DNA of 64,000 nt, taken from the NCBI RefSeq assembly GCF_000711725.1, contig NZ_JONP01000009.1:1-64000 (forward strand). The letters are read 5' to 3'. Within the stretch, counting starts at the first letter, position 1. Every line of letters begins with the position of its first letter. Shown here in pieces: positions 1 through 64,000 of the stretch. Position numbers and translations under genes: made by a program. The notes under the pieces were generated by a model. That model saw only the letters and a list, made by a program, of their open reading frames with translations, did no database searches and was not told the DNA's origin. The stretch comes from Roseomonas aerilata DSM 19363. GTDB lineage: Bacteria; Pseudomonadota; Alphaproteobacteria; Acetobacterales; Acetobacteraceae.

Positions 1-2
1 GG

Positions 3-230
3 GTGGCAAGGGAGCTGGGGATCCAGCCTTCGGTGCTGCGCAACTGGCGAGGTCGGCTCGGATCTGATGCCAGTCGGGCTCCTGTTGCGGAGCGCCCCGT
101 CTCGACAGCAGCGACGATGTCGGCGGAGGGGGCTGAGATCCGCCGGCTGCGCAAGGAGCTCGAGCGGGCGCAGATGGAGCGCGCCATCCTAAAAGAAGCA
201 GTCGGCATCTTCTCGGGCCCGCCGAGATGA
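3..230 (+). pseudogene. IS3-family transposase OrfA, 5'-truncated by window edge
   Basis: C-terminal part of an IS3-family OrfA. The visible 75 residues hold the end of a helix-turn-helix (ELGIQPSVLRNWRGRL) and the leucine-zipper-like tail EIRRLRKELERAQMERAILK followed by EAVGIF, typical of IS3 OrfA just before the OrfB overlap. The GTG at position 3 is only the first whole codon in this frame; the true start probably lies outside the window. Its stop overlaps the OrfB start as ATGA, the usual IS3 arrangement. Because OrfB breaks off after about 16 codons, the element cannot transpose on its own, so this is scored as an IS remnant. The IS3 assignment rests on the tail motif plus the OrfB start. 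Confidence 0.75.
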
Positions 231-273
231 GGTCTCGTTTCATCGAGGACCATCGCGAGGTGTTCCACGTGCG
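227..273 (+). pseudogene. IS3-family transposase OrfB, N-terminal stub
   Basis: Only the first 16 or so codons of an IS3 OrfB remain (MRSRFIEDHREVFHVRV, the usual OrfB opening), overlapping the OrfA stop by ATGA. After about position 273 the similarity stops and a different coding frame, that of a LysR regulator tail, begins. No DDE catalytic core remains. The break point is judged by eye from where the conserved OrfB opening ends. Confidence 0.6.
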
Positions 274-666
274 GGTCCCGCGCTCCTTTCCGGTTTTGAT
301 TGGCAGCGCGCGACGCTGCTGCACTCACGCCAGCGGCCCGAGGACTGGCCACGCTGGCTCGCGGCCGCCGGGATCGAGGTTCCGGACCCCACCCGCGGCC
401 CCCGGTTCGAGAGCATCGCCCTTGCGCTCGACGCGGCCGCCGAGGGGCTGGGCGTTGCGCTCGCCATCCGCGCCCTGGTGGGCGCAGATGTCACAGCCGG
501 CCGCGTGGTCGCGCCGTACCCCTTCATCCGCACCACTACCCGCAGCTTCACCCTGCTGCATGACGCGGAGCGGGAGACGGATCCAGCCCTCGCTGCGCTG
601 CGCGCCTGGCTAGGGGCGGAGGCCGCCCGGGAGGGCTTCGACGATCTCAGGCGAATTTATCCGTGA
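274..666 (+). pseudogene. LysR-family regulator, C-terminal fragment
   Basis: Reading the frame that ends with TGA at 664-666 gives FDWQRATLLHSRQRPEDW, then WLAAAGIEVPDPTRGPRF and GLGVALAIRALVGADV. This matches the C-terminal half of the effector domain of GcvA-type LysR regulators (LLHS..RPEDW..WLAAAG followed by G.G.A). The N-terminal winged-helix half and about half of the effector domain are absent, replaced by the IS3 stub, and the fragment has no start codon of its own. Inference: an IS3 insertion with later deletion removed the front of the gene. Confidence 0.7.
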
Positions 667-863
667 GGCTTGCCGGCCATCGATCATCCGCCTGATCCAT
701 CCGTCGAGCGCCTCGGTAGCAAGAGGCTTGCCGAGCTGTGCACCTTCAAAGCGCGGCCGGCGATGCGCGGCATCCGCCGCGGCAGGACGAAACCGGTGCG
801 GTGGTCATCCGGTTGATGTCGGCACATATTCTCCTTGGCAGTGATGGCACGGAAGACTAGCTC

Positions 864-1775
864 ATGCGGCCCATGATGGACCTCTCAACCTGGGCCGACC
901 GCAGCATGGACCGGCTCCTCGCGCGCCTTGCGCGTGAAGGGGTTTCGCTTCCACATGGCGTGCATATGACGGTTCGTCGCCGGCCGGCGCCTACACCGAG
1001 GGAGCCGGCGAGGGGCCGGCACGCAGATGGCCTGATCACGATCGCGTCTTACAATATTCACAAATGCATTGGCGTGGACAAGCGCTTCGATCCCTCGCGC
1101 GTGGCCGATGTCATCGCCGAACTCGATGCGGACATCGTTGCGCTGCAAGAGGCAGATCGCCGCTTCGGGCGCCGCATCGGCCTGCTGGACATGACAGCGA
1201 TCGAGCGGCGCACAGGCCTTCGGATGGTGCCGATATCGAGCGCACCGGGCGGCCATGGCTGGCACGGTAACGCGCTGCTGGTGAGAGTCGGCCGGGTCGC
1301 CGCCGTTCGTCGCCTTGCGCTGCCCGGGGGCGAGCCCCGCGGTGCGGTGATGGTTGATCTCGACCTGCCCATGGGGCGCCTGCGCATCGTTGCCGCTCAC
1401 CTTGGCCTGCTCAAGCGGCACCGCGAGGGACAAGCCGCCGCCATCCTCGCCGCCCTGTCCGAGGGAACGGACGCGCCCAGCGTCGTCATCGGTGACCTGA
1501 ACGAATGGCGCCTGGGCCGCCGCTCCTCACTCTGCTTGTTGGAGAAAAGCTTCGGTGAGACGGGGCCTGTTGTCCCGACCTTTCCGAGCCGCCTTCCGAC
1601 GCTGCCGCTCGACCGAATCCTCGTGAACCGCCGCGGCCTGATCCAAGCCGTGGAGGTGCACAACACCGCGCTCGCGCGGATTGCCTCCGACCATCTGCCA
1701 CTCAGCGCGACGCTCAACCTGGGCATGGTCGCGAGAGCTCGCTTGCCCGAGGATGCAATCCCGGAGGTAGCCTAG
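864..1775 (+). CDS. Endonuclease/exonuclease/phosphatase (EEP) family protein
   Basis: 303 residues. After about 55 N-terminal residues without recognisable motifs, the EEP fold starts at SYNIHKCIG (metal and substrate Asn), followed by ALQEAD (metal-binding Glu), GDLNEW (catalytic Asp and Asn) and the terminal SDHLPL (Asp-His pair), so the catalytic set looks complete. EEP enzymes cleave phosphodiester bonds in nucleic acids, phospholipids or inositides; the substrate cannot be read from sequence. The next gene, a phospholipase D-like protein, begins 2 bp after the stop, so the two are almost certainly co-transcribed, favouring a shared role in lipid or nucleic-acid phosphodiester hydrolysis. 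Several in-frame ATGs lie near the start (864, 873, 906, 966); the first is used. Confidence 0.85.
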   Translation: MRPMMDLSTWADRSMDRLLARLAREGVSLPHGVHMTVRRRPAPTPREPARGRHADGLITIASYNIHKCIGVDKRFDPSRVADVIAELDADIVALQEADRRFGRRIGLLDMTAIERRTGLRMVPISSAPGGHGWHGNALLVRVGRVAAVRRLALPGGEPRGAVMVDLDLPMGRLRIVAAHLGLLKRHREGQAAAILAALSEGTDAPSVVIGDLNEWRLGRRSSLCLLEKSFGETGPVVPTFPSRLPTLPLDRILVNRRGLIQAVEVHNTALARIASDHLPLSATLNLGMVARARLPEDAIPEVA

Positions 1776-1777
1776 CC

Positions 1778-3232
1778 ATGGTCCTTGCCCTACCTGGCCG
1801 GAGCGACGAACCGGCATTGATCCGCGCCGAAGCCGAGTGGGGGCAGACCGGAATAGGGCTTCTCGTCAGCGGGCGAGCGGCCTTTGCGGCGCGCGCACGG
1901 GCCGCCCGGCTCGCCACGCAGACGCTCGATCTTCAGTATTACATCTGGCGGGACGACCTGACCGGCAACCTGCTCGCCCGCGAGGCATTGCAGGCCGCCG
2001 ATCGAGGCGTGCACGTGCGGCTGCTGCTCGATGACATGTATGCGATCGGCCGGGAGCGGTTGCTCTCGACCCTGGACGCGCACCGGCATATCGAGGTCCG
2101 TCTGTTCAACGCGACGCATTGGCGTCGCTTCGGTCAACTTGGTTTTCTGCTGGAGATGCTTTTCGGCGGATGGCATCTCAACCGCCGGATGCACAACAAG
2201 GCCTGGGTTGCGGACGGCCGCCTGGCGATTCTGGGCGGGCGCAACGTCGGTGACGAGTACTTCGACGCCTCCGACACGTTCAACTTCCGCGACCTCGACC
2301 TCGCGGTGACAGGCGCCGCGGCGCGCGATGCGAGGTCGATCTTCGAGGCATACTGGAACCACCGCCTGTCACGCCCGGTCGCGGAGGTGAGCCGCGCGCC
2401 GCACAACCGCCGGGGCGGGCTGCGCAAGCTTTCGCACCGGCTCGACCGGGCGACACGGCTGGCGAAGGCGGAGCCCTTCTTCGCCGAAATCCTCCGGGGC
2501 GCCTCCACATCGAGTTACTATGGCAAGCCGGCTCGCCTGGTCTCGGCGCCAGCCGAGGATGTGCGGGTTATCGCGGACCCGCCGGATAAGGCGGCCCGAA
2601 AGGGGAGTGCGGCCGAATGGCTCGTCAGCGACGTCGTCCAGCTCCTTAAGGGAGCGAAGAAGGAGGCGCTGCTCATTTCCCCCTACTTCGTTCCGGGCGA
2701 GGAAGGCGCGGCGCTTCTGGAGGATCTCGCGGCGCGCGGAGTGCATGTGTCAGTCGTGACGAACTCGCTTGCGGCAACCGATGTCGTTGCCGTTCACGGC
2801 GGATATGCACGCTATCGCAAGCGGCTTCTGCGCGCCGGCGTGCAACTGCACGAACTTCGACCATCCGGCGGGGAGGGCACGAGCATGCTTGGCTCGCGCG
2901 GCGCGAGCCTGCACACGAAGGCACTTGTGGTCGATGGCACACGCGCCTTCGTAGGTTCGTTCAACCTCGATCCTCGTTCGCGGGCGCTGAACACGGAGAT
3001 GGGAACCTTCGTTGACGACGTGGTCGTCGCCCAGGGAGTCAGCGAGGAGCATGCGCGCCTGGCGTGCCCGGACCGCAGCTGGCAGGTGAGCATCGATCGA
3101 GCGGGCAGCCTCCGGTGGGCGACGATGATCGACGGAGCGCAGGCAGCCTGCCGGACCGAGCCCGACGCTTCAGGTGCGCGGCGGGCGCTGGCCTGGCTCG
3201 CTCGCCATGCTCCCGTCGAATCCCAGTTGTAG
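1778..3232 (+). CDS. Phospholipase D/cardiolipin synthase-like protein
   Basis: 484 residues with two HKD motifs: HNKAWVADGRLAILGGRN at about residue 137 and HTKALVVDGTRAFVGSFN at about residue 380. Each supplies the His, Lys and Asp of a PLD half-site, so the pseudo-dimeric active site appears intact. Family members either hydrolyse phospholipids or join two phosphatidyl groups into cardiolipin. No clear N-terminal membrane helices are visible, unlike classical ClsA, so a ClsC-like or PLD-like enzyme at the membrane surface is more likely. It follows the EEP gene after 2 bp. The exact reaction is not decided by the sequence. Confidence 0.88.
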   Translation: MVLALPGRSDEPALIRAEAEWGQTGIGLLVSGRAAFAARARAARLATQTLDLQYYIWRDDLTGNLLAREALQAADRGVHVRLLLDDMYAIGRERLLSTLDAHRHIEVRLFNATHWRRFGQLGFLLEMLFGGWHLNRRMHNKAWVADGRLAILGGRNVGDEYFDASDTFNFRDLDLAVTGAAARDARSIFEAYWNHRLSRPVAEVSRAPHNRRGGLRKLSHRLDRATRLAKAEPFFAEILRGASTSSYYGKPARLVSAPAEDVRVIADPPDKAARKGSAAEWLVSDVVQLLKGAKKEALLISPYFVPGEEGAALLEDLAARGVHVSVVTNSLAATDVVAVHGGYARYRKRLLRAGVQLHELRPSGGEGTSMLGSRGASLHTKALVVDGTRAFVGSFNLDPRSRALNTEMGTFVDDVVVAQGVSEEHARLACPDRSWQVSIDRAGSLRWATMIDGAQAACRTEPDASGARRALAWLARHAPVESQL

Positions 3233-3293
3233 ATCGCGTCGGACGGATCGCGTTGCATTGGGCATCGGATGCTCATCGAAGAAGGGGCGATTG

Positions 3294-3785
3294 ATGATCC
3301 GGGCGAGGCTGGCCGGCATCGGTGATCTTCAGGCGATTGCAGCGCTGATCGCCGAGAACTCCTCCGCGAATGGCGGGGCGCTGACGGGCGACTGGTCGCT
3401 GGACCGGATCGAGCAATGGTTCGCCCGCGGGGATGCGATCATCGTGGCGAGCGACGGCGACCGGGTGGTCGGCGCCTTGCTCACGAGCGAGGGGAGGCAG
3501 GCCGCAGGGCCTGCGGCCGTCGCCATGCTCGACGCCTATCCCGTAGGCCCATCGGCCTATGTCTACGGCCCGGTCTGCATCGACGCGCGGGAGCGGGGCA
3601 GGGGCATCCTGCCCGCCCTCCATGCTGAGGCGCGGCGGTATTACCCAGGGCGCGAGGCCGTCCTGTTCATTCGCGCGGACAACCCTCGCTCCCTCCAGGC
3701 GCACAGGAAGCTGGGCATGCGCGTGGTGGGCGAGTTCCCCTTCGCGGGGCAGCGCCACCTGGTCCTCAGCGACGCCGCGGGCTGA
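3294..3785 (+). CDS. GNAT-family N-acetyltransferase
   Basis: 163 residues starting at ATG 3294, preceded by AAGGGG as ribosome-binding site; an in-frame extension upstream lacks family character. Residues IRARLAGIGDLQAIAALIAE form the first strand and helix of a GNAT fold, and ARERGRGILPALHAEA fits the acetyl-CoA pyrophosphate loop (R/Q-x-x-G-x-G/A). The end, NPRSLQAHRKLGMRVVGEF, is the usual last helix and strand with the N-x-x-A-x-x-x-Y/H-x-K-x-G-F pattern. It probably acetylates an amine on a small molecule or protein; the substrate is unknown. It lies 61 bp after the PLD-like gene and may be read with it. Confidence 0.8.
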   Translation: MIRARLAGIGDLQAIAALIAENSSANGGALTGDWSLDRIEQWFARGDAIIVASDGDRVVGALLTSEGRQAAGPAAVAMLDAYPVGPSAYVYGPVCIDARERGRGILPALHAEARRYYPGREAVLFIRADNPRSLQAHRKLGMRVVGEFPFAGQRHLVLSDAAG

Positions 3786-3821
3786 GCCGGAAAGGATCAC
3801 GCCCGCGGTGCCCTGGTGCCC

Positions 3822-4787
3822 TCAGCCCAGTTGCAGTCGCCCGGCCAGTTCGCGGAAGAACTCCCGGTCCTTTGCAATATGCGCGTCGAAGGTCTGCGCG
3901 TCGGCGTAGCTGTAGCCGAGATTCACCTTGGCCAGGGCCTCCTTGAAGCCCGGCTCCGCGGCGGCCTTGCGGGCAATGTCACCCAGCACCTCCACCACCG
4001 GCGCGGGGGTCGCGCGCGGCACGCCCAGGCCGCGCCAGGTGCCGATGGTCAGGTCCACGCCGCGCTCCTTCAGCGTCGGCACTGAGTCGAAGCCGGGAAC
4101 GCGGGTGTCGGCCATCACGGTCAGGGCGCGCATCTTGCCGCCCTGCACGAAGGCATTGGCCTCCCCGGGGCCGCAGCACATGGCGTCCACATGGCCGCCG
4201 AGCAGCGCCGTCAGGCCCGGCGCCGCACCCGGATAGGGAACGTGGAGGAAGCGCACACCGGTCTTCTCGGCCATCGCGGCGCCGGAGAGATGCCAGATGG
4301 AGCCTACGCCGGAGTCGCCGAGGGTCACCCCGCCTGGGCGGCGCTTTGCCTCGGCCAGGAAATCCTCGATCGTCTGCCAGGGCGCTTCCGTGCGCACCAT
4401 GATGGCGGCGGGATCGGCGTTGAGCTGCGCGATCATGCGGAAGTCGTCGGCGGTGAACTTGATCTGATTCAGGAAGGGCAGGATCGCCAGTTCGACGAAG
4501 ACGACGCAGACCTTGTAGCCGTCCGGCCGGGCATTCAGCGTCTCGGCGAAGCCGATGGCGCCGCTCGCGCCGGGGCGGTTCACCGTGATGAAGGGCTGGG
4601 GCGAGTGGTTCTTCGCGGCCTCGGCGAAGGCGCGGGCCAGCACATCGGTGCCGCCGCCGGCGGAGGCGGGCACGATCAGCTCGATCGGGCGGGTGGGATA
4701 GTCGGCGGCGCGTGCCCGCGGCGCGAGGCCGAGGCCGGCCGCCCCGGCAGCCAGCGCGATGAATTCGGAGCGGCGAATGGTGGTCAT
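3822..4787 (-). CDS. Bug/TctC-type tripartite tricarboxylate transporter binding protein
   Basis: 321 residues from ATG 4787, chosen because it gives a clean signal peptide: RRSEF (Tat-like twin arginine), hydrophobic core, ARA cleavage site before ADYPTRP. The mature part has the Bug landmarks YPTRPIELIVPASAGGGTD, ENRPGASG-like NRPGASGAIG, HVPYPGAAPGL and RALTVMAD. Such periplasmic proteins bind carboxylates and related anions for TctAB-type permeases. No permease genes are adjacent, so it is an orphan binding protein. Next upstream on the same strand (139 bp away) is an aldo/keto reductase. Confidence 0.9.
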   Translation of the reverse strand: MTTIRRSEFIALAAGAAGLGLAPRARAADYPTRPIELIVPASAGGGTDVLARAFAEAAKNHSPQPFITVNRPGASGAIGFAETLNARPDGYKVCVVFVELAILPFLNQIKFTADDFRMIAQLNADPAAIMVRTEAPWQTIEDFLAEAKRRPGGVTLGDSGVGSIWHLSGAAMAEKTGVRFLHVPYPGAAPGLTALLGGHVDAMCCGPGEANAFVQGGKMRALTVMADTRVPGFDSVPTLKERGVDLTIGTWRGLGVPRATPAPVVEVLGDIARKAAAEPGFKEALAKVNLGYSYADAQTFDAHIAKDREFFRELAGRLQLG

Positions 4788-4926
4788 GGAGCGCTTCCTC
4801 GCTTGCTTGCCCGGGGGAGGAGAGGGCCGCGCCGGCAAACAGCGCCGCGGCCCTCGCCCGCTCTAGGGAAACGGAGCATTCCCGATGCGCAAGCATGTCG
4901 CAAGCCGCGGTCTCGCGAGGCCGGGC

Positions 4927-5931
4927 TTACCCCGCCGGCGTTGGCGCCGCCTCCGGCAGCACACCGGTCCTTTTCAACTCCTGCCAGAAGGCAGCCGGGA
5001 TCGGCTGGTCCATCAGGGTGACGTTCTCCTGCACACGCGCCGGGTTCTTGGTGCCAGGGATGACCGAGGCGACCACCGGGTGGGCGGCGCAGAATTGCAG
5101 CGCGGCCGCGCGCAGGTCTACGCCGTGATCCTTCGCGATCGCGGCGAGCCGGTCGCGCGCCGCCACCTTCTCGGGCGGGGCCTCCTGGTACTCGAAGGTC
5201 CTGCCGCCCGCGATGAGGCCTGAGTTGTAGGGGCCGCCCACCACCACGTTGACACCCCGCTCGGCGCAGCGTGGGAAGAACACGTCGAGGGCCGGGTGGT
5301 CCAGCAGGCTGTAGCGCCCCGCAAGCAGGAAGACGTCGGGGTCCGCGCGCTCCAGCGCGAGCACGCAGGGCTCCACCCGGTTCACGCCGAGGCCCCAGCC
5401 ACGGATGACGCCCTCCTCCCGCAACCGCGTCAGCGCCACGGCGGCGCCCTTCATGGCGATGTCGAACACCTCGGGCCAGCGCTGGCCATGCGCGTCCTCC
5501 GCGCAGTCATGGATATAGGCGACGTCGATCCGGGCCAGCCCAAGCCGCTGGAGGCTGTCCTCGATCGAGCGCCGCACGCCATCGGCCGTGTAGTCGTAGT
5601 CCACGCGGAAGGGCAGGCCCTTCACGAAGGGGCCGTGCTTGCCGCCCTTGCTCGCGTCCGCCCGTAGCAGGCGGCCCACCTTGGTGGAGAGGACGAAATC
5701 GTCGCGCGGGCGGTCGCGAAGGGCATGGCCGAAGCGGTGCTCGGAGATGCCCGGCCCGTATTCCGGCGCGGTGTCGAAATACCGGATGCCGGCGTCCCAG
5801 GCAGCCCCGAGGGTGGCCGCCGCGACGTCGTCCGTCACCTCCTCGAACATGTTCCCGAGCGGGGCACCGCCGAAGCCGAGGGGGCCCGGTGGCGCGAAGC
5901 GCTTGCTGGCTGGCATGTGTCGCGTCTCCAT
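4927..5931 (-). CDS. Aldo/keto reductase (D-threo-aldose 1-dehydrogenase-like)
   Basis: 334 residues, a single TIM-barrel AKR domain. The catalytic tetrad is visible: Asp and Tyr in FDTAPEYGPG, Lys in LSTKVG, and His in AYIHDC. PLGFGGAPLGNMFEEV is the usual first strand of the subfamily that includes L-fucose/D-threo-aldose dehydrogenases and pyridoxal dehydrogenase, and VIPGTKNPARVQENV is the cofactor-binding C-terminal part. It would oxidise or reduce a sugar or aldehyde with NAD(P)H. Start ATG 5931 is used; ATG 5916 is an alternative five codons in. It lies just upstream of a Bug gene on the same strand. Confidence 0.85.
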   Translation of the reverse strand: METRHMPASKRFAPPGPLGFGGAPLGNMFEEVTDDVAAATLGAAWDAGIRYFDTAPEYGPGISEHRFGHALRDRPRDDFVLSTKVGRLLRADASKGGKHGPFVKGLPFRVDYDYTADGVRRSIEDSLQRLGLARIDVAYIHDCAEDAHGQRWPEVFDIAMKGAAVALTRLREEGVIRGWGLGVNRVEPCVLALERADPDVFLLAGRYSLLDHPALDVFFPRCAERGVNVVVGGPYNSGLIAGGRTFEYQEAPPEKVAARDRLAAIAKDHGVDLRAAALQFCAAHPVVASVIPGTKNPARVQENVTLMDQPIPAAFWQELKRTGVLPEAAPTPAG

Positions 5932-6063
5932 CCGCCGGAGCGTCGGCGTGCAGGGGGGAGAATGACCTTGCGCCGACGCGGTTGCCTCCCGATCGGAGAT
6001 CAGGCGCCCGGAACTCCCGCGCGCGGCACGAGTTCTCCCGGCTGATCGTTCGGAGATGATGAC

Positions 6064-6564
6064 ATGCTCGCCTCCTTCCTGATGGGCCTGGTCGGCGGAC
6101 AGCGCGGATTGACCCCGCTGGCAGCGGTCTCCGTGGCGGCGGCGCGCGGCGACCTACCCGCGGGTAACGGCGCCCCGCGACTGCTCGGGCATCCAGCGGT
6201 CGCCGCGGCCACCCTGGCCCTCGCGGTGGCCGAACTCGCTGGGGACAAGATGAAATCGGCACCTGATCGCATCGTGCCGATCGGCTTGGCAACGCGGTTC
6301 ATCACCTGCGCCATCGCGGGCGCCTCCCTTTCGCCGTTTCGGCAGCGCTGGCCCGCCGCGCTGCTCGGCGGCTCCACGGCCGTCGTCGCCTCCTATTTCG
6401 GCTGGCGCACGCGGATCGCCGCCATCCCGCGCTATGGCCAGACGCCGACCGGTCTCGTCGAGGATGCCCTCGTCATCCTCGGTGCCGTTGCCATCCTACG
6501 TGGGTTGGACAGATCCTCCGGCGGTGCCGGTGTGGGCGACATGCTTCGGCGCCGCTTCGCCTGA
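6064..6564 (+). CDS. DUF4126-family membrane protein
   Basis: 166 residues with several hydrophobic stretches (around residues 1-25, 44-58, 75-90, 98-115 and 135-150). The opening LMGLVGGQRGLTPLAAV is the conserved G-x-R-x-x-T-P signature of DUF4126 and is followed by the short AGDKMKSAPDR loop also typical of that family. The function is unknown; the family is generally annotated as an integral membrane protein. It stands alone between oppositely oriented genes, so it is probably monocistronic. Confidence 0.75.
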   Translation: MLASFLMGLVGGQRGLTPLAAVSVAAARGDLPAGNGAPRLLGHPAVAAATLALAVAELAGDKMKSAPDRIVPIGLATRFITCAIAGASLSPFRQRWPAALLGGSTAVVASYFGWRTRIAAIPRYGQTPTGLVEDALVILGAVAILRGLDRSSGGAGVGDMLRRRFA

Positions 6565-6604
6565 TACCCGCCGCCTGCCGTCGGCGCCGCGACGGCCAGA
6601 GCCT

Positions 6605-7030
6605 TCAAGCCTCGTGCTGGCTGATGAAGCTCTCGGGCGTGCCGTCCGCGGGATTCACGAAGATGATGTCCTTCGGATCCCGCCGCGGTGTGTCCACCGA
6701 GAGGAAGACCACCGGCCCCTCCAGGAGGTCCGGGATCGCGTGCACGGTGCCGCGCCGGAAGAAGAGGAGCTGGCCCGGCCGAAATTCCTCCTGCGTGTCC
6801 GCGCTCTCCATCCAGAAGGTACCGCGGCCCGAAACGACGTAGAGGTACTCGTCGCAGGTCGCATGATAGTGCGGCGGCGTCGGGCGATAGACACGGAACA
6901 CGCGCGCGCTCGCGGCCGCCTCGTTGGTGAGGTAGCGGTCCAGAAGAAGCGTGTCGGCGCTTTCCGGAAAGCTCCCGGCGATCGCCATGATGTCGAAGCG
7001 ACCGTGGGAAGCGGTGGGGTCGTCGGGCAT
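6605..7030 (-). CDS. Cupin-domain protein
   Basis: 141 residues from ATG 7030, preceded by a good GGAGCAGAT ribosome-binding site; the frame stays open far upstream but that part is antisense to the neighbouring lipoprotein gene. Cupin motif 1 is PPHYHATCDEYLYVVSGRG (two His and a Glu as metal ligands) and motif 2 is RRGTVHAIPDL (third His), a complete metal site. The set resembles small dioxygenase- or isomerase-type cupins acting on organic acids or sugars. The substrate is unknown. It is 56 bp downstream of the lipoprotein gene on the same strand. Confidence 0.8.
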   Translation of the reverse strand: MPDDPTASHGRFDIMAIAGSFPESADTLLLDRYLTNEAAASARVFRVYRPTPPHYHATCDEYLYVVSGRGTFWMESADTQEEFRPGQLLFFRRGTVHAIPDLLEGPVVFLSVDTPRRDPKDIIFVNPADGTPESFISQHEA

Positions 7031-7086
7031 GATCTGCTCCCCTTGCGCCATGTCGGCGCAAGCCTGGCTGCAACGCGCAAGCCCCT

Positions 7087-8331
7087 CTATCGGACGAGCC
7101 GCAGGGTTCCAGCCGATGGGATTTCGGAGGCGGATTTCTGCAGGTTCAGCAACTGCGTCGTCAGGGCCAGCACCCGCAGCGTCAGATCCTCGCCCTCGTC
7201 GTACTCGGCCACCCACCAGCGCCGTCCCTGGTACTCGGCCGAGAGCCGCGGCCGGGCCGGCCTCTCGGACCACAGGCGGAAGAGGCGGGCCGTGCCCGCG
7301 GCGCCGATGTTGATGCGATAGGGGATTCCGGCCTCCTCGCGCCGCTGCACCTCGCCGAGGTAGCGCAGCACCTCGTCCACCGAGCGCAGGTACCAGGAGA
7401 CACCGGGCATCGCCGCCTCGCCCGCGCTGGAGGGCCGGTCCGCCACCTCGTCCGCCGTGCAGGGAGAGCCCTCCTGCGACATGGGGGAGGCCTGGGGGGC
7501 GTCGTTGTCGAGGGCGAGCGCGGTGTAGCGCCCCGGCGTCCCGTTGCCGCCCCCGCCGGGCACGCAGACAACGAGCTGGGGCAGGGCGCGGTAGAGCTGC
7601 CAGCCTGTGCCGTCCTGCCGCATCGTCATTCCCGGCTGCCGGGCCGTGGTGAGGTTCTCCGGGGCGATCGCCTCGGCCCTTGTCAGGCGGGGCCCGACGG
7701 GCACGAGGCGCGTGTAGCCGTTGAACTGCAGTGGGCCGTGGCCGGTGATCGCGTCCACCATCGCCTGGAAGGGATCGCAGGGCGGAGGGGCCGCGAGCCC
7801 CTCGCGGGCGCAGGCCGCGCGCGTTGCCGGGTCCAGGTCCTGCCGGCGGCGCGGGTCGTTCACCGCGATCCGCCCGCCCGGCCCCTCGTCGAAGCGCGAC
7901 ACCAGCAGGTGGAGCAGCAACTGCGCCGGCCATCCCTGGTCGGAGAGCAGCCGGAGCAGCGCCGGGTCGATTGGGCGCAGGAGGCCGCGCGCGAATTCCT
8001 GCCGGTCCAGCGGCCCGATATCGAAGCTCGGGCTGGTGGAGGCGATGAGCGCCGGTTCCGTGCCGCCGTTGACCTTCGAGAGGTCGTAGCCGAGTGCCGC
8101 CGAGAGGCTGAGCGACCCGTGGATAGAGCCCACCTCGGTGAAGTGGAGCGGCGCCTGGTCCCGCGCGCGCAGCACGTTCAGGACGAGAACGGTATCGGTC
8201 GCCGTCTGGACGCTGCCGTTGTACGCGATGCCGTGCCGCCCGATCGTGTCGCCGAGCGAGCATCCGGCGGCAAGGAAGGCCAGGGCCAGGCACAGGAGGG
8301 GCCGGAAGGGGCGCCGGGGAGGTGCCCTCAT
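7087..8331 (-). CDS. Predicted lipoprotein of unknown function
   Basis: 414 residues with an arginine-rich signal peptide and lipobox LAAGC, so Cys at about residue 24 should be lipidated. The region after it, GIAYNGSVQTATDTVLVLNV then LRARDQAPLHFTEVGSIHGS, resembles a recurring but functionally unassigned set of proteobacterial lipoproteins with an N-x-L-R-A-R-x-x-x-P motif. The middle is proline- and glycine-rich with four extra cysteines (at about 171, 185, 256 and 292). No enzyme motif was recognised. The C-terminal part contains a strand-rich segment ending LNLQKSASEIPSAGTLRLV. It probably sits at the inner leaflet of the outer membrane (inference from the lipobox). Confidence 0.75.
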   Translation of the reverse strand: MRAPPRRPFRPLLCLALAFLAAGCSLGDTIGRHGIAYNGSVQTATDTVLVLNVLRARDQAPLHFTEVGSIHGSLSLSAALGYDLSKVNGGTEPALIASTSPSFDIGPLDRQEFARGLLRPIDPALLRLLSDQGWPAQLLLHLLVSRFDEGPGGRIAVNDPRRRQDLDPATRAACAREGLAAPPPCDPFQAMVDAITGHGPLQFNGYTRLVPVGPRLTRAEAIAPENLTTARQPGMTMRQDGTGWQLYRALPQLVVCVPGGGGNGTPGRYTALALDNDAPQASPMSQEGSPCTADEVADRPSSAGEAAMPGVSWYLRSVDEVLRYLGEVQRREEAGIPYRINIGAAGTARLFRLWSERPARPRLSAEYQGRRWWVAEYDEGEDLTLRVLALTTQLLNLQKSASEIPSAGTLRLVR

Positions 8332-8459
8332 CGACGGCGGGGAAGTCTGGAGATCATCGGGGCCGCACCTTCACCACGCCGGGCGGGCGCCTTGTAGAAT
8401 GAGGGGAAGCGGCCTGGAAAGGCACCCACCCGGAGCTAGGGGCACGCCCCGGGGCTCCC

Positions 8460-9362
8460 TTACGACGGGTTCGGGTCGCCCTCCCTGGGGAGCAGGCTGC
8501 TCCTGAGCGCCTCGGCCGCGGGCGAAAGGCTGCGCCCGGCGCGCTGGATGAGGCTGATCGAGCGCCTGATCTCCGGCGCCCTGATCGGCCGGGTCTGGAG
8601 CACCGGAGCGACGCGCAGGTCAACGGCGGAGGAGGGCAGGACACCGACGCCGAGGCCGGCCCGCACGAGGGCGACCGCGGTGCTCATGTAGGTCACCTCG
8701 TAGGCCGGCAGCGGGATCGTGCCCGCCGCCCGGCAGGCGCGGTCGAAAAGGGCGCGCACGCTACTTTCCGGGTCCATCAGCACGAGCGCCTCGCCCGCCA
8801 GCTCCGACAGCGGGATCGCGCGGCGGGCCTCGAAGCGGTGGCCGGCCGGCAGCACGGCGACCATTCGGTCCTCGAGGAGCGGCGTCACCTCGATCTCGGG
8901 ATCGCGCTCGATCTCGGTTCCGATCCCGAGCTCGACGGCGCCGCTCCTCACCAGCGCCACGACGCCTCCGGCCACCGCATCGCGAACAACGACCCGGATG
9001 CCCGGATGGGCCGCGCGCAGGCGGAGGAGGACGGTGGGCAGCACCGTCGCCCCGACCGAGGGCAGGACGGCCAGGCGCACGAGCCCGGCCCGTCCCGCGG
9101 CGGCCTCCTTCGCGCCGGCCACGACCGCGTCGAGATCCTCCAGCACCCGGGCGAAGGCCTCCACCAGCCCTTGCCCGACCTCGGTCGGCACCGCCCCCCG
9201 CGCGCCACGGTCGAAGAGCCGCAACCCGAGCTCGGTTTCGGCCTCGCGCAACTGGACGGTGAGCGCAGGCTGGGAAAGGTGGAGCAGCGCCGCCGCCCGA
9301 CCGAGGCTTCCCGTCTGCGCCACCGCGACGACAGCGCGCATCTGCCGCAAGGAGAGGCTCAT
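8460..9362 (-). CDS. LysR-family transcriptional regulator
   Basis: 300 residues. The N-terminal winged helix-turn-helix reads LRQMRAVVAVAQTGSLGRAA then LLHLSQPALTVQLREAETEL, with the S-Q-P-A-L-T core of LysR recognition helices. The effector domain follows from about residue 90 (VRLAVLPSVGATVLPTVLLR). It is transcribed away from a Bug gene whose start is 93 bp off, the classic LysR-target arrangement, so it probably controls the Bug-AtuA genes to its right and itself. A short palindrome overlaps its start codon (9361-9375). The ligand is unknown. Confidence 0.9.
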   Translation of the reverse strand: MSLSLRQMRAVVAVAQTGSLGRAAALLHLSQPALTVQLREAETELGLRLFDRGARGAVPTEVGQGLVEAFARVLEDLDAVVAGAKEAAAGRAGLVRLAVLPSVGATVLPTVLLRLRAAHPGIRVVVRDAVAGGVVALVRSGAVELGIGTEIERDPEIEVTPLLEDRMVAVLPAGHRFEARRAIPLSELAGEALVLMDPESSVRALFDRACRAAGTIPLPAYEVTYMSTAVALVRAGLGVGVLPSSAVDLRVAPVLQTRPIRAPEIRRSISLIQRAGRSLSPAAEALRSSLLPREGDPNPS

Positions 9363-9375
9363 AATCTGTCATTAT
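9361..9375. promoter_or_regulatory. Candidate LysR-type operator (ATAAT-N5-ATTAT)
   Basis: A perfect 5-bp dyad ATAAT-CTGTC-ATTAT sits in the short divergent region between a LysR gene and a Bug gene, overlapping the LysR start codon. Its spacing fits the T-N11-A layout typical of LysR sites. The surrounding stretch is markedly more AT-rich than the window average. Autoregulation is inferred from position only. Confidence 0.4.
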
Positions 9376-9455
9376 GGGCGACCTAAAGAACTTTCAATTG
9401 TATTATCCATGCCCTTCCGGCTCTCTTCCCCGCAACAATGGAGGAAGGCGCCAGC

Positions 9456-10454
9456 ATGGCCATGTCACCCGGGTTCCCGAGGCGCCGGATGCTGGCGACC
9501 GCAGCCAGCGGCCTCGCGCTTCCCGCACTCTCCCGCGCAGCCCTCGCCCAGGCCGGCTGGCCCGACCGGCCGATCCGCGTCATCGTTCCCTTCGGCGCGG
9601 GCACGAGCACCGACATCATGACGCGCCTCGTGACACCGCGGATGTCGCAGGAGCTGGGCCAGCCGATCGTCGTCGAGAACCGGCCGGGCGCCGGCGGCGT
9701 CGTCGGATCGGAGGCCGTCGCGAAATCCGCGCCCGACGGCTACAACCTCTGCATGGGAAGCATCGCCTCCCACTCCGTGAACGTCTCGCTCATGCCGCGC
9801 CTGCCCTACGACGTGCTGCGCGACTTCACACCGGTCTCCCTCGTCACGAACGCGCCGAACCTGCTGGTCGTCGGCAACGGGGTGCCCGCGCGGAACCTGC
9901 AGGAGTTCCTCACCTGGGCGAAGGGGCAGCGGGGCGGCGCTTCCTACGCCTCGGCCGGCAACGGCACCTCCAGCCATCTTGCGGGGGAGCTTCTGAAGCA
10001 GCTGACCGGCGTGCCGCTGGAGCACGTGCCCTATCGCAGCGGCGCGCAGGCGCTCACCGACATCATCTCGGGCCAGGTGGCCATGACCGTCTATCAGGTC
10101 ACGGCCGTGCTGCCCTTCGTGCGCGACGGCAAGATGCGCGCGCTGGCCACCACCTCCTCGCGCCGCCTCGAATGGACACCCGAGGTGCCTACCGTGGAGG
10201 AACAGGGGGTGAAGCCCTTCGACGTCGCGGCCTGGCACGGGCTCTTCGCGCCGGCGAACCTGCCCGCACCGATCCTCGACCGCCTCTATCGCGCGCTGAC
10301 GGTGGCACTGAACGACTCCGAGCTGCGGCCGAAGCTGAACGAGCAGGGGCTGGAACCCGTCGGCATGTCCCCCACCGATTTCCGCCCCTGGCTGGAGGCC
10401 GATATCGCGAAGTGGCGCGAGGTGGTCCGCGCCGGCAACATCAGGCCGGATTGA
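9456..10454 (+). CDS. Bug/TctC-type tripartite tricarboxylate transporter binding protein
   Basis: 332 residues from ATG 9456, chosen over an ATG 18 bp upstream because GGAGGAA lies about 10 bp before it. A Tat-like signal (RRRMLATAASGLALPALS) ends near ALAQA. Bug landmarks follow: WPDRPIRVIVPFGAGTSTD, ENRPGAGGVVGSE, HVPYRSGAQALTDIISGQV. It should bind an organic anion in the periplasm. The AtuA-like gene starts 4 bp after its stop, so the bound compound may be the AtuA substrate or its precursor (inference). A divergent LysR gene lies immediately upstream. Confidence 0.92.
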   Translation: MAMSPGFPRRRMLATAASGLALPALSRAALAQAGWPDRPIRVIVPFGAGTSTDIMTRLVTPRMSQELGQPIVVENRPGAGGVVGSEAVAKSAPDGYNLCMGSIASHSVNVSLMPRLPYDVLRDFTPVSLVTNAPNLLVVGNGVPARNLQEFLTWAKGQRGGASYASAGNGTSSHLAGELLKQLTGVPLEHVPYRSGAQALTDIISGQVAMTVYQVTAVLPFVRDGKMRALATTSSRRLEWTPEVPTVEEQGVKPFDVAAWHGLFAPANLPAPILDRLYRALTVALNDSELRPKLNEQGLEPVGMSPTDFRPWLEADIAKWREVVRAGNIRPD

Positions 10455-10458
10455 GCGG

Positions 10459-11790
10459 GTGAAGAAGGTCCGCATCGGCGCCGGCTCCGGCTTCTCCGGA
10501 GACCGGATCGAGCCCGCGGTGGAACTGGCCGAGCGCGGGGGGCTCCGCTACCTTGTCTTCGAATGCCTGGCGGAGCGGACCATCGCCCTCGCCCAACTTG
10601 CAAGGCGGCGCGACCCCGAGGCGGGCTACGACACGCTGCTCGCGGCCCGCATGCGCGCGGTGCTCCCGGCCTGCCGGCGACAGGGCATCCGCATCGTCAC
10701 GAACATGGGTGCCGCCAACCCGCTCGCGGCCGCCCGCCGCGTGGCGGAGGTGGCTCGCGGCCTGGGTCTCTCCGGCCTGCGGATCGCCGCGGTCACTGGC
10801 GACGACGTGACGGACAGCCTGCGCGGGACGGACGCCGCGCTCGACGAGGGCGGCACCGTCGCGGCCCTCGGCAACCGGCTCGTCTCCGCCAATGCCTATA
10901 TCGGCGCGCAGCCGATCATGGAGGCGCTGGCGGCCGGGGCGGAGGTGGTGGTGACCGGCCGCGTCGCCGACCCGGCGCTGTTCCTCGGCCCGCTGATGCA
11001 CGAGTTCGGCTGGGCGGCGGACGACTGGACCCGCCTCGGCCGCGGCACGGTCGTCGGTCACCTCCTCGAATGCGCGGGGCAGGTGACGGGTGGCTATTTC
11101 GCCGATCCGGGGCTGAAGGAGGTGCCGGACCTTGCGCGCCTCGGCTTCCCGCTGGCCGAGGTTTCCGAGGACGGGATGGCGACGATCACGAAGGTGCCGG
11201 GCTCCGGCGGACGGGTGACGGCTGCGACCGTGAAGGAGCAGCTTCTCTACGAGGTGCACGACCCCGCGCGCTACCTCCAGCCCGATGTCGTCGCCGACTT
11301 CTCCGGCGTCAGGATCGAGCCGGCGGGCGAGGACGCGGTGCGCGTCTCCGGCGGCGATGGCACGGCGCGGACGGGCACGCTCAAGGTGTCCGTCGGCTGC
11401 CACGAGGGTTGGTTCGGGGAGGGGGGGATCTCCTATGCCGGCCCCGGCGCTGCGGCCCGCGGGCGGCTGGCGCTCGAGATCGTGCGGGAACGTCTGCGCC
11501 TGATCGGCCATGAGGCGGAGGAACTGCGCTTCGAGCTTATCGGGGTGGATTCCATCCTCGGCCCCGCCGCCGGTGCACCCGAGCCGCGCGAGGTACGCGT
11601 GCGAGTCATCGGCCGCTGCGCCTCGCCCGAGGAGGCGGAGCGGATCGGGCATGAGGTGGACAGCCTCTACCTCAACGGCCCCGCGAGCGGGGGAGGGGTG
11701 GTGAAATCGGTGCGAGAGGTGATCGGCATCCGCTCCTGCCTCATCCCCGAGGCCGAGCCGCGCATCGGCCTGACCTGGGTGGAAGCCTGA
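10459..11790 (+). CDS. AtuA-family (acyclic terpene utilization) protein
   Basis: 443 residues, GTG start at 10459, 4 bp after the preceding stop. IGAGSGFSGDRIEPAVELAE at the N terminus and TNMGAANPLAAARRVAEVAR further in are hallmarks of AtuA. In Pseudomonas, atuA belongs to the citronellol/geraniol degradation cluster, but its biochemical role is not established and homologues occur in many non-terpene clusters. Here there is no geranyl-CoA carboxylase, so terpene use is doubtful. The protein ends before the usual C-terminal domain, which is encoded as the separate next gene starting 1 bp after the stop. Confidence 0.85.
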   Translation: MKKVRIGAGSGFSGDRIEPAVELAERGGLRYLVFECLAERTIALAQLARRRDPEAGYDTLLAARMRAVLPACRRQGIRIVTNMGAANPLAAARRVAEVARGLGLSGLRIAAVTGDDVTDSLRGTDAALDEGGTVAALGNRLVSANAYIGAQPIMEALAAGAEVVVTGRVADPALFLGPLMHEFGWAADDWTRLGRGTVVGHLLECAGQVTGGYFADPGLKEVPDLARLGFPLAEVSEDGMATITKVPGSGGRVTAATVKEQLLYEVHDPARYLQPDVVADFSGVRIEPAGEDAVRVSGGDGTARTGTLKVSVGCHEGWFGEGGISYAGPGAAARGRLALEIVRERLRLIGHEAEELRFELIGVDSILGPAAGAPEPREVRVRVIGRCASPEEAERIGHEVDSLYLNGPASGGGVVKSVREVIGIRSCLIPEAEPRIGLTWVEA

Positions 11791-11791
11791 G

Positions 11792-12115
11792 ATGATCCTC
11801 CGCGACCTCGCCCATGCCCGCGCGGGCGACAAGGGTGACATCTCCTGTATCTCCGTCATCGCCTACGATCCTGCCGAATACCCACGGCTGGAGCGCGAGG
11901 TGACGGCCGAGCGCGTGGCCGCACATTTCGCGGGCATCGTGCGGGGGGAGGTGCGCCGCTATGCGCTTCCGGGCATCGGCGCGCTGAACTTCGTGCTGGA
12001 GGGTGCGCTCGGCGGCGGAGTCACCCGATCCCTTGCCCTCGACGCTCACGGCAAGTGCCTTGCCTCGCGGATGCTGGAGCTTGAGGTCCAGGCGGACGGA
12101 AGCAAGGCGGAGTAG
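11792..12115 (+). CDS. AtuA C-terminal-domain-like small protein
   Basis: 107 residues. The opening LRDLAHARAGDKGDISCISV is the signature of the domain that forms the C terminus of longer AtuA proteins (D-x-A-H-x-R-S/A-G-D-K-G). GALNFVLEGALGGGVTRSL is its second conserved block. It begins 1 bp after the AtuA stop, so the two would be made in equal amounts and probably form a complex that reconstitutes the two-domain protein. The function is unknown beyond that association. Confidence 0.8.
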   Translation: MILRDLAHARAGDKGDISCISVIAYDPAEYPRLEREVTAERVAAHFAGIVRGEVRRYALPGIGALNFVLEGALGGGVTRSLALDAHGKCLASRMLELEVQADGSKAE

Positions 12116-12312
12116 GACTGCCAACACTACCGGAGGAGCTAAGGCCCGACGTAACGACGCCGCACCGCAGCCCAACCTGCCGAGGCTTCCCGCATGCAGA
12201 AGGGCAGGGGCGAATGGATAAAGCTCTATGGACTGACCTATTGCTTTTTGCCTCCTGATCAGCCCATGAAGGCCGTACAGCCCGGCCAACGGGCGCATGT
12301 CAGGAGGAATGG

Positions 12313-13284
12313 ATGCGTCGGGCCGAATTTCTGAAGCTGGGCGTCGCGCTGAGCCTGTTGCGCGCGGGCGCCGCCCGTGCCGAGACCTTCCCCAACCGGC
12401 CGATCCGCCTCGTGCTTCCCTACGCGCCCGGCGGTCCTGCCGATGCCTTCAGCCGCGCCATGGGGCGCGCAATGACGGAACGCCTGGGGCAGCCGGTGGT
12501 GGTGGATAGCCGCGGCGGCGCGGGCGGCGTGCTCGGCATGGAGATCGTGGCGAAGGCGCCGCCGGACGGATACACCATCGGCATCGGCGGCACGGGCTCG
12601 CTGGCCGGTGCGCTCAGCCTCATGCCGCAGATGCCCTATGATCCGCTGAAGGATTTCGCGCCCATCTCCATGATGGCGGCGGTGCCGGAGATCCTGGCCG
12701 TGAATCCGGGCCTGCCCGTCCGCAGCGTGGCGGAGCTGATCGCCCACGCGAAGCGCAACCCAGGCAAGATCTCCTACGGTTCCGGCGGAAACGGCACGGG
12801 GCCACACCTCGCCGGGGAGCTGCTGCGGCTGCATGGCGGGATCGACATCGTCCACGTGCCCTATCGCGGCGCGGCACCCGCCACCACCGACCTCGTCTCC
12901 GGGCAGATACAGATGATGATCGGCGAGGGGCCAGCGCTGCTTCCCTTCATCCAGTCCGGCCAGCTTCGCGCGCTGGCCGTGACGACGCGCGAGCGCATCG
13001 CGGCCCTGCCGGACCTGCCCACCTTGGCGGAGGCCGGGGTTCCCGACATCGAGCTGATGAACTGGTACTGCGTCCTCGCCCCCGCGGCCGTGCCAACGGA
13101 CCGGCTGGACCTGTTGCGCCGTTCCGTGACGGAGGCGCTGGCGGAGCCTGAAGTGCAGCGGGTTTTCGCGACGCAGGGTGCCAGCGCGGCGCCGGGCACG
13201 CCCGAGGCGCTGATGGAGCATATCCGCCGCGAGATCGCGCGCTGGGGCGAGGTTTCCCGCGCTGCCGGCACCCAGCCGGGCTGA
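12313..13284 (+). CDS. Bug/TctC-type tripartite tricarboxylate transporter binding protein
   Basis: 323 residues, ATG 12313 preceded by AGGAGG. A Tat-like signal (MRRAEFLKLGVALSLLRAG) ends at ARA before ETFPNRP. Bug motifs: RPIRLVLPYAPGGPADAFSR, GGAGGVLGMEIVAKAPPDGY, IVHVPYRGAAPATTDLVSGQ. The gene is the first of a likely operon with the aconitase-like pair and a flavin reductase (gaps of 10 bp, then overlaps), so its cargo may be the hydroxy-acid those enzymes process. No permease is present nearby. Confidence 0.92.
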   Translation: MRRAEFLKLGVALSLLRAGAARAETFPNRPIRLVLPYAPGGPADAFSRAMGRAMTERLGQPVVVDSRGGAGGVLGMEIVAKAPPDGYTIGIGGTGSLAGALSLMPQMPYDPLKDFAPISMMAAVPEILAVNPGLPVRSVAELIAHAKRNPGKISYGSGGNGTGPHLAGELLRLHGGIDIVHVPYRGAAPATTDLVSGQIQMMIGEGPALLPFIQSGQLRALAVTTRERIAALPDLPTLAEAGVPDIELMNWYCVLAPAAVPTDRLDLLRRSVTEALAEPEVQRVFATQGASAAPGTPEALMEHIRREIARWGEVSRAAGTQPG

Positions 13285-13294
13285 AGGGGGCCGC

Positions 13295-14581
13295 ATGGCC
13301 GGACAATCCGTTGCCCAGAAGATCCTCGCCCGCGCGCTGGGGCGGGATTCGGTCGAGGTGGGCGAGTACGTCACCGTCTCGGCCGACCACACGGTCTGCC
13401 AGGAACTCTTCTGGCCCGGCCACCAGCGCAACCTGGAGCGGATCGGCGTGGGCCGCATCCCGCGCCCGGACAAGGCGGTGATGGTCATCGACCACTCCAC
13501 CTCCGCCGCCATGGGGTCGCACCATTACCAGACGCACCGCAGCTTGCGGGACTGGTGCACGGCGCAGGGCATCGTGAACTTCTTCGGCCCGGGCAGCGGG
13601 CTAAGGCACCTCGTGATGGTGGAGAACGGGCTGGCCCGGCCGGGAATGCTCATCTTTTCCGACGAGGGGAACATCGCGAGCCTCGGCGCCGTGGGCGCGC
13701 TGAACATCCCGATCTCGACCGAGGTGCTCGTCTCGCTCATTGAGGATCAGAACTGGTTGGCGGTGCCGCCCTCCGCGCGCATCGCGCTCACCGGGCGCCT
13801 GGCTTTCGGAGTGACGGCGCGGGACCTTATCCAGACGATCGTCCGCGATTTCGGTGCGACAGACCGACTGCTCGGCTGCTGCGTGGAGTTCACGGGAGAG
13901 GCGATTGCCGGTCTCTCGATGGACGACCGGCAGACGATCCTTGCCTCCCTCTTCCACAGCGGTGCCTACACGGGCGTGATGCCGGTGGACGATGTGGCGC
14001 TCGCCTATGTCGAGGCGCGGGCGAAGGGACGACCCTATCAGGTGGTCGAGCCGGACGCGGGTGCCGACTACGTGCTCGAGGCGGCCTACGATCTCTCCGC
14101 CCTGGCGCCGATGGTGACCCGTCCGCCCGACCTGCACGGCGGCGTGCCCGTGGACGACGTGAGCGGCCAGCGCATCGATCAGGCGACGATCGGCTCCTGC
14201 GCCGGCAACCGGCTGGAGGACATGCGCGCCGCGGCCGCCGTGCTGCGCGGGCGGCAGTTGGCGGGGCATGTTACGCTCTACATCACGCCCGGCAGCCGCG
14301 AAGTCTATTCCGCCGCGGCGCGGGAAGGCTTGCTGGAGATCTTCTCCGATGCTGGCGCCACGGTTCTCGCGCCGGGCTGCACGACCTGCTGGGGCTACCA
14401 GGGGCAGCTCAACGACCACGAGGTGCTGATCTCCACGCAGCAGTTCAACTACCAGGGCCGCAACGGCAGCCGCCTGGCGGATGTGTACCTCGCCGGCCCC
14501 TACGCCGTGGCCGCCGCCGCCGTGGCAGGCCGGATCATCGACCCGCGCGAGATGCTGGCCGAAACGCGGGAGCACGCCTGA
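13295..14581 (+). CDS. Aconitase/LeuC-like large subunit with altered active site
   Basis: 428 residues alignable by eye to the large subunit of 3-isopropylmalate dehydratase-type enzymes: SVAQKILARALGRDSVEVGE, VIDHSTSAAMG, RHLVMVENGLARPGM and FTGEAIAGLSMDDRQTI. The three 4Fe-4S cysteines are kept (GSCAGNR and APGCTTC). The canonical D-S-H-T stretch is SDEGN here and the M-S-I-E-x-G-A segment is LFHSGAYTG, so family catalytic residues are replaced. It probably still binds a 4Fe-4S cluster and a hydroxy-dicarboxylate, but the reaction may differ from dehydration/hydration of isopropylmalate. The small subunit overlaps its stop. 2,3-dimethylmalate dehydratase-like activity is one possibility, unproven. 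Confidence 0.8.
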   Translation: MAGQSVAQKILARALGRDSVEVGEYVTVSADHTVCQELFWPGHQRNLERIGVGRIPRPDKAVMVIDHSTSAAMGSHHYQTHRSLRDWCTAQGIVNFFGPGSGLRHLVMVENGLARPGMLIFSDEGNIASLGAVGALNIPISTEVLVSLIEDQNWLAVPPSARIALTGRLAFGVTARDLIQTIVRDFGATDRLLGCCVEFTGEAIAGLSMDDRQTILASLFHSGAYTGVMPVDDVALAYVEARAKGRPYQVVEPDAGADYVLEAAYDLSALAPMVTRPPDLHGGVPVDDVSGQRIDQATIGSCAGNRLEDMRAAAAVLRGRQLAGHVTLYITPGSREVYSAAAREGLLEIFSDAGATVLAPGCTTCWGYQGQLNDHEVLISTQQFNYQGRNGSRLADVYLAGPYAVAAAAVAGRIIDPREMLAETREHA

Positions 14582-15132
14582 TGGGCGGCACGGCGCTGCG
14601 CGGCCGCGTGTGGAAGTTCGGCGACAACATCAGCGGCGACGACGGGATCATCGAGTTCTCGATCATCCGCGAGGGCTTCGGCAAGGCCTTCGACGAGGGG
14701 GCGCTGCGGGCCATGTGCTTCCGCCGCCTGCGCCCCGAGTTCCCAACCGAGGTCAGGCCGGGCGACATTGTCGTGGGCGGACGAAATTTCGGCCACCATA
14801 ACCATGTCGAGGTGAGCGTGGCGATGAAGGCCTCGGGCATCACGGTCGTGGTCGTGGAATCCTGCGAATCCGGCATTATCCGCCGCGCCCTGAACGTCGG
14901 GCTGCCGGTCATGATCTGTCCGGGCATCACGGATGCCGTGGCGGACGGCGAGGTGCTGGAGGCCGACCCTGCCACGGGCGCGATCCGCACCGCCTCCGGC
15001 CAGCATTTGCAGTCACGGCCCTTCTCCCCGCGCATGGTGGAGATCTGGCAGGCCGGCGGCTCGATCCCGCTGCTGCAGCGGGAATTCGCTGAGCGTCGTG
15101 CAAGAGAGTCACAAGAAATGGATGCGAGATGA
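14581..15132 (+). CDS. Aconitase/LeuD-like small (swivel) subunit lacking the SRE motif
   Basis: 183 residues with the swivel-domain layout: GRVWKFGDNISGDDGI, RPGDIVVGGRNFG, then ESCESGIIRRALNVGLPVM. In LeuD and aconitase the NFG is followed by C-G-S-S-R-E-H-A, which supplies the catalytic Ser and substrate-binding Arg; here the same place reads HHNHVEV. Together with changes in the large subunit this suggests a diverged activity. Its ATG lies in the stop region of the large subunit and its own stop overlaps the next start (ATGA), so expression is coupled across three genes. Confidence 0.78.
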   Translation: MGGTALRGRVWKFGDNISGDDGIIEFSIIREGFGKAFDEGALRAMCFRRLRPEFPTEVRPGDIVVGGRNFGHHNHVEVSVAMKASGITVVVVESCESGIIRRALNVGLPVMICPGITDAVADGEVLEADPATGAIRTASGQHLQSRPFSPRMVEIWQAGGSIPLLQREFAERRARESQEMDAR

Positions 15133-15800
15133 GCGCCAGCGACAACTTCCACTTCGTGGATGGCGAAGGGCTGGACACGGCCGCCGCCTACCGGCTGATC
15201 GTCGGCTGCGTGGTGCCGCGCCCGGTCGCCTGGATCACCACGGTGGACGGGGAGGGGCGCGTGAACGCGGCGCCCTTCAGCTCCTACAACTACGTCGCGA
15301 CCAGCCCGCCGATGCTCGGCGTGAACATCGCCGCCCGGGCGGGCGACGGCGCGATGAAGGACACGGCCCGGAATATCCTCGCGAGCCGCGAGTTCGTCGT
15401 GAATGTCGCGACCGAGGCGACGATGGAGGCGATGCACGGCTCCGCCCAGGAATTCCCGCCGGAGATCAGCGAGGCGGAGGCACTGGGCATCGACCTGCTG
15501 CCAAGCCGCCACGTGCGCGCGCCTCGAATCGCGGCCTCGCCCGTGCAGATGGAATGCCGCCTGGACCAGGTCGTGCCACTCGGGCGCGGCGTGAACACGC
15601 TCTATATCGGCGAGGTCGTGGCCTTCCACCTATCGCCCGAGATCTATGACGGCTCGCGCGTCGACAGCGTGAAAATGCGGCCCGTGGCGCGCCTCGGCGG
15701 CCCCTTCTACGCGGCGCTGGGGGAGATCATCCACCGCCCCATGCTTCAGCGCCCGCCGGGTGGCGAGGGGTGGACCGGCGTCGGGAAGGAAAAGGCCTGA
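15129..15800 (+). CDS. Flavin reductase-like domain protein
   Basis: 223 residues overlapping the preceding gene by ATGA. The flavin-binding signature is VVPRPVAWITTVDGEGRVNA, followed by APFSSYNYVATSPPMLGV, typical of the FMN-binding split-barrel flavin reductase-like family. Members either supply reduced flavin to a partner monooxygenase or act as oxidoreductases of unknown substrate. No two-component monooxygenase is encoded nearby. A second copy of the family lies 0.85 kb to the right on the other strand. Operon position suggests it works on the same pathway as the aconitase-like pair. Confidence 0.85.
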   Translation: MSASDNFHFVDGEGLDTAAAYRLIVGCVVPRPVAWITTVDGEGRVNAAPFSSYNYVATSPPMLGVNIAARAGDGAMKDTARNILASREFVVNVATEATMEAMHGSAQEFPPEISEAEALGIDLLPSRHVRAPRIAASPVQMECRLDQVVPLGRGVNTLYIGEVVAFHLSPEIYDGSRVDSVKMRPVARLGGPFYAALGEIIHRPMLQRPPGGEGWTGVGKEKA

Positions 15801-15878
15801 GCGAGCGATGGCGTGGCGGCTCTGGAAAGGAGCTGCTCGCCGCTGGTGCGGGCCTGCTGGTCCTGAACTGGGTGAAGA

Positions 15879-15969
15879 TGGCGGACAGGGTGGGATTCGA
15901 ACCCACGATAGGCTTTTGACCTATACGCACTTTCCAGGCGCGCGCCTTCGACCGCTCGGCCACCTGTCC
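15879..15969 (-). tRNA. tRNA-Ser(GGA)
   Basis: On the minus strand the acceptor arms are GGACAGG and CCTGTCC, followed by discriminator G and an encoded CCA. The anticodon loop is CTGGAAA (anticodon GGA) on stem arms CGCGC and GTGCG. A long variable arm and the T-loop sequence GGTTCGAATCC are visible, as expected for a class II serine tRNA. Length is 91 nt including CCA. It reads UCC and UCU serine codons. Confidence 0.95.
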
Positions 15970-16015
15970 CGTGGCGGCGGGGTATAGGGGGCCTCGGCCG
16001 CAGGGGCAAGCCGGG

Positions 16016-16579
16016 TCAGAGCGATTTCAGCAGGGCCACTAGCGCTTCCTCGAAGGCCGAGAGGTTCCGCCAGCGCTCCGCCTCTGGCACGGCGCGCGCG
16101 ACCAGCCGGTTTCCGGCCGCGCGAAGCCCACCGTCGATCATGAGGTTGTCGTGCAAGCCGAAGGACTCGATGTGTAGGCCCTCAGGGTCCTCCCAGTCGC
16201 CATCGGCCCTCTGCCGGGCGCCACCGCCGAGGAATCCCTGCGTGCGCTCGAGGAAGGGGAGGGCGTCGTTCGAGTACCCCGCCACCGGCCGCCCGAGGGC
16301 GCGCATGAAGCCCAGTTCGTACACTGTGCCGGCGTCGGCGGAGGGCCCGCGGAAGGGGGTCAGGTTGGCGATCAGCGCGTCCGCGCGGCGGATATGCGCC
16401 TCGTTGCGGAGATAGATCGCGAGCCACTCCTCGCCCGCGGCATCCGCTTCGGGGCAGGTCACGGGATCGGTGGGGAAAATGCCGGTGGCGCCGTGCCGGG
16501 CGCAGATGGAACGCTTGGCATCGGCCAGGGCGCTGGCATCCGGCAGGAAGACCTCGGGGCCCGCGAGATAGATGTGCAT
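16016..16579 (-). CDS. Nucleoside 2-deoxyribosyltransferase
   Basis: 187 residues. The start MHIYLAGPEVFLPDA holds the Y-L-A-G-P motif of the family, ADALIANLTPFRGPSADAGT supplies the conserved Asn and the D-x-G-T segment, and TVYELGFMRALGRPV contains the E-x-G-x-x-x-A catalytic Glu region. These enzymes transfer 2-deoxyribose between bases in nucleotide salvage, or in related subfamilies hydrolyse nucleoside monophosphates. Length fits the family. It stands next to tRNA-Ser on the same strand, and the next gene upstream is a flavin reductase 71 bp away. Confidence 0.85.
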   Translation of the reverse strand: MHIYLAGPEVFLPDASALADAKRSICARHGATGIFPTDPVTCPEADAAGEEWLAIYLRNEAHIRRADALIANLTPFRGPSADAGTVYELGFMRALGRPVAGYSNDALPFLERTQGFLGGGARQRADGDWEDPEGLHIESFGLHDNLMIDGGLRAAGNRLVARAVPEAERWRNLSAFEEALVALLKSL

Positions 16580-16650
16580 GCGGACCAGATAGCAGCTACG
16601 CGGCGGATCGCCAGCAACCGCCGGTGGTCATGGCGCTGCGGATGGCCCTG

Positions 16651-17304
16651 TCAGCCCCCCTTCCGCCGGGCCTCGACCTGCTCCGGCGTCACGCGCGGCA
16701 TGTCGAAAAGGTCTGTCGTGCGGGCGTACCAGCCTCCCCCGTGCATGCGTCCGACGAGGCCAAGCTTCGGCGTGTCCACGTAGAGGCGGACGGGATCGAG
16801 CATGAATTCGTCCCGGATATGCACCGCCAGCACCTCGCCCAGCACCAGGTTGTGCGTTCCGATCGGCACTGTCTGAAAAAGCCGGCATTCCAGGGCGACG
16901 GGGCTCTCCGCGATCCGCGGCACCCTGATCCGCTCGGAAGCGGCGGTGGTCAGCCCAGCCATGGCCAACTCGTCCACGCCCGGCGGGTAGTCGGCGCCGG
17001 TCACGTTCATGGCCTCCGCCGTGCTCTCGCTGACGAGGCAGAGGGTGAATTCGCCGGTCGCGCGGATGTTGGACATGGTGTCCTTCATGTCCGTGCCCTC
17101 CTCGCCGCCCATGCCGCGCGCGCCCACGCCGATGCCCACCACCACCGGGTCGTTGCTGAGCACGTTGAAGAAGGAATAGGGCGCGGCGTTGTTCCGCCCC
17201 TCGGCATCCTGGGTCACCAGCCAGGCGATCGGCCGTGGGACGATGGTGGAGACCACCAGCTTGTAGCGGTCCCGCTTCGGCAAGGCCGCGAAATCGAAGT
17301 ACAT
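16651..17304 (-). CDS. Flavin reductase-like domain protein
   Basis: 217 residues, paralogous to the protein encoded at 15129-15800. STIVPRPIAWLVTQDAEGRN then NAAPYSFFNVLSNDPVVVGI is the FMN-binding region, and RVPRIAESPVALECRLFQTV is shared almost position for position with the other copy (RAPRIAASPVQMECRLDQVV). The partner oxygenase, if any, is not in the window. It starts 12 bp after the 2-hydroxyacid dehydrogenase on the same strand, so the two are probably one transcript, suggesting a shared catabolic step. Confidence 0.85.
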   Translation of the reverse strand: MYFDFAALPKRDRYKLVVSTIVPRPIAWLVTQDAEGRNNAAPYSFFNVLSNDPVVVGIGVGARGMGGEEGTDMKDTMSNIRATGEFTLCLVSESTAEAMNVTGADYPPGVDELAMAGLTTAASERIRVPRIAESPVALECRLFQTVPIGTHNLVLGEVLAVHIRDEFMLDPVRLYVDTPKLGLVGRMHGGGWYARTTDLFDMPRVTPEQVEARRKGG

Positions 17305-17316
17305 GCGGCGTTTCCC

Positions 17317-18285
17317 TCAGGCGGCGCGATGGGGCGGCTCGGTGCCGTGGATCAGCAGTGCGTCCAGGTTTTCGAGGCAGCGCAAACCCATGGCGTCGCG
17401 CGTCTCCACCGTCGCGCTGCCGAGATGTGGCAGCAGCGTGACGTTGGGCGCGCTGTAGTAGCCCTCGAAAATTGCAGGCTCCCCCGTGAACACGTCGAGG
17501 CCCGCCGCGCGGAGGTGCCCGGCCCGCAGGGCCTCGCAGAGGGCCGCGTCGTCCACCGTCGTGCCGCGGCCGGTGTTCACCACGATGGCGCCCCGGGGCA
17601 GCCTCGCGATGCGCGCGGAATCCAGCCAGTGGCGCGTCGCCTCGCCGCCGGGGATGTGCATCGACAGCACGTCGCAGGAGGCGAGGAAGGCGTCGTCCTC
17701 GGCGTGGAAGGTCGCGCCCTCTTCCTCCGCGGGCGGCAGGCGCGTGCGGTTGCGGTAGTGGATCGCCATGCCCATCCCGCGCGCCATCCGGGCCAGCTCC
17801 CGCCCGATCCGGCCCATGCCGAGGATGCCCAGCCGCTTGCCCTCCAGCGTCACGCCCATGAGCTGCGTGGGCGCCCAGCCCATCCACTCCCGGGCGCGCA
17901 GCAGCCGCTCGGCCTCCCCCGCGCGCCGGGCGCACATGAGGATGAGGAGCATCGCGATTTCGGCCGTCGCCACGCTCAGCACCTCCGGCGTGTTGGTGAC
18001 GGCGATGCCCCGGGCGCGGGCGGCGTCGAGCGCAATGTGGTCGGTGCCGACGCTGAAGGTGGCGATGATCCGCACGCTGTCGGGCAGGGCCGCGATGGTC
18101 GCGGCGTCCAGCGCGTCGCCGGCGGCACAAAGTATCCCCTCGCAGCCCTCCGCGGCGTGCAGGAGGGAGGCGGAATCCAGGGCCCGGTCGGGCCCCTCCG
18201 GTCGCCGGATCTCGTAGTCGCGGGCGGCACGCGCCTCCACGGCCTCGGGCAGGGATCGGGTCTGGAGGAGGGTGGGGCGGCGCAT
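17317..18285 (-). CDS. D-isomer-specific 2-hydroxyacid dehydrogenase
   Basis: 322 residues from ATG 18285; the reading frame continues open upstream but that part is antisense to the divergent SDR gene. NAD(P)-binding is seen in KRLGILGMGRIGRELARMAR (G-x-G-x-x-G). The catalytic Arg lies in VVNTGRGTTVDDAAL, the Glu in LDVFTGEP and the His in LLPHLGSAT. Such enzymes reduce 2-keto acids (glyoxylate, hydroxypyruvate and others) to D-2-hydroxy acids. It is divergent from an SDR gene 127 bp away and reads into a flavin reductase gene. Confidence 0.9.
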   Translation of the reverse strand: MRRPTLLQTRSLPEAVEARAARDYEIRRPEGPDRALDSASLLHAAEGCEGILCAAGDALDAATIAALPDSVRIIATFSVGTDHIALDAARARGIAVTNTPEVLSVATAEIAMLLILMCARRAGEAERLLRAREWMGWAPTQLMGVTLEGKRLGILGMGRIGRELARMARGMGMAIHYRNRTRLPPAEEEGATFHAEDDAFLASCDVLSMHIPGGEATRHWLDSARIARLPRGAIVVNTGRGTTVDDAALCEALRAGHLRAAGLDVFTGEPAIFEGYYSAPNVTLLPHLGSATVETRDAMGLRCLENLDALLIHGTEPPHRAA

Positions 18286-18412
18286 GGCCGCGAGGATGCC
18301 CCGCCGCCGCGCCCTTGCCAAACCGCCGGGGCTGGCGTCCACAGGCGGCCGATATTGCCAGGACGAGGGGGCCGGTTCAGGTTCCCTGCCCTGATTCGAC
18401 GGGAGGTCTGCG

Positions 18413-19201
18413 ATGGAACTCGGGCTGCGGGGCAAGCGGGCGCTTGTGATGGGTGCCTCCAAGGGGCTGGGCCGCGCCATCGCGGAGGCGCTGGCGGCGG
18501 ACGGGGCGTCCCTGGCCATCTCCGGCCGTGACGCGGAGCGCCTGGCGCCGGTCTGCGAGGCGCTGAAGGCCAAGGGCGCCGCCGCGGCCCACGCCTTCGC
18601 CGCCGATGTCGGCCGGGGCGAGGACATGGACGCCCTGGCCAAGGGCGCGGTCGCGGCCCTCGGCGGGATCGACATCCTCGTGCTCAACCACGGCGGCCCA
18701 CCGGCCGGCACGGCGACGGACGTGACGGAGGAGGCGCTGGAGACCTGGTTCCGCCGCATCGTCCTCTCCCCGATCCGCCTCGCCAACCTGCTGCTGCCCG
18801 CCATGCGCGCGCAGAAGCACGGCCGTATCATTGCCGTGGGCAGCACGGGCATGGTCCAGCCGCTGCCGAACCTCGCGCTGTCGAACATCCTGCGTGCCAA
18901 CATCGTCGGCTGGGCCAAGACCCTCGCGGACGAGGTCGGGCCGGACGGCGTGACGGTGAACATCGTCGCCCCCGGCGCCATCATGACCGACCGCAGCGTT
19001 GAACTGGCCGGCGCCGCCGCGTCGAAGAGCAACTCCACGCCGGAGAAGGTGATCGCCGACCGCGAGAAGACGATCCCCATGCGCCGCTATGGCACCCCGG
19101 AGGAGTTCGGCCGCGCCGCCGCCTTCCTTGCCTCCGACGGTGGCTCCTACGTCACGGGCACCATCCTGCGCGTGGATGGCGGTGTGGTCCGGGGGTTCTG
19201 A
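18413..19201 (+). CDS. SDR-family protein lacking the usual YxxxK
   Basis: 262 residues. The NAD(P)-binding motif is LVMGASKGLGRAIAEALA and the structural motif NHGG stands for N-x-G-G. After the conserved Ser in AVGSTGMVQPLPNLALSNIL, the positions of the catalytic Tyr and Lys (Ser plus 13 and plus 17) are Ser and Arg. The C-terminal IVAPGAIMTDRS and VDGG are normal. A recognisable SDR subgroup shares this PNL.LSN..R pattern, so the change is unlikely to be a sequencing error. The reaction is unclear. The hydantoinase A gene starts 3 bp after the stop, so it belongs to that operon. Confidence 0.85.
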   Translation: MELGLRGKRALVMGASKGLGRAIAEALAADGASLAISGRDAERLAPVCEALKAKGAAAAHAFAADVGRGEDMDALAKGAVAALGGIDILVLNHGGPPAGTATDVTEEALETWFRRIVLSPIRLANLLLPAMRAQKHGRIIAVGSTGMVQPLPNLALSNILRANIVGWAKTLADEVGPDGVTVNIVAPGAIMTDRSVELAGAAASKSNSTPEKVIADREKTIPMRRYGTPEEFGRAAAFLASDGGSYVTGTILRVDGGVVRGF

Positions 19202-19204
19202 GGC

Positions 19205-21286
19205 TTGAGCACGGGCGCGAGGCTTGCCGCCGATATCGGCGGCACCTTCACTGACCTCGCTCTCGAGCGGGTGGACGGGCAAGGGGGAGTGGAGCGCTGG
19301 ACCGCCAAGGTCCTCACCACCCCCTCCGCCCCCGAAGCCGGCGTGCTGGCGGGCATCCGCGCGGTGCTCGCCAAGGCCGGGATGGGACCGGCGGACGTGG
19401 CGCTCTTCATCCACGGCACCACGCTGGCCACCAACGCGGTGATCGAGCGCAAGGGCGCCCGCACCGCGCTGCTGACGACCGAGGGCTTCCGCGACGTTCT
19501 CGCGCTGGGCAATGAGAGCCGCTACGACCAGTACGACCTGAACATCACCCTGCCGCAGCCGCTCGTGCCCCGCCGCTGGCGCGTGACCGTGCCGGAGCGG
19601 CTGGAGAACACCGGCCGCGTGCTGCTGCCGCTGGACGAGGGCGAGGTTCGCCGCGCCACCGGCTTCCTGCGGGAGGAGGGCATCGAGAGCCTCGCCATCG
19701 GCTTCCTCCATGCCTTCGTGAACCCCGCGCATGAGCGGCGTGCCGCCGCCATCGTGCGCGAGGAATGGCCAGACCTTCCCCTCTCGCTCTCCTCCGAGGT
19801 GAGCCCGGAGATGCGGGAGTGGGAACGTTTCTCCACCACGGCCGCCAACGCCTATGTGCAGCCGCTGATGGCCAGCTATCTCGGCCGTCTGCGCGAGGGG
19901 ATGAAGGAGGCGGGCTTCGCCTGCCCGCTCTTCCTCATGCTCTCCGGCGGCGGCCTGACCACGCTCGAGACGGCCGCGCGCTTCCCCATCCGGCTGGTGG
20001 AGAGCGGCCCAGCGGGTGGCGCCATCTTCTCCGCCCATGTGGCGCGGCAGAAGGGCTGGGACCGCGTGCTCTCCTTCGACATGGGCGGCACCACGGCGAA
20101 GGTCTGCCTCATCGACGATTTCGTGCCCCAGACCTCCCGCAGTTTCGAGGTCGCGCGCATCGGCCGCTTCAAGAAGGGCTCCGGCCTGCCGCTGCGCATC
20201 CCCGTGATCGAGATGGTGGAGATCGGGGCAGGCGGCGGCTCCATCGCCTCCGTCGACGCACTCGGCCGCATCCAGGTCGGGCCCGAGAGCGCGGGCGCCG
20301 ACCCCGGCCCCGCGTGTTACGGCCGCGGCGGCGAGAAGCCGGCGGTGACGGACGCGAACCTCCTCCTCGGCCGCTACGATCCCGCGAGCTTCGCCGGCGG
20401 CAGCCTCGCGCTGCACCCCGATGCCTCCCGCGCGGCGATGGACGGCTCCCTCGGCGCGCTCGGCCTCCCGCCCGAGATGGCGGCGCTCGGCGTCGTGGAG
20501 GTGGTGGACGAGAACATGGCGAACGCCGCCCGCGTGCACGCGATCGAGAGCGGCAAGAGCTATGACGGCCGCGCGGTGATCGCCTTCGGCGGCGGCGGCC
20601 CCGTGCACGGTTACCGCGTGGCGGAAAAGATCGGCGTGAACCGCCTTCTCGTGCCCTCCGGCGCCGGGGTGGGCTCGGCCATCGGCTTCCTGCGCGCGCC
20701 CGTGGGCTATGAGGTGGTGCGCAGCCTCTACCAGCGCTTCCGGACCTTCGACCCGGTGGCGGTGAACGCGCTGCTGGCAGAGATGTCGGCCGAGGCGCGT
20801 GAGGTTGTCGCGCAAGGGGCCTTCGGAGCGCCCCTGGTGGAGCGGCGCATCGCTTACATGCGCTATGTCGGCCAGGGCCACGAGATTGCGGTGGACCTGC
20901 CGGTGAAGGAGCTGGCGGCGGAGGACGTGGAGGCCGTACGAGCCGCCTACGATGTCGCTTATGCCGGCTTCTACGACCGCCCCGTGCCGGGCAGCGATGT
21001 GGAGATCCTCTCCTTCGCCGTGACGGTCGCGACGGAGGTTGAGGCGCCGGAGCCGGTTGCCGACGTGCCCGTTGCCCCCGGCCCCGCGCCCATCCGCCAC
21101 CAGGCCGTGCGCGACACGGCGCGCGGCGAGGTCTCGGAATGGCCGGTCTATGACCGCGCCGCTTTTGCGCCGGGCGCGGAAGTCCGTGGCCCCTGCATCG
21201 TGGCCGAGGCGGAGACGAGCACGCTGGTGGGGCCGGGCTGGACCTGCCGGATGGATGGGCTTGGCTATCTGGAGCTGACGCGATGA
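19205..21286 (+). CDS. Hydantoinase/oxoprolinase subunit A (HyuA family)
   Basis: 693 residues from TTG 19205, 3 bp after the SDR stop. The ATPase-like landmarks are LAADIGGTFTDLALERVDGQ at the start, HGTTLATNAVIERKGA, FDMGGTTAKVCLID in the middle and EIGAGGGSIASVD followed by GPESAGADPGPACYGRGG. HyuA-type subunits use ATP to activate a cyclic amide (5-oxoproline, N-methylhydantoin) or, in acetone carboxylase relatives, a ketone. The exact substrate is open. It overlaps the B-subunit gene by ATGA, giving a coupled A-B pair as in N-methylhydantoinase. Confidence 0.9.
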   Translation: MSTGARLAADIGGTFTDLALERVDGQGGVERWTAKVLTTPSAPEAGVLAGIRAVLAKAGMGPADVALFIHGTTLATNAVIERKGARTALLTTEGFRDVLALGNESRYDQYDLNITLPQPLVPRRWRVTVPERLENTGRVLLPLDEGEVRRATGFLREEGIESLAIGFLHAFVNPAHERRAAAIVREEWPDLPLSLSSEVSPEMREWERFSTTAANAYVQPLMASYLGRLREGMKEAGFACPLFLMLSGGGLTTLETAARFPIRLVESGPAGGAIFSAHVARQKGWDRVLSFDMGGTTAKVCLIDDFVPQTSRSFEVARIGRFKKGSGLPLRIPVIEMVEIGAGGGSIASVDALGRIQVGPESAGADPGPACYGRGGEKPAVTDANLLLGRYDPASFAGGSLALHPDASRAAMDGSLGALGLPPEMAALGVVEVVDENMANAARVHAIESGKSYDGRAVIAFGGGGPVHGYRVAEKIGVNRLLVPSGAGVGSAIGFLRAPVGYEVVRSLYQRFRTFDPVAVNALLAEMSAEAREVVAQGAFGAPLVERRIAYMRYVGQGHEIAVDLPVKELAAEDVEAVRAAYDVAYAGFYDRPVPGSDVEILSFAVTVATEVEAPEPVADVPVAPGPAPIRHQAVRDTARGEVSEWPVYDRAAFAPGAEVRGPCIVAEAETSTLVGPGWTCRMDGLGYLELTR

Positions 21287-22905
21287 GTGACACCGCCCTC
21301 GCCACCATCCAGCGCCAGATCCAGTGGAACCGCCTCATCGCGGTGGTGGAGGAGCAGGCGCAGATCATGATCCGCACCGCCTTCAGCACCACGGTGCGGG
21401 AAGCGGGCGATCTCTCCGCCGGCGTCTTCGACCTCCGCGGGCGCATGCTGGCGCAGGCCGTCACGGGCACGCCGGGCCATGTGAACTCCATGATGGAATC
21501 TGTCGGCCACTTCCTCGCGAAGTTCCCGGCCCGCACGATGAAGCCCGGCGACCACTACATCACCAACGACCCCTGGCTCGGCACCGGACACCTGCACGAC
21601 CTCACCGTCGTCACGCCGGCCTTCCGCAATGGTCGCATCGTCGCCCTCTTCGCCAACACCGCGCATGTCATCGATGTCGGCGGTCTCGGCATGGGGCCGG
21701 AGGGGCGCTCGGTCTTCGAGGAAGGCCTCTACATCCCCATCGTGAAGTGCTTCGACGGGGGGCGCGCGAACGAGACCTTCTTCGACATCCTCCGCGCCGG
21801 CACCCGCACGCCGGCCGAGTTGGAAGGCGATGTCTACTCCCTGTGCGCCTGCAACGACGCCGGTGCGCGCCGTCTCGTCGAGATGATGGACGAGTACGGG
21901 ATGGAGACGATCGACGACCTCGCGGAATCTATCTTCGATGCCTCCTCTCGCGCCACGCTCGCCGAGATCGCGAAGCTTCCGCACGGTGAGTTCGCTGCCC
22001 AGATCAGCTCGGACGGCTACGAGGCCCCCGTCACGCTACGCGCCCGCATGACCATTGCCGAGGACCACATCAGGGTCGATTACGCCGGCACCTCCGGCCT
22101 CTCGGGGCGCGGAATCAACGTTCCGGCCGCTTACTGCCGCGCCTATGCCTGCTTCGGGATCAAATGCGTCGTTGCGCCGGAGGTGCCGAACAACTGGGCC
22201 TCCCTGCAGCCCTTCCGGATGAGCATCCCGGAGGGCTGCATCCTCAACGCGCCGCGCCCCTACCCCGTGGCCGTGCGCCACGTCGTCGGCCAGCTCCTGC
22301 CCGACCTGATGATGGGCTGCCTGCACCAGGCGGTGCCGGACCGCGTAGTCGCGGAGGGCTCCTCCTGCCTCTGGAACCCGCCCCTGCGCGGCGGCGGCCA
22401 GGTCAGCGGCGCCGAGGCCGAGTTGCCGGATTTCGAGGTCATCACCTTCAACTCCGGCGGCACTGGCGCGCGGCCGGGCCAGGACGGGCTGGACGCCACA
22501 GCCTTCCCCTCGGGCGTGCGGACCATGCCGGTGGAGGCAACCGAGAACGTCGCCCCCGTCGTCTTCTGGAAGAAGGAACTCCGCCCCGGCTCCGGCGGCC
22601 CAGGCCGCACCCGCGGTGGCCTTGGGCAGGTGATGGAGATCGGCGCGCGCGACGACGCGGAATTCGCCGTCAACGCCATCTTCGATCGCGTGGCGAACCC
22701 GCCGCGCGGCCGGGACGGCGGCGGCGATGGTGCGCCGGGCTGGGTCGGCCTGACGGACGGCACGACGATCCGCACCAAGGGCTATCAGGTCATCCCCCGC
22801 GGCAAGCGGCTGCGCCTGATGCTGCCGGGCGGCGGCGGCATGGGCGACCCAGCCGAGCGCGACCCGGCGCTCGCTGCGCGCGACCTGGCGGACGGCCTGC
22901 TCTGA
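21283..22905 (+). CDS. Hydantoinase/oxoprolinase subunit B (HyuB family)
   Basis: 540 residues overlapping HyuA by ATGA. Family landmarks include IMIRTAFSTTVREAGDLSAG, HYITNDPWLGTGHLHDLTVV and ANTAHVIDVGGLG, with FNSGGTGARPGQDG and RTRGGLGQVMEI in the C-terminal half. HyuB forms the complex with HyuA that opens the ring of an activated cyclic amide in the cytoplasm. The length is usual for the family. A YaiI-family reading frame begins at or just after its stop, so downstream translation is probably coupled. Confidence 0.9.
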   Translation: MSDTALATIQRQIQWNRLIAVVEEQAQIMIRTAFSTTVREAGDLSAGVFDLRGRMLAQAVTGTPGHVNSMMESVGHFLAKFPARTMKPGDHYITNDPWLGTGHLHDLTVVTPAFRNGRIVALFANTAHVIDVGGLGMGPEGRSVFEEGLYIPIVKCFDGGRANETFFDILRAGTRTPAELEGDVYSLCACNDAGARRLVEMMDEYGMETIDDLAESIFDASSRATLAEIAKLPHGEFAAQISSDGYEAPVTLRARMTIAEDHIRVDYAGTSGLSGRGINVPAAYCRAYACFGIKCVVAPEVPNNWASLQPFRMSIPEGCILNAPRPYPVAVRHVVGQLLPDLMMGCLHQAVPDRVVAEGSSCLWNPPLRGGGQVSGAEAELPDFEVITFNSGGTGARPGQDGLDATAFPSGVRTMPVEATENVAPVVFWKKELRPGSGGPGRTRGGLGQVMEIGARDDAEFAVNAIFDRVANPPRGRDGGGDGAPGWVGLTDGTTIRTKGYQVIPRGKRLRLMLPGGGGMGDPAERDPALAARDLADGLL

Positions 22906-23399
22906 GCGCGCCGCACATCCTGGTGGACGGCGACGCCTGTCCCGTCCGCGACGAGGTCTTCCGCGTCGCCGAGCGGCACGGCCTGCCGGTCACGGTCGTC
23001 GCCAACGGCTCGCGCGGGGTGCGCCTGCCGGATTGGGTGCGCCGGGTCATCGTACCCGACGGCCCCGACGTGGCGGATGACTGGATCGCGGACTCGATCC
23101 GCCCCGACGACATCTGCGTGACCGCCGACATCCCGCTCGCCTCGCGTTGCCTCGCCAACGGCGGCCACGCGGTGGCCCCCAGCGGCAAGGTCTGGGACAC
23201 GACGAATATCGGCCAGGCCCTCGCCGGGCGCGAGATCGCCCGCCACATGCGCGAGGTGACGAACGGCCAGACGCGCCATTCCAGCTTCAGCGCCGACAAC
23301 CGCTCCCGCTTCCTCCAGGCGTTGGAAACGACGGTTCAGCGGGCGATGCGCGGCCCCGCCCCGCCACCGCCGGCCATGCCGGACTTCTTCTCGGACTGA
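22902..23399 (+). CDS. YaiI/YqxD (DUF188) family protein, start uncertain
   Basis: About 160 residues. HILVDGDACPVRDEVFRVAE is the family opening (V-D-A/G-D-A-C-P), and VTADIPLASRCLANGGHAV plus GREIARHMREVTNGQTRH match the core; the fold is PIN-like with unknown function. No ATG is available. Either CTG 22902, whose last two bases lie in the TGA of HyuB (CTGA overlap), or GTG 22923 is the start; the GTG would remove the first beta strand before VDGDAC, so the CTG or another non-ATG start is preferred here with caution. Its 3' end overlaps the convergent FUSC gene by 64 bp. Confidence 0.7.
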   Translation: MSAPHILVDGDACPVRDEVFRVAERHGLPVTVVANGSRGVRLPDWVRRVIVPDGPDVADDWIADSIRPDDICVTADIPLASRCLANGGHAVAPSGKVWDTTNIGQALAGREIARHMREVTNGQTRHSSFSADNRSRFLQALETTVQRAMRGPAPPPPAMPDFFSD

Positions 23400-23983
23400 A
23401 CCGCCTTCACGCGCGAGAAGGCCCAGACCATCCCGAGCCCGACCAGCGCCCCCCAGGCCACCTCGCCGACACGGGAGAGGAGCATGTGCTGGGGTGATCC
23501 CGAATGGGGCACGAGGATGATGATGGTGGCCGTGATGCCCGCCAGCCGGCTGGCCGAGGCGACGTTGATCAGCGCGCAGGCGAGCACCGAGAGAACGACG
23601 GCCAGCACATAGGCGGGCAAGGACTGCCCGAGGCCGAGCACGACCGCCACCGCGATCGCCCCACCGGTGGCCGAGCCGATCACTTGGTCACGCCCGGTGT
23701 TACGAGCCGCGCCGAACTCCGTCTGCATCACCGCGATGGCGGTGATGGCGCCCCAGAACCCCTCCCGCAGGCCCAGTGCCTGGGTCGGCAGGTAGGCCAC
23801 CACTGCTCCCAGGGAGGAGAGCAGAGCCTGCTGCGCCCCGCCCTGCAGCCGGTCCGCCACCGGGATCGCCTTGGAAAGCGCCGTCGCCCGCTTCTCGAGC
23901 CGGTCGATCCGCCCGGCCAGCCGCTCGGCGGCCAAGCCGGGGAGTTCCTCGGGCGGGGGTGACGGAGGGACGATCGGCATCAC
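23336..23983 (-). CDS. FUSC/aromatic-acid-exporter-like membrane protein
   Basis: 215 residues with about five predicted membrane helices from residue 55 on. AVVAYLPTQALGLREGFWGA then ITAIAVMQTEFGAARNTGRD is the FUSC-type signature (W-G-x-I-T-A, N-T-x-R-D) shared with the aromatic acid efflux AaeB-like family; GQSLPAYVLAVVLSVLACAL and GITATIIILVPHSG follow. The short N-terminal region (residues 18-35) is charged and may be coiled. It probably exports small aromatic or organic acids. Its last 21 codons overlap the end of the convergent YaiI gene. Confidence 0.75.
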   Translation of the reverse strand: MMPIVPPSPPPEELPGLAAERLAGRIDRLEKRATALSKAIPVADRLQGGAQQALLSSLGAVVAYLPTQALGLREGFWGAITAIAVMQTEFGAARNTGRDQVIGSATGGAIAVAVVLGLGQSLPAYVLAVVLSVLACALINVASASRLAGITATIIILVPHSGSPQHMLLSRVGEVAWGALVGLGMVWAFSRVKAVQSEKKSGMAGGGGAGPRIAR

Positions 23984-24078
23984 CCCAAGAAGGCTGCCAG
24001 GCGCCGAAGGTTCCCCCGGCCCTGGATCGCCGCGCCGGGCGGGGCCATCATGCCCGCACCCTCCGGGAAGGTTCCGAC

Positions 24079-25530
24079 ATGGCGCTCCGCTGCGACACGA
24101 TCATCCGCGATGCCACCCTCTTCGACGGCACGGGCGCCGCCCGGCGCCTCGGCGATGTCGGGCTGCGAGGCGACCGGATCGTGGGGGTGGGCGACCTCGG
24201 CGCCGCGACGGCAGACCGGGAAGTGATCGCGACCGGCAAGGCGCTGGCCCCCGGATTCATCGACAGCCACACCCATGACGACCGCGCCGTCCTCTGCGGC
24301 CCGGACTGCACCACCTGCAAGACAAGCCAGGGCGTGACAACGGTGGTGGTCGGCAATTGCGGCGTCAGCCTCACCCCGCTGCGCCTGAGCACCCGTCCCA
24401 TCCCGCCGCTCGACCTGCTGGGCGACGAGGCCTGGTGGACCTTCGACAGCTTCGGCGATTATGCCCACGCGCTGCGGACCAAGGGCTCGGAGGTGAACAC
24501 CTACGCCTTCGTCGGCCACCAGACGCTGCGCGTGGAGGCGATGAACGGCGACGTCTACCGCCCCGCGAAGGACGTCGAGATCGCCCGCATGCACGACCGC
24601 CTGCGCCAGGCGATGGGGGAGGGGGCGAGCGGCTTCTCAACCGGCCTCTACTATCCTCCCAACGCGGCCGCGACGACGGAGGAGGTGATCGCCGTCGCCG
24701 AGGCCATCCGCCCCTTCGGCGGCCTCTACTGCACCCATATGCGCGACGAGGCCGACCGCATCCTCGCCTCCATCGAGGAGACGGCGAAGATCGGCAAGCG
24801 CGCCGGGATCGCCGTGCATGTCAGCCACCACAAGTGCTCCATGCCCGAGAACTACGGCCGCTCCACCCAGACGCTGCCGCTGCTGGCCGAGTACGCGCGC
24901 ACGCAGACGCTGACCTACGACGCCTATCCCTATCCCGCGGGCTCGACCGTGCTGATGCCGGACAAGCTGCGGGACGACGTGGAGGTGATGGTCACCTGGT
25001 CCGTCCCGCACCCCGAGATGGCCGGGAAGTACCTCAAGGACGTGGCGCGTGGCTGGAACACCGACATCAAGACCGCCGCCGCCCGCCTGCTGCCCGCGGG
25101 CCAGGTGACCTGGCAGATGGACGAGGAGGACGTGCGCCGCATCCTCGCCCACCCGCTCTCCGTCATCGGCTCCGACGGCATACCGCACGACGCGCACCCG
25201 CACCCGCGGCTCTGGGGCACCTTCCCGCGCGTGCTCGGCCACTACGTACGCGACGTCGGCCTCTTCAGCCTTGAGACAGCCGTGCACAAGATGACGGGGC
25301 AGGCCGCCGACCTCTTCGGCATGACGGACCGCGGCGTGCTGCGCGAGGGCGCGATGGCCGACATCGTGCTCTTCGACCCACACACGGTGCGCGACCGCGC
25401 GACCTTCGAGGATCCGAAGCAGCTCTCCGAGGGGATCGAGGAGGTCTGGTGCAATGGCGTGCCCACCTACGCCGCCGCGAAGGGCGCAACGGGCGAGAAG
25501 CCGGGCCGGCTCCTCACCCGCAACCGCTAG
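24079..25530 (+). CDS. N-acyl-D-amino-acid deacylase (D-aminoacylase)
   Basis: 483 residues, start ATG 24079. Amidohydrolase metal ligands are at GFIDSHTHDD, and CKTSQGVTTVVVGNCGVSL is the D-aminoacylase-specific block holding the bridging Cys. THMRDEADRILASIEE, HVSHHKCSMPENYGRST and SVIGSDGIPHDAHPHPRLWG give the remaining His and Asp ligands. The enzyme removes the acyl group from N-acyl-D-amino acids; N-acyl-D-glutamate deacylases are close relatives. Cytoplasmic (no signal peptide). A D-amino acid dehydrogenase gene occurs at 46.6 kb, which could oxidise the product. Confidence 0.9.
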   Translation: MALRCDTIIRDATLFDGTGAARRLGDVGLRGDRIVGVGDLGAATADREVIATGKALAPGFIDSHTHDDRAVLCGPDCTTCKTSQGVTTVVVGNCGVSLTPLRLSTRPIPPLDLLGDEAWWTFDSFGDYAHALRTKGSEVNTYAFVGHQTLRVEAMNGDVYRPAKDVEIARMHDRLRQAMGEGASGFSTGLYYPPNAAATTEEVIAVAEAIRPFGGLYCTHMRDEADRILASIEETAKIGKRAGIAVHVSHHKCSMPENYGRSTQTLPLLAEYARTQTLTYDAYPYPAGSTVLMPDKLRDDVEVMVTWSVPHPEMAGKYLKDVARGWNTDIKTAAARLLPAGQVTWQMDEEDVRRILAHPLSVIGSDGIPHDAHPHPRLWGTFPRVLGHYVRDVGLFSLETAVHKMTGQAADLFGMTDRGVLREGAMADIVLFDPHTVRDRATFEDPKQLSEGIEEVWCNGVPTYAAAKGATGEKPGRLLTRNR

Positions 25531-25535
25531 GGGCG

Positions 25536-26504
25536 CTACTCGGTCAGGCCGAGGGCGCGGATCAGCTCGCCCACTACCTTGTCGTCCGCTTCCATGCGGG
25601 CGGCGAAGGCGCCGCGGCCGAGATAGGTGGCGCGCACCGCCTGCTTCTCCGCGACCTCGCCATAGGCGTGGCTCGCTACCACCTCGCGGCAGGCCTCCTC
25701 CACGCGCGCCACGATCGGCTCCGGCGTGCCGGCGCGGAGGAAGAGCCCGCCATAGGTGACCGAGGCGACCGGCCCCAGCCCCAGTTCCGCCAGCGTCGGA
25801 ACGTCCGGCATCGCCGGCAGCCGCTCGGCCGAGGCGGCGCCGAGGGAGCGCAGCCCCTGGGTTTGGATGAGGAAGGTCGTCGCGATGCCCATGTCGAGCG
25901 TGCCGGAGACAAGGTTCGTCGCGAAGTCCGCCTCTCCGCGATAGGGGATGTCCACCACCTCTACCCCCGCGTTGCGCCAGACCTGCGCCGCCAGCAGATG
26001 CGGTCCCGAAGCCGGACCCGTGTGCCCATAGCGTAGCTTACCCGGGTTGGCGCGCGCGAACTCGATGACCGAGCGCAGGTCTCGGAACGGCGAGGACTGC
26101 GGCACCGCGATGTGGAAGATGTTGTCGAAGGTCTGGCAGACCGGGATCACCGCCTCCTTGCCGTAGCCGAGGTTCCGGACCCGGTGCGGTTGGATGACGA
26201 TGGGCGTGACCGGCGAGAAGGCGATCATGTAGCCGTCGGGCGGTGCATTCACCACCGCCTGCATCCCGATCGTCAGCGAGGCGCCGGTGCGGTTGTTTAC
26301 CACCGCCCGCTGGCCAAGAACGGTCCCCAACTCCGTCGCGAAAACCCGCGCCATGAGGTCCGTGCCCGAGCCGGGCGGCAGGGGCATGACGATCTGCAGC
26401 GGCCGCGAGGGAAAGGTCTCCTGCGCGGCCGCACCGCCGACCAGCCCGAGGAAGGCGCCGAGCAGCGCCACCCTTGCGATATGCCGCCTTTCTTGGAACG
26501 CCAT
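25536..26504 (-). CDS. Bug/TctC-type tripartite tricarboxylate transporter binding protein
   Basis: 322 residues from ATG 26504, preceded by GGAGGAGACAGG; an ATG 18 bp further upstream is possible. The signal peptide runs through LLGAFLGLVGGAAAQ. Bug motifs: FPSRPLQIVMPLPPGSGTD, NNRTGASLTIGMQAVVNAPP and DIPYRGEADFATNLVSGTL. The binding loop differs from the common P-F-x-x-G-G, which hints at a different ligand. It lies downstream of an amidohydrolase and another Bug gene on the same strand, and its stop is 5 bp from the convergent D-aminoacylase stop. Confidence 0.9.
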   Translation of the reverse strand: MAFQERRHIARVALLGAFLGLVGGAAAQETFPSRPLQIVMPLPPGSGTDLMARVFATELGTVLGQRAVVNNRTGASLTIGMQAVVNAPPDGYMIAFSPVTPIVIQPHRVRNLGYGKEAVIPVCQTFDNIFHIAVPQSSPFRDLRSVIEFARANPGKLRYGHTGPASGPHLLAAQVWRNAGVEVVDIPYRGEADFATNLVSGTLDMGIATTFLIQTQGLRSLGAASAERLPAMPDVPTLAELGLGPVASVTYGGLFLRAGTPEPIVARVEEACREVVASHAYGEVAEKQAVRATYLGRGAFAARMEADDKVVGELIRALGLTE

Positions 26505-26545
26505 TTTTCCTGTCTCCTCCATTCCTTGTTGTCCGTGGCCGGGCT

Positions 26546-27526
26546 TCAGCCCGATGGCAGCCAGGGCAGGCGGGCCGCGTTACCGCCGGCCATTGCCGCG
26601 CAATCCGCTTCGGTGAAGCCTTCGGCCCGTCGCAGAAAGCCGAGCGGGTCGGCCTCGCCCACGGGGTAGTCCGAACCCATCAGAAGCCGGTCTGCGCCGA
26701 CCACCCGCGCGAGCGCGCCGAGCACCCCGGGTTCATAGACGCAGGTGTCGTAATGGAAGTCGCGGAGGTAGTCGCTCGGCCTGCGGCTGATGTTGCGGGC
26801 GCTGGCGGGCATGTTCGCCACGTTGCGGTCCAGCCGCCCGCAGTAATGCGGCAGGAACCCGCCGCCATGGGAGACGACGATGGTCATCGCCGGAAAAGCG
26901 TCGAGCACGCCCTCGTAGATGAGGGAGGCCATGACCTTCGCCTCCTCGATCGGCTGGCCGAGCGAGTTCCAAAGGCTGTATCCCTGAAACCACGGCTCGC
27001 GGATGCCGTCGGGATGGATGAGCACGGCGACGCCCATCGCGTGCATCGCCTCCCAGAGCGGCCGCAGCGAAGGATGTCCAAGATAGCGCCCGCCGACCTG
27101 AGCCGGCAGGTTCGCCCAGCGAAGACCGAGCCCCTCCACCGCGCGCCGCATCTCGGTCAGGGAGAGATCCACGTCCTGCATGGGCAGCACGAAGCTGCCG
27201 GTGTAGCGATGCGGGAAGCGCGCGACCCATTCGGCCGCACGGTCGTTCACGCGGTGCACCATCTCCAACTCGGCCGCGGCCTCCGCCCAGCCCGTGTACT
27301 GGTTCACCGTGCTGGCGGAGACCAGGGCGTGGTCGATCCCACGCTCCGCCATCTCGGCGGCCTGAACCGCCGGGTCGAACATCCGCTCCATCAGCCGGTG
27401 GCGCGGCGTGCCGGGCGATCGGTCCGGCGGTGGGCGTGTGCCGCAGCCATAGAGAACGCTCATCGCCTCCGTCGCGGCCGCCACCTCGCGATCGAGGAAA
27501 TGGGCGTGGATGTCGATGACCGGCAC
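26546..27526 (-). CDS. Amidohydrolase-family (ACMSD-type) protein
   Basis: 326 residues. Metal-ligand motifs of the ACMSD/amidohydrolase-2 group are complete: VIDIHAHFLD, VLIHPDGIREPWF, VVSHGGGFLPHYCGR and LLMGSDYPVGEADP. Members are metal-dependent decarboxylases or hydrolases of aromatic or semialdehyde acids (ACMSD, gamma-resorcylate and 4-oxalomesaconate relatives). Here it is flanked by two Bug genes in the same direction (4 bp after one, 41 bp before the other), so the substrate is probably an imported carboxylate. The precise reaction cannot be told from sequence. Confidence 0.88.
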   Translation of the reverse strand: MPVIDIHAHFLDREVAAATEAMSVLYGCGTRPPPDRSPGTPRHRLMERMFDPAVQAAEMAERGIDHALVSASTVNQYTGWAEAAAELEMVHRVNDRAAEWVARFPHRYTGSFVLPMQDVDLSLTEMRRAVEGLGLRWANLPAQVGGRYLGHPSLRPLWEAMHAMGVAVLIHPDGIREPWFQGYSLWNSLGQPIEEAKVMASLIYEGVLDAFPAMTIVVSHGGGFLPHYCGRLDRNVANMPASARNISRRPSDYLRDFHYDTCVYEPGVLGALARVVGADRLLMGSDYPVGEADPLGFLRRAEGFTEADCAAMAGGNAARLPWLPSG

Positions 27527-27530
27527 GCGC

Positions 27531-28511
27531 TTACTCCGGCCTCAGCCCTGCGGCGCGGATGATCTCGCCGTACTGGGCAATCCCCTCGCGCAGCTGGGCC
27601 GCGAAGACCCCTGGCGGGCTGCCGACCACGCGGATGCCATTGCCACTCAGCCGCGCCGCCATGTCGGGCATGGCGAGCACTTTCACCACCGCCTCGTGCA
27701 TCCGGGCGGGAACCCCCTCCGGCAGCCTGGCGGGGCCGAAAAGCCCGAACCACGAGGCGGGCTTGCGGAAGCCAGGCACCGTCTCGGCCAGGGTCGGGAT
27801 CTCCGGCCGGGCGGCGAAGCGCTCGCCCTCCAGCACCGCGAGGATCCGCACCCGCCCGGCCTCCGCATGGGCGCGCGCATCCACCAGCGCGCAGAACAGT
27901 GCGTCGATCTGCCGCCCGAGCAGCGCGACCATGGCGGGCCCCGTGCCGCGGAAGGGCACGTGCATCATCTCGAGGCCCGCGACCTCGTTCAGTACCTCGC
28001 CGGTCATGTGGAAGACGGAACCGGTGCCGGAACTGCCATAGGAGAGCTTGCCCGGCGAGCGGCGGGCGAGTTCCACCAAGCCGGCCGCGTCCCGCACCGA
28101 GGTCTCCACCGAGACCACCAGGCAGGTCACCGCCTCCGCCGCCGCGGTGATCGGCGTGAAGTCCCGCACGGGGTCGTAGGGCATGTTGCGGCTGAGATAG
28201 AGCGGCGTGATCTGGCTGCTCGGCGTCGTCATCAGCAGCGTGTGGCCGTCGGGCTGGGCACGGGCGACGTAGGCGGCGCCGATCATCCCGCTCGCCCCGT
28301 CGCGGTTCTCGATCACCACGGGCTGGCCCAGTACCTCCCGCAGCCGCGGCTCGATCAACCGCGGCAGGAAGTCGGCGGCGCCGGGTGGGAAGGGAACGAT
28401 GATGCGGACGGGCTGCGAGGGAAAGCCTTGCGCCCGCGTGGCGGCCGATAGCAACGGCAGCGCGGCCGCGCCCCGGATGAGCGCGCGCCGCGTGGCCCTA
28501 ACGGCCAGCAT
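27531..28511 (-). CDS. Bug/TctC-type tripartite tricarboxylate transporter binding protein
   Basis: 326 residues from ATG 28511, selected because it gives a compact signal peptide (RRALIRGAAALPLLSAATRA) with cleavage before QGFPSQP; an in-frame ATG at 28559 would add 16 arginine-rich residues and directly abuts GGGGAGG. Bug motifs: QPVRIIVPFPPGAADFLPRL, ENRDGASGMIGAAYVA, MHVPFRGTGPAMVALLGRQI. The ligand loop reads PPGAADF, one residue shorter than the usual PPGGATD. It is the first gene of a likely Bug-amidohydrolase-Bug operon. Confidence 0.9.
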   Translation of the reverse strand: MLAVRATRRALIRGAAALPLLSAATRAQGFPSQPVRIIVPFPPGAADFLPRLIEPRLREVLGQPVVIENRDGASGMIGAAYVARAQPDGHTLLMTTPSSQITPLYLSRNMPYDPVRDFTPITAAAEAVTCLVVSVETSVRDAAGLVELARRSPGKLSYGSSGTGSVFHMTGEVLNEVAGLEMMHVPFRGTGPAMVALLGRQIDALFCALVDARAHAEAGRVRILAVLEGERFAARPEIPTLAETVPGFRKPASWFGLFGPARLPEGVPARMHEAVVKVLAMPDMAARLSGNGIRVVGSPPGVFAAQLREGIAQYGEIIRAAGLRPE

Positions 28512-28654
28512 CGTGCCGCAGCCCCTGCGCGCGCGGCGGGCTGATCCGCCCCATCGCATCCTCCCCTTCTTGTCACCTCCTCGCGGCGGCCCCGGAAGGC
28601 CCGTCGCTTTCGCCCCGCCGCGATACCTGCGGCGGGGTTCCGCGCAGGGCCCGT

Positions 28655-29641
28655 TCAGGCCGCGCGCTTGAGGTCGCTGCGGTCGATGACGGAGAGGTTG
28701 AGCGCCTTCAGCAGGTTGTAGATCGTGTCGATCTCCTCCCCCTTCGGCTTGGGCATCGGCGAGCGCATGAAGGGGCTTGGGATCAGCCCGCGCAGCCAGG
28801 CGGCGGTCTTATAGCGGATGTGCAGCCGGCCCATGTCCGCGATGTACTCGTGCAGGTTCACCAGACCGCTGTCCCACACGCGGCAGGCGCCCTCGAGATC
28901 GCGGTTGTCCCAAGCATCGAGGTGGTCGAGCATCGGCTCCTTCGCGAAGGTCCAGAAGCCGCTGAGCGTGCCGTCGAACATGCCGGTCGCGCGGTACTCG
29001 TGGAAGCGCGACGCCAGCGCGCCCATGATCGCAACCGGGCGGTTGAGGCTGCGCAGCCCCTTCGCCACGATGCGGTACCCATCGTAGGTGTAGGTCATCT
29101 TCCAGCCGACGATGTTCGGCACCTCGCGGCACATGTGGAGCGCGGCCTTTACGGGCAGGCCGGGATAGAAGGGGAAGTCGCTGCCGCTGACGGGATGGGT
29201 GATGATCGGCAGGTCCACCGCGCGGTCCTGCGCGATGACGGTATCGAGCCAGATCTCCGGATAGGTGTCGGCGTCCCAGCAGGAGGTCACGTCCTGCGCG
29301 CCGCCCGGGGGCGTCACGAAGATGCCGTCCACGCCGAGCGCCTTCGCGTCGCGCGCCGTCTCGACCATCTCCTCCGTGCGCAGCGCCCAGGTGCCGGCGA
29401 TGATCGGCAGCTTTCCGTGCGCCTCCTCCATCGCGATCTCGAGGACGCGGCGCTTCTCCTCGCGAGAGAGATAGAAGATCTCGCCGGCCTCGGGATTCAC
29501 GCAGAGGCCACCCTCCTTCGCGAAGCGGGCGTCGTCCGCGTAGTAGCGGACGTAGCGGCGGAAGGCGCCCTCATCGACCTTCATGTTCTCGTCGAACGGC
29601 AGCAGCAGGGCGACGTAGCGCCGGTGGCCGATGGTGCTCAT
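28655..29641 (-). CDS. DapA-family (dihydrodipicolinate synthase-like) aldolase/lyase
   Basis: 328 residues, TIM-barrel DHDPS/NAL superfamily. The Schiff-base Lys is in NIVGWKMTYTYDGYR. At the place of the family Y-N-x-P the sequence reads IITHPVSGSD, so the proton-shuttling Tyr is missing, and the G-T-T-G-E loop is replaced by CVNPEAGE. Thus it is not a lysine-pathway DapA; an aldolase or dehydratase for another keto acid is likely. It is divergent from a LysR gene 124 bp away, a typical regulator-target pair. Confidence 0.85.
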   Translation of the reverse strand: MSTIGHRRYVALLLPFDENMKVDEGAFRRYVRYYADDARFAKEGGLCVNPEAGEIFYLSREEKRRVLEIAMEEAHGKLPIIAGTWALRTEEMVETARDAKALGVDGIFVTPPGGAQDVTSCWDADTYPEIWLDTVIAQDRAVDLPIITHPVSGSDFPFYPGLPVKAALHMCREVPNIVGWKMTYTYDGYRIVAKGLRSLNRPVAIMGALASRFHEYRATGMFDGTLSGFWTFAKEPMLDHLDAWDNRDLEGACRVWDSGLVNLHEYIADMGRLHIRYKTAAWLRGLIPSPFMRSPMPKPKGEEIDTIYNLLKALNLSVIDRSDLKRAA

Positions 29642-29748
29642 GGGGTTCCTCCTCAGGGCTGCCCTCTCGGAGGGTCGCCGGTGAGGAGGTATGGCGCCGC
29701 GCAGGAGCAGAAATCTATCTATACTTATTCATCTTATCATTAATCAGG

Positions 29749-29772
29749 TGCATGATCGTCGCTGCATGATCG
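29749..29772. repeat. Direct repeat TGCATGATCG x2 at LysR start
   Basis: TGCATGATCG occurs at 29749-29758 and again at 29763-29772, four bases apart, in the AT-rich divergent region between the DapA-like gene and the LysR gene. The second copy contains the LysR ATG (29766). The two copies are 14 bp apart start to start, not a whole helical turn. They could be regulator half-sites or a small duplication. Confidence 0.4.
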
Positions 29773-30689
29773 ACCTCTCCCGCGTGGACCTGAACCTTCT
29801 GGTCGTCTTCGACGCCCTGATGACCGAACGCCAAGTCACCCGCGCCGCAGCCCAGGTGCGGCTCACCCAGCCTGCCGTCAGCCACGCCCTGCGCCGCCTG
29901 CGCCACCTCTTCGAGGACGAGCTTTTCACCCGCGGCCCCGGCGGCATGCAGCCGACCCGGCGGGCGCAGGACCTGCACGTGCCCGTTCGCGCCGCTCTGG
30001 CCCATGTGCGGGCTGCGCTGGGCAGCCAATCCTCCTTCGACCCGCTGACCGTCCGTCGCAGCTTCCGCCTGGCCATGACGGAGGTGATGACGCTCGAGCT
30101 ACTGCCGCGCCTCATCGCCCTCGTCCGCGGCCGCGCGCCCGGCGTGGACCTCGTCATCCTTGGCAGCGGTGCGGGGGAGGCAGGGGACATGGTGGCGGAG
30201 GGCGAGGCCGATATCGGCCTCGGCGTACTGCCGCAGCTTCCCGACGGCCTGCTCGCGCAGGAGCTCTACACGGATGCCCTCGCCTGCGTGGTGGACCGAC
30301 ACCACCCCCGGCTCCGCGACGGTCGGCTTGGGCTGGACGACTACCTCGCCGCCGACCACGTGACTGTCGCCGGCCCGCGCCACGTGGGGATCGAGTTGGA
30401 CGAACTTCTCTCCCGCCTTGGCCTCGTCCGTCGCGTGGTGGCGGTGCTGCCCCACTACGTCGCGATCCCCGCCGTCATCCTCGGCACGGACCTCGTCGGC
30501 CATATCCGCGAACGCCTCGTCTCCATCCATGCCAACCGGGGCGACCTGCTGCTTTTCCCGCCGCCCATCCCCATGCCGGTGCCGCCGCTCCGCTTCCTCC
30601 AGGTCTGGCACACGCGCGATGACCGCGACGCCGGGCATCGCTGGATGCGGGCCCTCATTGCCGAGGCAGCGAGCGAGCCCTTGTCCTGA
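29766..30689 (+). CDS. LysR-family transcriptional regulator (NodD/DSF-like subgroup)
   Basis: 307 residues from ATG 29766; the in-frame upstream extension crosses the AT-rich promoter region and is rejected. DLSRVDLNLLVVFDALMTER is the opening of the subgroup that includes NodD and LinR, followed by the wHTH core RLTQPAVSHALRRLRHLFED and ELFTRGPGGMQPTRRA. The effector domain ends with a conserved HxxR-like WHTRDDRDAGHRWMR segment. It is divergent from the DapA-family gene, which is the most likely target. A GC-rich hairpin follows its stop (30721-30745). Confidence 0.9.
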   Translation: MIDLSRVDLNLLVVFDALMTERQVTRAAAQVRLTQPAVSHALRRLRHLFEDELFTRGPGGMQPTRRAQDLHVPVRAALAHVRAALGSQSSFDPLTVRRSFRLAMTEVMTLELLPRLIALVRGRAPGVDLVILGSGAGEAGDMVAEGEADIGLGVLPQLPDGLLAQELYTDALACVVDRHHPRLRDGRLGLDDYLAADHVTVAGPRHVGIELDELLSRLGLVRRVVAVLPHYVAIPAVILGTDLVGHIRERLVSIHANRGDLLLFPPPIPMPVPPLRFLQVWHTRDDRDAGHRWMRALIAEAASEPLS

Positions 30690-30720
30690 GCAGAAGGCGC
30701 GGCCTTTGACCCATCATTTC

Positions 30721-30745
30721 CGCCTCAGGTCCGTGACCTGAGGCG
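30721..30745. terminator. Perfect GC-rich hairpin between convergent genes
   Basis: CGCCTCAGGTC at 30721-30731 pairs perfectly with GACCTGAGGCG at 30735-30745 around the 3-base loop CGT. It lies 31 bp after the LysR stop and about 145 bp before the end of the convergent nickel exporter gene. There is no T-run on either side, so it is a hairpin-type terminator candidate at best. Stabilising the 3' ends of both transcripts is an alternative role. Confidence 0.5.
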
Positions 30746-30888
30746 ACCGTAAGGGCAGGAAGGGTGCCGGGAGGAGAACCGGCCTTCAATCATCGTATCC
30801 GTGTCAGTCAGATAGAGATCCAAGGCCCCCCGGCCCCTGGCTTGAAAGCGCCGCGCCTTATCCCGGGACTTCAAGCGCCGACACCATA

Positions 30889-31998
30889 TCAGCTCCCGGC
30901 ATACGCCAGCCCCGCGATGCCTTGCCAGCCCATGTAAAGGCCGACGAGGAGAATGACGGCCGCCGAGACATAGGGCGCCCGGCGCGTCACGCGCTCGAAC
31001 AGCCCGGACCAGCGCCGTTCCGCGCGCCGCATGCCATAAGCCGCCGCCACGCCGACCGAGACCATCACCACCGCGAGGCCGACCGAGAAGCAGAGCACCA
31101 GCACGACGCCGAGGCTGAACTGGCGGAGCTGCAGGCAGAGCATCAGCACCGTGATGGCGGCCGGGCAGGGGATGAGCCCGCCGGTCAGGCCAAAGAGGAT
31201 GATCTGCCATGTCGTCGCCTCGCGCCCGGCGAAGCGGCGGCGGATGTCCTCGGCATGGGCGCGCTCATGCGCGTCCTGGAAGGCGGGCTCACCTGCCGCC
31301 GGCCCATGGTGCGCATGGCCGTGCTCGTCGAAGGAGAGGGCGTATTCATGCGCGTGCCCGCTATGGTCGAGGCGCAGCCGTGCCTCGAAGGCGTGCGGCT
31401 CCGGAATCTCCTGAACGGATTCGAGGTAATCGCCGCGGTCCGCGAAGGCGAAGGCCTGGCGTGCACCGCCAGGGCGGACCGTCTCCAGGCTGACGCTGGC
31501 GGCGGGCCAGGCATCGCCGCCCTCGAAGCGCAGGCGCCAGCGGGGCGGCACGCCATCCTCGAAGACCTCCAGCGCCGCGACGCCGTGGCCGGTATCGATC
31601 CGCCGCGCCTCACCGGCGTGGTCGTGGTCGTGTCCGTGATGATGGTGGCCGCGCGCATCCCGCCAGCTGCGCGAGAGCATCCAGGCCGCCACCCCCACTA
31701 CGACGACGGCGGAGGCAAGCTGGAAATAAGGCTCGGAGGTCTCCGCATCGAATTGGCCGGCATAGTGCAGCCCGACGAGTGCCACCGCCCACACCACGGC
31801 GGTGTGCGACAGCGCGGCGGCGAGGCCGAGCAGCACCGCCTGCGTCACCGTTCCCCGCACCGCGACGATGAAGGCCGCCATCATCGTCTTCGAATGTCCC
31901 GGCTCCAGACCGTGCAGCGCGCCGAGCAGGATGGCCGAGGGGATGAACAGCCAGGCGTGGCTCGCGCCCTGCTGGATGAGGTCCGTGAAGGATGTCAC
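30889..31998 (-). CDS. Nickel/cobalt efflux transporter (RcnA/NiCoT family)
   Basis: 369 residues, GTG start at 31998 with GGAGG 9 bp before it. The transmembrane motif LLGALHGLEPGHSKT (H-G-x-x-P-G-H) is the metal-selectivity signature of RcnA-type exporters. A histidine-rich cytoplasmic stretch (ARGHHHHGHDHDHAGE, plus HGHAHHG near 225) lies in a large loop between membrane helices; TGGLIPCPAAITVLML opens the second membrane half. It would export Ni2+ and Co2+ across the inner membrane. The RcnR-like repressor gene ends 13 bp upstream, so the two form one operon under the G6 operator at 32300. Confidence 0.9.
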   Translation of the reverse strand: MTSFTDLIQQGASHAWLFIPSAILLGALHGLEPGHSKTMMAAFIVAVRGTVTQAVLLGLAAALSHTAVVWAVALVGLHYAGQFDAETSEPYFQLASAVVVVGVAAWMLSRSWRDARGHHHHGHDHDHAGEARRIDTGHGVAALEVFEDGVPPRWRLRFEGGDAWPAASVSLETVRPGGARQAFAFADRGDYLESVQEIPEPHAFEARLRLDHSGHAHEYALSFDEHGHAHHGPAAGEPAFQDAHERAHAEDIRRRFAGREATTWQIILFGLTGGLIPCPAAITVLMLCLQLRQFSLGVVLVLCFSVGLAVVMVSVGVAAAYGMRRAERRWSGLFERVTRRAPYVSAAVILLVGLYMGWQGIAGLAYAGS

Positions 31999-32011
31999 CG
32001 GCGGCCTCCTT

Positions 32012-32290
32012 TCACTTCATGTAGGTTCGGACGACACCGAGGAGCTGCTCGACAGCCGCCTCGTCGAGCACGCCGGGGTGCTTCTCGACGTCCACGAGGT
32101 GCGTGCGGACATGGTCCTCCACCACCTCGGCCATCAGCCCCGCCATCGCCGCGCGGGCGCTGGAGAGCAGGTGCATCACGCGCTCGCAGTCCGCCTCGGT
32201 GTCGAGGGCGCGCTCCACGGCCTCGACCTGTCCGCGGATGCGCCGCACGCGGGCAAGCAGCTTCTGCCGGTCACGGATCGTATGAGTCAT
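32012..32290 (-). CDS. rcnR: RcnR-type nickel/cobalt-responsive repressor
   Basis: 92 residues, all-helical CsoR/RcnR fold. RcnR metal ligands can be placed: His3 in MTHTIRDRQKLL, Cys35 in DTEADCERVMHLL, and His60 and His64 in EVVEDHVRTHLVD. The N-terminal His and the H-x3-H pair separate RcnR from CsoR (Cu) and FrmR (formaldehyde). The apo-protein should repress its own operon and be released by Ni or Co. No Shine-Dalgarno sequence precedes the ATG, and the best promoter puts the transcription start at the ATG itself, suggesting a leaderless message. Confidence 0.88.
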   Translation of the reverse strand: MTHTIRDRQKLLARVRRIRGQVEAVERALDTEADCERVMHLLSSARAAMAGLMAEVVEDHVRTHLVDVEKHPGVLDEAAVEQLLGVVRTYMK

Positions 32291-32296
32291 GCGGCG

Positions 32297-32325
32297 TAGA
32301 TAGGGTAGGGGGGTATCCTATGCAA
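32297..32325 (-). promoter_or_regulatory. RcnR operator within a candidate rcnR-rcnA promoter
   Basis: At 32300-32321 the plus strand reads ATAGGGTA, six G, TATCCTAT: an inverted repeat around a G6 tract, the layout of RcnR/CsoR-type sites (TA-G6-TA core). On the minus strand TTGCAT (32320-32325) and TATCTA (32297-32302) are separated by exactly 17 bp, a plausible -35/-10 pair enclosing the operator. Both hexamers match consensus only moderately. Repressor bound here would block polymerase directly. Confidence 0.7.
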
Positions 32326-32337
32326 CCACTGCGTTGG

Positions 32338-33675
32338 TCACCCCAGCAGCAAGCGCGCGATGAGCCCCGCCAGGGCCGTCACGCCGAGCGTGGGAACAAG
32401 GCCGATCTTCGTGCGGAAGAGCAGCGCGGCCGCCAGCAACGCGAGCCCCAGCGCGACAGGATCGAGGCTCGCCGGCAACGGCAGGTCGAGCGCCATCGGC
32501 CCCACCTCCACGCGCCGCACGGCCGTGAAAAGCACGCGCAAACCGAACCAGAGCGCGAGGTTGGCGATCACGCCGACCACCGCCGCCGTCACGGCCGCCA
32601 GCGCGCCGGTCAGTGCCCGGTTCGCGTGCAGCCGCTCCACATAGGGCGCGCCGAGGAAGATGAAGGCGAAGCAGGGTGCGAAGGTAACCCAGACCGTCAG
32701 CAAGGAGGCGAGCACTCCCCAGCCCAGCCCGCCCGCTTGTGCGCCCGCGAGGAAGCCGACGAATTGCAACACGAGCACCAGCGGCCCCGGGGTCGTCTCC
32801 GCCAGGCCCAGCCCCACGAGCATCTGCTCGGGCGTCAGCCAGCCATAGCCCTGCACCGCCTCCTGCGCGACATAGGCGAGCACGGCGTAGGCCCCGCCCA
32901 CCGTGACCACCGCCAGCTTCGAGAAGAACAGCGCGACATCCGCGAAGACACCTGCGCCGAGCAGCGTCAGCGCCGCGACCGGCAGCAGCCAGAGCGCGAC
33001 CGCGACCAGCCCCGCCCGCCAGCCGCTGGCGGCCAGGCGGGCCGGGCGGCCAGGATCGGCGGCCAGCACCGCGTCCAGCAGGGCCGGCGGCCCATCCTTC
33101 GCCACGGCATGGGCCGATGCCCGGAAGGCGCCGGGCGCGAGATACCCGATCAGCGCCGCGCCGAGCACCACCACGGGAAAAGGGATGGCGAAGGCGTAAA
33201 GCGTGACGAAGGCCGCCGCCGCCATGGCCCAGGCCGGCCGTGTTCGCAGCGCCCGCCGCGCCACGCGCAGCAGCGCCTCCACCACCAGCACGAGCACGGC
33301 GCAGCGCAGGCCAAAGAAGAGCCCGGCCACGACCGGCACCTCGCCGAGCGTGGCGTAGAGGAGCGAGAGCGCCAGCATCACCGCCATGCCCGGCAGCACG
33401 AAGAGCGCGCCCGCCGCGACGCCGCCCCGCACCCCGTGCAGCAGCCAGCCGAGATAGGTCGCGAGTTGCTGCGCCTCCGGCCCCGGCAGCAGGGTGCAGA
33501 AGTTCAGCGCGTGCAGGAATCGCGCGTCGGAAACCCAGCGGCGTTCATCCACGACCTCGCGGTGTAGCATAGCGATCTGCCCGGCTGGCCCGCCGAAGGA
33601 GAGCAGGCCGATCTTCAGCCAGACGCGGAGAGCCGTGCCGAAGCTCGGCAGTTCCGGCGTCATGGCGAAGGGCAC
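32338..33675 (-). CDS. chrA: Chromate transporter (ChrA, long-chain CHR)
   Basis: 445 residues with two homologous CHR halves, about ten to twelve membrane helices. The first half opens with FGTALRVWLKIGLLSFGGPA and contains LNFCTLLPGPEAQQLATYLG, the conserved P-G-P signature; the second half repeats this as FSKLAVVTVGGAYAVLAYVA and LAETTPGPLVLVLQFVGFLA. ChrA couples chromate export to the proton gradient and confers Cr(VI) resistance. It lies directly upstream of the rcnR operator on the same strand, making a small metal-resistance block. Confidence 0.92.
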   Translation of the reverse strand: MPFAMTPELPSFGTALRVWLKIGLLSFGGPAGQIAMLHREVVDERRWVSDARFLHALNFCTLLPGPEAQQLATYLGWLLHGVRGGVAAGALFVLPGMAVMLALSLLYATLGEVPVVAGLFFGLRCAVLVLVVEALLRVARRALRTRPAWAMAAAAFVTLYAFAIPFPVVVLGAALIGYLAPGAFRASAHAVAKDGPPALLDAVLAADPGRPARLAASGWRAGLVAVALWLLPVAALTLLGAGVFADVALFFSKLAVVTVGGAYAVLAYVAQEAVQGYGWLTPEQMLVGLGLAETTPGPLVLVLQFVGFLAGAQAGGLGWGVLASLLTVWVTFAPCFAFIFLGAPYVERLHANRALTGALAAVTAAVVGVIANLALWFGLRVLFTAVRRVEVGPMALDLPLPASLDPVALGLALLAAALLFRTKIGLVPTLGVTALAGLIARLLLG

Positions 33676-33841
33676 CCGAACCTGAAGGAGGCGGAGGGGC
33701 AGCGCCCGGCGTGCAGGGGGGAGGCGTGCCGCGGGCTTCCCGCGGCGCGAGGAAACGAAGGAGGGCGCAGAAGGGGGCTCCCCGGGGCGGTGAAAGGGAC
33801 CCGATCCTACCGGGAAGAGGTGCCGCCGTCGAAGCCCCGCC

Positions 33842-34636
33842 CTATCCCCGCGCGCCCGGCAGGCCGCGCATCAGGAGCGGCGCCGCCCTCCCGGCCAGCG
33901 GGATGGCCGTGGCGCGGTAGGCATCGAGGTCGCGTCCACGCCCGGCCTCGGGTGTCGTGCCGGCCATGCGGATGACCGTCGCCGGCGGTGCCGCACGGAT
34001 GCTCATCCCCGCCAGGCCGGCCATCGTGGTGCCAGGCATGGTGCCGGGCATGGCGCCAGGCCGGGGTTGGTTAGACCAGCCGGGCTGCCAGGCGGGCGCG
34101 CCGCCGGCCTGCTGCTGCTCTTCCGGCCAGCGCAATGCCACCTGCGCGCGGTAGGCATCAGCCCGGCCGGGCGTCTGCGAATGGTAGTGCCCAGCGGCCA
34201 CCATCCAGTCCCCGGCATTGGCCTGCAGGTCCTTCAGGAAGCGCGCGGCGTAGCGTGCATTGGCCAGGGGGTCGAAGGCTTCGTCGAGCGAGGCGAAGGC
34301 GTTTGCGTGGTGGTACAGGTTGATCTGCATGCAGCCGACATCGATGATCCGCATGCCCCCGGCACGAAGCTGCCCCACCTCGGCAACCGCTTCCGCCTTG
34401 GAGGGGAAGAATTTTCCTCGTCCCTCCGCGTTCATCGTCCAGGGCCAGGGGCCCTGCTCCCCGGTGGCGGGATCGCGGCGGCCCGATTCCACCCGCCCGA
34501 TCGCGGCCAGAAGCCCCGCGGGAATACCGTATTCCCGCTCCGCCGTGGCGATTGCGGCACGGCATAGGGCGGTGGGGGAGGGCTGGGCCAGGGCGATGCC
34601 GGGCAACAAGAGGAGGAGCAGGGCGAGGAGGCGCAT
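33842..34636 (-). CDS. Lytic transglycosylase (SLT-domain) protein
   Basis: 264 residues with a Sec signal (LLALLLLLLPGIALAQ). The SLT fold shows the catalytic Glu in AAIGRVESGRRD and the G-x-M-Q motif IIDVGCMQINLYHH, followed by NARYAARFLKDLQ and VAAGHYHSQTPGRADAYR. It cleaves peptidoglycan in the periplasm. The C-terminal 90 residues are proline-, glycine- and methionine-rich (PGAMPGTMPGTTMAGLAG) and carry no domain. The gene is monocistronic in appearance. Confidence 0.88.
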   Translation of the reverse strand: MRLLALLLLLLPGIALAQPSPTALCRAAIATAEREYGIPAGLLAAIGRVESGRRDPATGEQGPWPWTMNAEGRGKFFPSKAEAVAEVGQLRAGGMRIIDVGCMQINLYHHANAFASLDEAFDPLANARYAARFLKDLQANAGDWMVAAGHYHSQTPGRADAYRAQVALRWPEEQQQAGGAPAWQPGWSNQPRPGAMPGTMPGTTMAGLAGMSIRAAPPATVIRMAGTTPEAGRGRDLDAYRATAIPLAGRAAPLLMRGLPGARG

Positions 34637-34716
34637 GCTCCCCCCTGCTCAAGCCCCGTGCCAGCAGGGCCCCCGAAAAAATCGCATTCCCGTGATGGTG
34701 CGGCGCAGTAGAGCTC

Positions 34717-34745
34717 TTGCGAAACCCGGAGCCGAGGCCTACGTT
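34717..34745 (+). promoter_or_regulatory. Candidate promoter of the 34.75 kb sRNA
   Basis: TTGCGA (34717-34722) and TACGTT (34740-34745) are 17 bp apart, a fair sigma-70-like pair in a region without a coding gene. A start at about 34752 would place the first hairpin (34754) at the 5' end of the transcript. Confidence 0.4.
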
Positions 34746-34751
34746 GTGCAT

Positions 34752-34838
34752 CGCAGCGACGCCTTCTGTTGCGTCGCTGTCTTTCTTGGACGTTTCCTCC
34801 CTAAACTCGGCGGTGCCTCTGGCACCGCCTCTTTTTTT
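34752..34838 (+). ncRNA. Candidate small RNA with two hairpins and anti-SD linker
   Basis: On the plus strand a 9-bp hairpin (CAGCGACGC at 34754-34762, GCGTCGCTG at 34771-34779) is followed by a single-stranded linker holding TTTCCTCCCT (34793-34802). A strong intrinsic terminator comes next. No coding gene exists upstream on this strand to need that terminator; both flanking genes run the other way. Hairpin, pyrimidine-rich linker complementary to Shine-Dalgarno sequences, and poly-U-ended hairpin are the usual plan of a trans-acting sRNA of about 87 nt. No known family is claimed. It could also be only the bidirectional terminator of the N-formylglutamate amidohydrolase gene. Confidence 0.5.
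34809..34838 (+). terminator. Intrinsic terminator (9-bp stem, T7 tail)
   Basis: GGCGGTGCC (34809-34817), loop TCT, GGCACCGCC (34821-34829), then TC and seven T. It is the best rho-independent terminator seen in the window and acts on the plus strand. On the minus strand the hairpin also lies 20 bp beyond the amidohydrolase stop but without a T-run. Confidence 0.85.
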
Positions 34839-34857
34839 GCCCGCACGAGGCCAGGTG

Positions 34858-35754
34858 TCAGCCGCGCAGGAAGCCCCAGTCCTCGTTCACCAGCAGCGCC
34901 AGCAACCGGTCCATATCGGCCCGAAGCGTGGCCAGCCCCGGCATGCGCCTGATCTGCCGCTCGTCCATGTAGAGGCTGCGCGCGATCTCCAACTGGATGA
35001 CATGCACCCCCTGGCGCGGCCGCCCATAGTGCCGCGTGACATACCCGCCGGCATAGGGATCGTTGCGGCGCAGCCGGTAGCCGAGATCCGAGAGCGCCCC
35101 CTCCAGCAACCGCGTCGCCCGCGGGGCCGCGGCCGTGCCATGGGCATCGCCGAGGATCATGTCCGCCGCCCGCCCGGTCTCCCCAGGCAGGGAGGGCATG
35201 GAGTGGCAGTCGATCAGCAGGCAGCCACCGAAGCGCCGCGTGGTCTCCTCGATGAGGCCGGAGAGCGCGGCGTGATAGGGTTCCCAGAGCCCGCGCACCC
35301 GGTCCGCCGCCTCGTCGAAGGAGAGGCGGCGGCGATAAACCGCCTCGCCGCTCGCCACCACCCGCGCGATCGTGCCGAGTCCGGCCCCGACGCGCGGCGA
35401 GGCGCTGTTCACGAAGTCCGGCAGCGGCCCGTCGAACATGCCGGGATCCAGTTCCCAGGGCTCGCGGTTCGCGTCGCAGTAGACGCGGGGGAAGGTCGCG
35501 GCCAGCAGCGGTACGCCCCTCTCCGGGGCGCCGGCGAAGATCTCCTCCACGAAGCCATCCTCGGACCGGCGCAACGCCACCGGGTCCAGCCGGCTCTCCG
35601 CCAGGAAGGCGGCCGGGTAGTTCCGCCCAGAATGCGGGGAGGCGAGGACGAGGGGGGCGACCTGCTCCACCGGCCGCTGGAGCAGGAAGGGCGGCGGCGA
35701 ATCGGCGTCGACAGGGGCGTTGATCGGAAGATCCATCTCGTTCGGAATCACCAC
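34858..35754 (-). CDS. N-formylglutamate amidohydrolase
   Basis: 298 residues. LVLASPHSGRNYPAAFLAES is the family signature (S-P-H-S-G-x-x-Y-P), SEDGFVEEIFAGAPERGVPL contains the D-x-F-V motif, and LLIDCHSMPS and VIQLEIARSLYMDE complete the conserved set. It hydrolyses N-formyl-L-glutamate to glutamate and formate, the last step of one histidine degradation route; no hut genes are nearby, so it may serve other N-formyl amino acids. ATG 35754 is used; ATG 35736 is possible. Cytoplasmic. Confidence 0.9.
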   Translation of the reverse strand: MVIPNEMDLPINAPVDADSPPPFLLQRPVEQVAPLVLASPHSGRNYPAAFLAESRLDPVALRRSEDGFVEEIFAGAPERGVPLLAATFPRVYCDANREPWELDPGMFDGPLPDFVNSASPRVGAGLGTIARVVASGEAVYRRRLSFDEAADRVRGLWEPYHAALSGLIEETTRRFGGCLLIDCHSMPSLPGETGRAADMILGDAHGTAAAPRATRLLEGALSDLGYRLRRNDPYAGGYVTRHYGRPRQGVHVIQLEIARSLYMDERQIRRMPGLATLRADMDRLLALLVNEDWGFLRG

Positions 35755-35892
35755 AGCCGGGCGCGGCTGTCACGCATGCTTGGCCCCGATCCCGCAAATG
35801 GGCGCACGCAAGGGCGAGGGACAGGCTTGCCCCCGGCCGGAGGGCGCGCTAAACGGCCGCTCCCGGCGCGATGCGCCGGTTCCCGGGCGGAT

Positions 35893-35967
35893 GGGCGCAT
35901 AGCTCAGCGGGAGAGCACCTCCCTGACACGGAGGGGGTCACAGGTTCAATCCCTGTTGCGCCCACCA
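35893..35967 (+). tRNA. tRNA-Val(GAC)
   Basis: Acceptor arms GGGCGCA and TGCGCCC, D-arm AGCTCAGCGGGAGAGCA, anticodon loop CTGACAC on stem arms CCTCC and GGAGG, T-loop GTTCAATCC, discriminator A and encoded CCA. The anticodon GAC reads GUC and GUU valine codons. Length is 75 nt including CCA. Confidence 0.95.
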
Positions 35968-36060
35968 TCCAGCCCCTTCTTCCCCTTCGGCTCGACCGTT
36001 CCATCCCCGGCAGTGTAGGGTCCGGCGATGCATTTCTGCCCCTTGCCGCGGTCCTGACGG

Positions 36061-37089
36061 GTGCTCTTCTCCCGTTCCGCGGCCCCTGCCGAACCATCCC
36101 TTCCGCCGGAAGCCGTCGTCTGGGCCTTTCGCCTCCTCCTCGGCCGTGAGCCAAGCGAGGCGGAGATCAGGACCCATCGCCGCCATCCTTCCGCGGAGGC
36201 CCTGCGCCGCGCCCTGGTGCCCGAGACCTACCGCATCCCGGTCTGGCTCCTCTCGCCCCCGGCCTCGCCGCTCGTGCCCTGGGTTTTCGAACCGCCGCGC
36301 CTGTCCCACCCAACCAGCCAGCTCTGCACCGCCGCCCAGTTCGACGAGCCCGACTATGCGGCCTGGTGCGCCACGATCGCCGAGGCGCCGCGGCCGCACC
36401 GCAAGCAGTGGGAATTCTGCTGGATCCTCGCCGTCCTCCGCGCGGCCGACGTGATCCGCCCCGGCGCGCGCGCCCTCGGCTTCGGCGTTGGCAACGAGCC
36501 GATCCCGGCCATGCTCGCCTCCCACGGGGTGCAGGTTCTCGCGACCGACGCGCCGGCCGAGATCGTCGGCACCCAGGGCTGGAGCGAGACGCAGCAGCAC
36601 GCCTCGGACCTGTCGGGCCTGTACCGCGCCGAACTGCTGGACGAGGCCAGCTTTCGCCAGCGCGCCCGCTTCCGCGCCGTGGACATGAACGCCATCCCCG
36701 GCGACCTCCGCGACTTCGACGCCTGCTGGTCCTCCTGCTGCTTCGAGCACCTCGGCGGCCTCGCGGCCGGGCTCGACTTCGTGGAGAACTCGCTGGAGAC
36801 CCTGCGCCCCGGCGGCGTCGCCGTGCACACCACCGAGTTCAACCTCGGTTCCAACGACCAGACGCTGGAGACACCAGGGCTGAGCTACTACCGCCGGCGG
36901 GACATCGAGGGCCTGCTGGAGCGCCTCGCCCGGCGTGGCCACACGGTCTGGCCGCTGAACCTGCACCCCGGCGACAGCCCGCTCGACGCCCACATCGATG
37001 TGCCGCCCTACGCGCTCCCGCACCTGAAGGTGGAGGCGATGGGGCAGGTCAGCACCTCCATCGGCCTCGTGGTGCAGCGGGCGGGCTGA
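36061..37089 (+). CDS. SAM-dependent methyltransferase-like protein
   Basis: 342 residues, GTG start at 36061. The N-terminal AVVWAFRLLLGREPSEAEIR resembles the short helical repeat of DUF4214-type proteins found fused to glycan-modifying enzymes. From about residue 137, ALGFGVGNEPIPAMLASHG is a Rossmann SAM-binding motif, with TDAP as the acidic residue end of strand 2. SSCCFEHLGGLAAGLDFVEN and LRPGGVAVHTTEFN are the class I methyltransferase post-motifs. The acceptor is unknown, possibly a sugar or lipid. It sits 93 bp after tRNA-Val and converges on tyrS with a 2-bp gap. Confidence 0.8.
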   Translation: MLFSRSAAPAEPSLPPEAVVWAFRLLLGREPSEAEIRTHRRHPSAEALRRALVPETYRIPVWLLSPPASPLVPWVFEPPRLSHPTSQLCTAAQFDEPDYAAWCATIAEAPRPHRKQWEFCWILAVLRAADVIRPGARALGFGVGNEPIPAMLASHGVQVLATDAPAEIVGTQGWSETQQHASDLSGLYRAELLDEASFRQRARFRAVDMNAIPGDLRDFDACWSSCCFEHLGGLAAGLDFVENSLETLRPGGVAVHTTEFNLGSNDQTLETPGLSYYRRRDIEGLLERLARRGHTVWPLNLHPGDSPLDAHIDVPPYALPHLKVEAMGQVSTSIGLVVQRAG

Positions 37090-37091
37090 GC

Positions 37092-38339
37092 CTAGCCCGC
37101 CCGCACGAGCACGTGGCGCTTGCGGCCGGCGGAGAGCTTCGCCGCGCCGTCGCGCAGGTCGTCCGCCGTCACCTCCCGCGCGATGTCCGACACCACCTCG
37201 TCGTTCAGCCGCAGGCCCGACTGGCCGACCAGCCGCCGTGCCTCGCCCTTGCTGGCCGCGAGACCGGCCGCGACCGCGAGGTCAAGCAGCCCCGCCGGAA
37301 GCTGCGCGGTGATGGAGGGAAGCGTCTCCGCCGCCACCCCCTGCTCAAAGGTCGCGCGCGCGGTGCCAGCCGCTTCCTCGGCCGCGGCGCGCCCGTGCAG
37401 CAGCGCCGTCGCCTCGGTGGCCAGCACCTTCTTCGCCTCGTTCACCTCCGCGCCCTGAAGCACCGCAAGGCGCGCGCACTCCTCCGCCGGCAATTCGGTG
37501 AAAAGCAGCAGGAAGCGACCGACATCCGCGTCCTCGGTGTTCCGCCAGAACTGCCAGTAGTCGTAAGGCGAGAGCTTGTCCGCGTTCAGCCAAACGGCGC
37601 CCGAGGCCGTCTTGCCCATCTTCGCGCCGGAAGCGGTGGTCAGCAGCGGTGTCGTCAGCCCGAAGGCGCTGGCACTCTCCATGCGGCGCACGAGGTCGGC
37701 GCCCATGATGATGTTGCCCCACTGATCCGAGCCGCCCATCTGCAGCGCGATGCCGTGCCGGCGGTACAGCTCCAGGAAGTCGTAACCCTGGAGGAGCATG
37801 TAGTTGAACTCGAGGAAGCTGAAGGCCTGCTCGCGTTCCAGGCGAAGCCGCACGCTGTCCATCGAGAGCATGCGGTTGACGCTGAAGTGCCGTCCGACCT
37901 CGCGCAGGAAGGGGATGTAGCGCAGCTCGTCCAGCCAGGCGGCATTGTCGAGCATGATGGCGTCGGTCGGGCCGCTGCCGAATTGCAGGAAGGGTTCGAA
38001 GGCACGGCGGATGCCGGCCTTGTTGGTCTCGATCTGCTCGTCCGTCAGCAGCGGCCGCGCCTCGTCGCGGAAGGAGGGGTCGCCCACCTTGCTCGTGCCG
38101 CCGCCCATCAGCACCACCGGCTTGTTGCCCGTGCGCTGGAGGAGCCGCAACAGCATGATCTGCATGAGGCTGCCGACATGCAGGCTGTCCGCCGTGCAGT
38201 CGAAGCCGATATAGCCGGGCAGCACCCCCTCGGCCATGCGGGCGACCAGCCCGGCCTCGTCCGTCACCTGGTGGATATAGCCGCGCTCGCGCGCGAGCCG
38301 GAGGAACTCGTTGGTGGCCTGGGTCGGGGTATCGGACAT
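37092..38339 (-). CDS. tyrS: Tyrosyl-tRNA synthetase
   Basis: 415 residues from ATG 38339 (an in-frame ATG 24 bp upstream is less likely). The class I HIGH motif is [16 protein letters not shown] and the KMSKS loop is [11 protein letters not shown]. The tyrosine-binding Y and D-x-x-x-Q region is [20 protein letters not shown] then [11 protein letters not shown]. The C-terminal S4 RNA-binding domain covers about 350-415 ([20 protein letters not shown]). It charges tRNA-Tyr. It is divergent from anmK with about 50-70 bp between starts. Confidence 0.96.
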
Positions 38340-38409
38340 CGCGGCGTCAATCGGACCTTGCAAAGCGCCCCGCGCCTAGCACACTGCCCAGATGCTGCGA
38401 AACACGGCT

Positions 38410-39519
38410 ATGCTGCGAACCATCGGGTTGATGAGCGGAACCTCGCTGGACGGGGTGGACGCCGCCTATGTCGAGACGGACGGCGAGAGAATCGGCCGCT
38501 TCGGCCGCAGCCTCACCATCCCTTACCCGCCCGCCCTGCGCCGGGATCTGCGCGCCCTGCTCGACGCCGCTCCCGCCCTCCACGCCGAGGGGCGGCTGGC
38601 CGGCCATCCCGCGCTGCTGGACTGCGCGGAGCGGCTGACCGAACGGCACGCCGAGGCCGTCCTCGCCCTCGGCACCGGTGCCGACCTCATCGGGTTCCAC
38701 GGACAGACCATCCTCCACCGGCCGGCGACCGCGCCCGGCGAGCGCGGGCATACCTGGCAGATCGGCAACCCCGACCTCCTCGCCCGCCGCACCGGCATCG
38801 AGGTGGTGCACGACTTCCGCTCGGCCGATGTCGCGGCCGGCGGGCAGGGGGCCCCGCTCGTGCCCGTCTTCCACAGGGTGCTGGCGGAGGCGCTTCCCAA
38901 GCCCGTCGCCATCCTCAACCTCGGGGGTGTCGCCAACGTCACCTGGATCGGGCTGGACGGCGAGCTGATCGCCTTCGACACAGGCCCGGCCAACGGCCCG
39001 ATGGACGACTGGGCGCGCCGCTCCCTCGGCCAGGACTACGACCGCGACGGGCTTCTGGCCGGCGCCGGCCTGCCGGACGGGGCCGTGCTGGGGCGGCTGA
39101 TGGCTCATCCCTACCTCGCCGCGCCGCCGCCCAAGTCGCTCGACAGGCTGGATTTCGACGGGGCGCTCCGCGATTCGGGGGCAGGGGAACTCTCCCCGGC
39201 GGACGGCGCCGCCACCCTCGCGGCCTTCTGCGCGGTCTGCGTCGGCGCCGCGGCCCGGCATTTCCCCGAGCCGCCGCTGCAATGGCTCGTCGCCGGAGGC
39301 GGCCGGCGAAACCCGGCCCTCATGCGCGCCCTCGCCGGCGTGCTGGAGGCGCCCGTCCGGCCAGTGGAAGTCGCGGGCTGGGACGGCGACGCGCTGGAGG
39401 CCCAGGCTTTCGGCGTCCTGGCCGCCCGCGTTGCCCGGAACCTGCCGCTGACCTTCCCGGGCACGACCGGCGCGCCTTACCCGATGACCGGCGGCCGGCG
39501 GGTTCCGGCCCTGGCATGA
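38410..39519 (+). CDS. anmK: Anhydro-N-acetylmuramic acid kinase
   Basis: 369 residues from ATG 38410; an upstream ATG at 38392 would add six residues. TIGLMSGTSLDGVDAAYVET is the ATP-binding opening of AnmK, FHGQTILHRP and AILNLGGVANVTWI follow, and AFDTGPANGPMDDW contains the catalytic Asp. GGGRRNPALMRAL is the C-terminal nucleotide loop. It phosphorylates and opens 1,6-anhydro-MurNAc, a product of lytic transglycosylases, feeding peptidoglycan recycling; a transglycosylase is encoded 4 kb away. Divergent from tyrS. Confidence 0.95.
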   Translation: MLRTIGLMSGTSLDGVDAAYVETDGERIGRFGRSLTIPYPPALRRDLRALLDAAPALHAEGRLAGHPALLDCAERLTERHAEAVLALGTGADLIGFHGQTILHRPATAPGERGHTWQIGNPDLLARRTGIEVVHDFRSADVAAGGQGAPLVPVFHRVLAEALPKPVAILNLGGVANVTWIGLDGELIAFDTGPANGPMDDWARRSLGQDYDRDGLLAGAGLPDGAVLGRLMAHPYLAAPPPKSLDRLDFDGALRDSGAGELSPADGAATLAAFCAVCVGAAARHFPEPPLQWLVAGGGRRNPALMRALAGVLEAPVRPVEVAGWDGDALEAQAFGVLAARVARNLPLTFPGTTGAPYPMTGGRRVPALA

Positions 39520-39584
39520 AACGCGAAGGGGGCGGCGCACCGGGATGCGCCGCCCCCTCCATCATGGGCCAGGAATACGGGTGC

Positions 39585-40256
39585 TCAGTCGGCCGCCATC
39601 GACATCCGCGCCCGGTTGAGCACGGTCATCACATGGTCCTGGGTCGCGTCGGCCACCCGCACCGTCTGCTCGGGCGTGAAGACGTGAGTCGCGCCCTCCA
39701 TCACCCGGTAGTCGATCTTGATGCCCTTTTGGGTGTTCAGCTTGTCCACCAGCTTCCGCACCGAGGGCTCCGGCACCAGCTCGTCCGCCTCGCCGTGCAG
39801 GATGAGGCCGGAGCAGGGGCAGGGGGCCAGGAAGCCGAAGTCGTAGTGGCTGGCCGGCGCCGCGATGGAGACGAAGCCACCCATCTCAGGGCGCCGCATC
39901 AGCACCTGCATGCCGACATAGGCGCCGAAGGAGTAGCCGGCCACCCAGAGCATCGAGGCCGCAGGGTTCACCGCCTGAAGGAAGTCGAGCGCGGCCGTGC
40001 CGTCCGAAATCTCGCCAATGCCGCCGTCATAGCGGCCCTGGCTCTTGCCGACGCCGCGGAAATTGAAGCGCAGAGTCGAGAAGCCCATGCCGCAGAAGCG
40101 CTCGTACAGGGCATGCACGACCCGGTTGTTCATCGTCCCGCCATGCAGCGGGTGGGGGTGCAGGATAAGGGCGGTGGGCGCATTGGGCTGCTTGGCGTGG
40201 TGGTAGCGACCCTCGAGCCGGCCGTCAGGACCAGCGAACATGACCTCGGGCATCAT
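39585..40256 (-). CDS. Alpha/beta hydrolase
   Basis: 223 residues from one of two adjacent ATGs (40256 or 40253). The oxyanion region HPHPLHGGTMNNRVVHALYE and the nucleophile elbow AGYSFGAYVG (Ser) are clear, with Asp in LILHGEADELVPEPS and His in VMEGATHVF. RFNFRGVGKSQGRYDGGIGE is typical of the YfhR/OsmC-linked small dienelactone hydrolase-like group found in many alphaproteobacteria. The substrate is unknown. Its 5' leader contains two strong hairpins, one reaching into the Shine-Dalgarno region. Confidence 0.85.
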   Translation of the reverse strand: MMPEVMFAGPDGRLEGRYHHAKQPNAPTALILHPHPLHGGTMNNRVVHALYERFCGMGFSTLRFNFRGVGKSQGRYDGGIGEISDGTAALDFLQAVNPAASMLWVAGYSFGAYVGMQVLMRRPEMGGFVSIAAPASHYDFGFLAPCPCSGLILHGEADELVPEPSVRKLVDKLNTQKGIKIDYRVMEGATHVFTPEQTVRVADATQDHVMTVLNRARMSMAAD

Positions 40257-40689
40257 CACCTTCCGCCCCTCGCGGGGCGTTCATCTGGGGTGGGCCGGCC
40301 CCTTGGAAGGGACCGCCCCACCAGTTTCTTCATCACCGGCACCCCAGTCCGCCCCGCGGCGGCTCCCGGGCGGAGAGGGTTCGGCCCGCGCCCCGGAAGG
40401 AGCAGCCGGACGAGCCCGGTCCTCTGGATGGAATCGGCAACGGAACGTTCCGTCCGGCTGGGCCGACCCCGTCCGGAGGGGTGGCCAGGGGCGACGGGGG
40501 CGCTTCCGAACCGGATTCCGGGGGTGCCATGTGTTCCGCGCGGCCTTCCGGTACGCGGCACAGGCGCAATATAGGCATCGCCCGACGGGATTCATAACCA
40601 AAACATGGCATGGCCTCATGAATCAGTGCGCATGGCTGCCGCCCGCACCGGTCCTGCCCCCGCCGCAACGGCGGGGCGGCGGGGCTGAG
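40257..40689. other. 433-bp intergenic region between hydrolase and Rrf2 genes
   Basis: No convincing gene was found. It holds a 6-bp hairpin (CGCCCC at 40264-40269, GGGGCG at 40274-40279) next to the hydrolase start and a 16-bp imperfect hairpin at 40289-40322 (two mismatches, 2-base loop). Near the right end TTCCGG (40546-40551) and TATAGG (40570-40575), 18 bp apart, could be a weak promoter for the Rrf2 operon. The frame of the Rrf2 gene is open through much of it, but the sequence lacks family similarity upstream of 40690. Confidence 0.5.
40289..40322. repeat. Imperfect 16-bp inverted repeat upstream of the hydrolase gene
   Basis: GGTGGGCCGGCCCCTT (40289-40304) and AAGGGACCGCCCCACC (40307-40322) pair with two mismatches around a 2-base loop. 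It lies in the 5' leader of the minus-strand hydrolase if transcription starts further right. It may be an attenuator or a remnant of a palindromic repeat. No T-run follows on either strand. Confidence 0.5.
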
Positions 40690-41148
40690 ATGCGGCTCTC
40701 CACCCGTGGTCGCTACGCCGTGATGGCACTGACCGAGATGGCGCGGCGCGGCCCGGGTGGGGCCAAGGAGGCGCCGATGACGCTTGCCGAGATCGCGCAG
40801 GCGCAGATGCTCTCGGTCGCCTATCTCGAGCAGCTCTTCGGGCGACTCCGGCGGGCGGGGCTGGTGCGCTCGGCCCGGGGCCCGGGTGGTGGCTACCGGC
40901 TGGGCCGCCCGGCCGTGGCTATCACCATCGCCGAGATCGTGGAGGCGGTGGACGACACCATCGCCGGCGGGCCCGAAGCGGCGGACATGCCGGACATGCC
41001 ACCGGATCAGCGGGACCTCTGGCGCGAACTGGGGGAGCAGGTCCGCCTCTTCCTCTCCGCCATCTCGTTGCAGGACGTGGTGGACGGCCGGACCATGGGC
41101 CGCGCCGTGCCGGTGCCCGGCGGGGCGGCGTCCCCCGGGGAGGATTGA
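40690..41148 (+). CDS. Rrf2-family regulator, cysteine-free
   Basis: 152 residues from ATG 40690. MRLSTRGRYAVMALTEMARR, ISVAYLEQLF-like LSVAYLEQLFGRLRRAGLVR and ARGPGGGYRLGRP are the Rrf2/IscR winged helix and wing. In IscR three cysteines ligate a 2Fe-2S cluster in the segment before LWRELGEQVRLFL; here that segment is GPEAADMPDMPPDQRD and the protein contains no cysteine at all. It therefore cannot sense Fe-S status the way IscR does. Its stop overlaps the cysteine desulfurase start (TGATG), so it heads the sulfur-transfer operon. Confidence 0.88.
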   Translation: MRLSTRGRYAVMALTEMARRGPGGAKEAPMTLAEIAQAQMLSVAYLEQLFGRLRRAGLVRSARGPGGGYRLGRPAVAITIAEIVEAVDDTIAGGPEAADMPDMPPDQRDLWRELGEQVRLFLSAISLQDVVDGRTMGRAVPVPGGAASPGED

Positions 41149-42254
41149 TGCCCCTCTACCTCGACGCCAACGCGACGGAGCCGCTGCGCCCCGAGGCGCG
41201 CGAGGCGGCCCTGGTGGCGATGGAGTTGCTGGGCAATCCTTCCTCCGTCCACGCCGAGGGCCGCGCCGCGCGGCGGGTGCTGGAGGAGGCGCGCGCCCGC
41301 GTTGCCGCCCGCTTCGGGGGCGCCGCGCGAGATGTGGTCCTCACCTCCGGCGGTACGGAGGCGAACGCGCTCGCCATCGCCTCGCTCCGCCGAGGCCGGC
41401 GCGTCCTGGCCGGCGCGACCGAGCACCCGGCCGTGCTCCGCGCGGCGGAGGGCGCCGGGGTTCTCCCCGTGCTGGCCGACGGCACGCTCGACCTCGCCGC
41501 GCTCGACCGGGCGCTGGGGGAGGGCGGGCCGGCGCTCGTCTGCCTCATGGTGGCGAACAACGAGACAGGGGTGATCCACCCGGTCGCGGAGGCAGCCGCC
41601 CTCTGCCGCCGCCACGGCGCCCTGATGCACCTGGACGCCGTTCAGGCGGCGGGCCGAATCCCGCTCGCCTTCTCCGGGAGCGGGGCAGAGAGCATGGCCA
41701 TTTCCGGCCACAAGCTCGGCGGCCCCAAGGGGGCGGGAGCGCTGCTCCTCCGCCCGGGGCTCGAACTCCAGCCGCTCATCGCCGGCGGCGGACAGGAGCG
41801 GGGGCGGCGCGGCGGCACGGAGGCGCTGCCCGCCATCGCCGGGCTGGGCGCCGCGGCCATGGTGGCCGAGCCGACGGCCGCCCTCCGGCTGGCCGCGCTG
41901 CGCGACGGGATCGAGGCGGCGCTCGGCCTGCCGGTCGCGGGGGAGGGGGCGCCGCGCCTGCCGAACACGACATGCCTCGTCCTCCCCGGCATCCCCGCGG
42001 AAACCGCCGTCATCGCCCTCGACCTCGAAGGCGTCCGGGTCTCGGCCGGCGCCGCCTGTTCCTCGGGCAAGGTCTCGCGCAGCCCGGTGCTCGCGGCCAT
42101 GGGGCTGGGGGAGGAGGCAGGGCAGGCCATCCGCGTCTCCCTTCCATGGAACGCGCCCGACGACGCCCCGGCGCGCTTCGCCGCCGCCTGCCGAGCCGTG
42201 CTGGAGCGGCTTCGGGGGAGAGTGCCGAATGGGGCGCTCCCGGCGGTGGGCTGA
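41148..42254 (+). CDS. Cysteine desulfurase (NifS/IscS family), first copy
   Basis: 368 residues, ATG 41148 overlapping the Rrf2 stop. MPLYLDANATEPLRPEAREA is the family opening, TSGGTEANALAIASLRR the cofactor phosphate site, SISGHK-like MAISGHKLGGPKG the PLP-binding Lys, and GAACSSGKVSRSPVL the persulfide-forming Cys loop. It would mobilise sulfur from cysteine. A second copy follows 52 bp downstream. This one has N-A-T-E-P where IscS has N-A/H-T-T-P, and is slightly shorter, so the two probably serve different acceptors. Confidence 0.9.
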   Translation: MPLYLDANATEPLRPEAREAALVAMELLGNPSSVHAEGRAARRVLEEARARVAARFGGAARDVVLTSGGTEANALAIASLRRGRRVLAGATEHPAVLRAAEGAGVLPVLADGTLDLAALDRALGEGGPALVCLMVANNETGVIHPVAEAAALCRRHGALMHLDAVQAAGRIPLAFSGSGAESMAISGHKLGGPKGAGALLLRPGLELQPLIAGGGQERGRRGGTEALPAIAGLGAAAMVAEPTAALRLAALRDGIEAALGLPVAGEGAPRLPNTTCLVLPGIPAETAVIALDLEGVRVSAGAACSSGKVSRSPVLAAMGLGEEAGQAIRVSLPWNAPDDAPARFAAACRAVLERLRGRVPNGALPAVG

Positions 42255-42306
42255 TCCGCGCCCGCCGGGCCTCGTCCCCGCCCGCCCGATCGCCCATCTT
42301 GGCGTC

Positions 42307-43491
42307 ATGAGGGAAGCCGCGAACCGCCCCGCCTATCTCGATAACCACGCGACCACGCCGGCCGATCCGCGCGTGATCGCGGCGATGCGCCCCTGGTGGG
42401 AGGCGAATTTCGCCAATCCGGCGAGCATCGAGCACGCGCTCGGCCGCGAGGCCGAGGCCGCGGTCGAGGAGGCCCGTGCCCACATCGCGGCCCTCCTTGG
42501 CGCGGAGCCGCGGGAGGTCGTCCTCACCTCCGGCGCGACGGAGTCGAACAACCTTGCCATCAAGGGCGCGGCCCGCTTCGCCGCCTCCCAGGGGACGGAG
42601 CGGCGCCGGATCGTCACGGTGGCGACCGAGCACAAATGCGTTCTCGAGAGCGTCCGCGACCTCGCGGCCGAGGGCTTCGAGCCAGTGCTGCTGCCGGTGC
42701 GCCCCGACGGGCTGCTGGACCCGGAAGCCCTATGGCAGGCCCTCTCGGTCCCGACGCTGCTCGTCAGCGTCATGGCCGTGAACAATGAGACGGGCGTCGT
42801 TCAGGACATCGCCGCCCTGGCCGAAATCGCCCATGCGGCGGGCGCGCTCTTTCACACGGACGCCGCCCAGGCTGCGGCGCGCATCCCGCTCGATGTGGCC
42901 GGAATGGGAATCGACCTCCTCTCCCTCTCGGCCCACAAGATCTACGGACCCAAGGGTATCGGCGCCCTCTATGTCCGCCGGCGGCCGCGGGTGCGCCTCG
43001 CGCCACTGTTCTCGGGCGGCGGGCAGGAGCGGGGGCTGCGTTCCGGCACCCTGCCGGCACCCCTCGTCGTCGGCTTCGGGGAGGCGGCGCGGATCGCGCG
43101 CCTGGAGATGGCGCTCGACGAGGGCCGCATCGCCGGCCAGCGGGACCGCTTCCTTGCCGCGATGGAGGCGGGCATCCCGGGCCTGCGCGTGAACGGCTCC
43201 CGCACGAGCCGCGTCGCCGGAAACCTCAGCCTCACCCTGCCCGGCGGGGTGGATGCCCAGGCGGTGATGGCGGCGGCACCCGGCGTCTGTGTCTCCACCG
43301 GTAGCGCCTGCTCCTCGGCCAGTATCGAGCCGTCCTACGTGCTCCGCGCCCTCGGCCTGCCGGAGGCGGAGGCACGGGCGACCTTGCGGATCGGCATCGG
43401 CCGCTTTACCTCGCCCGCCGAGGTGGACCGGGCGGCAGCCGAGCTGTCGCGGGCCTGGAACGGGGTGCGGCAGCGGGCGGCGGCGGAATAG
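42307..43491 (+). CDS. iscS: Cysteine desulfurase (IscS-like), second copy
   Basis: 394 residues from ATG 42307. AYLDNHATTPADPRVIAAM, TSGATESNNLAIKGAARF, LSLSAHKIYGPKGIGALYVR (PLP Lys) and VSTGSACSSASIEPSYVLRA (persulfide Cys with the longer flexible loop) match IscS closely. It feeds sulfur to Fe-S scaffolds, tRNA thiolation and thiamine. No IscU or SUF genes are in the window; MnmA, 2 genes downstream, is a known sulfur acceptor pathway. The ferredoxin gene begins 34 bp after its stop. Confidence 0.92.
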   Translation: MREAANRPAYLDNHATTPADPRVIAAMRPWWEANFANPASIEHALGREAEAAVEEARAHIAALLGAEPREVVLTSGATESNNLAIKGAARFAASQGTERRRIVTVATEHKCVLESVRDLAAEGFEPVLLPVRPDGLLDPEALWQALSVPTLLVSVMAVNNETGVVQDIAALAEIAHAAGALFHTDAAQAAARIPLDVAGMGIDLLSLSAHKIYGPKGIGALYVRRRPRVRLAPLFSGGGQERGLRSGTLPAPLVVGFGEAARIARLEMALDEGRIAGQRDRFLAAMEAGIPGLRVNGSRTSRVAGNLSLTLPGGVDAQAVMAAAPGVCVSTGSACSSASIEPSYVLRALGLPEAEARATLRIGIGRFTSPAEVDRAAAELSRAWNGVRQRAAAE

Positions 43492-43525
43492 CGCCCCGGG
43501 CCGCCGCACCGGTTAGGAGAGAGCG

Positions 43526-43852
43526 ATGCCCAAGATGACCTTCGTCGAGCGGGACGGAACGCGCCGCGAGGTGGAGGCCCCGCTCGGTCTCTCGGTTCTC
43601 GAGATCGCGCACAAGCACAACGTGGACATCGAGGGCGCCTGCGAGGGCAGCCTCGCCTGCTCCACCTGCCACGTCATCGTCGATGCCGGCTGGTTCAACA
43701 AGCTGGAGAGCCCGACCGAGGACGAGGAGGACATGCTCGACCTCGCCTTCGACCTGCAGGAGACGAGCCGGCTGGGCTGCCAGCTCATCATGACGCAGAA
43801 GCTGGACGGGCTGGTGGTGAAGCTGCCCGCCGGCAGCCGCAACGCGGGATGA
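43526..43852 (+). CDS. 2Fe-2S ferredoxin (adrenodoxin/Fdx type)
   Basis: 108 residues preceded by AGGAGAG. The cluster ligands are [10 protein letters not shown] (C-x5-C-x2-C) and a fourth Cys in [17 protein letters not shown], the adrenodoxin-like pattern used by Isc ferredoxins. [20 protein letters not shown] is the acidic partner-binding helix. It is likely to deliver electrons for Fe-S assembly or sulfur transfer along with the upstream desulfurases. Its stop overlaps the TenA start by ATGA. Confidence 0.93.
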
Positions 43853-44538
43853 CGCATTCCGCGCCCTACGGCCGCGAGGGCGGGCTGTTCCGCGCCCTGC
43901 GCTCGGGCGCTGCCCGGGAATGGGATGCCTATTGCTGGCACCCCTTCGTGCAGGGCCTGGCCGAGGGCACGCTGCCCCTGGCCGCCTTCCGGCGCTACCT
44001 CGTGCAGGACTACCTCTTCCTCGTGCAGTTCGCCCGCGCCCAGGCTCTGGCGATCGTGAAGGGCGAGAGCCTGGAGGCGATGCGGGCCAAGGGCGCCGTG
44101 GTGCAGGCCATCCTCGACGAGACGAAGCTGCACCTCGTCTATTGCCGTGAATGGGGCCTCGACGAGGCGGCGGTGCTGGCCGAGCCGGAGGCGCCGGAGA
44201 CGGTCGGCTACACCCGATGGGTGATGGACCAGGGCTTCCGGGGCGACATCCTCGACCTTGAGGTGGCGCTGGCCCCCTGCACGGTGGGCTATGGCGAGGT
44301 GGCCCAGCGCATCGAGGCCCATCCCGGCCGCCGGCGGGAAGGGAACCCCTACGAGAACTGGATCGTCCAGTACGCCAGCCCCGATTACCAGGCGGTGGCG
44401 CGCGGCGCGGCCGAGCGGCTGGACGCGCTGGGCGAGACCCATGGCGGGGCGGCGCGGATCGCTTCGCTGACGCGGGTCTTTGCCGAGGCGTCGCGCCTGG
44501 AGGCTGATTTCTGGCAGATGGGGCTGAACGCAGCATGA
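43849..44538 (+). CDS. tenA: TenA-family thiaminase II / aminopyrimidine aminohydrolase
   Basis: 229 residues, all-helical TenA fold. [20 protein letters not shown] and [20 protein letters not shown] form the active-site entry helices; the nucleophilic Cys is in [17 protein letters not shown], and the Glu is in [10 protein letters not shown] near the end. TenA hydrolyses aminopyrimidine breakdown products of thiamine for salvage. It lies between a ferredoxin and mnmA with ATGA overlaps on both sides, so it is made together with the sulfur-transfer proteins; no thiamine riboswitch is seen. Confidence 0.88.
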
Positions 44539-45647
44539 GGATCCTCGTCGCCATGTCCGGCGGCGTGGACAGCAGCGTCGTCGCCGGCCTGCTGGCGGAG
44601 GCGGGGCACGAGGTCATCGGCGCCACGCTCCAGCTCTACGACCACGGCGCGGCGGTCCAGAAGAAGGGCGCCTGCTGCGCGGGTCAGGACATCCACGACG
44701 CGCGCGACGTGGCGGACCGCCTGGGCATCCCCCACTACGTCCTCGACCGCGAGAGCCGGTTCCGGAATGCGGTGATCGAGGACTTCGCCAGCAGCTACGC
44801 GCGCGGCGAGACGCCCATCCCCTGCGTCCGCTGCAACCAGACGGTGAAGTTCCAGGACCTCGTGGCCCTGGCGCGCGACCTCGGCTGCGAGGCGCTGGCG
44901 ACCGGCCACTACGCCCGCCGCGTCGAGGGACCGGCGGGGCCGGAGCTGCACCGCGCGGCCGATCCCGCCCGCGACCAGTCCTACTTCCTCTTCGCCACCA
45001 CGCGCGACCAGCTCGCCTTCGCCCGTTTCCCGCTCGGCGACATGCCGGACAAGGCGGCGGTGCGGCGCGAAGCCGTGCGGCTCGGCCTTGCCGTCGCGGA
45101 GAAGCCGGACAGCCAGGACATCTGCTTCGTCCCCGAGGGCCGCTACCACGACCTCGTCGCCAAGCTGCGTCCGGAGGCGGCGGAGAGCGGGGAGATCGTG
45201 GACGAGGCAGGGCGCGTGCTCGGCCGACACGCGGGTCTCGCCCGCTACACCGTGGGTCAGGCGCGTGGCCTCGGCCTCCCCGGCGCCGCTGGCCTCCGGG
45301 TCGCCGCCCTCGATGCCGCCCGCGGCCGTGTGGTCGTCGCGCCCGCCGCCGCCATCCCTGTGCCCGAGGTGCCCGTCGGCGAGGTGAACTGGCTCATCGA
45401 CCCGCCCACCACGCCCTTCGCCGCCACGGCGAAGTTCCGCGCAAGGGAGGTGCCGCAGCCCGTCACGGCCGCGTGGAACACGGAGGGCGGCATCCTCGTC
45501 GTGCGGCCCGAGCACCCCGTCATCTCCGCGCCCGGCCAGGGTTGCGTCCTCTATGACGGGGATCGCGTGCTCGGCGGCGGCTTCATCCGCGCGTCCCGGC
45601 GCGCAACGGCACCGGATCCGGTTGACAGTTCGGCGCCGGCGGCATAG
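44535..45647 (+). CDS. mnmA: tRNA-specific 2-thiouridylase MnmA
   Basis: 370 residues overlapping TenA by [24 protein letters not shown] is the PP-loop, the first catalytic Cys is in PIPCVRCNQTVKFQDLVALA and the second in KPDSQDICFVPEGRYHD. GHYARRVEGPAGP and DQSYFLFATTRDQLAFARFP match MnmA of alphaproteobacteria. It adds sulfur to uridine 34 of Lys, Glu and Gln tRNAs using persulfide from a desulfurase, so its place in the same operon as two desulfurases is functional. tRNA-Met follows 29 bp later. Confidence 0.95.
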   Translation: MRILVAMSGGVDSSVVAGLLAEAGHEVIGATLQLYDHGAAVQKKGACCAGQDIHDARDVADRLGIPHYVLDRESRFRNAVIEDFASSYARGETPIPCVRCNQTVKFQDLVALARDLGCEALATGHYARRVEGPAGPELHRAADPARDQSYFLFATTRDQLAFARFPLGDMPDKAAVRREAVRLGLAVAEKPDSQDICFVPEGRYHDLVAKLRPEAAESGEIVDEAGRVLGRHAGLARYTVGQARGLGLPGAAGLRVAALDAARGRVVVAPAAAIPVPEVPVGEVNWLIDPPTTPFAATAKFRAREVPQPVTAAWNTEGGILVVRPEHPVISAPGQGCVLYDGDRVLGGGFIRASRRATAPDPVDSSAPAA

Positions 45648-45676
45648 TTCCGCGACCCCGGCAGGTGGCACGCTCT

Positions 45677-45753
45677 GGCGGGGTAGCTCAGCTGGTTAGA
45701 GCACGGCACTCATAATGCCGGGGTCACCGGTTCAAGTCCGGTTCCCGCTACCA
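45677..45753 (+). tRNA. tRNA-Met(CAT), elongator type
   Basis: GGCGGGGTAGCTCAGCTGG opens the molecule; the anticodon loop is CTCATAA (anticodon CAT) on stem arms CGGCA and TGCCG; the T-loop is GGTTCAAGTCC and the end is CCCGCTACCA. Length is 77 nt including CCA. The body resembles elongator tRNA-Met of alphaproteobacteria rather than initiator (no C1-A72 mismatch, no three G-C pairs) or Ile2. Confidence 0.92.
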
Positions 45754-45876
45754 TTCGGCTTTGCCACCTGCCGACTTCCCGCACCGCGCATCCGTAATGG
45801 GTGAAAGAACGGTGTAAGCTTGGCCATGTAGACCTCTCCCGAAGCCGCGATCGGACGCGGCGAGGAGACCTCCCTC

Positions 45877-46515
45877 ATGGCTCCCGCGGATGGATCCACC
45901 CTCGAGCCCCGCATCGCGCCCGAAGCGGCCGGTCTTCCTCGCCTCTCGGTGCTTCTCTGCGTCGGCAACGAGGCTGGCCGGATCGATTCCCTCCTCTCCG
46001 CACTGCCCTTCGCTGACGAGGTGATCCTCGTTGCCGACCGTTCCACCGACGGCACGGTCCGAACCGCGAGTCGTCTCGGCGCGGTGGTTGTGGAGGGCGC
46101 CTGGACGGAGGAGGGGCATCGCAAGCGCGCCGGCCTCGACGCCGCCCTCGGCGAATGGGTCCTTGAGCTGGAGCCGGAGGAGGGGCCCGACGCCCGTCTC
46201 CTGACAGCCATCCGCGGGATCGTCGGAGCGCCCGCGGCCGCCGACTACCATCGGCTGCGAGTCGAAGCGGGAAGCGGCGATGCGGTGCGGCTCTACCGCC
46301 GCGGCGCGAAGTCCTGGTCACCCGATGGCTCGCGCGTCCTCCTGCACGGCGTTGAGGGACCACGGCTACCGGGCGCACTTCGCCGCCGGGGCAGCCCGGC
46401 CGACGGGCTGCCGGCAATGCCTGGGAACCGTCCCGCCGCTCCCCGTCCCTGGCGCGCCCTGGCTGGGGTCGCCCTGCGCTTCTGGAAGGCGCACCGCCGC
46501 TCCCCGGTAGCGTGA
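45877..46515 (+). CDS. Glycosyltransferase-2-like protein lacking DxD
   Basis: 212 residues. LSVLLCVGNEAGRIDSLLSA and FADEVILVADRSTDGTVRTA match the nucleotide-sugar half of GT2 enzymes of the WaaE/KdtX group (D-E-I-x-V-x-D-x-x-S-x-D-G-T). The group's A-L-D-A-D-E metal motif is LELEPEE here, so the DxD is gone, and the acceptor half is short. The protein may be an inactive remnant or a non-metal enzyme. It is 123 bp downstream of tRNA-Met. The end of the frame is rich in Pro and Arg. Confidence 0.65.
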   Translation: MAPADGSTLEPRIAPEAAGLPRLSVLLCVGNEAGRIDSLLSALPFADEVILVADRSTDGTVRTASRLGAVVVEGAWTEEGHRKRAGLDAALGEWVLELEPEEGPDARLLTAIRGIVGAPAAADYHRLRVEAGSGDAVRLYRRGAKSWSPDGSRVLLHGVEGPRLPGALRRRGSPADGLPAMPGNRPAAPRPWRALAGVALRFWKAHRRSPVA

Positions 46516-46605
46516 GGCGCGGCGGGCGCTGGTGGGCCGCCCGCGGTTGCCTTCCCCGGCAAAAGCCCCAAGCTCCGCGCCGGGCATTTCGCCCCGGAGG
46601 TTGGC

Positions 46606-47859
46606 ATGAAGGTCCTCGTCCTCGGCAGCGGCGTGATCGGCGTCACCAGCGCCTGGTACCTGGCGCAGGCGGGGCACGAGGTGGTGGTGATCGACCGCCA
46701 GGAGGGCGCAGGACGCGAGACGAGCTTCGCCAATGCCGGCCAGCTCTCCTACGGCTATTCCTCGCCGTGGGCGGGGCCGGGCGTGCCGATGAAGGCGGTG
46801 AAGTGGCTGCTGATGCACCACCGCCCCTTTGTCTTCTGGCCGCGCCCAGACCCGGAGATGCTCACCTGGCTCGCCCGCATGGCCGCGAACTGCACGGAGC
46901 GCGCCTACCATCGCAACAAGGGGCGGATGGTGCGCGTGGCCGAGTACAGCCGCCTCGCGCTGGCGGAGCTGCGGGCAGCCACGGGCATCGAGTTCGACCA
47001 TCGCGCGCAGGGCACCGTGCAGCTCTTCCGCACCCAGGCGCAACTCGACCATGTCGGCGGGGACACCGCCGTGCTGGACGAGTACGGCGTGCCCTGGGAG
47101 CTGCTGGACCCCGAGGGCTGCATCGCGTCGGAGCCCGCCCTGGCCCGCGTGCGGGACCGTTTCGTCGGTGGCCTCCGCCTGCCCCAGGACGAGACGGGGG
47201 ACGCCTTCCTCTTTACCCAGCGGCTGGCGGAGCTGGCGCGGGGAGCGGGCGTCACCTTCCACCTCGGCGTCAGCGTCGCGGGCATCCGCGCCGAGGGGGG
47301 CCGCGTGACGGCGGTGGAGACCGACCACGGCGACTTCAGCGCCGACGCCTATGTGGCCGCGCTGGGCAGCCACACCCCCGCCCTGCTGCGGCCGCTGGGG
47401 CTCCGCCTGCCGGTCTATCCGATCAAGGGCTACTCCCTGACCCTGCCCGTGACGGAGGAGGCGGCCGCGCCCGTCTCCACGGTGATGGACGAGACCTACA
47501 AGATCGCCATCACGCGCCTCGGCACCCGTATCCGGGTGGGCGGCACGGCGGAGATCGCGGGCTTCAGCAAAAGCCTCCGCGTGCCCCGGCGGGAGACGCT
47601 GGAGCATTCCGTGCGGGATCTCTTCCCGGAGGGAGGTGACATCGCCGCCGCTCAGTTCTGGACCGGTCTGCGCCCCATGACGCCCGACGGCACGCCGGTC
47701 ATCGGCGGAACGCCGTTGGCGAACCTCTTCACGAATACCGGGCACGGCACGCTCGGCTGGACGATGGCCTGCGGGTCGGGGCGGGTGCTGGCGGATATCG
47801 TTTCGGGTCGCGCGCCGGAGATCGACGTCTCGGACCTCGGCATCGCCCGCTATGGCTAG
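46606..47859 (+). CDS. dadA: D-amino acid dehydrogenase small subunit
   Basis: 417 residues. The FAD-binding motif is [20 protein letters not shown], followed by the DadA-specific [20 protein letters not shown] and [18 protein letters not shown]. The C-terminal FAD loop is [20 protein letters not shown], then [17 protein letters not shown]. It oxidatively deaminates D-amino acids to keto acids and passes electrons to the respiratory chain at the inner membrane. The D-aminoacylase at 24.1 kb could supply its substrates. Probably monocistronic. Confidence 0.93.
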
Positions 47860-48036
47860 GCGGCGGAACGTTCCCCGGCCAGCGCATCGCGACACGGGGC
47901 CCCCGCCCTTGGAACGAACGTGCCGACTGCCGACATGGCCTTGCATGACGGCTGCTGCACGAGTTGCGTGGGTGGAATAGGCCGAAGGCGCGTGTTAGCG
48001 TCGTGAAATTCGACCGGAGAAGGAGGAGGAAGTCGC

Positions 48037-48675
48037 ATGACACTTCAGCTCGGGCAGATCGCCCCGGACTTCGAGGCGGACACCACCCAGGGGCGCATCC
48101 GCTTCCACGAATGGCTCGGCAATTCGTGGGGCGTGATCTTCAGCCATCCGAAGGACTTCACGCCGGTCTGCACGACCGAGCTCGGGTATGCCGCCAAGCT
48201 GAAGCCGGAGTTCGATCGCCGTGGCGTGAAGATCATCGGCCTCTCGGTGGACACGCTGGAGCGCCACGAGGGCTGGAACGCGGACATCGAGGAGACCCAG
48301 GGCACCGCGGTCAACTTCCCGATGATCTCGGACCCCGACAAGCATGTCGCGAACCTCTACGGCATGATCCATCCCGAGGCCGACGCGGCGGTGACGGTGC
48401 GGACAGTGTTTGTCATCGACCCGAACAAGAAGATCCGCCTCATGCTGATCTATCCGCCGAGCGCCGGCCGCAACTTCGACGAGGTGCTGCGCGTGGTGGA
48501 CAGCCTGCAGCTCACCGATAAGCACAAGGTCGCCACGCCCGTGAACTGGAAGCCCGGTGACCGCACCATCGTCGCCGCCAGCCTTTCGGACGAGGAGGCG
48601 AAGAAGCACTTCCCGCAGGGCTTCAAGGCGGAGAAGCCCTATCTGCGGTGGGTCGATCACCTGGAGTGGACCTGA
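48037..48675 (+). CDS. Peroxiredoxin, 1-Cys (Prx6) type
   Basis: 212 residues preceded by a strong GGAGGAGG-like site. The peroxidatic Cys is in HPKDFTPVCTTELGYAAKL (P-V-C-T-T-E); no resolving Cys is found in the rest of the protein. GLSVDTLERHEGWNADIEET and DPNKKIRLMLIYPPSAGRNF are typical of the Prx6 group, as is the C-terminal extension to about 212 residues. It reduces hydrogen peroxide and organic peroxides in the cytoplasm. cysK starts 19 bp later, so cysteine supply may be co-expressed. Confidence 0.93.
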   Translation: MTLQLGQIAPDFEADTTQGRIRFHEWLGNSWGVIFSHPKDFTPVCTTELGYAAKLKPEFDRRGVKIIGLSVDTLERHEGWNADIEETQGTAVNFPMISDPDKHVANLYGMIHPEADAAVTVRTVFVIDPNKKIRLMLIYPPSAGRNFDEVLRVVDSLQLTDKHKVATPVNWKPGDRTIVAASLSDEEAKKHFPQGFKAEKPYLRWVDHLEWT

Positions 48676-48694
48676 GAGCGGGCCAGGGTCGGGC

Positions 48695-49690
48695 ATGACC
48701 GGCGTCGCACCCGATTTCTGGGGGGCCGTGGGCAACACGCCCCTCATCCGCCTGCGCCGCGCTTCCGAGGAGACGGGGTGCGAGATCCTCGGCAAGGCGG
48801 AGTTCATGAACCCCGGCGGCAGCGTGAAGGACCGCGCTGCCCTGGGTATCCTGCAGGAGGCCGTTGATCGCGGCCTCCTCACCCCTTTCCAGCCTGGCAC
48901 GATCGTGGAGGGCACGGCGGGGAACACCGGCATCGGCGTCGCGTTGGCGGCCAGTGCGCGCGGCTGGAAGTCCGTCATCGTCGTGCCGGAGACGCAGAGC
49001 CGGGAGAAGATCGACTTCCTGCGCATGATCGGCGCCGATGTGCGGCTGGTGCCGCCGAAGCCGCTGAGCGATCCCGGCCACTACGTGAACACCTCCCGCC
49101 GCCTGGCCGAGGAGATGGGTGCGGTCTGGGCGAACCAGTTCGACAACAAGGCGAATGCCGCAGCCCACGAGGCGACGACCGGGCCGGAGATCTGGGAGCA
49201 GACCGGCGGCCGGATCGACGCCTTCACCTGCGCCTGCGGCACCGGCGGCACGCTGGCCGGCACGTCCCGGGCGCTGAAGGCGCGCAAGCCCGATGTGCGG
49301 ATCGTGCTCGCGGACCCGCATGGCTCGGGCCTGTTCTCCTGGGTCAAGACCGGCACCGTCTCGGCCGAGGGAAACTCGGTCACCGAGGGCATCGGGCAGG
49401 GCAGCAAGGTTCCGGGCAACCTCGAGGGCGCGCCGATCGACGACGCACTGCGCATCTCCGATCCTGAGGCGCTGGAGCAGTGCTTCCGCCTTCTCTCGGA
49501 GGAGGGGCTGAGCGTCGGCGGCTCGGCGGGGCTGAACGTCGCGGCGGCGATCGCACTGGCGCGGCAGATGGGGCCGGGGCACACCATCGTGACCATCCTC
49601 TGCGACAGCGGCGCGCGCTACCAGTCGAAGTTGTTCAACCCGGAGTTCCTCCGGGAACGCGGTCTTCCCGTGCCGCCCTGGCTGGCATGA
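48695..49690 (+). CDS. cysK: Cysteine synthase A (O-acetylserine sulfhydrylase)
   Basis: 331 residues from ATG 48695. The PLP Lys is in [19 protein letters not shown], the substrate loop in [15 protein letters not shown], and the phosphate loop in [33 protein letters not shown] is the usual C-terminal region of this eukaryote-like/long CysK subgroup. It makes cysteine from O-acetylserine and sulfide. The serine acetyltransferase start overlaps its stop (ATGA at 49687-49690), tying together both enzymes of the pathway. Confidence 0.93.
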
Positions 49691-50322
49691 TCCGGGAAGC
49701 GGTCGAGATCGCGCGCAGCATCCGCGCGCGAGACCCGGCGCGGCCGACCGTGGCGGAGTCCTTCCTCTGCTACGCGGGGCTGCACGCGGTGATCTGGCAT
49801 CGACTGGCGCACCGCCTCTGGCGCGCGGGGTTCCGTGCGCCGGCGCGCTGCGCCTCGCATCTCGGGCGCTTCCTGACGGGCATCGAGATCCATCCGGGCG
49901 CGAGGATCGGCCGGCGGCTCTTCATCGACCACGGCATGGGCGTGGTGATCGGCGAGACCGCCGAGATCGGCGACGACGTGCTCATCTACCACGGCGTCAC
50001 GCTCGGCGGCCTGACCACCCGGCCGGGCAAGCGCCACCCGACGCTGCTGGACAACGTGGTGATCGGCGCCGGCGCGCAGGTGCTGGGCCCGATCGTCATC
50101 GGCCGCGGCGCGCGCGTGGGCGCCAACGCCGTCTGCGTGGACCCCGTGCCGGACGGCGTGACGGTGGTCGGCATTCCCGCGCGCCCGCCGGGGCAGCCCT
50201 GCACCGATCCCACGGCGGGCTACGGCATCGCGCCGGGCCAGGTGGATCCCGTGATGGAGCAGATCGCGGCGCTGCGCGCCGAGGTCGCGGCCTTGAGGGA
50301 GCGAGCCTCCCTCAAGGCCTGA
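49687..50322 (+). CDS. cysE: Serine O-acetyltransferase
   Basis: 211 residues from ATG 49687, overlapping cysK. It is the short (EpsC-like) form: a helical N-terminal part ([20 protein letters not shown]) then the left-handed beta helix [40 protein letters not shown] and [20 protein letters not shown]. The catalytic His and Asp lie in [11 protein letters not shown]. The C-terminal helix ends [10 protein letters not shown] without the usual terminal Ile of CysK-binding SATs, so complex formation is uncertain. It makes O-acetylserine for CysK. A 13-bp hairpin lies in its last codons. Confidence 0.92.
50289..50319. terminator. 13-bp hairpin at the convergent cysE/glcB ends
   Basis: GGCCTTGAGGGAG (50289-50301) pairs perfectly with CTCCCTCAAGGCC (50307-50319) around loop CGAGC. 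It lies inside the last cysE codons and 7 bp beyond the malate synthase stop on the other strand, so it can serve both transcripts. No long T-run is present. Confidence 0.6.
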
Positions 50323-50326
50323 CGCT

Positions 50327-52474
50327 TCAGCCCGCCTTCGCCTCGCGGCGGCGGCGGGTCAGGATGAACTCGGTGTAGCCGTTCGGCTGCGTCGCGCCCT
50401 CGAAGACGAGGTCACAGGCCGCCTTGAAGGCCACGCCGTTGTAGTCCGGCGCCATCGGCCGATAAGCGGGGTCACCCGCGTTCTGGCCGTCCACCACCTT
50501 CGCCATCCGCCGCATCGTCTCCTCCACCTGGGCGCGGTCCACGATCTCGTGGCGCAGCCAATTGGCGATGTGCTGGGCGGAGATGCGAAGCGTCGCGCGG
50601 TCCTCCATCAGCCCGACATCGTGGATGTCCGGCACCTTGGAGCAGCCGACGCCCTGGTCGATCCAGCGCACGACATAGCCGAGGATGCCCTGGGCGTTGT
50701 TGTCCAGCTCCGACTGGATCTCGTCGGGCGCCCAGTTCGTGTTTTCGGCCAGCGGGATGGTCAGCAGGTCGGAAAGCTTAGCGCGCTTCCCGCCCGCCGC
50801 CAGCTCCGCCTGCCGCGCCGCGACGTCCACCTGGTGGTAGTGCATCGCGTGCAGCGTGGCGGCGGTGGGGGAGGGGACCCAGGCCGTGCTCGCGCCCGCC
50901 CGCGGATGCCCGACCTTCTGCTCGAGCATGGAGGCCATGGCGTCCGGCGCGGCCCACATCCCCTTGCCGATCTGCGCGTGCCCGCGCAGCCCGCAGGCGA
51001 GGCCGACATCGACGTTGTTGTCCTCATAGGCCGCGATCCACGGTGCCTTGCGCATGTCGTTCTTCCGGACGACGGCGCCGGCCTCCATCGAGGTGTGGAT
51101 CTCGTCGCCCGTGCGGTCGAGGAAGCCGGTGTTGATGAAGAACACCCGCTCCTTCGCCATCTCGATGCAGTTGGCGAGGTTGAGCGTCGTGCGCCGCTCC
51201 TCGTCCATGATCCCCATCTTCAGCGTGTTGCGGGGAAGGCCGAGCGCGTCCTCCACCTCGCCAAACAGCGCCACCGCCCAGGCCACCTCGGCCGGCCCGT
51301 GCATCTTCGGCTTCACGATGTAGACGCTGCCAGCCGCGCTGTTCATCCGCTTGCCGCGCAGGTCGTGCAGCGCGATCAGTGACGTGACATAGGCGTCGAG
51401 GATCGTCTCCGCCGTCTCGTGGCCGTCGAGCTTCACCGCATCGGTCATCATGTGATGGCCGACATTGCGGATCAGCATGAGAGAGCGGCCGCGCAGCGTC
51501 AGCTCGCCGCCATCTGGCGCCTTATAGGTGCGGTCGGGGTTGAGGCGCCGCTCCAGCGTCTCGCCGCCCTTCTCGAAGCTGGCGGAGAGGTCGCCGCGCA
51601 TGAGGCCAAGCCAGTTGCGGTAGACGCCAACCTTGTCCTCGGCATCCACGGCCGCGACGGAATCCTCGGCGTCCATGATGGTTGAGAGGGCGGCCTCCAG
51701 CACGAGGTCCGCGACGCCTGCCTTGTCGGTCGCGCCGATCGGGTGGCTACGGTCGATCACGATCTCCAGGTGCAGGCCGTTGCGGGCGAGCAGGATAGCG
51801 GTCGGCTCGTCGGCCGTGCCGTTGTAGCCGCGGAACTGGGCGGGATCGCGGAGCCCCGCGGTGCTGCCGCTGTTGAGCAGGATGCTGAGCTTGCCGGCCT
51901 CCACGCGGTAGGCGGCGGCATCGGCGTGGCTGCCCTCGGCCAGCGGTGCGGCGTCGTCCAGCACGGCGCGGGCGCGGGCGATGACGGCGGCGCCGCGCTT
52001 CTGGTCGAAGCCGCGGGCCTTCGGGCCCTCCTGCGGGATGGCGTCGGTGCCGTAGAGCGCGTCGTAGAGGCTGCCCCAGCGCGCGTTCGCGGCATTCAGC
52101 GCGTAGCGCGCGTTGTTGACGGGCACGACGAGCTGCGGGCCGGCCAGGCGGGCGATCTCGTCGTCCACGTTCCCGGTCGTCACCTCGAAGGGCGCCGGCG
52201 GCTCCACGAGGTAGCCGATGCCGCGCAGGAAGGCCTCGTAGGCCTCCGCGTCCACGGGGCGGGAGGGATTGGCACGGTGCCACTCGTCCAGCCGCTCCTG
52301 CAGGCGGTCCCGGTCGCCGAGAAGGCCGGCGTTCTTCCGGTCCAGGCCCCGCAGCGTGGCCTCCATCGCGGCCCAGAAGGCCCCGGCCTCCACCCCGGTG
52401 CCGGGAAGGGCCTCCTCCTCGATGAAGCGGCGGAGGGCGGGGGCGACCTCCATACCCTGGGCTGTCTCGGACAC
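50327..52474 (-). CDS. glcB: Malate synthase G
   Basis: 715 residues from GTG 52474, preceded by GGAGGA; the frame remains open upstream but is antisense to the next gene. [20 protein letters not shown] contains the catalytic Arg, [14 protein letters not shown] the metal Glu/Asp region, and [20 protein letters not shown] the catalytic Asp; length is right for the G isoform. It condenses glyoxylate with acetyl-CoA to malate. It converges on cysE with a 4-bp gap and is divergent from the gamma-glutamyltranspeptidase gene. Confidence 0.95.
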
Positions 52475-52608
52475 GCGGCGTCCTCCTGTGGATTGCACTT
52501 GCCAGATAAAGCCCCGCGCCCGGCCCTGCAAACCGGGTGGGGCCGGGGCCTTGCCGCCGCGGCAAGGGGGCGCGACCCTTCCGTCCCGACACACGCCCCA
52601 GGTGACCG

Positions 52609-54204
52609 ATGCCCGACCTTTCCGCCTACCTCCCGCCGCCGCACACAAGCCAGCACTGGGTGCTGACCAAGCCCGCGGCCTCCGGTAGCGGCGGCGTGGT
52701 CGTCTCTCAGTCCCGCGCGGCGGCGGAAGCGGGGGTGGCGGTGCTGGAGGCCGGCGGCAACGCGGCGGACGCGGCGGTGGCCGCGGCCTTCGCACTCGCG
52801 GCGGTGGAGCCCTGGAACAGCGGGCTCGGCGGCATCGGCTTCGCGATCGTCCACAGGCCTGGCTCGGCGCCGCAGGTGGTGGATTTCGGCCCGGTGGCCT
52901 CGGCGCGCGTCGATCCCTCGGCCTATCCGCTGACGGGCAGGTGGAAGCAGGACCTCTTCGCCTGGCCGGAGGTGGTGGGGGACGTGAACATCCACGGCCC
53001 GCTCTCCTTCGTCATTCCCTCCTCGGTCGCCGGCTACGACCTGCTGCGGGAGCGCTTCGGCACGGGGATGGGGCTCGACCGCCTGCTCGGCCCGGCCATC
53101 GCCCTCGCGCAGCGCGGCCTGCCGCAGGACTGGTTCACCCTGCTGAAGGTCTCCTCATCCGCCCGCGTGCTGCGGCTCTATGAGGAGAGCGCGCGCATCT
53201 ACCTGCCGGACGGCCTGCCGCCCAACCCTCCTTACCAGGGGGAGCCCGGCTTCTTCCCGCTCGGCCGCCTCGCCGAGACGCTGGTGCGGCTGCGCGACCG
53301 TGGGCTGCGCGACTTCTACGAGGGGGTAATTGCGGCGGATCTCGCGGCGGATATCGCTGCCCTTGGCGGGGTGGTCGATGCGGCCGATCTCGCGGGCTGC
53401 CGCGCCGCGGTGCGCACCTCGACCCCGATCGACTGGCGCGGCACCCACACGCTCCACACCGCGGGCGGACTGACCGCCGCACCGACCATGGCAGCCGTGG
53501 TCGCGGAGATGAACCACCTGCCAGTGGGCGACGAGCCCCGGGCGGACTGGTTCCGTGGCTTCGCGCGCGCCATGCGTGGCGCCTATGCGGAGCGCCTCGC
53601 GGGCCTCGGCGCCGCGAAGGAGACGGCGGAGACCTGCACCACCCACCTGACGGTGACGGACGGAGAGGGGATGATGGTCTCGGTCACCACCACGCTCCTC
53701 TCCTCCATGGGCAGCCGCGTGGTGCTGCCGAGGACGGGCGTGCTGATGAACAACGGCATGATGTGGTTCGACCCGCAGCCTGGCAGCGCCAACGCCATCC
53801 GCCCGGGCGCGCGCCCGCTCTGCAACATGAGCCCCGTGACCGTCAGCCCCGCCGGCGAGGAGACGAACCCGGTGTTGGCGACCGGCGCCTCCGGCGGGCG
53901 GCGCATCCTGGCGAGCGTGCTGCAGATGCTCGCCTTCACGCTCGACTTCGGCATGGAGCCGGAGAGGGCCGCGCATATGCCGCGCATCGACGTTTCCGGG
54001 CCCGACGGAGTTACCGCGGACCGGCGCCTGCCGACCGAGGTGCTCGGTGTCCTGGCCGAGGATGGGCCGCTGGAGGTGGTGGAGCACGCGGTGCTGCCCG
54101 TGAACTTCGCCTGCCCGAATCTCATCCTGCGGAAGGGGAATGCGGCGACCGGGATCAGCGACGTCATGTCGCCGTGGTCGGCGGCGTTGGCGGCGAGACC
54201 ATAG
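52609..54204 (+). CDS. Gamma-glutamyltranspeptidase-family protein
   Basis: 531 residues, Ntn-hydrolase precursor without a clear signal peptide. [20 protein letters not shown] and [20 protein letters not shown] match the GGT large-subunit start. The processing Thr begins [20 protein letters not shown]; self-cleavage before it would give large and small chains. [14 protein letters not shown] and FACPNLI lie in the small chain. Close relatives include cephalosporin acylase-like and glutathione hydrolases. It may release glutamate from gamma-glutamyl compounds. Cytoplasmic if the start is right. Confidence 0.87.
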
Positions 54205-54304
54205 AACCTGAATGTTGCTTCATCGGCACAAAAGTCACACCGGGCAGGGTTGATCTGGTCCGCAGCGCGACTCCATAGGCAGTTCGTCCGAATGCGTTAC
54301 ATTG

Positions 54305-54332
54305 CCTCTGCCGGAACGATTGCCGGCAGAGG
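54305..54332 (+). promoter_or_regulatory. Hairpin covering the ribosome-binding site of the lipoprotein operon
   Basis: CCTCTGCCGG (54305-54314) pairs perfectly with CCGGCAGAGG (54323-54332) around an 8-base loop. The right arm overlaps the GAGGGG that should serve as Shine-Dalgarno for ATG 54340. Such a stem would limit translation until opened. It is unusual in this window, where most genes have unstructured short leaders. Confidence 0.55.
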
Positions 54333-54339
54333 GGTGGCG

Positions 54340-54906
54340 ATGATTTTCGGACGGTTTCGTGGGGGCAGGCGCATCATCGCGCCCGTCGTGGCCGCAGCAC
54401 TGCTCGCGGGCTGCGTCAATCACAACGAGATTGCGATGCGGGTCGGGGCACCTCCGGCTGAGGCCGTGCAGCTTCGCGAGGTGCAGACGGCGCGCTTCGA
54501 AACGCCGGACGAGATGCTTCTCCTGACCGAGGCGACGCAGGTTCTTCAGGACCTCGGCTTCGGAGTTGCGGAGAGCGCGCCGCAGATGGGAGTCCTGACC
54601 GGTTATAAGACGCGTGACGCTGTAGAGGCTGGGCAGGTCGCGGCGCAGATCGCCCTAACTGTCGTTGCGGCGGCCTTCCTCGTGGCCTACGCGCCCACCT
54701 GGGACCAGAACCAGGTGATCCGGGTCACCCTTACCTCCCAGCCTGTGCCACAGAACCGCCAGACGGTGCTGCGGGCCTCCTTCGAGCGCCTCGTGGCCAA
54801 CAACAGGGGCGAGGTTCGCGTCGAGCCGCTGCTGCAACCCGAGATGCACCAGGAGTTCTTCACCATGCTCCGAAACGGAATGGCTATCCGGGGAGGACGC
54901 ACATGA
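54340..54906 (+). CDS. Predicted lipoprotein, paralogue 1 of tandem family
   Basis: 188 residues from ATG 54340 (upstream in-frame ATGs lie before the start-site hairpin). Signal peptide with lipobox LLAGC. The mature part carries the pattern shared by four neighbours: LREVQTARFETPDE, ATQVLQDLGFGVAESAPQMG and VLTGYKTRDAVEAGQVAAQI, followed by a hydrophobic stretch (LTVVAAAFLVAYAP). The C-terminal part is VRLASFER-like, VLRASFERLVANNRGEV. No known domain was recognised. First gene of a five-gene operon; its stop overlaps the next start (ATGA). It should be anchored in the outer or inner membrane facing the periplasm. Confidence 0.8.
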   Translation: MIFGRFRGGRRIIAPVVAAALLAGCVNHNEIAMRVGAPPAEAVQLREVQTARFETPDEMLLLTEATQVLQDLGFGVAESAPQMGVLTGYKTRDAVEAGQVAAQIALTVVAAAFLVAYAPTWDQNQVIRVTLTSQPVPQNRQTVLRASFERLVANNRGEVRVEPLLQPEMHQEFFTMLRNGMAIRGGRT

Positions 54907-55415
54907 CCCTTCGCTATATCGTCCTTCTCCCACCCTTGTTGCTCGGCGCCTGTGCCGGGCAGCCGGAGAGGCGCTTTCAGGCCAGCGACAAGAGTGCAGT
55001 CGAAATGCGCGCGATGCAGGCGCGCGTCATAGAAGGCGACGCGCCGACGGTCACGCGCGGGGTCGTCGCCACCTTGCAGGACCTTGGCTACCGGATCAAC
55101 AAGGCTGAGCCTGCGGCAGGCAGCATCACCGCGACGAAGCTGGAGCGCCTGCGCCTGACTACAGTGGTCCGCCCGGTGAGCAACAACCAGGCGGCCGTGC
55201 GGGCGAATGCGGTCGTCCTCCTGCCTCAGGTGGAGAACCAGGTGGACGATCCTCGATTCTATCAGGAAAATTTCTTCGCCCCCCTATCGGCCACCCTGGG
55301 GCGCGAGGCTTTCGCTGCCTCGGCCGAAACCCTGGTCCCAGAGGCGGCTCGGCCCCAGGTCATCTCCGATCTGCCGGGTTCCGGCAGTACAGCGAGCCAG
55401 GAAGCGCGGCGGTGA
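54903..55415 (+). CDS. Predicted lipoprotein, paralogue 2 of tandem family
   Basis: 170 residues, ATGA overlap with paralogue 1. Lipobox LLGAC. It keeps the family core (MQARVIEGDAPTVTRGVVAT, LQDLGYRINKAEPAAGSITA, TKLERL) but lacks the central hydrophobic segment of paralogues 1 and 3. RLTTVVRPVSNNQAAVRANA matches the LTVTVRP strand of paralogue 4. The C-terminal tail is longer and Ser/Ala-rich. Function unknown; the shared core suggests a common small alpha/beta fold. Confidence 0.8.
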   Translation: MTLRYIVLLPPLLLGACAGQPERRFQASDKSAVEMRAMQARVIEGDAPTVTRGVVATLQDLGYRINKAEPAAGSITATKLERLRLTTVVRPVSNNQAAVRANAVVLLPQVENQVDDPRFYQENFFAPLSATLGREAFAASAETLVPEAARPQVISDLPGSGSTASQEARR

Positions 55416-55825
55416 GGACGATGAGGTTTTCCCTCCTCTTGGCTGCCGGGTTGTTGGCTGGCTGCGCAACGGCCGGCGACCATGCCGCGCAAGTCGGGGC
55501 CGGCGGAGTCAGCAATGACCGCCTCGCCCTCGGTACGGTTCAGCGCGAGATCCGGGTTGGCATGACGACCGCGGAAGTGGTGGCGGTGCTCGGCGCACCG
55601 AACATGGTGACCACCGACGAGCAGCGGCGGGAGAACTGGGTATACGACCGGGTCTCCAGCGAAACCGTCTATTCCTCAGGCGCGGCTGGCGCGAACGTGC
55701 TCCTGCTCGGAGCCGTCGCCTCGTCCGGTGCCACGCGCCGTTCCCAGCGAACCTTGACCATCATCATCCGCTACGATGGAGTCGGGCGCGTGCGGGATTT
55801 CTCCTATCGCTCGAGCAGCTTCTGA
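55412..55825 (+). CDS. BamE/SmpA-like lipoprotein in the tandem operon
   Basis: 137 residues, GTG at 55412 overlapping the previous stop; ATG 55421 is an alternative with GAGG before it. Lipobox LLAGC. LGTVQREIRVGMTTAEVVAV then LGAPNMVTTDEQRRENWVYD is the SmpA/OmlA (BamE) fold signature: R-x-x-V-x-x-G-M-x-x-x-E-V-x-x-x-L-G-x-P. It differs from the other four products of the operon. A glycine/alanine-rich segment (YSSGAAGANVLLLGAVASSG) is inserted before the last strands. BamE-like proteins often interact with outer-membrane assembly, but a role here is not shown. Confidence 0.82.
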   Translation: MRTMRFSLLLAAGLLAGCATAGDHAAQVGAGGVSNDRLALGTVQREIRVGMTTAEVVAVLGAPNMVTTDEQRRENWVYDRVSSETVYSSGAAGANVLLLGAVASSGATRRSQRTLTIIIRYDGVGRVRDFSYRSSSF

Positions 55826-55833
55826 GCTCAGTC

Positions 55834-56391
55834 GTGCATCGGCGCAGCCTCATCCGGTCGGGCGCCTTCGGATGCCTGGCCCTCCTTCCTGCCTGTCAGA
55901 ACAGGGAGGAGATCCATGCCAACGCGCTCACGCCGGCATCCTCAGTGGTGTCGCAGCGCGTCATGCAGACCCGCCGCTTCGATACACGAAATGATACGCT
56001 GCTGCTGCAGGCCGCCGTCGGCGTGCTTCAGGATCTGGGCTTCGTCATCGAGGAGAGCCGTGCGCAGGCTGGCCTCGTGACCGGAACCAAAATGCGCGAC
56101 GCGACGGAGGCCGGGCAGGTTGCCGGGCAGTTGCTCCTTGTCCTGCTCGCGGCCGCGGCCCGCACACAGCACCGCGTCGTCATGGACCGTGACCAGACCA
56201 TCCGCGCACAGGTGGTGGTGAGGGCCGCGCCCGATCGCTCCGGCATGCTCGCCCGCGCGACCTTTCAGCGCGTCGTCCGAAACACCGACGGACAAGTCAG
56301 TAGGTTGGAGACGATCGAGGACACAGAGCTGTACCAGGGTTTTTTTGATCAACTCGCGCAATCGAGCTTCCTGACCTCCCATGAGATCTAG
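55834..56391 (+). CDS. Predicted lipoprotein, paralogue 3 of tandem family
   Basis: 185 residues, GTG start 8 bp after the BamE-like stop. Lipobox LLPAC. It is the closest relative of paralogue 1: MQTRRFDTRNDTLLLQAAVG, VLQDLGFVIEESRAQAGLVT, GTKMRDATEAGQVAGQLLLV. A hydrophobic segment (LLLVLLAAAA) stands in the same place as in paralogue 1, and MLARATFQRVVRNTDGQVSR matches its VLRASFERLVANNRGEVRV. Overlaps the next gene by 11 bp. Function unknown. Confidence 0.8.
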   Translation: MHRRSLIRSGAFGCLALLPACQNREEIHANALTPASSVVSQRVMQTRRFDTRNDTLLLQAAVGVLQDLGFVIEESRAQAGLVTGTKMRDATEAGQVAGQLLLVLLAAAARTQHRVVMDRDQTIRAQVVVRAAPDRSGMLARATFQRVVRNTDGQVSRLETIEDTELYQGFFDQLAQSSFLTSHEI

Positions 56392-56803
56392 CCTTCCATT
56401 CCTCCTGCTCTCGGTCGGCATCGCGCTTCCCGGGTGCCAGATGGACAGCCGGCAACAGGTGTTGGCCACCGCGAACACCCAGGTGGCACAACGTGCGATC
56501 TCCACCCGCACCTTCGACACGCAAGACCGATCCGCTGTGTTCCGCGGCATCATCGCCACCTTCCAGGATCTCGGCTTCATCGTGGACCGGGCCGATGACG
56601 TTCTCGGAACGATCAGCGGAACTCAGTTTGCGAACGGCATCGTGCGCCTGACAGTGACGGTGCGGCCCATCTCCGGTCAGCGGGTGCTCGTGCGCGCCTC
56701 CGGACAGCACAACCTCGATGCGCTGACGGATCCTGTTCCCTTCCAGCGCTTCTTCGACGCCCTGTCCCAGGCTCTGTTCCTCACGGCCAACCAGATCGAG
56801 TAG
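56381..56803 (+). CDS. Predicted lipoprotein, paralogue 4 of tandem family
   Basis: 140 residues, overlapping paralogue 3 by 11 bp. Lipobox ALPGC. The shortest family member: RAISTRTFDTQDRSAVFRGI, IATFQDLGFIVDRADDVLGT, ISGTQFANGIVRLTVTVRPI. Like paralogue 2 it lacks the hydrophobic middle. The end, PFQRFFDALSQALFLTANQI, parallels ELYQGFFDQLAQSSFLTSHE of paralogue 3. Last gene of the operon; the Bug gene begins 78 bp later. Function unknown. Confidence 0.8.
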   Translation: MRSSLPFLLLSVGIALPGCQMDSRQQVLATANTQVAQRAISTRTFDTQDRSAVFRGIIATFQDLGFIVDRADDVLGTISGTQFANGIVRLTVTVRPISGQRVLVRASGQHNLDALTDPVPFQRFFDALSQALFLTANQIE

Positions 56804-56881
56804 CAAGGCTCCGAAACGGCACGCGGGTTGCTTGCCTGTAATTCGAAGGGGCCGACGGCGCCCCAGGATGCAGGACTTGCC

Positions 56882-57856
56882 ATGATACGCCGCCGCTCTC
56901 TTCTCATCGCCGGGGCCTCTGGCCTTGCGCTTCCTGCACTCGCGCAATCCGCTTGGCGCCCGCGCCAGCCGATCCGCCTCATCGCCACCTTCCCGCCGGG
57001 CGGCCTGGCAGATGTCGTGGCCCGCCTCGTCGCCCCCAGCATCGGCGCCGCGCTGGGCGGGACGGTCGTGGTGGAGAACCGCCCCGGCGCCGGTGGCACG
57101 ATCGGCGCCGACGCCGCGGCCAAGTCCGCGCCTGACGGGCAAACGCTGGTCATCAGCCATGCCTCGCCGAACGGCATCGCGCCCGGCATCTACCCAAGCC
57201 TGCCTTACGATCCGGTGAATGATTTCACTCATATCGCCATGCTCTGCGACACGGCGAACGTGCTGATGGTCAACAAGGGATCGCCTACCCCGACTCTCAC
57301 CACCTTCCTCGAGAAGGCGCGGGGCCCCGGTGCCCGCTACGGCTCCTCCGGCATCGGCTCCATCACCCACCTCATGGGCGAGGTGCTGGCGCGCGAGGCG
57401 CGGGCGCCGAAGCTCGACCACGTGCCCTACCGGGGCAGCGCGCCGGCGATGCAGGACCTGTTCGCCGGCCATATCGAGAGCGTCTTCGACCCGCTGACCA
57501 CGAATGTCGCGATGATCCGCGACGGAAGCGTGACGGCGCTCGCCGTCTCCTCCGCCGCGCGGGTGGCGGCGGTGCCGGAGGTTCCGACCTTCGCAGAACT
57601 CGGCCTGCCCGCCCTGACGGCCACCACCTGGATCGGCATCTCCGGTCCCAAGGGACTGCCGCCGGCCGTTGCGGAGGCGGTGCAGGCGGCCGTCCTCACC
57701 ACCGTCGGCCAGCCGGAGATCGTGGCGAAGATGGCCGACCTCGCCTCCTACACCCCCACGACGCCGCTTACGGGCGCGGCTTATACGGCGATGATCGCGA
57801 AGTTCGCCGCGGACTGGACGGCCGTGGCCCGGGGGGCGGGGATCACCGTTTCCTGA
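56882..57856 (+). CDS. Bug/TctC-type tripartite tricarboxylate transporter binding protein
   Basis: 324 residues from ATG 56882, selected for its signal peptide (MIRRRSLLIAGASGLALPAL, cleaved after ALAQS). Bug motifs: QPIRLIATFPPGGLADVVAR, ENRPGAGGTIGADAAAKSAP, DHVPYRGSAPAMQDLFAGHI. The binding loop reads PPGGLAD. A GOLPH3-like gene follows after 31 bp. No permease genes are nearby. Ligand unknown. Confidence 0.92.
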   Translation: MIRRRSLLIAGASGLALPALAQSAWRPRQPIRLIATFPPGGLADVVARLVAPSIGAALGGTVVVENRPGAGGTIGADAAAKSAPDGQTLVISHASPNGIAPGIYPSLPYDPVNDFTHIAMLCDTANVLMVNKGSPTPTLTTFLEKARGPGARYGSSGIGSITHLMGEVLAREARAPKLDHVPYRGSAPAMQDLFAGHIESVFDPLTTNVAMIRDGSVTALAVSSAARVAAVPEVPTFAELGLPALTATTWIGISGPKGLPPAVAEAVQAAVLTTVGQPEIVAKMADLASYTPTTPLTGAAYTAMIAKFAADWTAVARGAGITVS

Positions 57857-57887
57857 TCCCCGGCCGGGGGCGGTATGCTCCCGCGCG

Positions 57888-58529
57888 ATGAGCGCCGCGG
57901 TCAGCATCCCCGAGGAAGTCCTCCTCCTCTGCCTCGACGACGAGACGGGGCGGCCGGTGGACCTGCCTGCGGCCGCGATGGACCTCTCCCTCGCGGGCGC
58001 GGTGCTGATGGAGCTGGCGCTCGCCGGGCGGCTGGACAGCGACCTCGACCGCGTCTTCGTCGCCAATCCCGCCCCGCTGGGCGATGCCCTGCTGGACCCC
58101 GTGCTGGCCCGCATCGCCGCGCGCCCGACGCCGCAGGACAGCGGGCAATGGATGGCGGAGCTCGCGGGCGGGGCCGCCGCCCTCCGAACCGCGCTGCTGA
58201 ACCGGCTCGTCGCCCGGGGCGCCCTGCGGCGGGTGGAGGCGCGGCGCCTTCTCTTCCTGCGCGACATCCGGCACCCGAAGGCCGACCGCGCTCATTCCGA
58301 GGCCGCGCGGGCAAGGCTGCGCGCCGTGCTGCTGGAGGGCGATATCCCGGAGGCGCGGGACAGCCTCATGGTCGGCCTCTGCCGCGCGACGGGCCTCGTT
58401 GCCCTGCTGCTGTCGGACGAGGAGGCCGCCCGCGCCGCCCCCCGCATCGCCGCCGTCGCCGGGCTGGAGGAGATGGGCCGCTCCCTCGTGGCCGCGACGC
58501 GGGACCGCATGGCGAGCCAGGGACACTGA
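57888..58529 (+). CDS. GOLPH3/VPS74-like (GPP34 family) protein
   Basis: 213 residues. The opening SIPEEVLLLCLDDETGRPVD is the GPP34 signature, and LSLAGAVLMELALAGRLDSD continues the first helices. LLNRLVARGALRRVEARRLL and RARLRAVLLEGDIPEARDSL match the later helical repeats. Eukaryotic GOLPH3 binds PI4P and Golgi enzymes; bacterial members have no established role, though they occur often in actinobacteria and some proteobacteria. Cytoplasmic, no signal peptide. Confidence 0.8.
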   Translation: MSAAVSIPEEVLLLCLDDETGRPVDLPAAAMDLSLAGAVLMELALAGRLDSDLDRVFVANPAPLGDALLDPVLARIAARPTPQDSGQWMAELAGGAAALRTALLNRLVARGALRRVEARRLLFLRDIRHPKADRAHSEAARARLRAVLLEGDIPEARDSLMVGLCRATGLVALLLSDEEAARAAPRIAAVAGLEEMGRSLVAATRDRMASQGH

Positions 58530-58614
58530 CCGAGCCAGGCTTTCGCCACGCCCCCCGCTTTCGTCGCGCTCCCTGCGGGTCCATCCTGCCACCAGGATCT
58601 TCTCAGGGTAACGA

Positions 58615-60012
58615 ATGACCGCCACCGATCCCGCGCTGATGAGCGCGGAAACGCTGCTCGCCCTCTACGCCCGCCGCGCCCTCAGCCCCGTGGAGGCGCT
58701 GAAGGCGGTGATGGAGCGGGTGGCCCGGCACAACCCCGCCATCAACGCCTTCGCCACCATGAACCCCCAGGCCCTGCGGCAGGCCGGGGAGAGCGAGGCG
58801 CGCTGGGCTGCCGGCCGCCCGATGGGCGTGCTGGACGGCGTGCCCTGCACGGTGAAGGACCTGCTGAACATGGTGGGCCTGCCCACCCGCCGCGGCAGCC
58901 GCACCACCGACCCCCGCCCGCAGACCGAGGACGCGCCGGCGGTGACAGGCCTGAAGGCATCCGGCGCCGTCATCGTTGGCAAGACCACCACCACCGAGTT
59001 CGGCTGGAAGACCCCCGGCGACTGCCCGCTGCACGGCATCACCCGCAATCCCTGGGACTTCAAGCGCACCACCGGCGGCTCCTCCTCCGGCGCCGGGGCC
59101 GCGGCGGCGGCAGCCTTCGGGCCGCTGCATATCGGCACGGATGCGGGGGGCTCAATCCGCATCCCCGCCGCCTATTGCGGCATCGTCGGCATGAAGCCGA
59201 GCTACGGGCGCGTGCCGCAATGGCCGCACGGCGCCTTCTCCGCCGTTGCCTGCGCGGGGCCGATGGCGCGGGGCGTGCGCGACGCCGCGCTGATGCTGAA
59301 CGCCATCGCCCGCGCCGATGTCCGCGACCCCCTCTGCCTGCCTGACGAACCCCGCGAGTGGCGCGCCGGCATTGAGGACGGCGTGCGGGGCATGCGGATC
59401 GCCCTCGTCCGCCGCTGGGGCTACGAGCCGCCGCTGGACGCGGATGGGGAAGCCGCGCTCGCCCGCGCCGCCGACATCCTCCGCGCCGAGGGCGCGCTGG
59501 TGGAGGAGGCGGACCCCGAGCTGCCGGACACCCGCCAGATCTTCGGCCGCGTCTGGGGCGTGGCGCTGGCCAAGCTCGTGGCCAGCACGCCCGACGGTAA
59601 GCGCGGCGACCTCGACGATGGCCTGGACGAGGTGGCGCGACGCGAGGGCGGCCTCCCCGCCATCGACTTCCTGACCGCCGACGCGCTGCGGGTGGAGGCG
59701 GCGCACGCCATGGGCCTCTTCCATCTCCGATACGACCTCATCCTCACGGCCGCCACCCCGACCGCCGCCTTCGCGGCCGACCAGCCCACGCTGAAGCCGA
59801 CCGAGGCGCTGTGGCGGGACTGGGCGCCCTGGACCTTCGCGCAGAACCTGACGCGCCAGCCCGCCATCGCCCTGCCGGCCGGGCTGGACGAGGAGGGGAT
59901 GCCGCGCGCCGTGCAAATCGTGGCGGCGCAGGGCAGGGACGACCTCTGCCTGCGCGGCGCCCGCGCGCTGGAACGGGCGCTGGCGATGCCTGAGGCGAAT
60001 CCCGTCGGCTGA
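58615..60012 (+). CDS. Amidase (amidase signature family)
   Basis: 465 residues. The Ser-cisSer-Lys triad is visible: Lys in GVPCTVKDLLNMVGLPT, cis-Ser in FKRTTGGSSSGAGAAAAAAF and nucleophile Ser in GTDAGGSIRIPAAYCGIVG. MKPSYGRVP follows as in the family. It hydrolyses an amide to acid and ammonia; relatives include glutamyl-tRNA amidotransferase A, but here there is no GatB/C nearby, so it is catabolic. The cupin gene begins 19 bp later. Confidence 0.92.
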   Translation: MTATDPALMSAETLLALYARRALSPVEALKAVMERVARHNPAINAFATMNPQALRQAGESEARWAAGRPMGVLDGVPCTVKDLLNMVGLPTRRGSRTTDPRPQTEDAPAVTGLKASGAVIVGKTTTTEFGWKTPGDCPLHGITRNPWDFKRTTGGSSSGAGAAAAAAFGPLHIGTDAGGSIRIPAAYCGIVGMKPSYGRVPQWPHGAFSAVACAGPMARGVRDAALMLNAIARADVRDPLCLPDEPREWRAGIEDGVRGMRIALVRRWGYEPPLDADGEAALARAADILRAEGALVEEADPELPDTRQIFGRVWGVALAKLVASTPDGKRGDLDDGLDEVARREGGLPAIDFLTADALRVEAAHAMGLFHLRYDLILTAATPTAAFAADQPTLKPTEALWRDWAPWTFAQNLTRQPAIALPAGLDEEGMPRAVQIVAAQGRDDLCLRGARALERALAMPEANPVG

Positions 60013-60031
60013 CCACCCTGAGGAGAGAGCG

Positions 60032-60427
60032 ATGCCCGATACGAACCTCGCGACCGGATTGGCATCCATTCTCGTCGATCCCGCGGCCATGGAGTGGTCG
60101 CCGACCAAGTTCCCGGGCATCGCCATCAAGGTCCTCCTTCAGGTTCAGGCGACCGGCCTGCTGACTGCGCTGTTCCGCTGGGATCCCGGCTCCGTCCTGC
60201 CGGACCACGAACACGTTCAGATCGAGCAGAGCTACGTGCTGGAAGGCAGTATCGAGGACGAGGAGGGGGAGGTCATGGCGGGCCAATACGTCGCCCGCCC
60301 GGCTGGTAGCCGCCACGTGGCGCGCTCCCGCAACGGCGCGCTCATCCTCGCGGTCTTCCTCGAGCCGAACCGCTTCTTCGGGGAGGACGGCAGCGCGGAG
60401 CGCTTCGATACCACGCCCGCCACCTGA
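60032..60427 (+). CDS. Cupin protein (ChrR-like)
   Basis: 131 residues. A single cupin: ALFRWDPGSVLPDHEHVQIE then QSYVLEGSIEDEEGEVMAGQ gives two His and a Glu, and RPAGSRHVARSR the third His. The arrangement resembles the C-terminal domain of anti-sigma ChrR and acetylacetone dioxygenase-like proteins. Its metal and substrate are unknown. It lies between an amidase and an M20 peptidase on the same strand with short gaps, suggesting a shared catabolic pathway. Confidence 0.82.
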   Translation: MPDTNLATGLASILVDPAAMEWSPTKFPGIAIKVLLQVQATGLLTALFRWDPGSVLPDHEHVQIEQSYVLEGSIEDEEGEVMAGQYVARPAGSRHVARSRNGALILAVFLEPNRFFGEDGSAERFDTTPAT

Positions 60428-60496
60428 CCTCCCGGGGTTGCGCGGACGGCCCGCCCGGTCCATCCCGGCCCTCGACCAAGATCCCCGGAGCGCGCG

Positions 60497-61684
60497 ATGA
60501 GCGAGACCACCGAAGCCCGTGTCCTCGATTGGCTTTCCGGCCGCCAGGGCGAGATGCTCGCTCTGCTTGAGCGCATGGTGAACACCGACGGCGGCTCCTA
60601 CGACAAGGCGGGCGTGGACGCGGTGGGTGCCCAGGTCCGCGGCTTCCTCGATGGGCACGGCATCCCCGTCGAGACCATCCCCGGGGAGCGCTTCGGCGAC
60701 TGCCTGCGTGCGACGGTCGAGGGCGGGGAGGAGGGCGGCGCCAGCGGCAACGCCCGCCGGAACATCCTGCTCATGGGCCACCGCGACACCGTGTTCCCCA
60801 AGGGCGAGCCGGAGCGCCGCCCCTTCCGCGTGGAGAACGGCATCGCGACCGGCCCCGGCGTCGCCGATATGAAGGCCGGGCTGGTGATGAATATGTTCGT
60901 CCTCGCGGCCTTCAAGGCCGTGGGCGGCGCGCCGGGTCCGCTCGTCGGCCTCTTCACCGGCGACGAGGAGATCGGCTCCCCGGAGGGGCGCCCGGTGATC
61001 GAGGCCGAGGCCCGTCGCGCCCGCGTCGTCCTCAATTCCGAGCCAGGCCGCGCGAACGGCGGCGTCGTGACGGGCCGCAAGGGCGGCGTCTTCATGGTGG
61101 TGGAGATCGAGGGCCGCGCCGCCCATTCCGGCGGGAACTTCGAGGCAGGCATCAGCGCCATCGGCGAGCTGGCCGCCAAGGTCACGGCCATTCATGCCCT
61201 GACGGACCTCGCGCGCGGCATCACGCTGAACGTGGGCCTCGTCAGCGGCGGGCAGAGCGTGAACACCGTCGCCCCTTCCGCGCAGATGCAGATCGATCTG
61301 CGCTACGTGGAGCCCGCCGACCGCGAGGAGGTGATGGGCCGCATCCACGAGATCGTCGGCCGTTCCTTCGTCCCCGGCACCCGCGCCGCGCTGACGATCC
61401 GGGGCGAGTTCCTGCCGCTGACCCAGACGGCCGCGGCCGCGAAGCTGTTCGAGGCCTATGTCGAGGCCGCCGCGGAAAGCGGCCTCTCCGTCACCGGCGA
61501 TTTCTCCGGCGGCTGCGCCGACAGCGGCTTCACCGCCGCGATGGGCGCGCCGACCCTCTGCGCGGTCGGTCCCGTGGGCGGCAAGGCGCACAGCCCGGAG
61601 GAATACCTGGAAGTGGCGACGCTCGTTCCCCGCGCCCAGGCCATGGCGCGGGCCATCCTGCGGCTCGACCGGGCCGGGCTCTGA
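60497..61684 (+). CDS. M20-family metallopeptidase (carboxypeptidase G2-like)
   Basis: 395 residues. Zinc ligands: LLMGHRDTVFPKGEPERRPF (His), ATGPGVADMKAGLVMNMFVL (bridging Asp), LFTGDEEIGSPEGRPVIEAE (Glu general base plus ligand) and a C-terminal His in GGKAHSPEEYLEV. The dimerisation domain covers about residues 190-300. It cleaves C-terminal glutamate or other acyl amino acids; no signal peptide is seen, so it acts in the cytoplasm. With the neighbouring amidase it probably handles acylated amino acids. Confidence 0.9.
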   Translation: MSETTEARVLDWLSGRQGEMLALLERMVNTDGGSYDKAGVDAVGAQVRGFLDGHGIPVETIPGERFGDCLRATVEGGEEGGASGNARRNILLMGHRDTVFPKGEPERRPFRVENGIATGPGVADMKAGLVMNMFVLAAFKAVGGAPGPLVGLFTGDEEIGSPEGRPVIEAEARRARVVLNSEPGRANGGVVTGRKGGVFMVVEIEGRAAHSGGNFEAGISAIGELAAKVTAIHALTDLARGITLNVGLVSGGQSVNTVAPSAQMQIDLRYVEPADREEVMGRIHEIVGRSFVPGTRAALTIRGEFLPLTQTAAAAKLFEAYVEAAAESGLSVTGDFSGGCADSGFTAAMGAPTLCAVGPVGGKAHSPEEYLEVATLVPRAQAMARAILRLDRAGL

Positions 61685-61749
61685 CGGGCCGGCATCATCC
61701 GGCAACCCGGCGCGGGAAGAAGGCGCGGGACCCACGGGGAAACCGCTCC

Positions 61750-62046
61750 TTGCCACGACGCCTGACGCCAGCCCTTCGCGCCCTTGCGCTGCCCCTGCTG
61801 CTTCTTCCCCCGCAGGCAGGGGCCGCCCCTGCCTGCGGGGCGCCCGCGGCGCAGTCCCGTCCGGAGCCGCCGCGGCGGAGCTGCTACGGCGGGGCGGACA
61901 CCGTCGCCTTCGGGCGGCTGCTGGTCGATTACGGGCTCGCCACCCTACGCTACGGGGTCGGGCTCGTGCTCATCTTCCTGGGCCTCGTCGTCATGGCCCT
62001 CGGCTATCTCCTGATGCTGGTGGACCTGCTGCTCTGCTGGCGCTGA
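61750..62046 (+). CDS. Small predicted membrane protein of unknown function
   Basis: 98 residues from TTG 61750. The N-terminal part looks like a signal peptide (LRALALPLLLLPPQAGAAPA), and residues 66-95 form one long hydrophobic helix (YGVGLVLIFLGLVVMALGYL, then LMLVDLLL). Two cysteines lie in the exported segment. No family was recognised. Coding is supported by the sensible topology and its fit in the gap between two genes, but a spurious frame cannot be excluded in such GC-rich DNA. Confidence 0.5.
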   Translation: MPRRLTPALRALALPLLLLPPQAGAAPACGAPAAQSRPEPPRRSCYGGADTVAFGRLLVDYGLATLRYGVGLVLIFLGLVVMALGYLLMLVDLLLCWR

Positions 62047-62080
62047 TTGCGGCGCGCCCGGCGCCCCGGCATCCTCCGGC

Positions 62081-63268
62081 ATGACCTTTCGTTTCCTCGC
62101 CAACCCGCGCCACGGCGTTCCCGGCATCGTGGTCCTGCCGGAGGGCGCGGGCCGGCGCGCCAGGGCCGCCATCGCCGCCTGGCCGGGCTATGCGCCCACC
62201 CCGCTGATCGACCTGACGGACGTGGCGGGCGCCCTCGATCTGGGCGCAGTCCATTACAAGGACGAGTCGGCGCGCCTGGGCCTCGGTTCCTTCAAGGCAC
62301 TTGGCGGGGCACATGCCGTTTCACGCGTGATCGTGGGGGAACTCTCCCGTACCGGTATTGCCTCCGCGGCGACGCCCGCGGAGCTGGAATCCGGCCGGTA
62401 CCGGGAGGCGACCGCGGCCATCACCGTCACCTGCGCGACGGACGGCAACCACGGCCGCAGCGTTGCCTGGGGCGCGCGGCGCTTCGGCGCCCGCTGCGTA
62501 ATCTTCGTTCATCCCGGCGTCACCAGGGGCCGGCGGGAAGCCATAGCCGCCCTCGGCGCCGAGGTGCGGGAGGTGCCCGGCAACTACGACGATTCCGTCC
62601 GCGCCTCCGAGGCGGCGGCACGGGAAGGGGGCTGGCACCTCGTCTCCGACACCTCCTGGCCCGGCTACACCGAAACGCCGCGGGAGGTGATGCAGGGCTA
62701 CCGCCTGATGGCGGAGGAGGCGCTGGACGCCCTGCCGGCCCCGCCCACCCACGCCTTCATCCAGGCCGGCGTGGGCGGCGTCGCGGCGGCAGTCTCGGTC
62801 GCGTTGCGGGCCCGGCACGGGCGCGGGCCGAGGCTGGTGGTGGTGGAGCCGGAGCGCGCCGCCTGCCTCCTCGCCAGCGCCGAGACCGGGGCGCCCACCA
62901 CCGTTCCGGGCGAGCTGGACACGATCATGGCCGGGCTGGCCTGCGGGGAGCCGAGCCTGCTCGCCTGGCAGGAGCTGGAGCGCGCCGCCTATGCCTTCAT
63001 GGCCATCCCCGACGAGGCCTGCGTGGGCGCGATGCGCTTCCTCGCCCGCCGCTCACCGTCCATCGAGGGGGGGGAGAGCGGCGTGGCGGGTCTCGCGGCG
63101 CTCGGCCTGGCCGCCCGGGATCCCTCTGCGCGCGCTGCCCTCGGCCTCGGGCCGGAGAGCCGCGTCCTGCTCTTCGGCACCGAGGGCGCCACGGACCGGG
63201 CAGTCTATGAGGACCTCGTGACCGGAGGGCCGGTTGACACGACTCCCCTGGCGGCCCTTCTGAGGTGA
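62081..63268 (+). CDS. Diaminopropionate ammonia-lyase
   Basis: 395 residues, fold-type II PLP enzyme. The PLP Lys is in ARLGLGSFKALGGAHAVSR, TCATDGNHGRSVAWGARRFG is the phosphate-adjacent loop characteristic of YgeX-type lyases, and FIQAGVGGVAAAVSVALRAR is the glycine-rich phosphate cup. It converts 2,3-diaminopropionate (both enantiomers in characterised members) to pyruvate and ammonia. It is followed 32 bp later by a Bug gene and preceded by amidase, cupin and M20 genes, consistent with an amino-acid-derivative pathway. Confidence 0.9.
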   Translation: MTFRFLANPRHGVPGIVVLPEGAGRRARAAIAAWPGYAPTPLIDLTDVAGALDLGAVHYKDESARLGLGSFKALGGAHAVSRVIVGELSRTGIASAATPAELESGRYREATAAITVTCATDGNHGRSVAWGARRFGARCVIFVHPGVTRGRREAIAALGAEVREVPGNYDDSVRASEAAAREGGWHLVSDTSWPGYTETPREVMQGYRLMAEEALDALPAPPTHAFIQAGVGGVAAAVSVALRARHGRGPRLVVVEPERAACLLASAETGAPTTVPGELDTIMAGLACGEPSLLAWQELERAAYAFMAIPDEACVGAMRFLARRSPSIEGGESGVAGLAALGLAARDPSARAALGLGPESRVLLFGTEGATDRAVYEDLVTGGPVDTTPLAALLR

Positions 63269-63300
63269 AGAAACTGCCATCTTTCCCGGAGGGTTCCCAT

Positions 63301-64000
63301 TTGATCCAGCGCCGCCACCTGATCGCCGGCCTCGCCGCCGCCCCGCTCGCCGCCCCCGCCCTGCATGCCCAGGGCACCTGGCCCAGCGCGCCCGTCCGTC
63401 TGGTGGTGCCCTTCGCTGCCGGCGGCCCGACCGACGTGCCGGCGCGCCTCGTGGCAGACGAACTCTCGAAGCTGCTTCCCCAGCGCGTGATCGTGGAGAA
63501 CCGCACGGGCGCCGGCGTCGTGGTCGGCTCGGACGCGGTGGCCAAGGCGCCGAAGGACGGGCAGACGCTCCTCTACACCACCATCGCCCACGCGGCGCTT
63601 CGCTCGATCTTCCCGCGACTGCCCTTCGATCCGTTGGCCGACTTCACGCCGGTCGCGCTCACCGGCGTCATCCCGATGCTGATGATGGTGAACAAGGACC
63701 TGCCGGTGAACTCGCTGCCGGAGCTCATCGCCCTGCTCAAGGCAAACCCGGGCAAGTACGACTACGCGTCCACGGGGAACGGGGCCGCGCTGCACCTGGC
63801 GACGGAGCTGTTCCTCAGCCAGGCGGGCGGGCTAAAGGCGACGCACGTTCCCTATCGCGGCTCCGCGGCGGCCATGCCGGACCTGCTGAACGGGACCGTC
63901 GCGATGATGCTGGACGTCGCGAACTCCGCACTGCCCTTCGTCACGCGCGGCGAGGTGAAGGGACTGGCCATCTCCGGCGCGCACCGGTTGCCGCAGGTGC
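63301..64000 (+). CDS. Bug/TctC-type binding protein, 3' end outside window
   Basis: At least 233 residues, open to the window end. TTG 63301 is the probable start, with GGAGG about 10 bp before it. The signal peptide reads RRHLIAGLAAAPLAAPALHA, then QGTWPSAPVRLVVPFAAGGPTDVPAR, of which the part PVRLVVPFAAGGPTD is the family landmark. Others are ENRTGAGVVVGSDAVAKAPK and HVPYRGSAAAMPDLLNGTVA. Seventh Bug protein of the window and adjacent to diaminopropionate ammonia-lyase, whose substrate or product might be its ligand (inference). Confidence 0.9.
   Translation, partial: MIQRRHLIAGLAAAPLAAPALHAQGTWPSAPVRLVVPFAAGGPTDVPARLVADELSKLLPQRVIVENRTGAGVVVGSDAVAKAPKDGQTLLYTTIAHAALRSIFPRLPFDPLADFTPVALTGVIPMLMMVNKDLPVNSLPELIALLKANPGKYDYASTGNGAALHLATELFLSQAGGLKATHVPYRGSAAAMPDLLNGTVAMMLDVANSALPFVTRGEVKGLAISGAHRLPQV

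Follow-up and report, generated by a model that had tools for sequence, protein, structure and literature searches.

A recurring lipoprotein gene module of Roseomonas aerilata DSM 19363 with predicted BamC-like helix-grip and BamE-like folds

The window, that is the whole stretch of 64,000 nucleotides of Roseomonas aerilata DSM 19363 that was analysed (positions 1 to 64,000 of contig NZ_JONP01000009.1), contains five lipoprotein genes, A-B-C-D-E, which are located back to back on the plus strand at 54340-56803. Genes A (54340..54906, +, 188 aa) and D (55834..56391, +, 185 aa, GTG start) are predicted to encode long lipoproteins of a helix-grip family with a hydrophobic insert, genes B (54903..55415, +, 170 aa) and E (56381..56803, +, 140 aa) short family members without this insert, and gene C (55412..55825, +, 137 aa, GTG start) a BamE-like lipoprotein. 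The assignment of A, B and E is based on their own open reading frames, the family alignment and their respective groups in the tree, that of D on its AF2 model and Foldseek, and that of C on PF04355, AF2 and Foldseek. As given in the earlier note, the genes overlap by 4 bp at the A/B and B/C junctions and by 11 bp at D/E, while C and D are separated by a gap of 8 bp; with the alternative ATG start of C at 55421 the B/C junction would become a gap of 5 bp. Inspection by eye revealed a signal peptide and a lipobox in all five proteins.

A perfect 10-bp inverted repeat with an 8-nt loop directly upstream of A (54305..54332, +) may form a hairpin in the 5'-UTR. The minimum free energy of this region amounts to -26.3 kcal/mol for 60 nt, corresponding to a z of -3.1 against mononucleotide shuffles, which are a weak control. 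A hairpin of other sequence was detected at the same place upstream of A in locus L029, and none was evident at that place in locus L030. Scans of the operon region for promoters, terminators and Rfam families gave no matches. Genes for a gamma-glutamyltranspeptidase and a TctC receptor are the neighbours of the operon in the window.

The proteins A, B, D and E can be aligned with 14 invariant columns, and the profiles of the long (A/D-type) and short (E-type) proteins matched each other in hhalign with a probability of 99.9 and an E-value of 5e-38, signal peptides included. The common core motif which the earlier note ascribed to these four paralogues is consistent with this alignment but was stated too narrowly: A, B and D have a strict LQDLGF/Y, which reads FQDLGF in E, G-x-x-T-G-x-K is strict in A and D only (GSITATK in B, GTISGTQ in E), and F-x-T is missing from B. 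None of the four has a significant sequence match in Pfam, NCBIfam or the PDB. Scans of the five proteins against Pfam, NCBIfam and PADLOC yielded BamE-type matches to C only, the others being no better than E 0.1, and Pfam searches with 48 long and 36 short proteins gave weak, scattered matches, the commonest of which occurred in 5 of the long and 2 of the short ones. Profile searches against PDB sequences likewise returned unrelated proteins (best E 0.11 for the long and 0.58 for the short type), so that no characterised family was found to include all four. The lipobox pattern was passed by 229 of 255 proteins, and Asp at position +2 occurs in none of these 229, as expected of outer-membrane lipoproteins under a sorting rule that is enterobacterial.

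The AF2 model of D (pLDDT 89.2, pTM 0.74) shows one helix-grip domain in 185 residues, with a hydrophobic helix (residues 93-109; 56110..56160, +) placed between two strands. BamC chains made up the ten best Foldseek matches of D without exception (E from 4.5e-5 to 8.5e-4), but their superposition on it is poor (TM-score 0.31-0.37 when normalised by query length; rmsd of 6-10 Å among these ten). In the VIA comparison the N-terminal domain of BamC (Z 9.3, rmsd 4.5, 107 aligned residues) was tied with an Arabidopsis Bet v 1-like protein (Z 9.2) and a KA1 structure (Z 8.6), and therefore the fold alone is no proof of a role in the BAM complex. The core, which the earlier note could not assign to a known domain, thus matches no named family but can be assigned to a fold, predicted for D to be a helix-grip nearest to BamC; D alone was modelled, and the same fold is presumed for A, B and E since they are homologous to it.

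A link between the long proteins and BamC was also detected in sequence profiles. We used only the mature parts in hhalign, since with signal peptides included C, too, matched BamC, by way of its signal peptide. The long profile aligned to BamC over 124 columns with a score of 26.2, in the same BamC domain as the structural match and above all 100 column permutations (maximum 18.3), although the link is weak (P 0.0034, probability 9.5%). The short proteins aligned over 34 columns only and on the other BamC domain. The BamC profile comprised 28 of 30 loci after removal of two short ORF picks.

BamC (NlpB, PF06804) thus resembles D as a lipoprotein with a helix-grip domain and as the source of its best Foldseek matches, but carries two such domains per chain where D has one, and the module differs from it by low TM-scores, the weak sequence link and the lack of a PF06804 match: none was obtained for the five proteins at E<=10 or in the own genome at E<=0.01, and a search of 19 genomes containing family members at E<=0.1 did not find BamC either; the E. 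coli control was positive. An N-terminal linker of BamC binds BamD, and BamC co-purifies with BamA and BamD; a short N-terminal region is also present in the helix-grip module protein. According to PMC3359395, BamC is absent from the Alphaproteobacteria and from delta-type lineages, where the module occurs. The own genome encodes canonical BamE, BamD and BamF (DUF3035) away from the operon. BamF of Caulobacter is similar to the module in being an extra lipoprotein of Alphaproteobacteria; however, it is a separate single gene, the DUF3035 match of the own genome lies outside the module, and its secondary structure is predicted to be unlike the BamC helix-grip, as stated in PMC3359395.

The same structural evidence could suggest that the helix-grip subunits act on lipids at the outer membrane, which they would bind and either transport or sense in the manner of START/Bet v 1-like proteins, with the hydrophobic helix as a membrane-docking lid and C as a scaffold. 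In VIA, structures of the plant Bet v 1/PR-10 type and others with a helix-grip are on a par with BamC (Z 9.2-7.2), which would fit this proposal, as would the hydrophobic helix inserted in the sheet of D and the presence of an insert in at least one long protein of 61 of 62 loci. Taking into account that all ten best Foldseek matches were BamC chains, that a BamE-like lipoprotein partner points to protein assembly and that no gene family is widely recurrent nearby, we consider a role in lipid handling unlikely.

Gene C matches PF04355 with an E-value of 2.4e-4 and 21.3 bits, below the cut-off of 23.2, and all 37 aligned C proteins matched this family at E<=1 (best 7.8e-7). Its AF2 model (pLDDT 79.6) shows the order alpha-alpha-beta-beta-beta, and in Foldseek BamE chains took the first four places (E 6.8e-3 for the best); 303 matches were obtained, all of them at E 1e-3 or higher. 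The C profile matched E. coli BamE with E 1.8e-5 with the signal peptide and 0.0021-0.0045 for chains without it. C is hence predicted to have the BamE fold, in line with the BamE/SmpA-like member named in the earlier note, but it occupies the middle of the order A-B-C-D-E rather than the fifth place. It shares with BamE (SmpA/OmlA, PF04355) this fold and the core G-M-x(4)-V-x(3)-L-G-x-P and differs from the canonical protein in the tip of its long beta-hairpin, a Gly-rich and hydrophobic stretch (55682..55723, +) between the AF2 strands 74-90 and 105-121 that has low pLDDT and, in relatives, differs in length and is frequently rich in Gly. In the tree, moreover, a single branch (support 99) separates 68 module C rows from 14 canonical BamE rows, with a program warning of long canonical branches; the ORF pick failed for 5 of 19 canonical loci, which were removed, and the class sample contributed 5 of its 11 C genes. 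C is thus not placed as an orthologue of canonical BamE, with which it coexists in the same genome, the canonical copy being located on another contig.

BamE-like folds are also found outside the BAM complex. C and its partners might serve one client barrel, encoded at another place, by holding or folding it, as TpgA helps the trimeric adhesin AtaA: chain B of the AtaA membrane-domain complex (9vnj_B), presumably TpgA, was found at rank 12 for C (E 0.14), and the module is self-contained and sporadic. TpgA shares an operon with its adhesin and carries an OmpA-like domain at its C-terminus, whereas C has only the BamE-like stretch in its 137 aa without an OmpA match, the neighbours in the window are not adhesins, and the match is weaker than that to BamE. 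A helper of one surface protein therefore appears distinctly unlikely. An orphan immunity island, in which BamE-like and related lipoproteins neutralise periplasmic toxins of competitors, seems very improbable in spite of the T6SS immunity protein BtiO (9uu1), whose BamE-like fold ranked fifth for C (E 0.016), the tandem paralogues and the occurrence of the module on plasmid records of Azospirillum (two) and Acinetobacter (one). The BamE-like immunity proteins of lipocone toxins are described in PMC12419801 as rapidly evolving; C, by contrast, has a mean column identity of 54% over 37 proteins and dN/dS values of 0.09-0.12. The absence of a PADLOC match says little here, as PADLOC covers anti-phage systems.

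No ORF family (all ORFs >=110 aa compared) was shared by the flanks of more than 5 of the 67 loci; these flanks were about 6 kb long at the most and in many cases shortened by a contig end. Hence neither a toxin-like nor an adhesin-like family recurs beside the module, unlike the adhesin and the toxin with which TpgA and BtiO act. Another operon of three little-known lipoproteins, Cj0089-Cj0090-Cj0091 of Campylobacter, was set aside as a counterpart on the basis of its published description and not of sequence, since PMC11394524 and PMC3100323 assign a TPR motif to Cj0089 and describe HP1457, the orthologue of Cj0091, as an LpoB homologue.

The order A-B-C-D-E was found in 31 of the 67 loci examined, window included, and 21 of the 30 others belong to Acetobacteraceae according to their record titles. 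Another 27 loci have the shorter unit C-D-E, with records titled as Desulfobacterales, Nitrospirae, Verrucomicrobia, Gammaproteobacteria and further groups, and the tight junctions recur together with the gene order. The recurrence of both arrangements exceeds what chance would give. The BamE-like gene adjoins family members in 63 of the 67 loci, and a less biased class-wide search matched 18 other genomes, with a BamE-like neighbour in 11 of 14 regions fetched. Long-short pairs lacking the BamE-like gene (L168, L170, L098, L081) and C with a long but no short gene (L169, L171, L172, L176) were also observed. L093 and L094 were left out of the set as repeats of L029 and L057; L095-L098, on the minus strand, are not counted either, three repeating other loci and L098 being the G010 pair. 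Among open-licence papers no title or beginning of an abstract describing the module was found, which does not imply its absence from print. The five genes are an undescribed gene module that is present in other phyla too.

Counting the own genome, the module is present in 7 of 147 relatives, 19 of 385 genomes of the class and 11 of 398 of the phylum, and it is best read as mobile; phage records gave no match to D. A distribution as sporadic as this is unlike that of the core BAM parts and counts against a function as BAM accessory, as does the lack of any gene family that is common beside the module.

The hydrophobic segment of A (VAAQIALTVVAAAFLVA; 54637..54687, +) comprises 17 residues with a mean Kyte-Doolittle value of 2.36. 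An insert of 26-37 residues was present in the A genes of all 32 five-gene loci, while D carries it in 10 of these 32 and in 29 of 30 three-gene loci, so that at least one long protein has it in 32/32 and 29/30 loci, respectively. The composition of two members with and two without the segment, given in the earlier note, applies to the window but is unusual elsewhere, D lacking the insert in 22 of 32 five-gene loci; what recurs in other Acetobacteraceae is the gene order.

In the tree the long and short proteins are split (support 99), and the positions A (32/32 rows, support 98), B (33/33, support 92) and E of the five-gene loci (33/33, support 97) each occupy one side of a branch. D of the five-gene loci is less clean, as two label changes are needed, and does not form one group. 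The values of dN/dS were 0.07-0.20 in nine comparisons, the tenth being saturated, and all five genes look to be under purifying selection. Position groups and purifying selection therefore indicate distinct parts and not decaying duplicates; together with the recurring order and junctions they agree with the earlier proposal that the paralogues are kept as parts of one unit. Neither pseudogene-like decay in the window nor restriction of the cluster to one strain was observed (31 and 27 of the 67 loci). Paralogy and adjacency might still reflect redundant tandem duplicates that would raise the dosage of a single type of lipoprotein without forming a complex; but the position-specific groups of A, B and E over 31-33 loci, the partition of the insert between A and D and the BamE-like partner in 63 of 67 loci make this the least credible of the alternatives, and a very remote one.

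Tentatively, and at somewhat less than even confidence, we favour the view that the products of the five genes assemble into a single lipoprotein complex of the outer membrane, with A, B, D and E as BamC-like helix-grip subunits and C as the BamE-like one, perhaps working beside BAM or a beta-barrel. We infer both the formation of this complex and the function of the module. With less certainty, it might serve as an accessory of outer-membrane protein assembly and, in a way similar to BamC and BamE, dock from the periplasm on BAM or on a client beta-barrel. A possible history, the tree being unrooted, is that the older unit was C-D or C-D-E and that duplication of a pair of one long and one short gene placed A-B ahead of C; the insert would subsequently have been kept by A, leaving D free to lose it. 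A bolder version, which we regard as rather unlikely, sees in the module a second BAM-like machine of accessory function that has spread horizontally: lipoproteins of BamC and BamE fold with membrane-dipping elements would form a complex of their own in lineages said to be without BamC, perhaps a relic of, or the source for, the BamC domain.

The module brings to light an unannotated protein family whose subunit positions have been preserved, and its A/D pair is a useful model for a duplicated pair of subunits dividing a feature such as the hydrophobic helix between them. An operon that couples lipoproteins of predicted BamC and BamE fold in several phyla furthermore provides concrete genes for testing.

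The lipoprotein genes A to E are located at positions 54340-56803 on the plus strand of the window, flanked upstream by a gamma-glutamyltranspeptidase gene and downstream by one for a TctC-type receptor, and encode proteins of 188, 170, 137, 185 and 140 residues, respectively. The junctions that the earlier note had given for them (4-bp, 4-bp, +8-bp and 11-bp) are correct. According to alignment and profile comparison A, B, D and E belong to a single family and the middle gene C is BamE-like. In the genome of the same strain the profile of the four paralogues (E ≤ 1e-5) detected A, B, D and E and nothing else; A as sole query retrieved the same four plus a single weak match at another place (E 0.24). 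A perfect 10-bp inverted repeat immediately 5' of gene A (54305-54332) possibly represents a regulatory 5'-UTR hairpin. At the equivalent position the related locus L029 of Roseomonas populi contains a hairpin of other sequence (5981-6003), and none is evident in the related locus L030.

Searches of A, B, D and E against Pfam and NCBIfam, and of the PDB with sequence profiles of their family, gave nothing better than E 0.1, and no Pfam family was common to 48 A/D-type members (longs) and 36 B/E-type members (shorts). The D model (48-sequence alignment, pLDDT 89.2) combines an antiparallel sheet with two helices; residues 93-109 form a helix inserted between strands, and the predicted helix-grip fold is well supported. 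The ten best Foldseek matches of D were all BamC according to title or chain letter (E 4.5e-5 to 8.5e-4), with TM-scores of just 0.31-0.37 by query length and an rmsd of 6-10 Å. In VIA-align, BamC (Z 9.3, rmsd 4.5, 107 aligned) tied with an Arabidopsis Bet v 1-like structure (Z 9.2) and a KA1 structure (8.6). An hhalign comparison of the mature longs with 28 BamC sequences (score 26.2, P 0.0034, probability 9.5%) extended over 124 columns in the BamC domain also matched by structure, compared to a maximum of 18.3 in 100 column-permuted controls and 13.8 for the reversed control; the shorts scored 25.9, across 34 columns that lie in the other domain of BamC. Homology to BamC is suggestive only, and by the PF06804 definition A, B, D and E lie outside the BamC family.

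Gene C scores slightly below the BamE cut-off, and a BamE match at E ≤ 1 was obtained for all 37 aligned C proteins. The C profile found E. coli BamE with E 1.8e-5 including the signal peptide and 0.0021-0.0045 without it. The C model has a BamE fold (pLDDT 79.6), its best Foldseek matches being BamE chains (E 6.8e-3), followed by BtiO at rank 5 and a chain of the AtaA complex at rank 12.

The pattern scan of genome contigs gave 64 loci, which together with two plasmid loci and the window made 67. The order A-B-C-D-E was found in 31 and C-D-E in 27; the other nine were truncated at the end of a contig (L053, L055, L065, L088), variant (L058, L081, L087, L090) or damaged (L091). A BamE-like gene accompanied the family members in 63 of the 67, counts which do not represent a random sample because the loci were picked by the QDLG pattern. 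A less biased sample came from the class, of which 385 genomes were searched with a profile: 19 matched, including that of the strain itself, and regions were fetched for 14 of the other 18. Eleven of these contained a BamE-like neighbour, four of them in a two-gene form of C and a long only; two of the remaining three held a long-short pair without a BamE-like gene and one a single member.

Judged by record titles, 21 of the 30 five-gene loci besides the window belong to Acetobacteraceae, and the others to Magnetospirillum, Rhodospirillaceae and unplaced Alphaproteobacteria or Proteobacteria. The three-gene loci were assigned by titles of mostly metagenome bins, with the binning taken as given, to Desulfobacterales, Syntrophaceae, Mailhella, Nitrospirae, Verrucomicrobia, Opitutae, Halioglobus, Gammaproteobacteria and others. 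The distribution is sporadic, with 7 of 147 relatives (among them two of 14 other genomes of the genus, G005 being a carrier), 19 of 385 genomes of the class and 11 of 398 in the phylum with the short profile, the strain's own genome included each time. Since no family of flanking ORFs was present at more than five of the 67 loci, the module seems self-contained. Plasmid-borne copies occur in two records of Azospirillum and one of Acinetobacter. The latter, L100 (4892-6277), is a three-gene module on an 8-kb plasmid of Acinetobacter baumannii isolated at a paper pulp mill. The plasmid also bears a SulP transporter and, together with an HTH gene, a toxin gene of the RelE/ParE family.

Several loci deviate from these forms. 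L163 (4569-7458), in genome G246 of the same family (2 Mb), is rearranged into two members, the BamE-like gene, one member and two further members on the opposite strand. L098 (6654-7726, minus strand), in the same-genus genome G010, is a diverged long-short pair, for which no BamE-like gene was found within 15 kb. The short gene (5453-5962, minus strand) of the three-gene locus L166 is interrupted by an in-frame stop, hence this copy looks broken in its genome. In L091 the third gene is absent, and one gene (5884-6480) with a front like the L076 long and a body grouping with the shorts is likely a long-short fusion through deletion. The longs of L075, L077-L080, L084 and L086 (Mailhella and other Desulfovibrionaceae-type records) comprise 237-247 aa, about 60 residues more than most longs; in L075 the additional stretch sits between two strands.

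In the family tree (192 members, 137 columns, unrooted, many weak forks) A (32/32, support 98), B (33/33, 92) and E of the five-gene loci (33/33, 97) each made up one side of a branch. Longs and shorts were separated with a support of 99, apart from the chimera of L091 and a further two members (F), which sat among the shorts. D of the five-gene loci required two changes (largest group 25/33), and of all pooled D 60 of 63 grouped together with a support of just 37. The tree being unrooted, we infer as the simplest reading of these sequences that a single duplication of a long-short pair would predate the divergence of the loci, the copies having then stayed apart in a fixed order. The gaps at successive junctions, measured with start codons picked by a fixed rule, were at most 30 bases in 28, 28, 31 and 31 of the 31 five-gene loci. 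Against two relatives, nine of ten comparisons gave dN/dS ratios of 0.07-0.20, whereas that of D with L030 was saturated; as several dS exceed 1, the ratios are rough.

Measured from the conserved Lys up to the Arg that is conserved in the following strand, the hydrophobic insert comprises 26-37 residues in all 32 A proteins. It reaches at least 25 residues in 29 of 30 D proteins of three-gene loci, the exception being the fused gene of L091, and in only 10 of 32 from five-gene loci, window D included. Therefore 61 of 62 loci encode at least one insert-bearing long, a distribution which we read as a division of labour following duplication.

The own genome encodes a canonical BamE, BamD and BamF/DUF3035; a profile search for BamC found none in it, nor in any of the 19 genomes with family members. 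In all 19, PF04355 is matched above its cut-off at a place other than the module. In a tree carrying long-branch warnings, 68 C-type rows and 14 canonical BamE were placed on opposite sides of one branch (support 99), and C is a divergent BamE-superfamily protein rather than the BamE orthologue. Of 255 proteins, 229 fit the lipobox pattern, all of them with a residue other than Asp at position +2; the remaining 26 include some with uncertain starts. By the enterobacterial rule this is consistent with sorting to the outer membrane.

The lipoprotein module fits the expectation, stated by Anwari et al., that further lineage-specific lipoproteins exist. It is conserved, apparently mobile and undescribed in the open-licence literature. 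Probably it encodes a complex of distinct subunits; that this complex additionally serves the assembly of outer-membrane proteins is a tentative proposal, somewhat under an even chance. The module may work in the manner of BamC and BamE.
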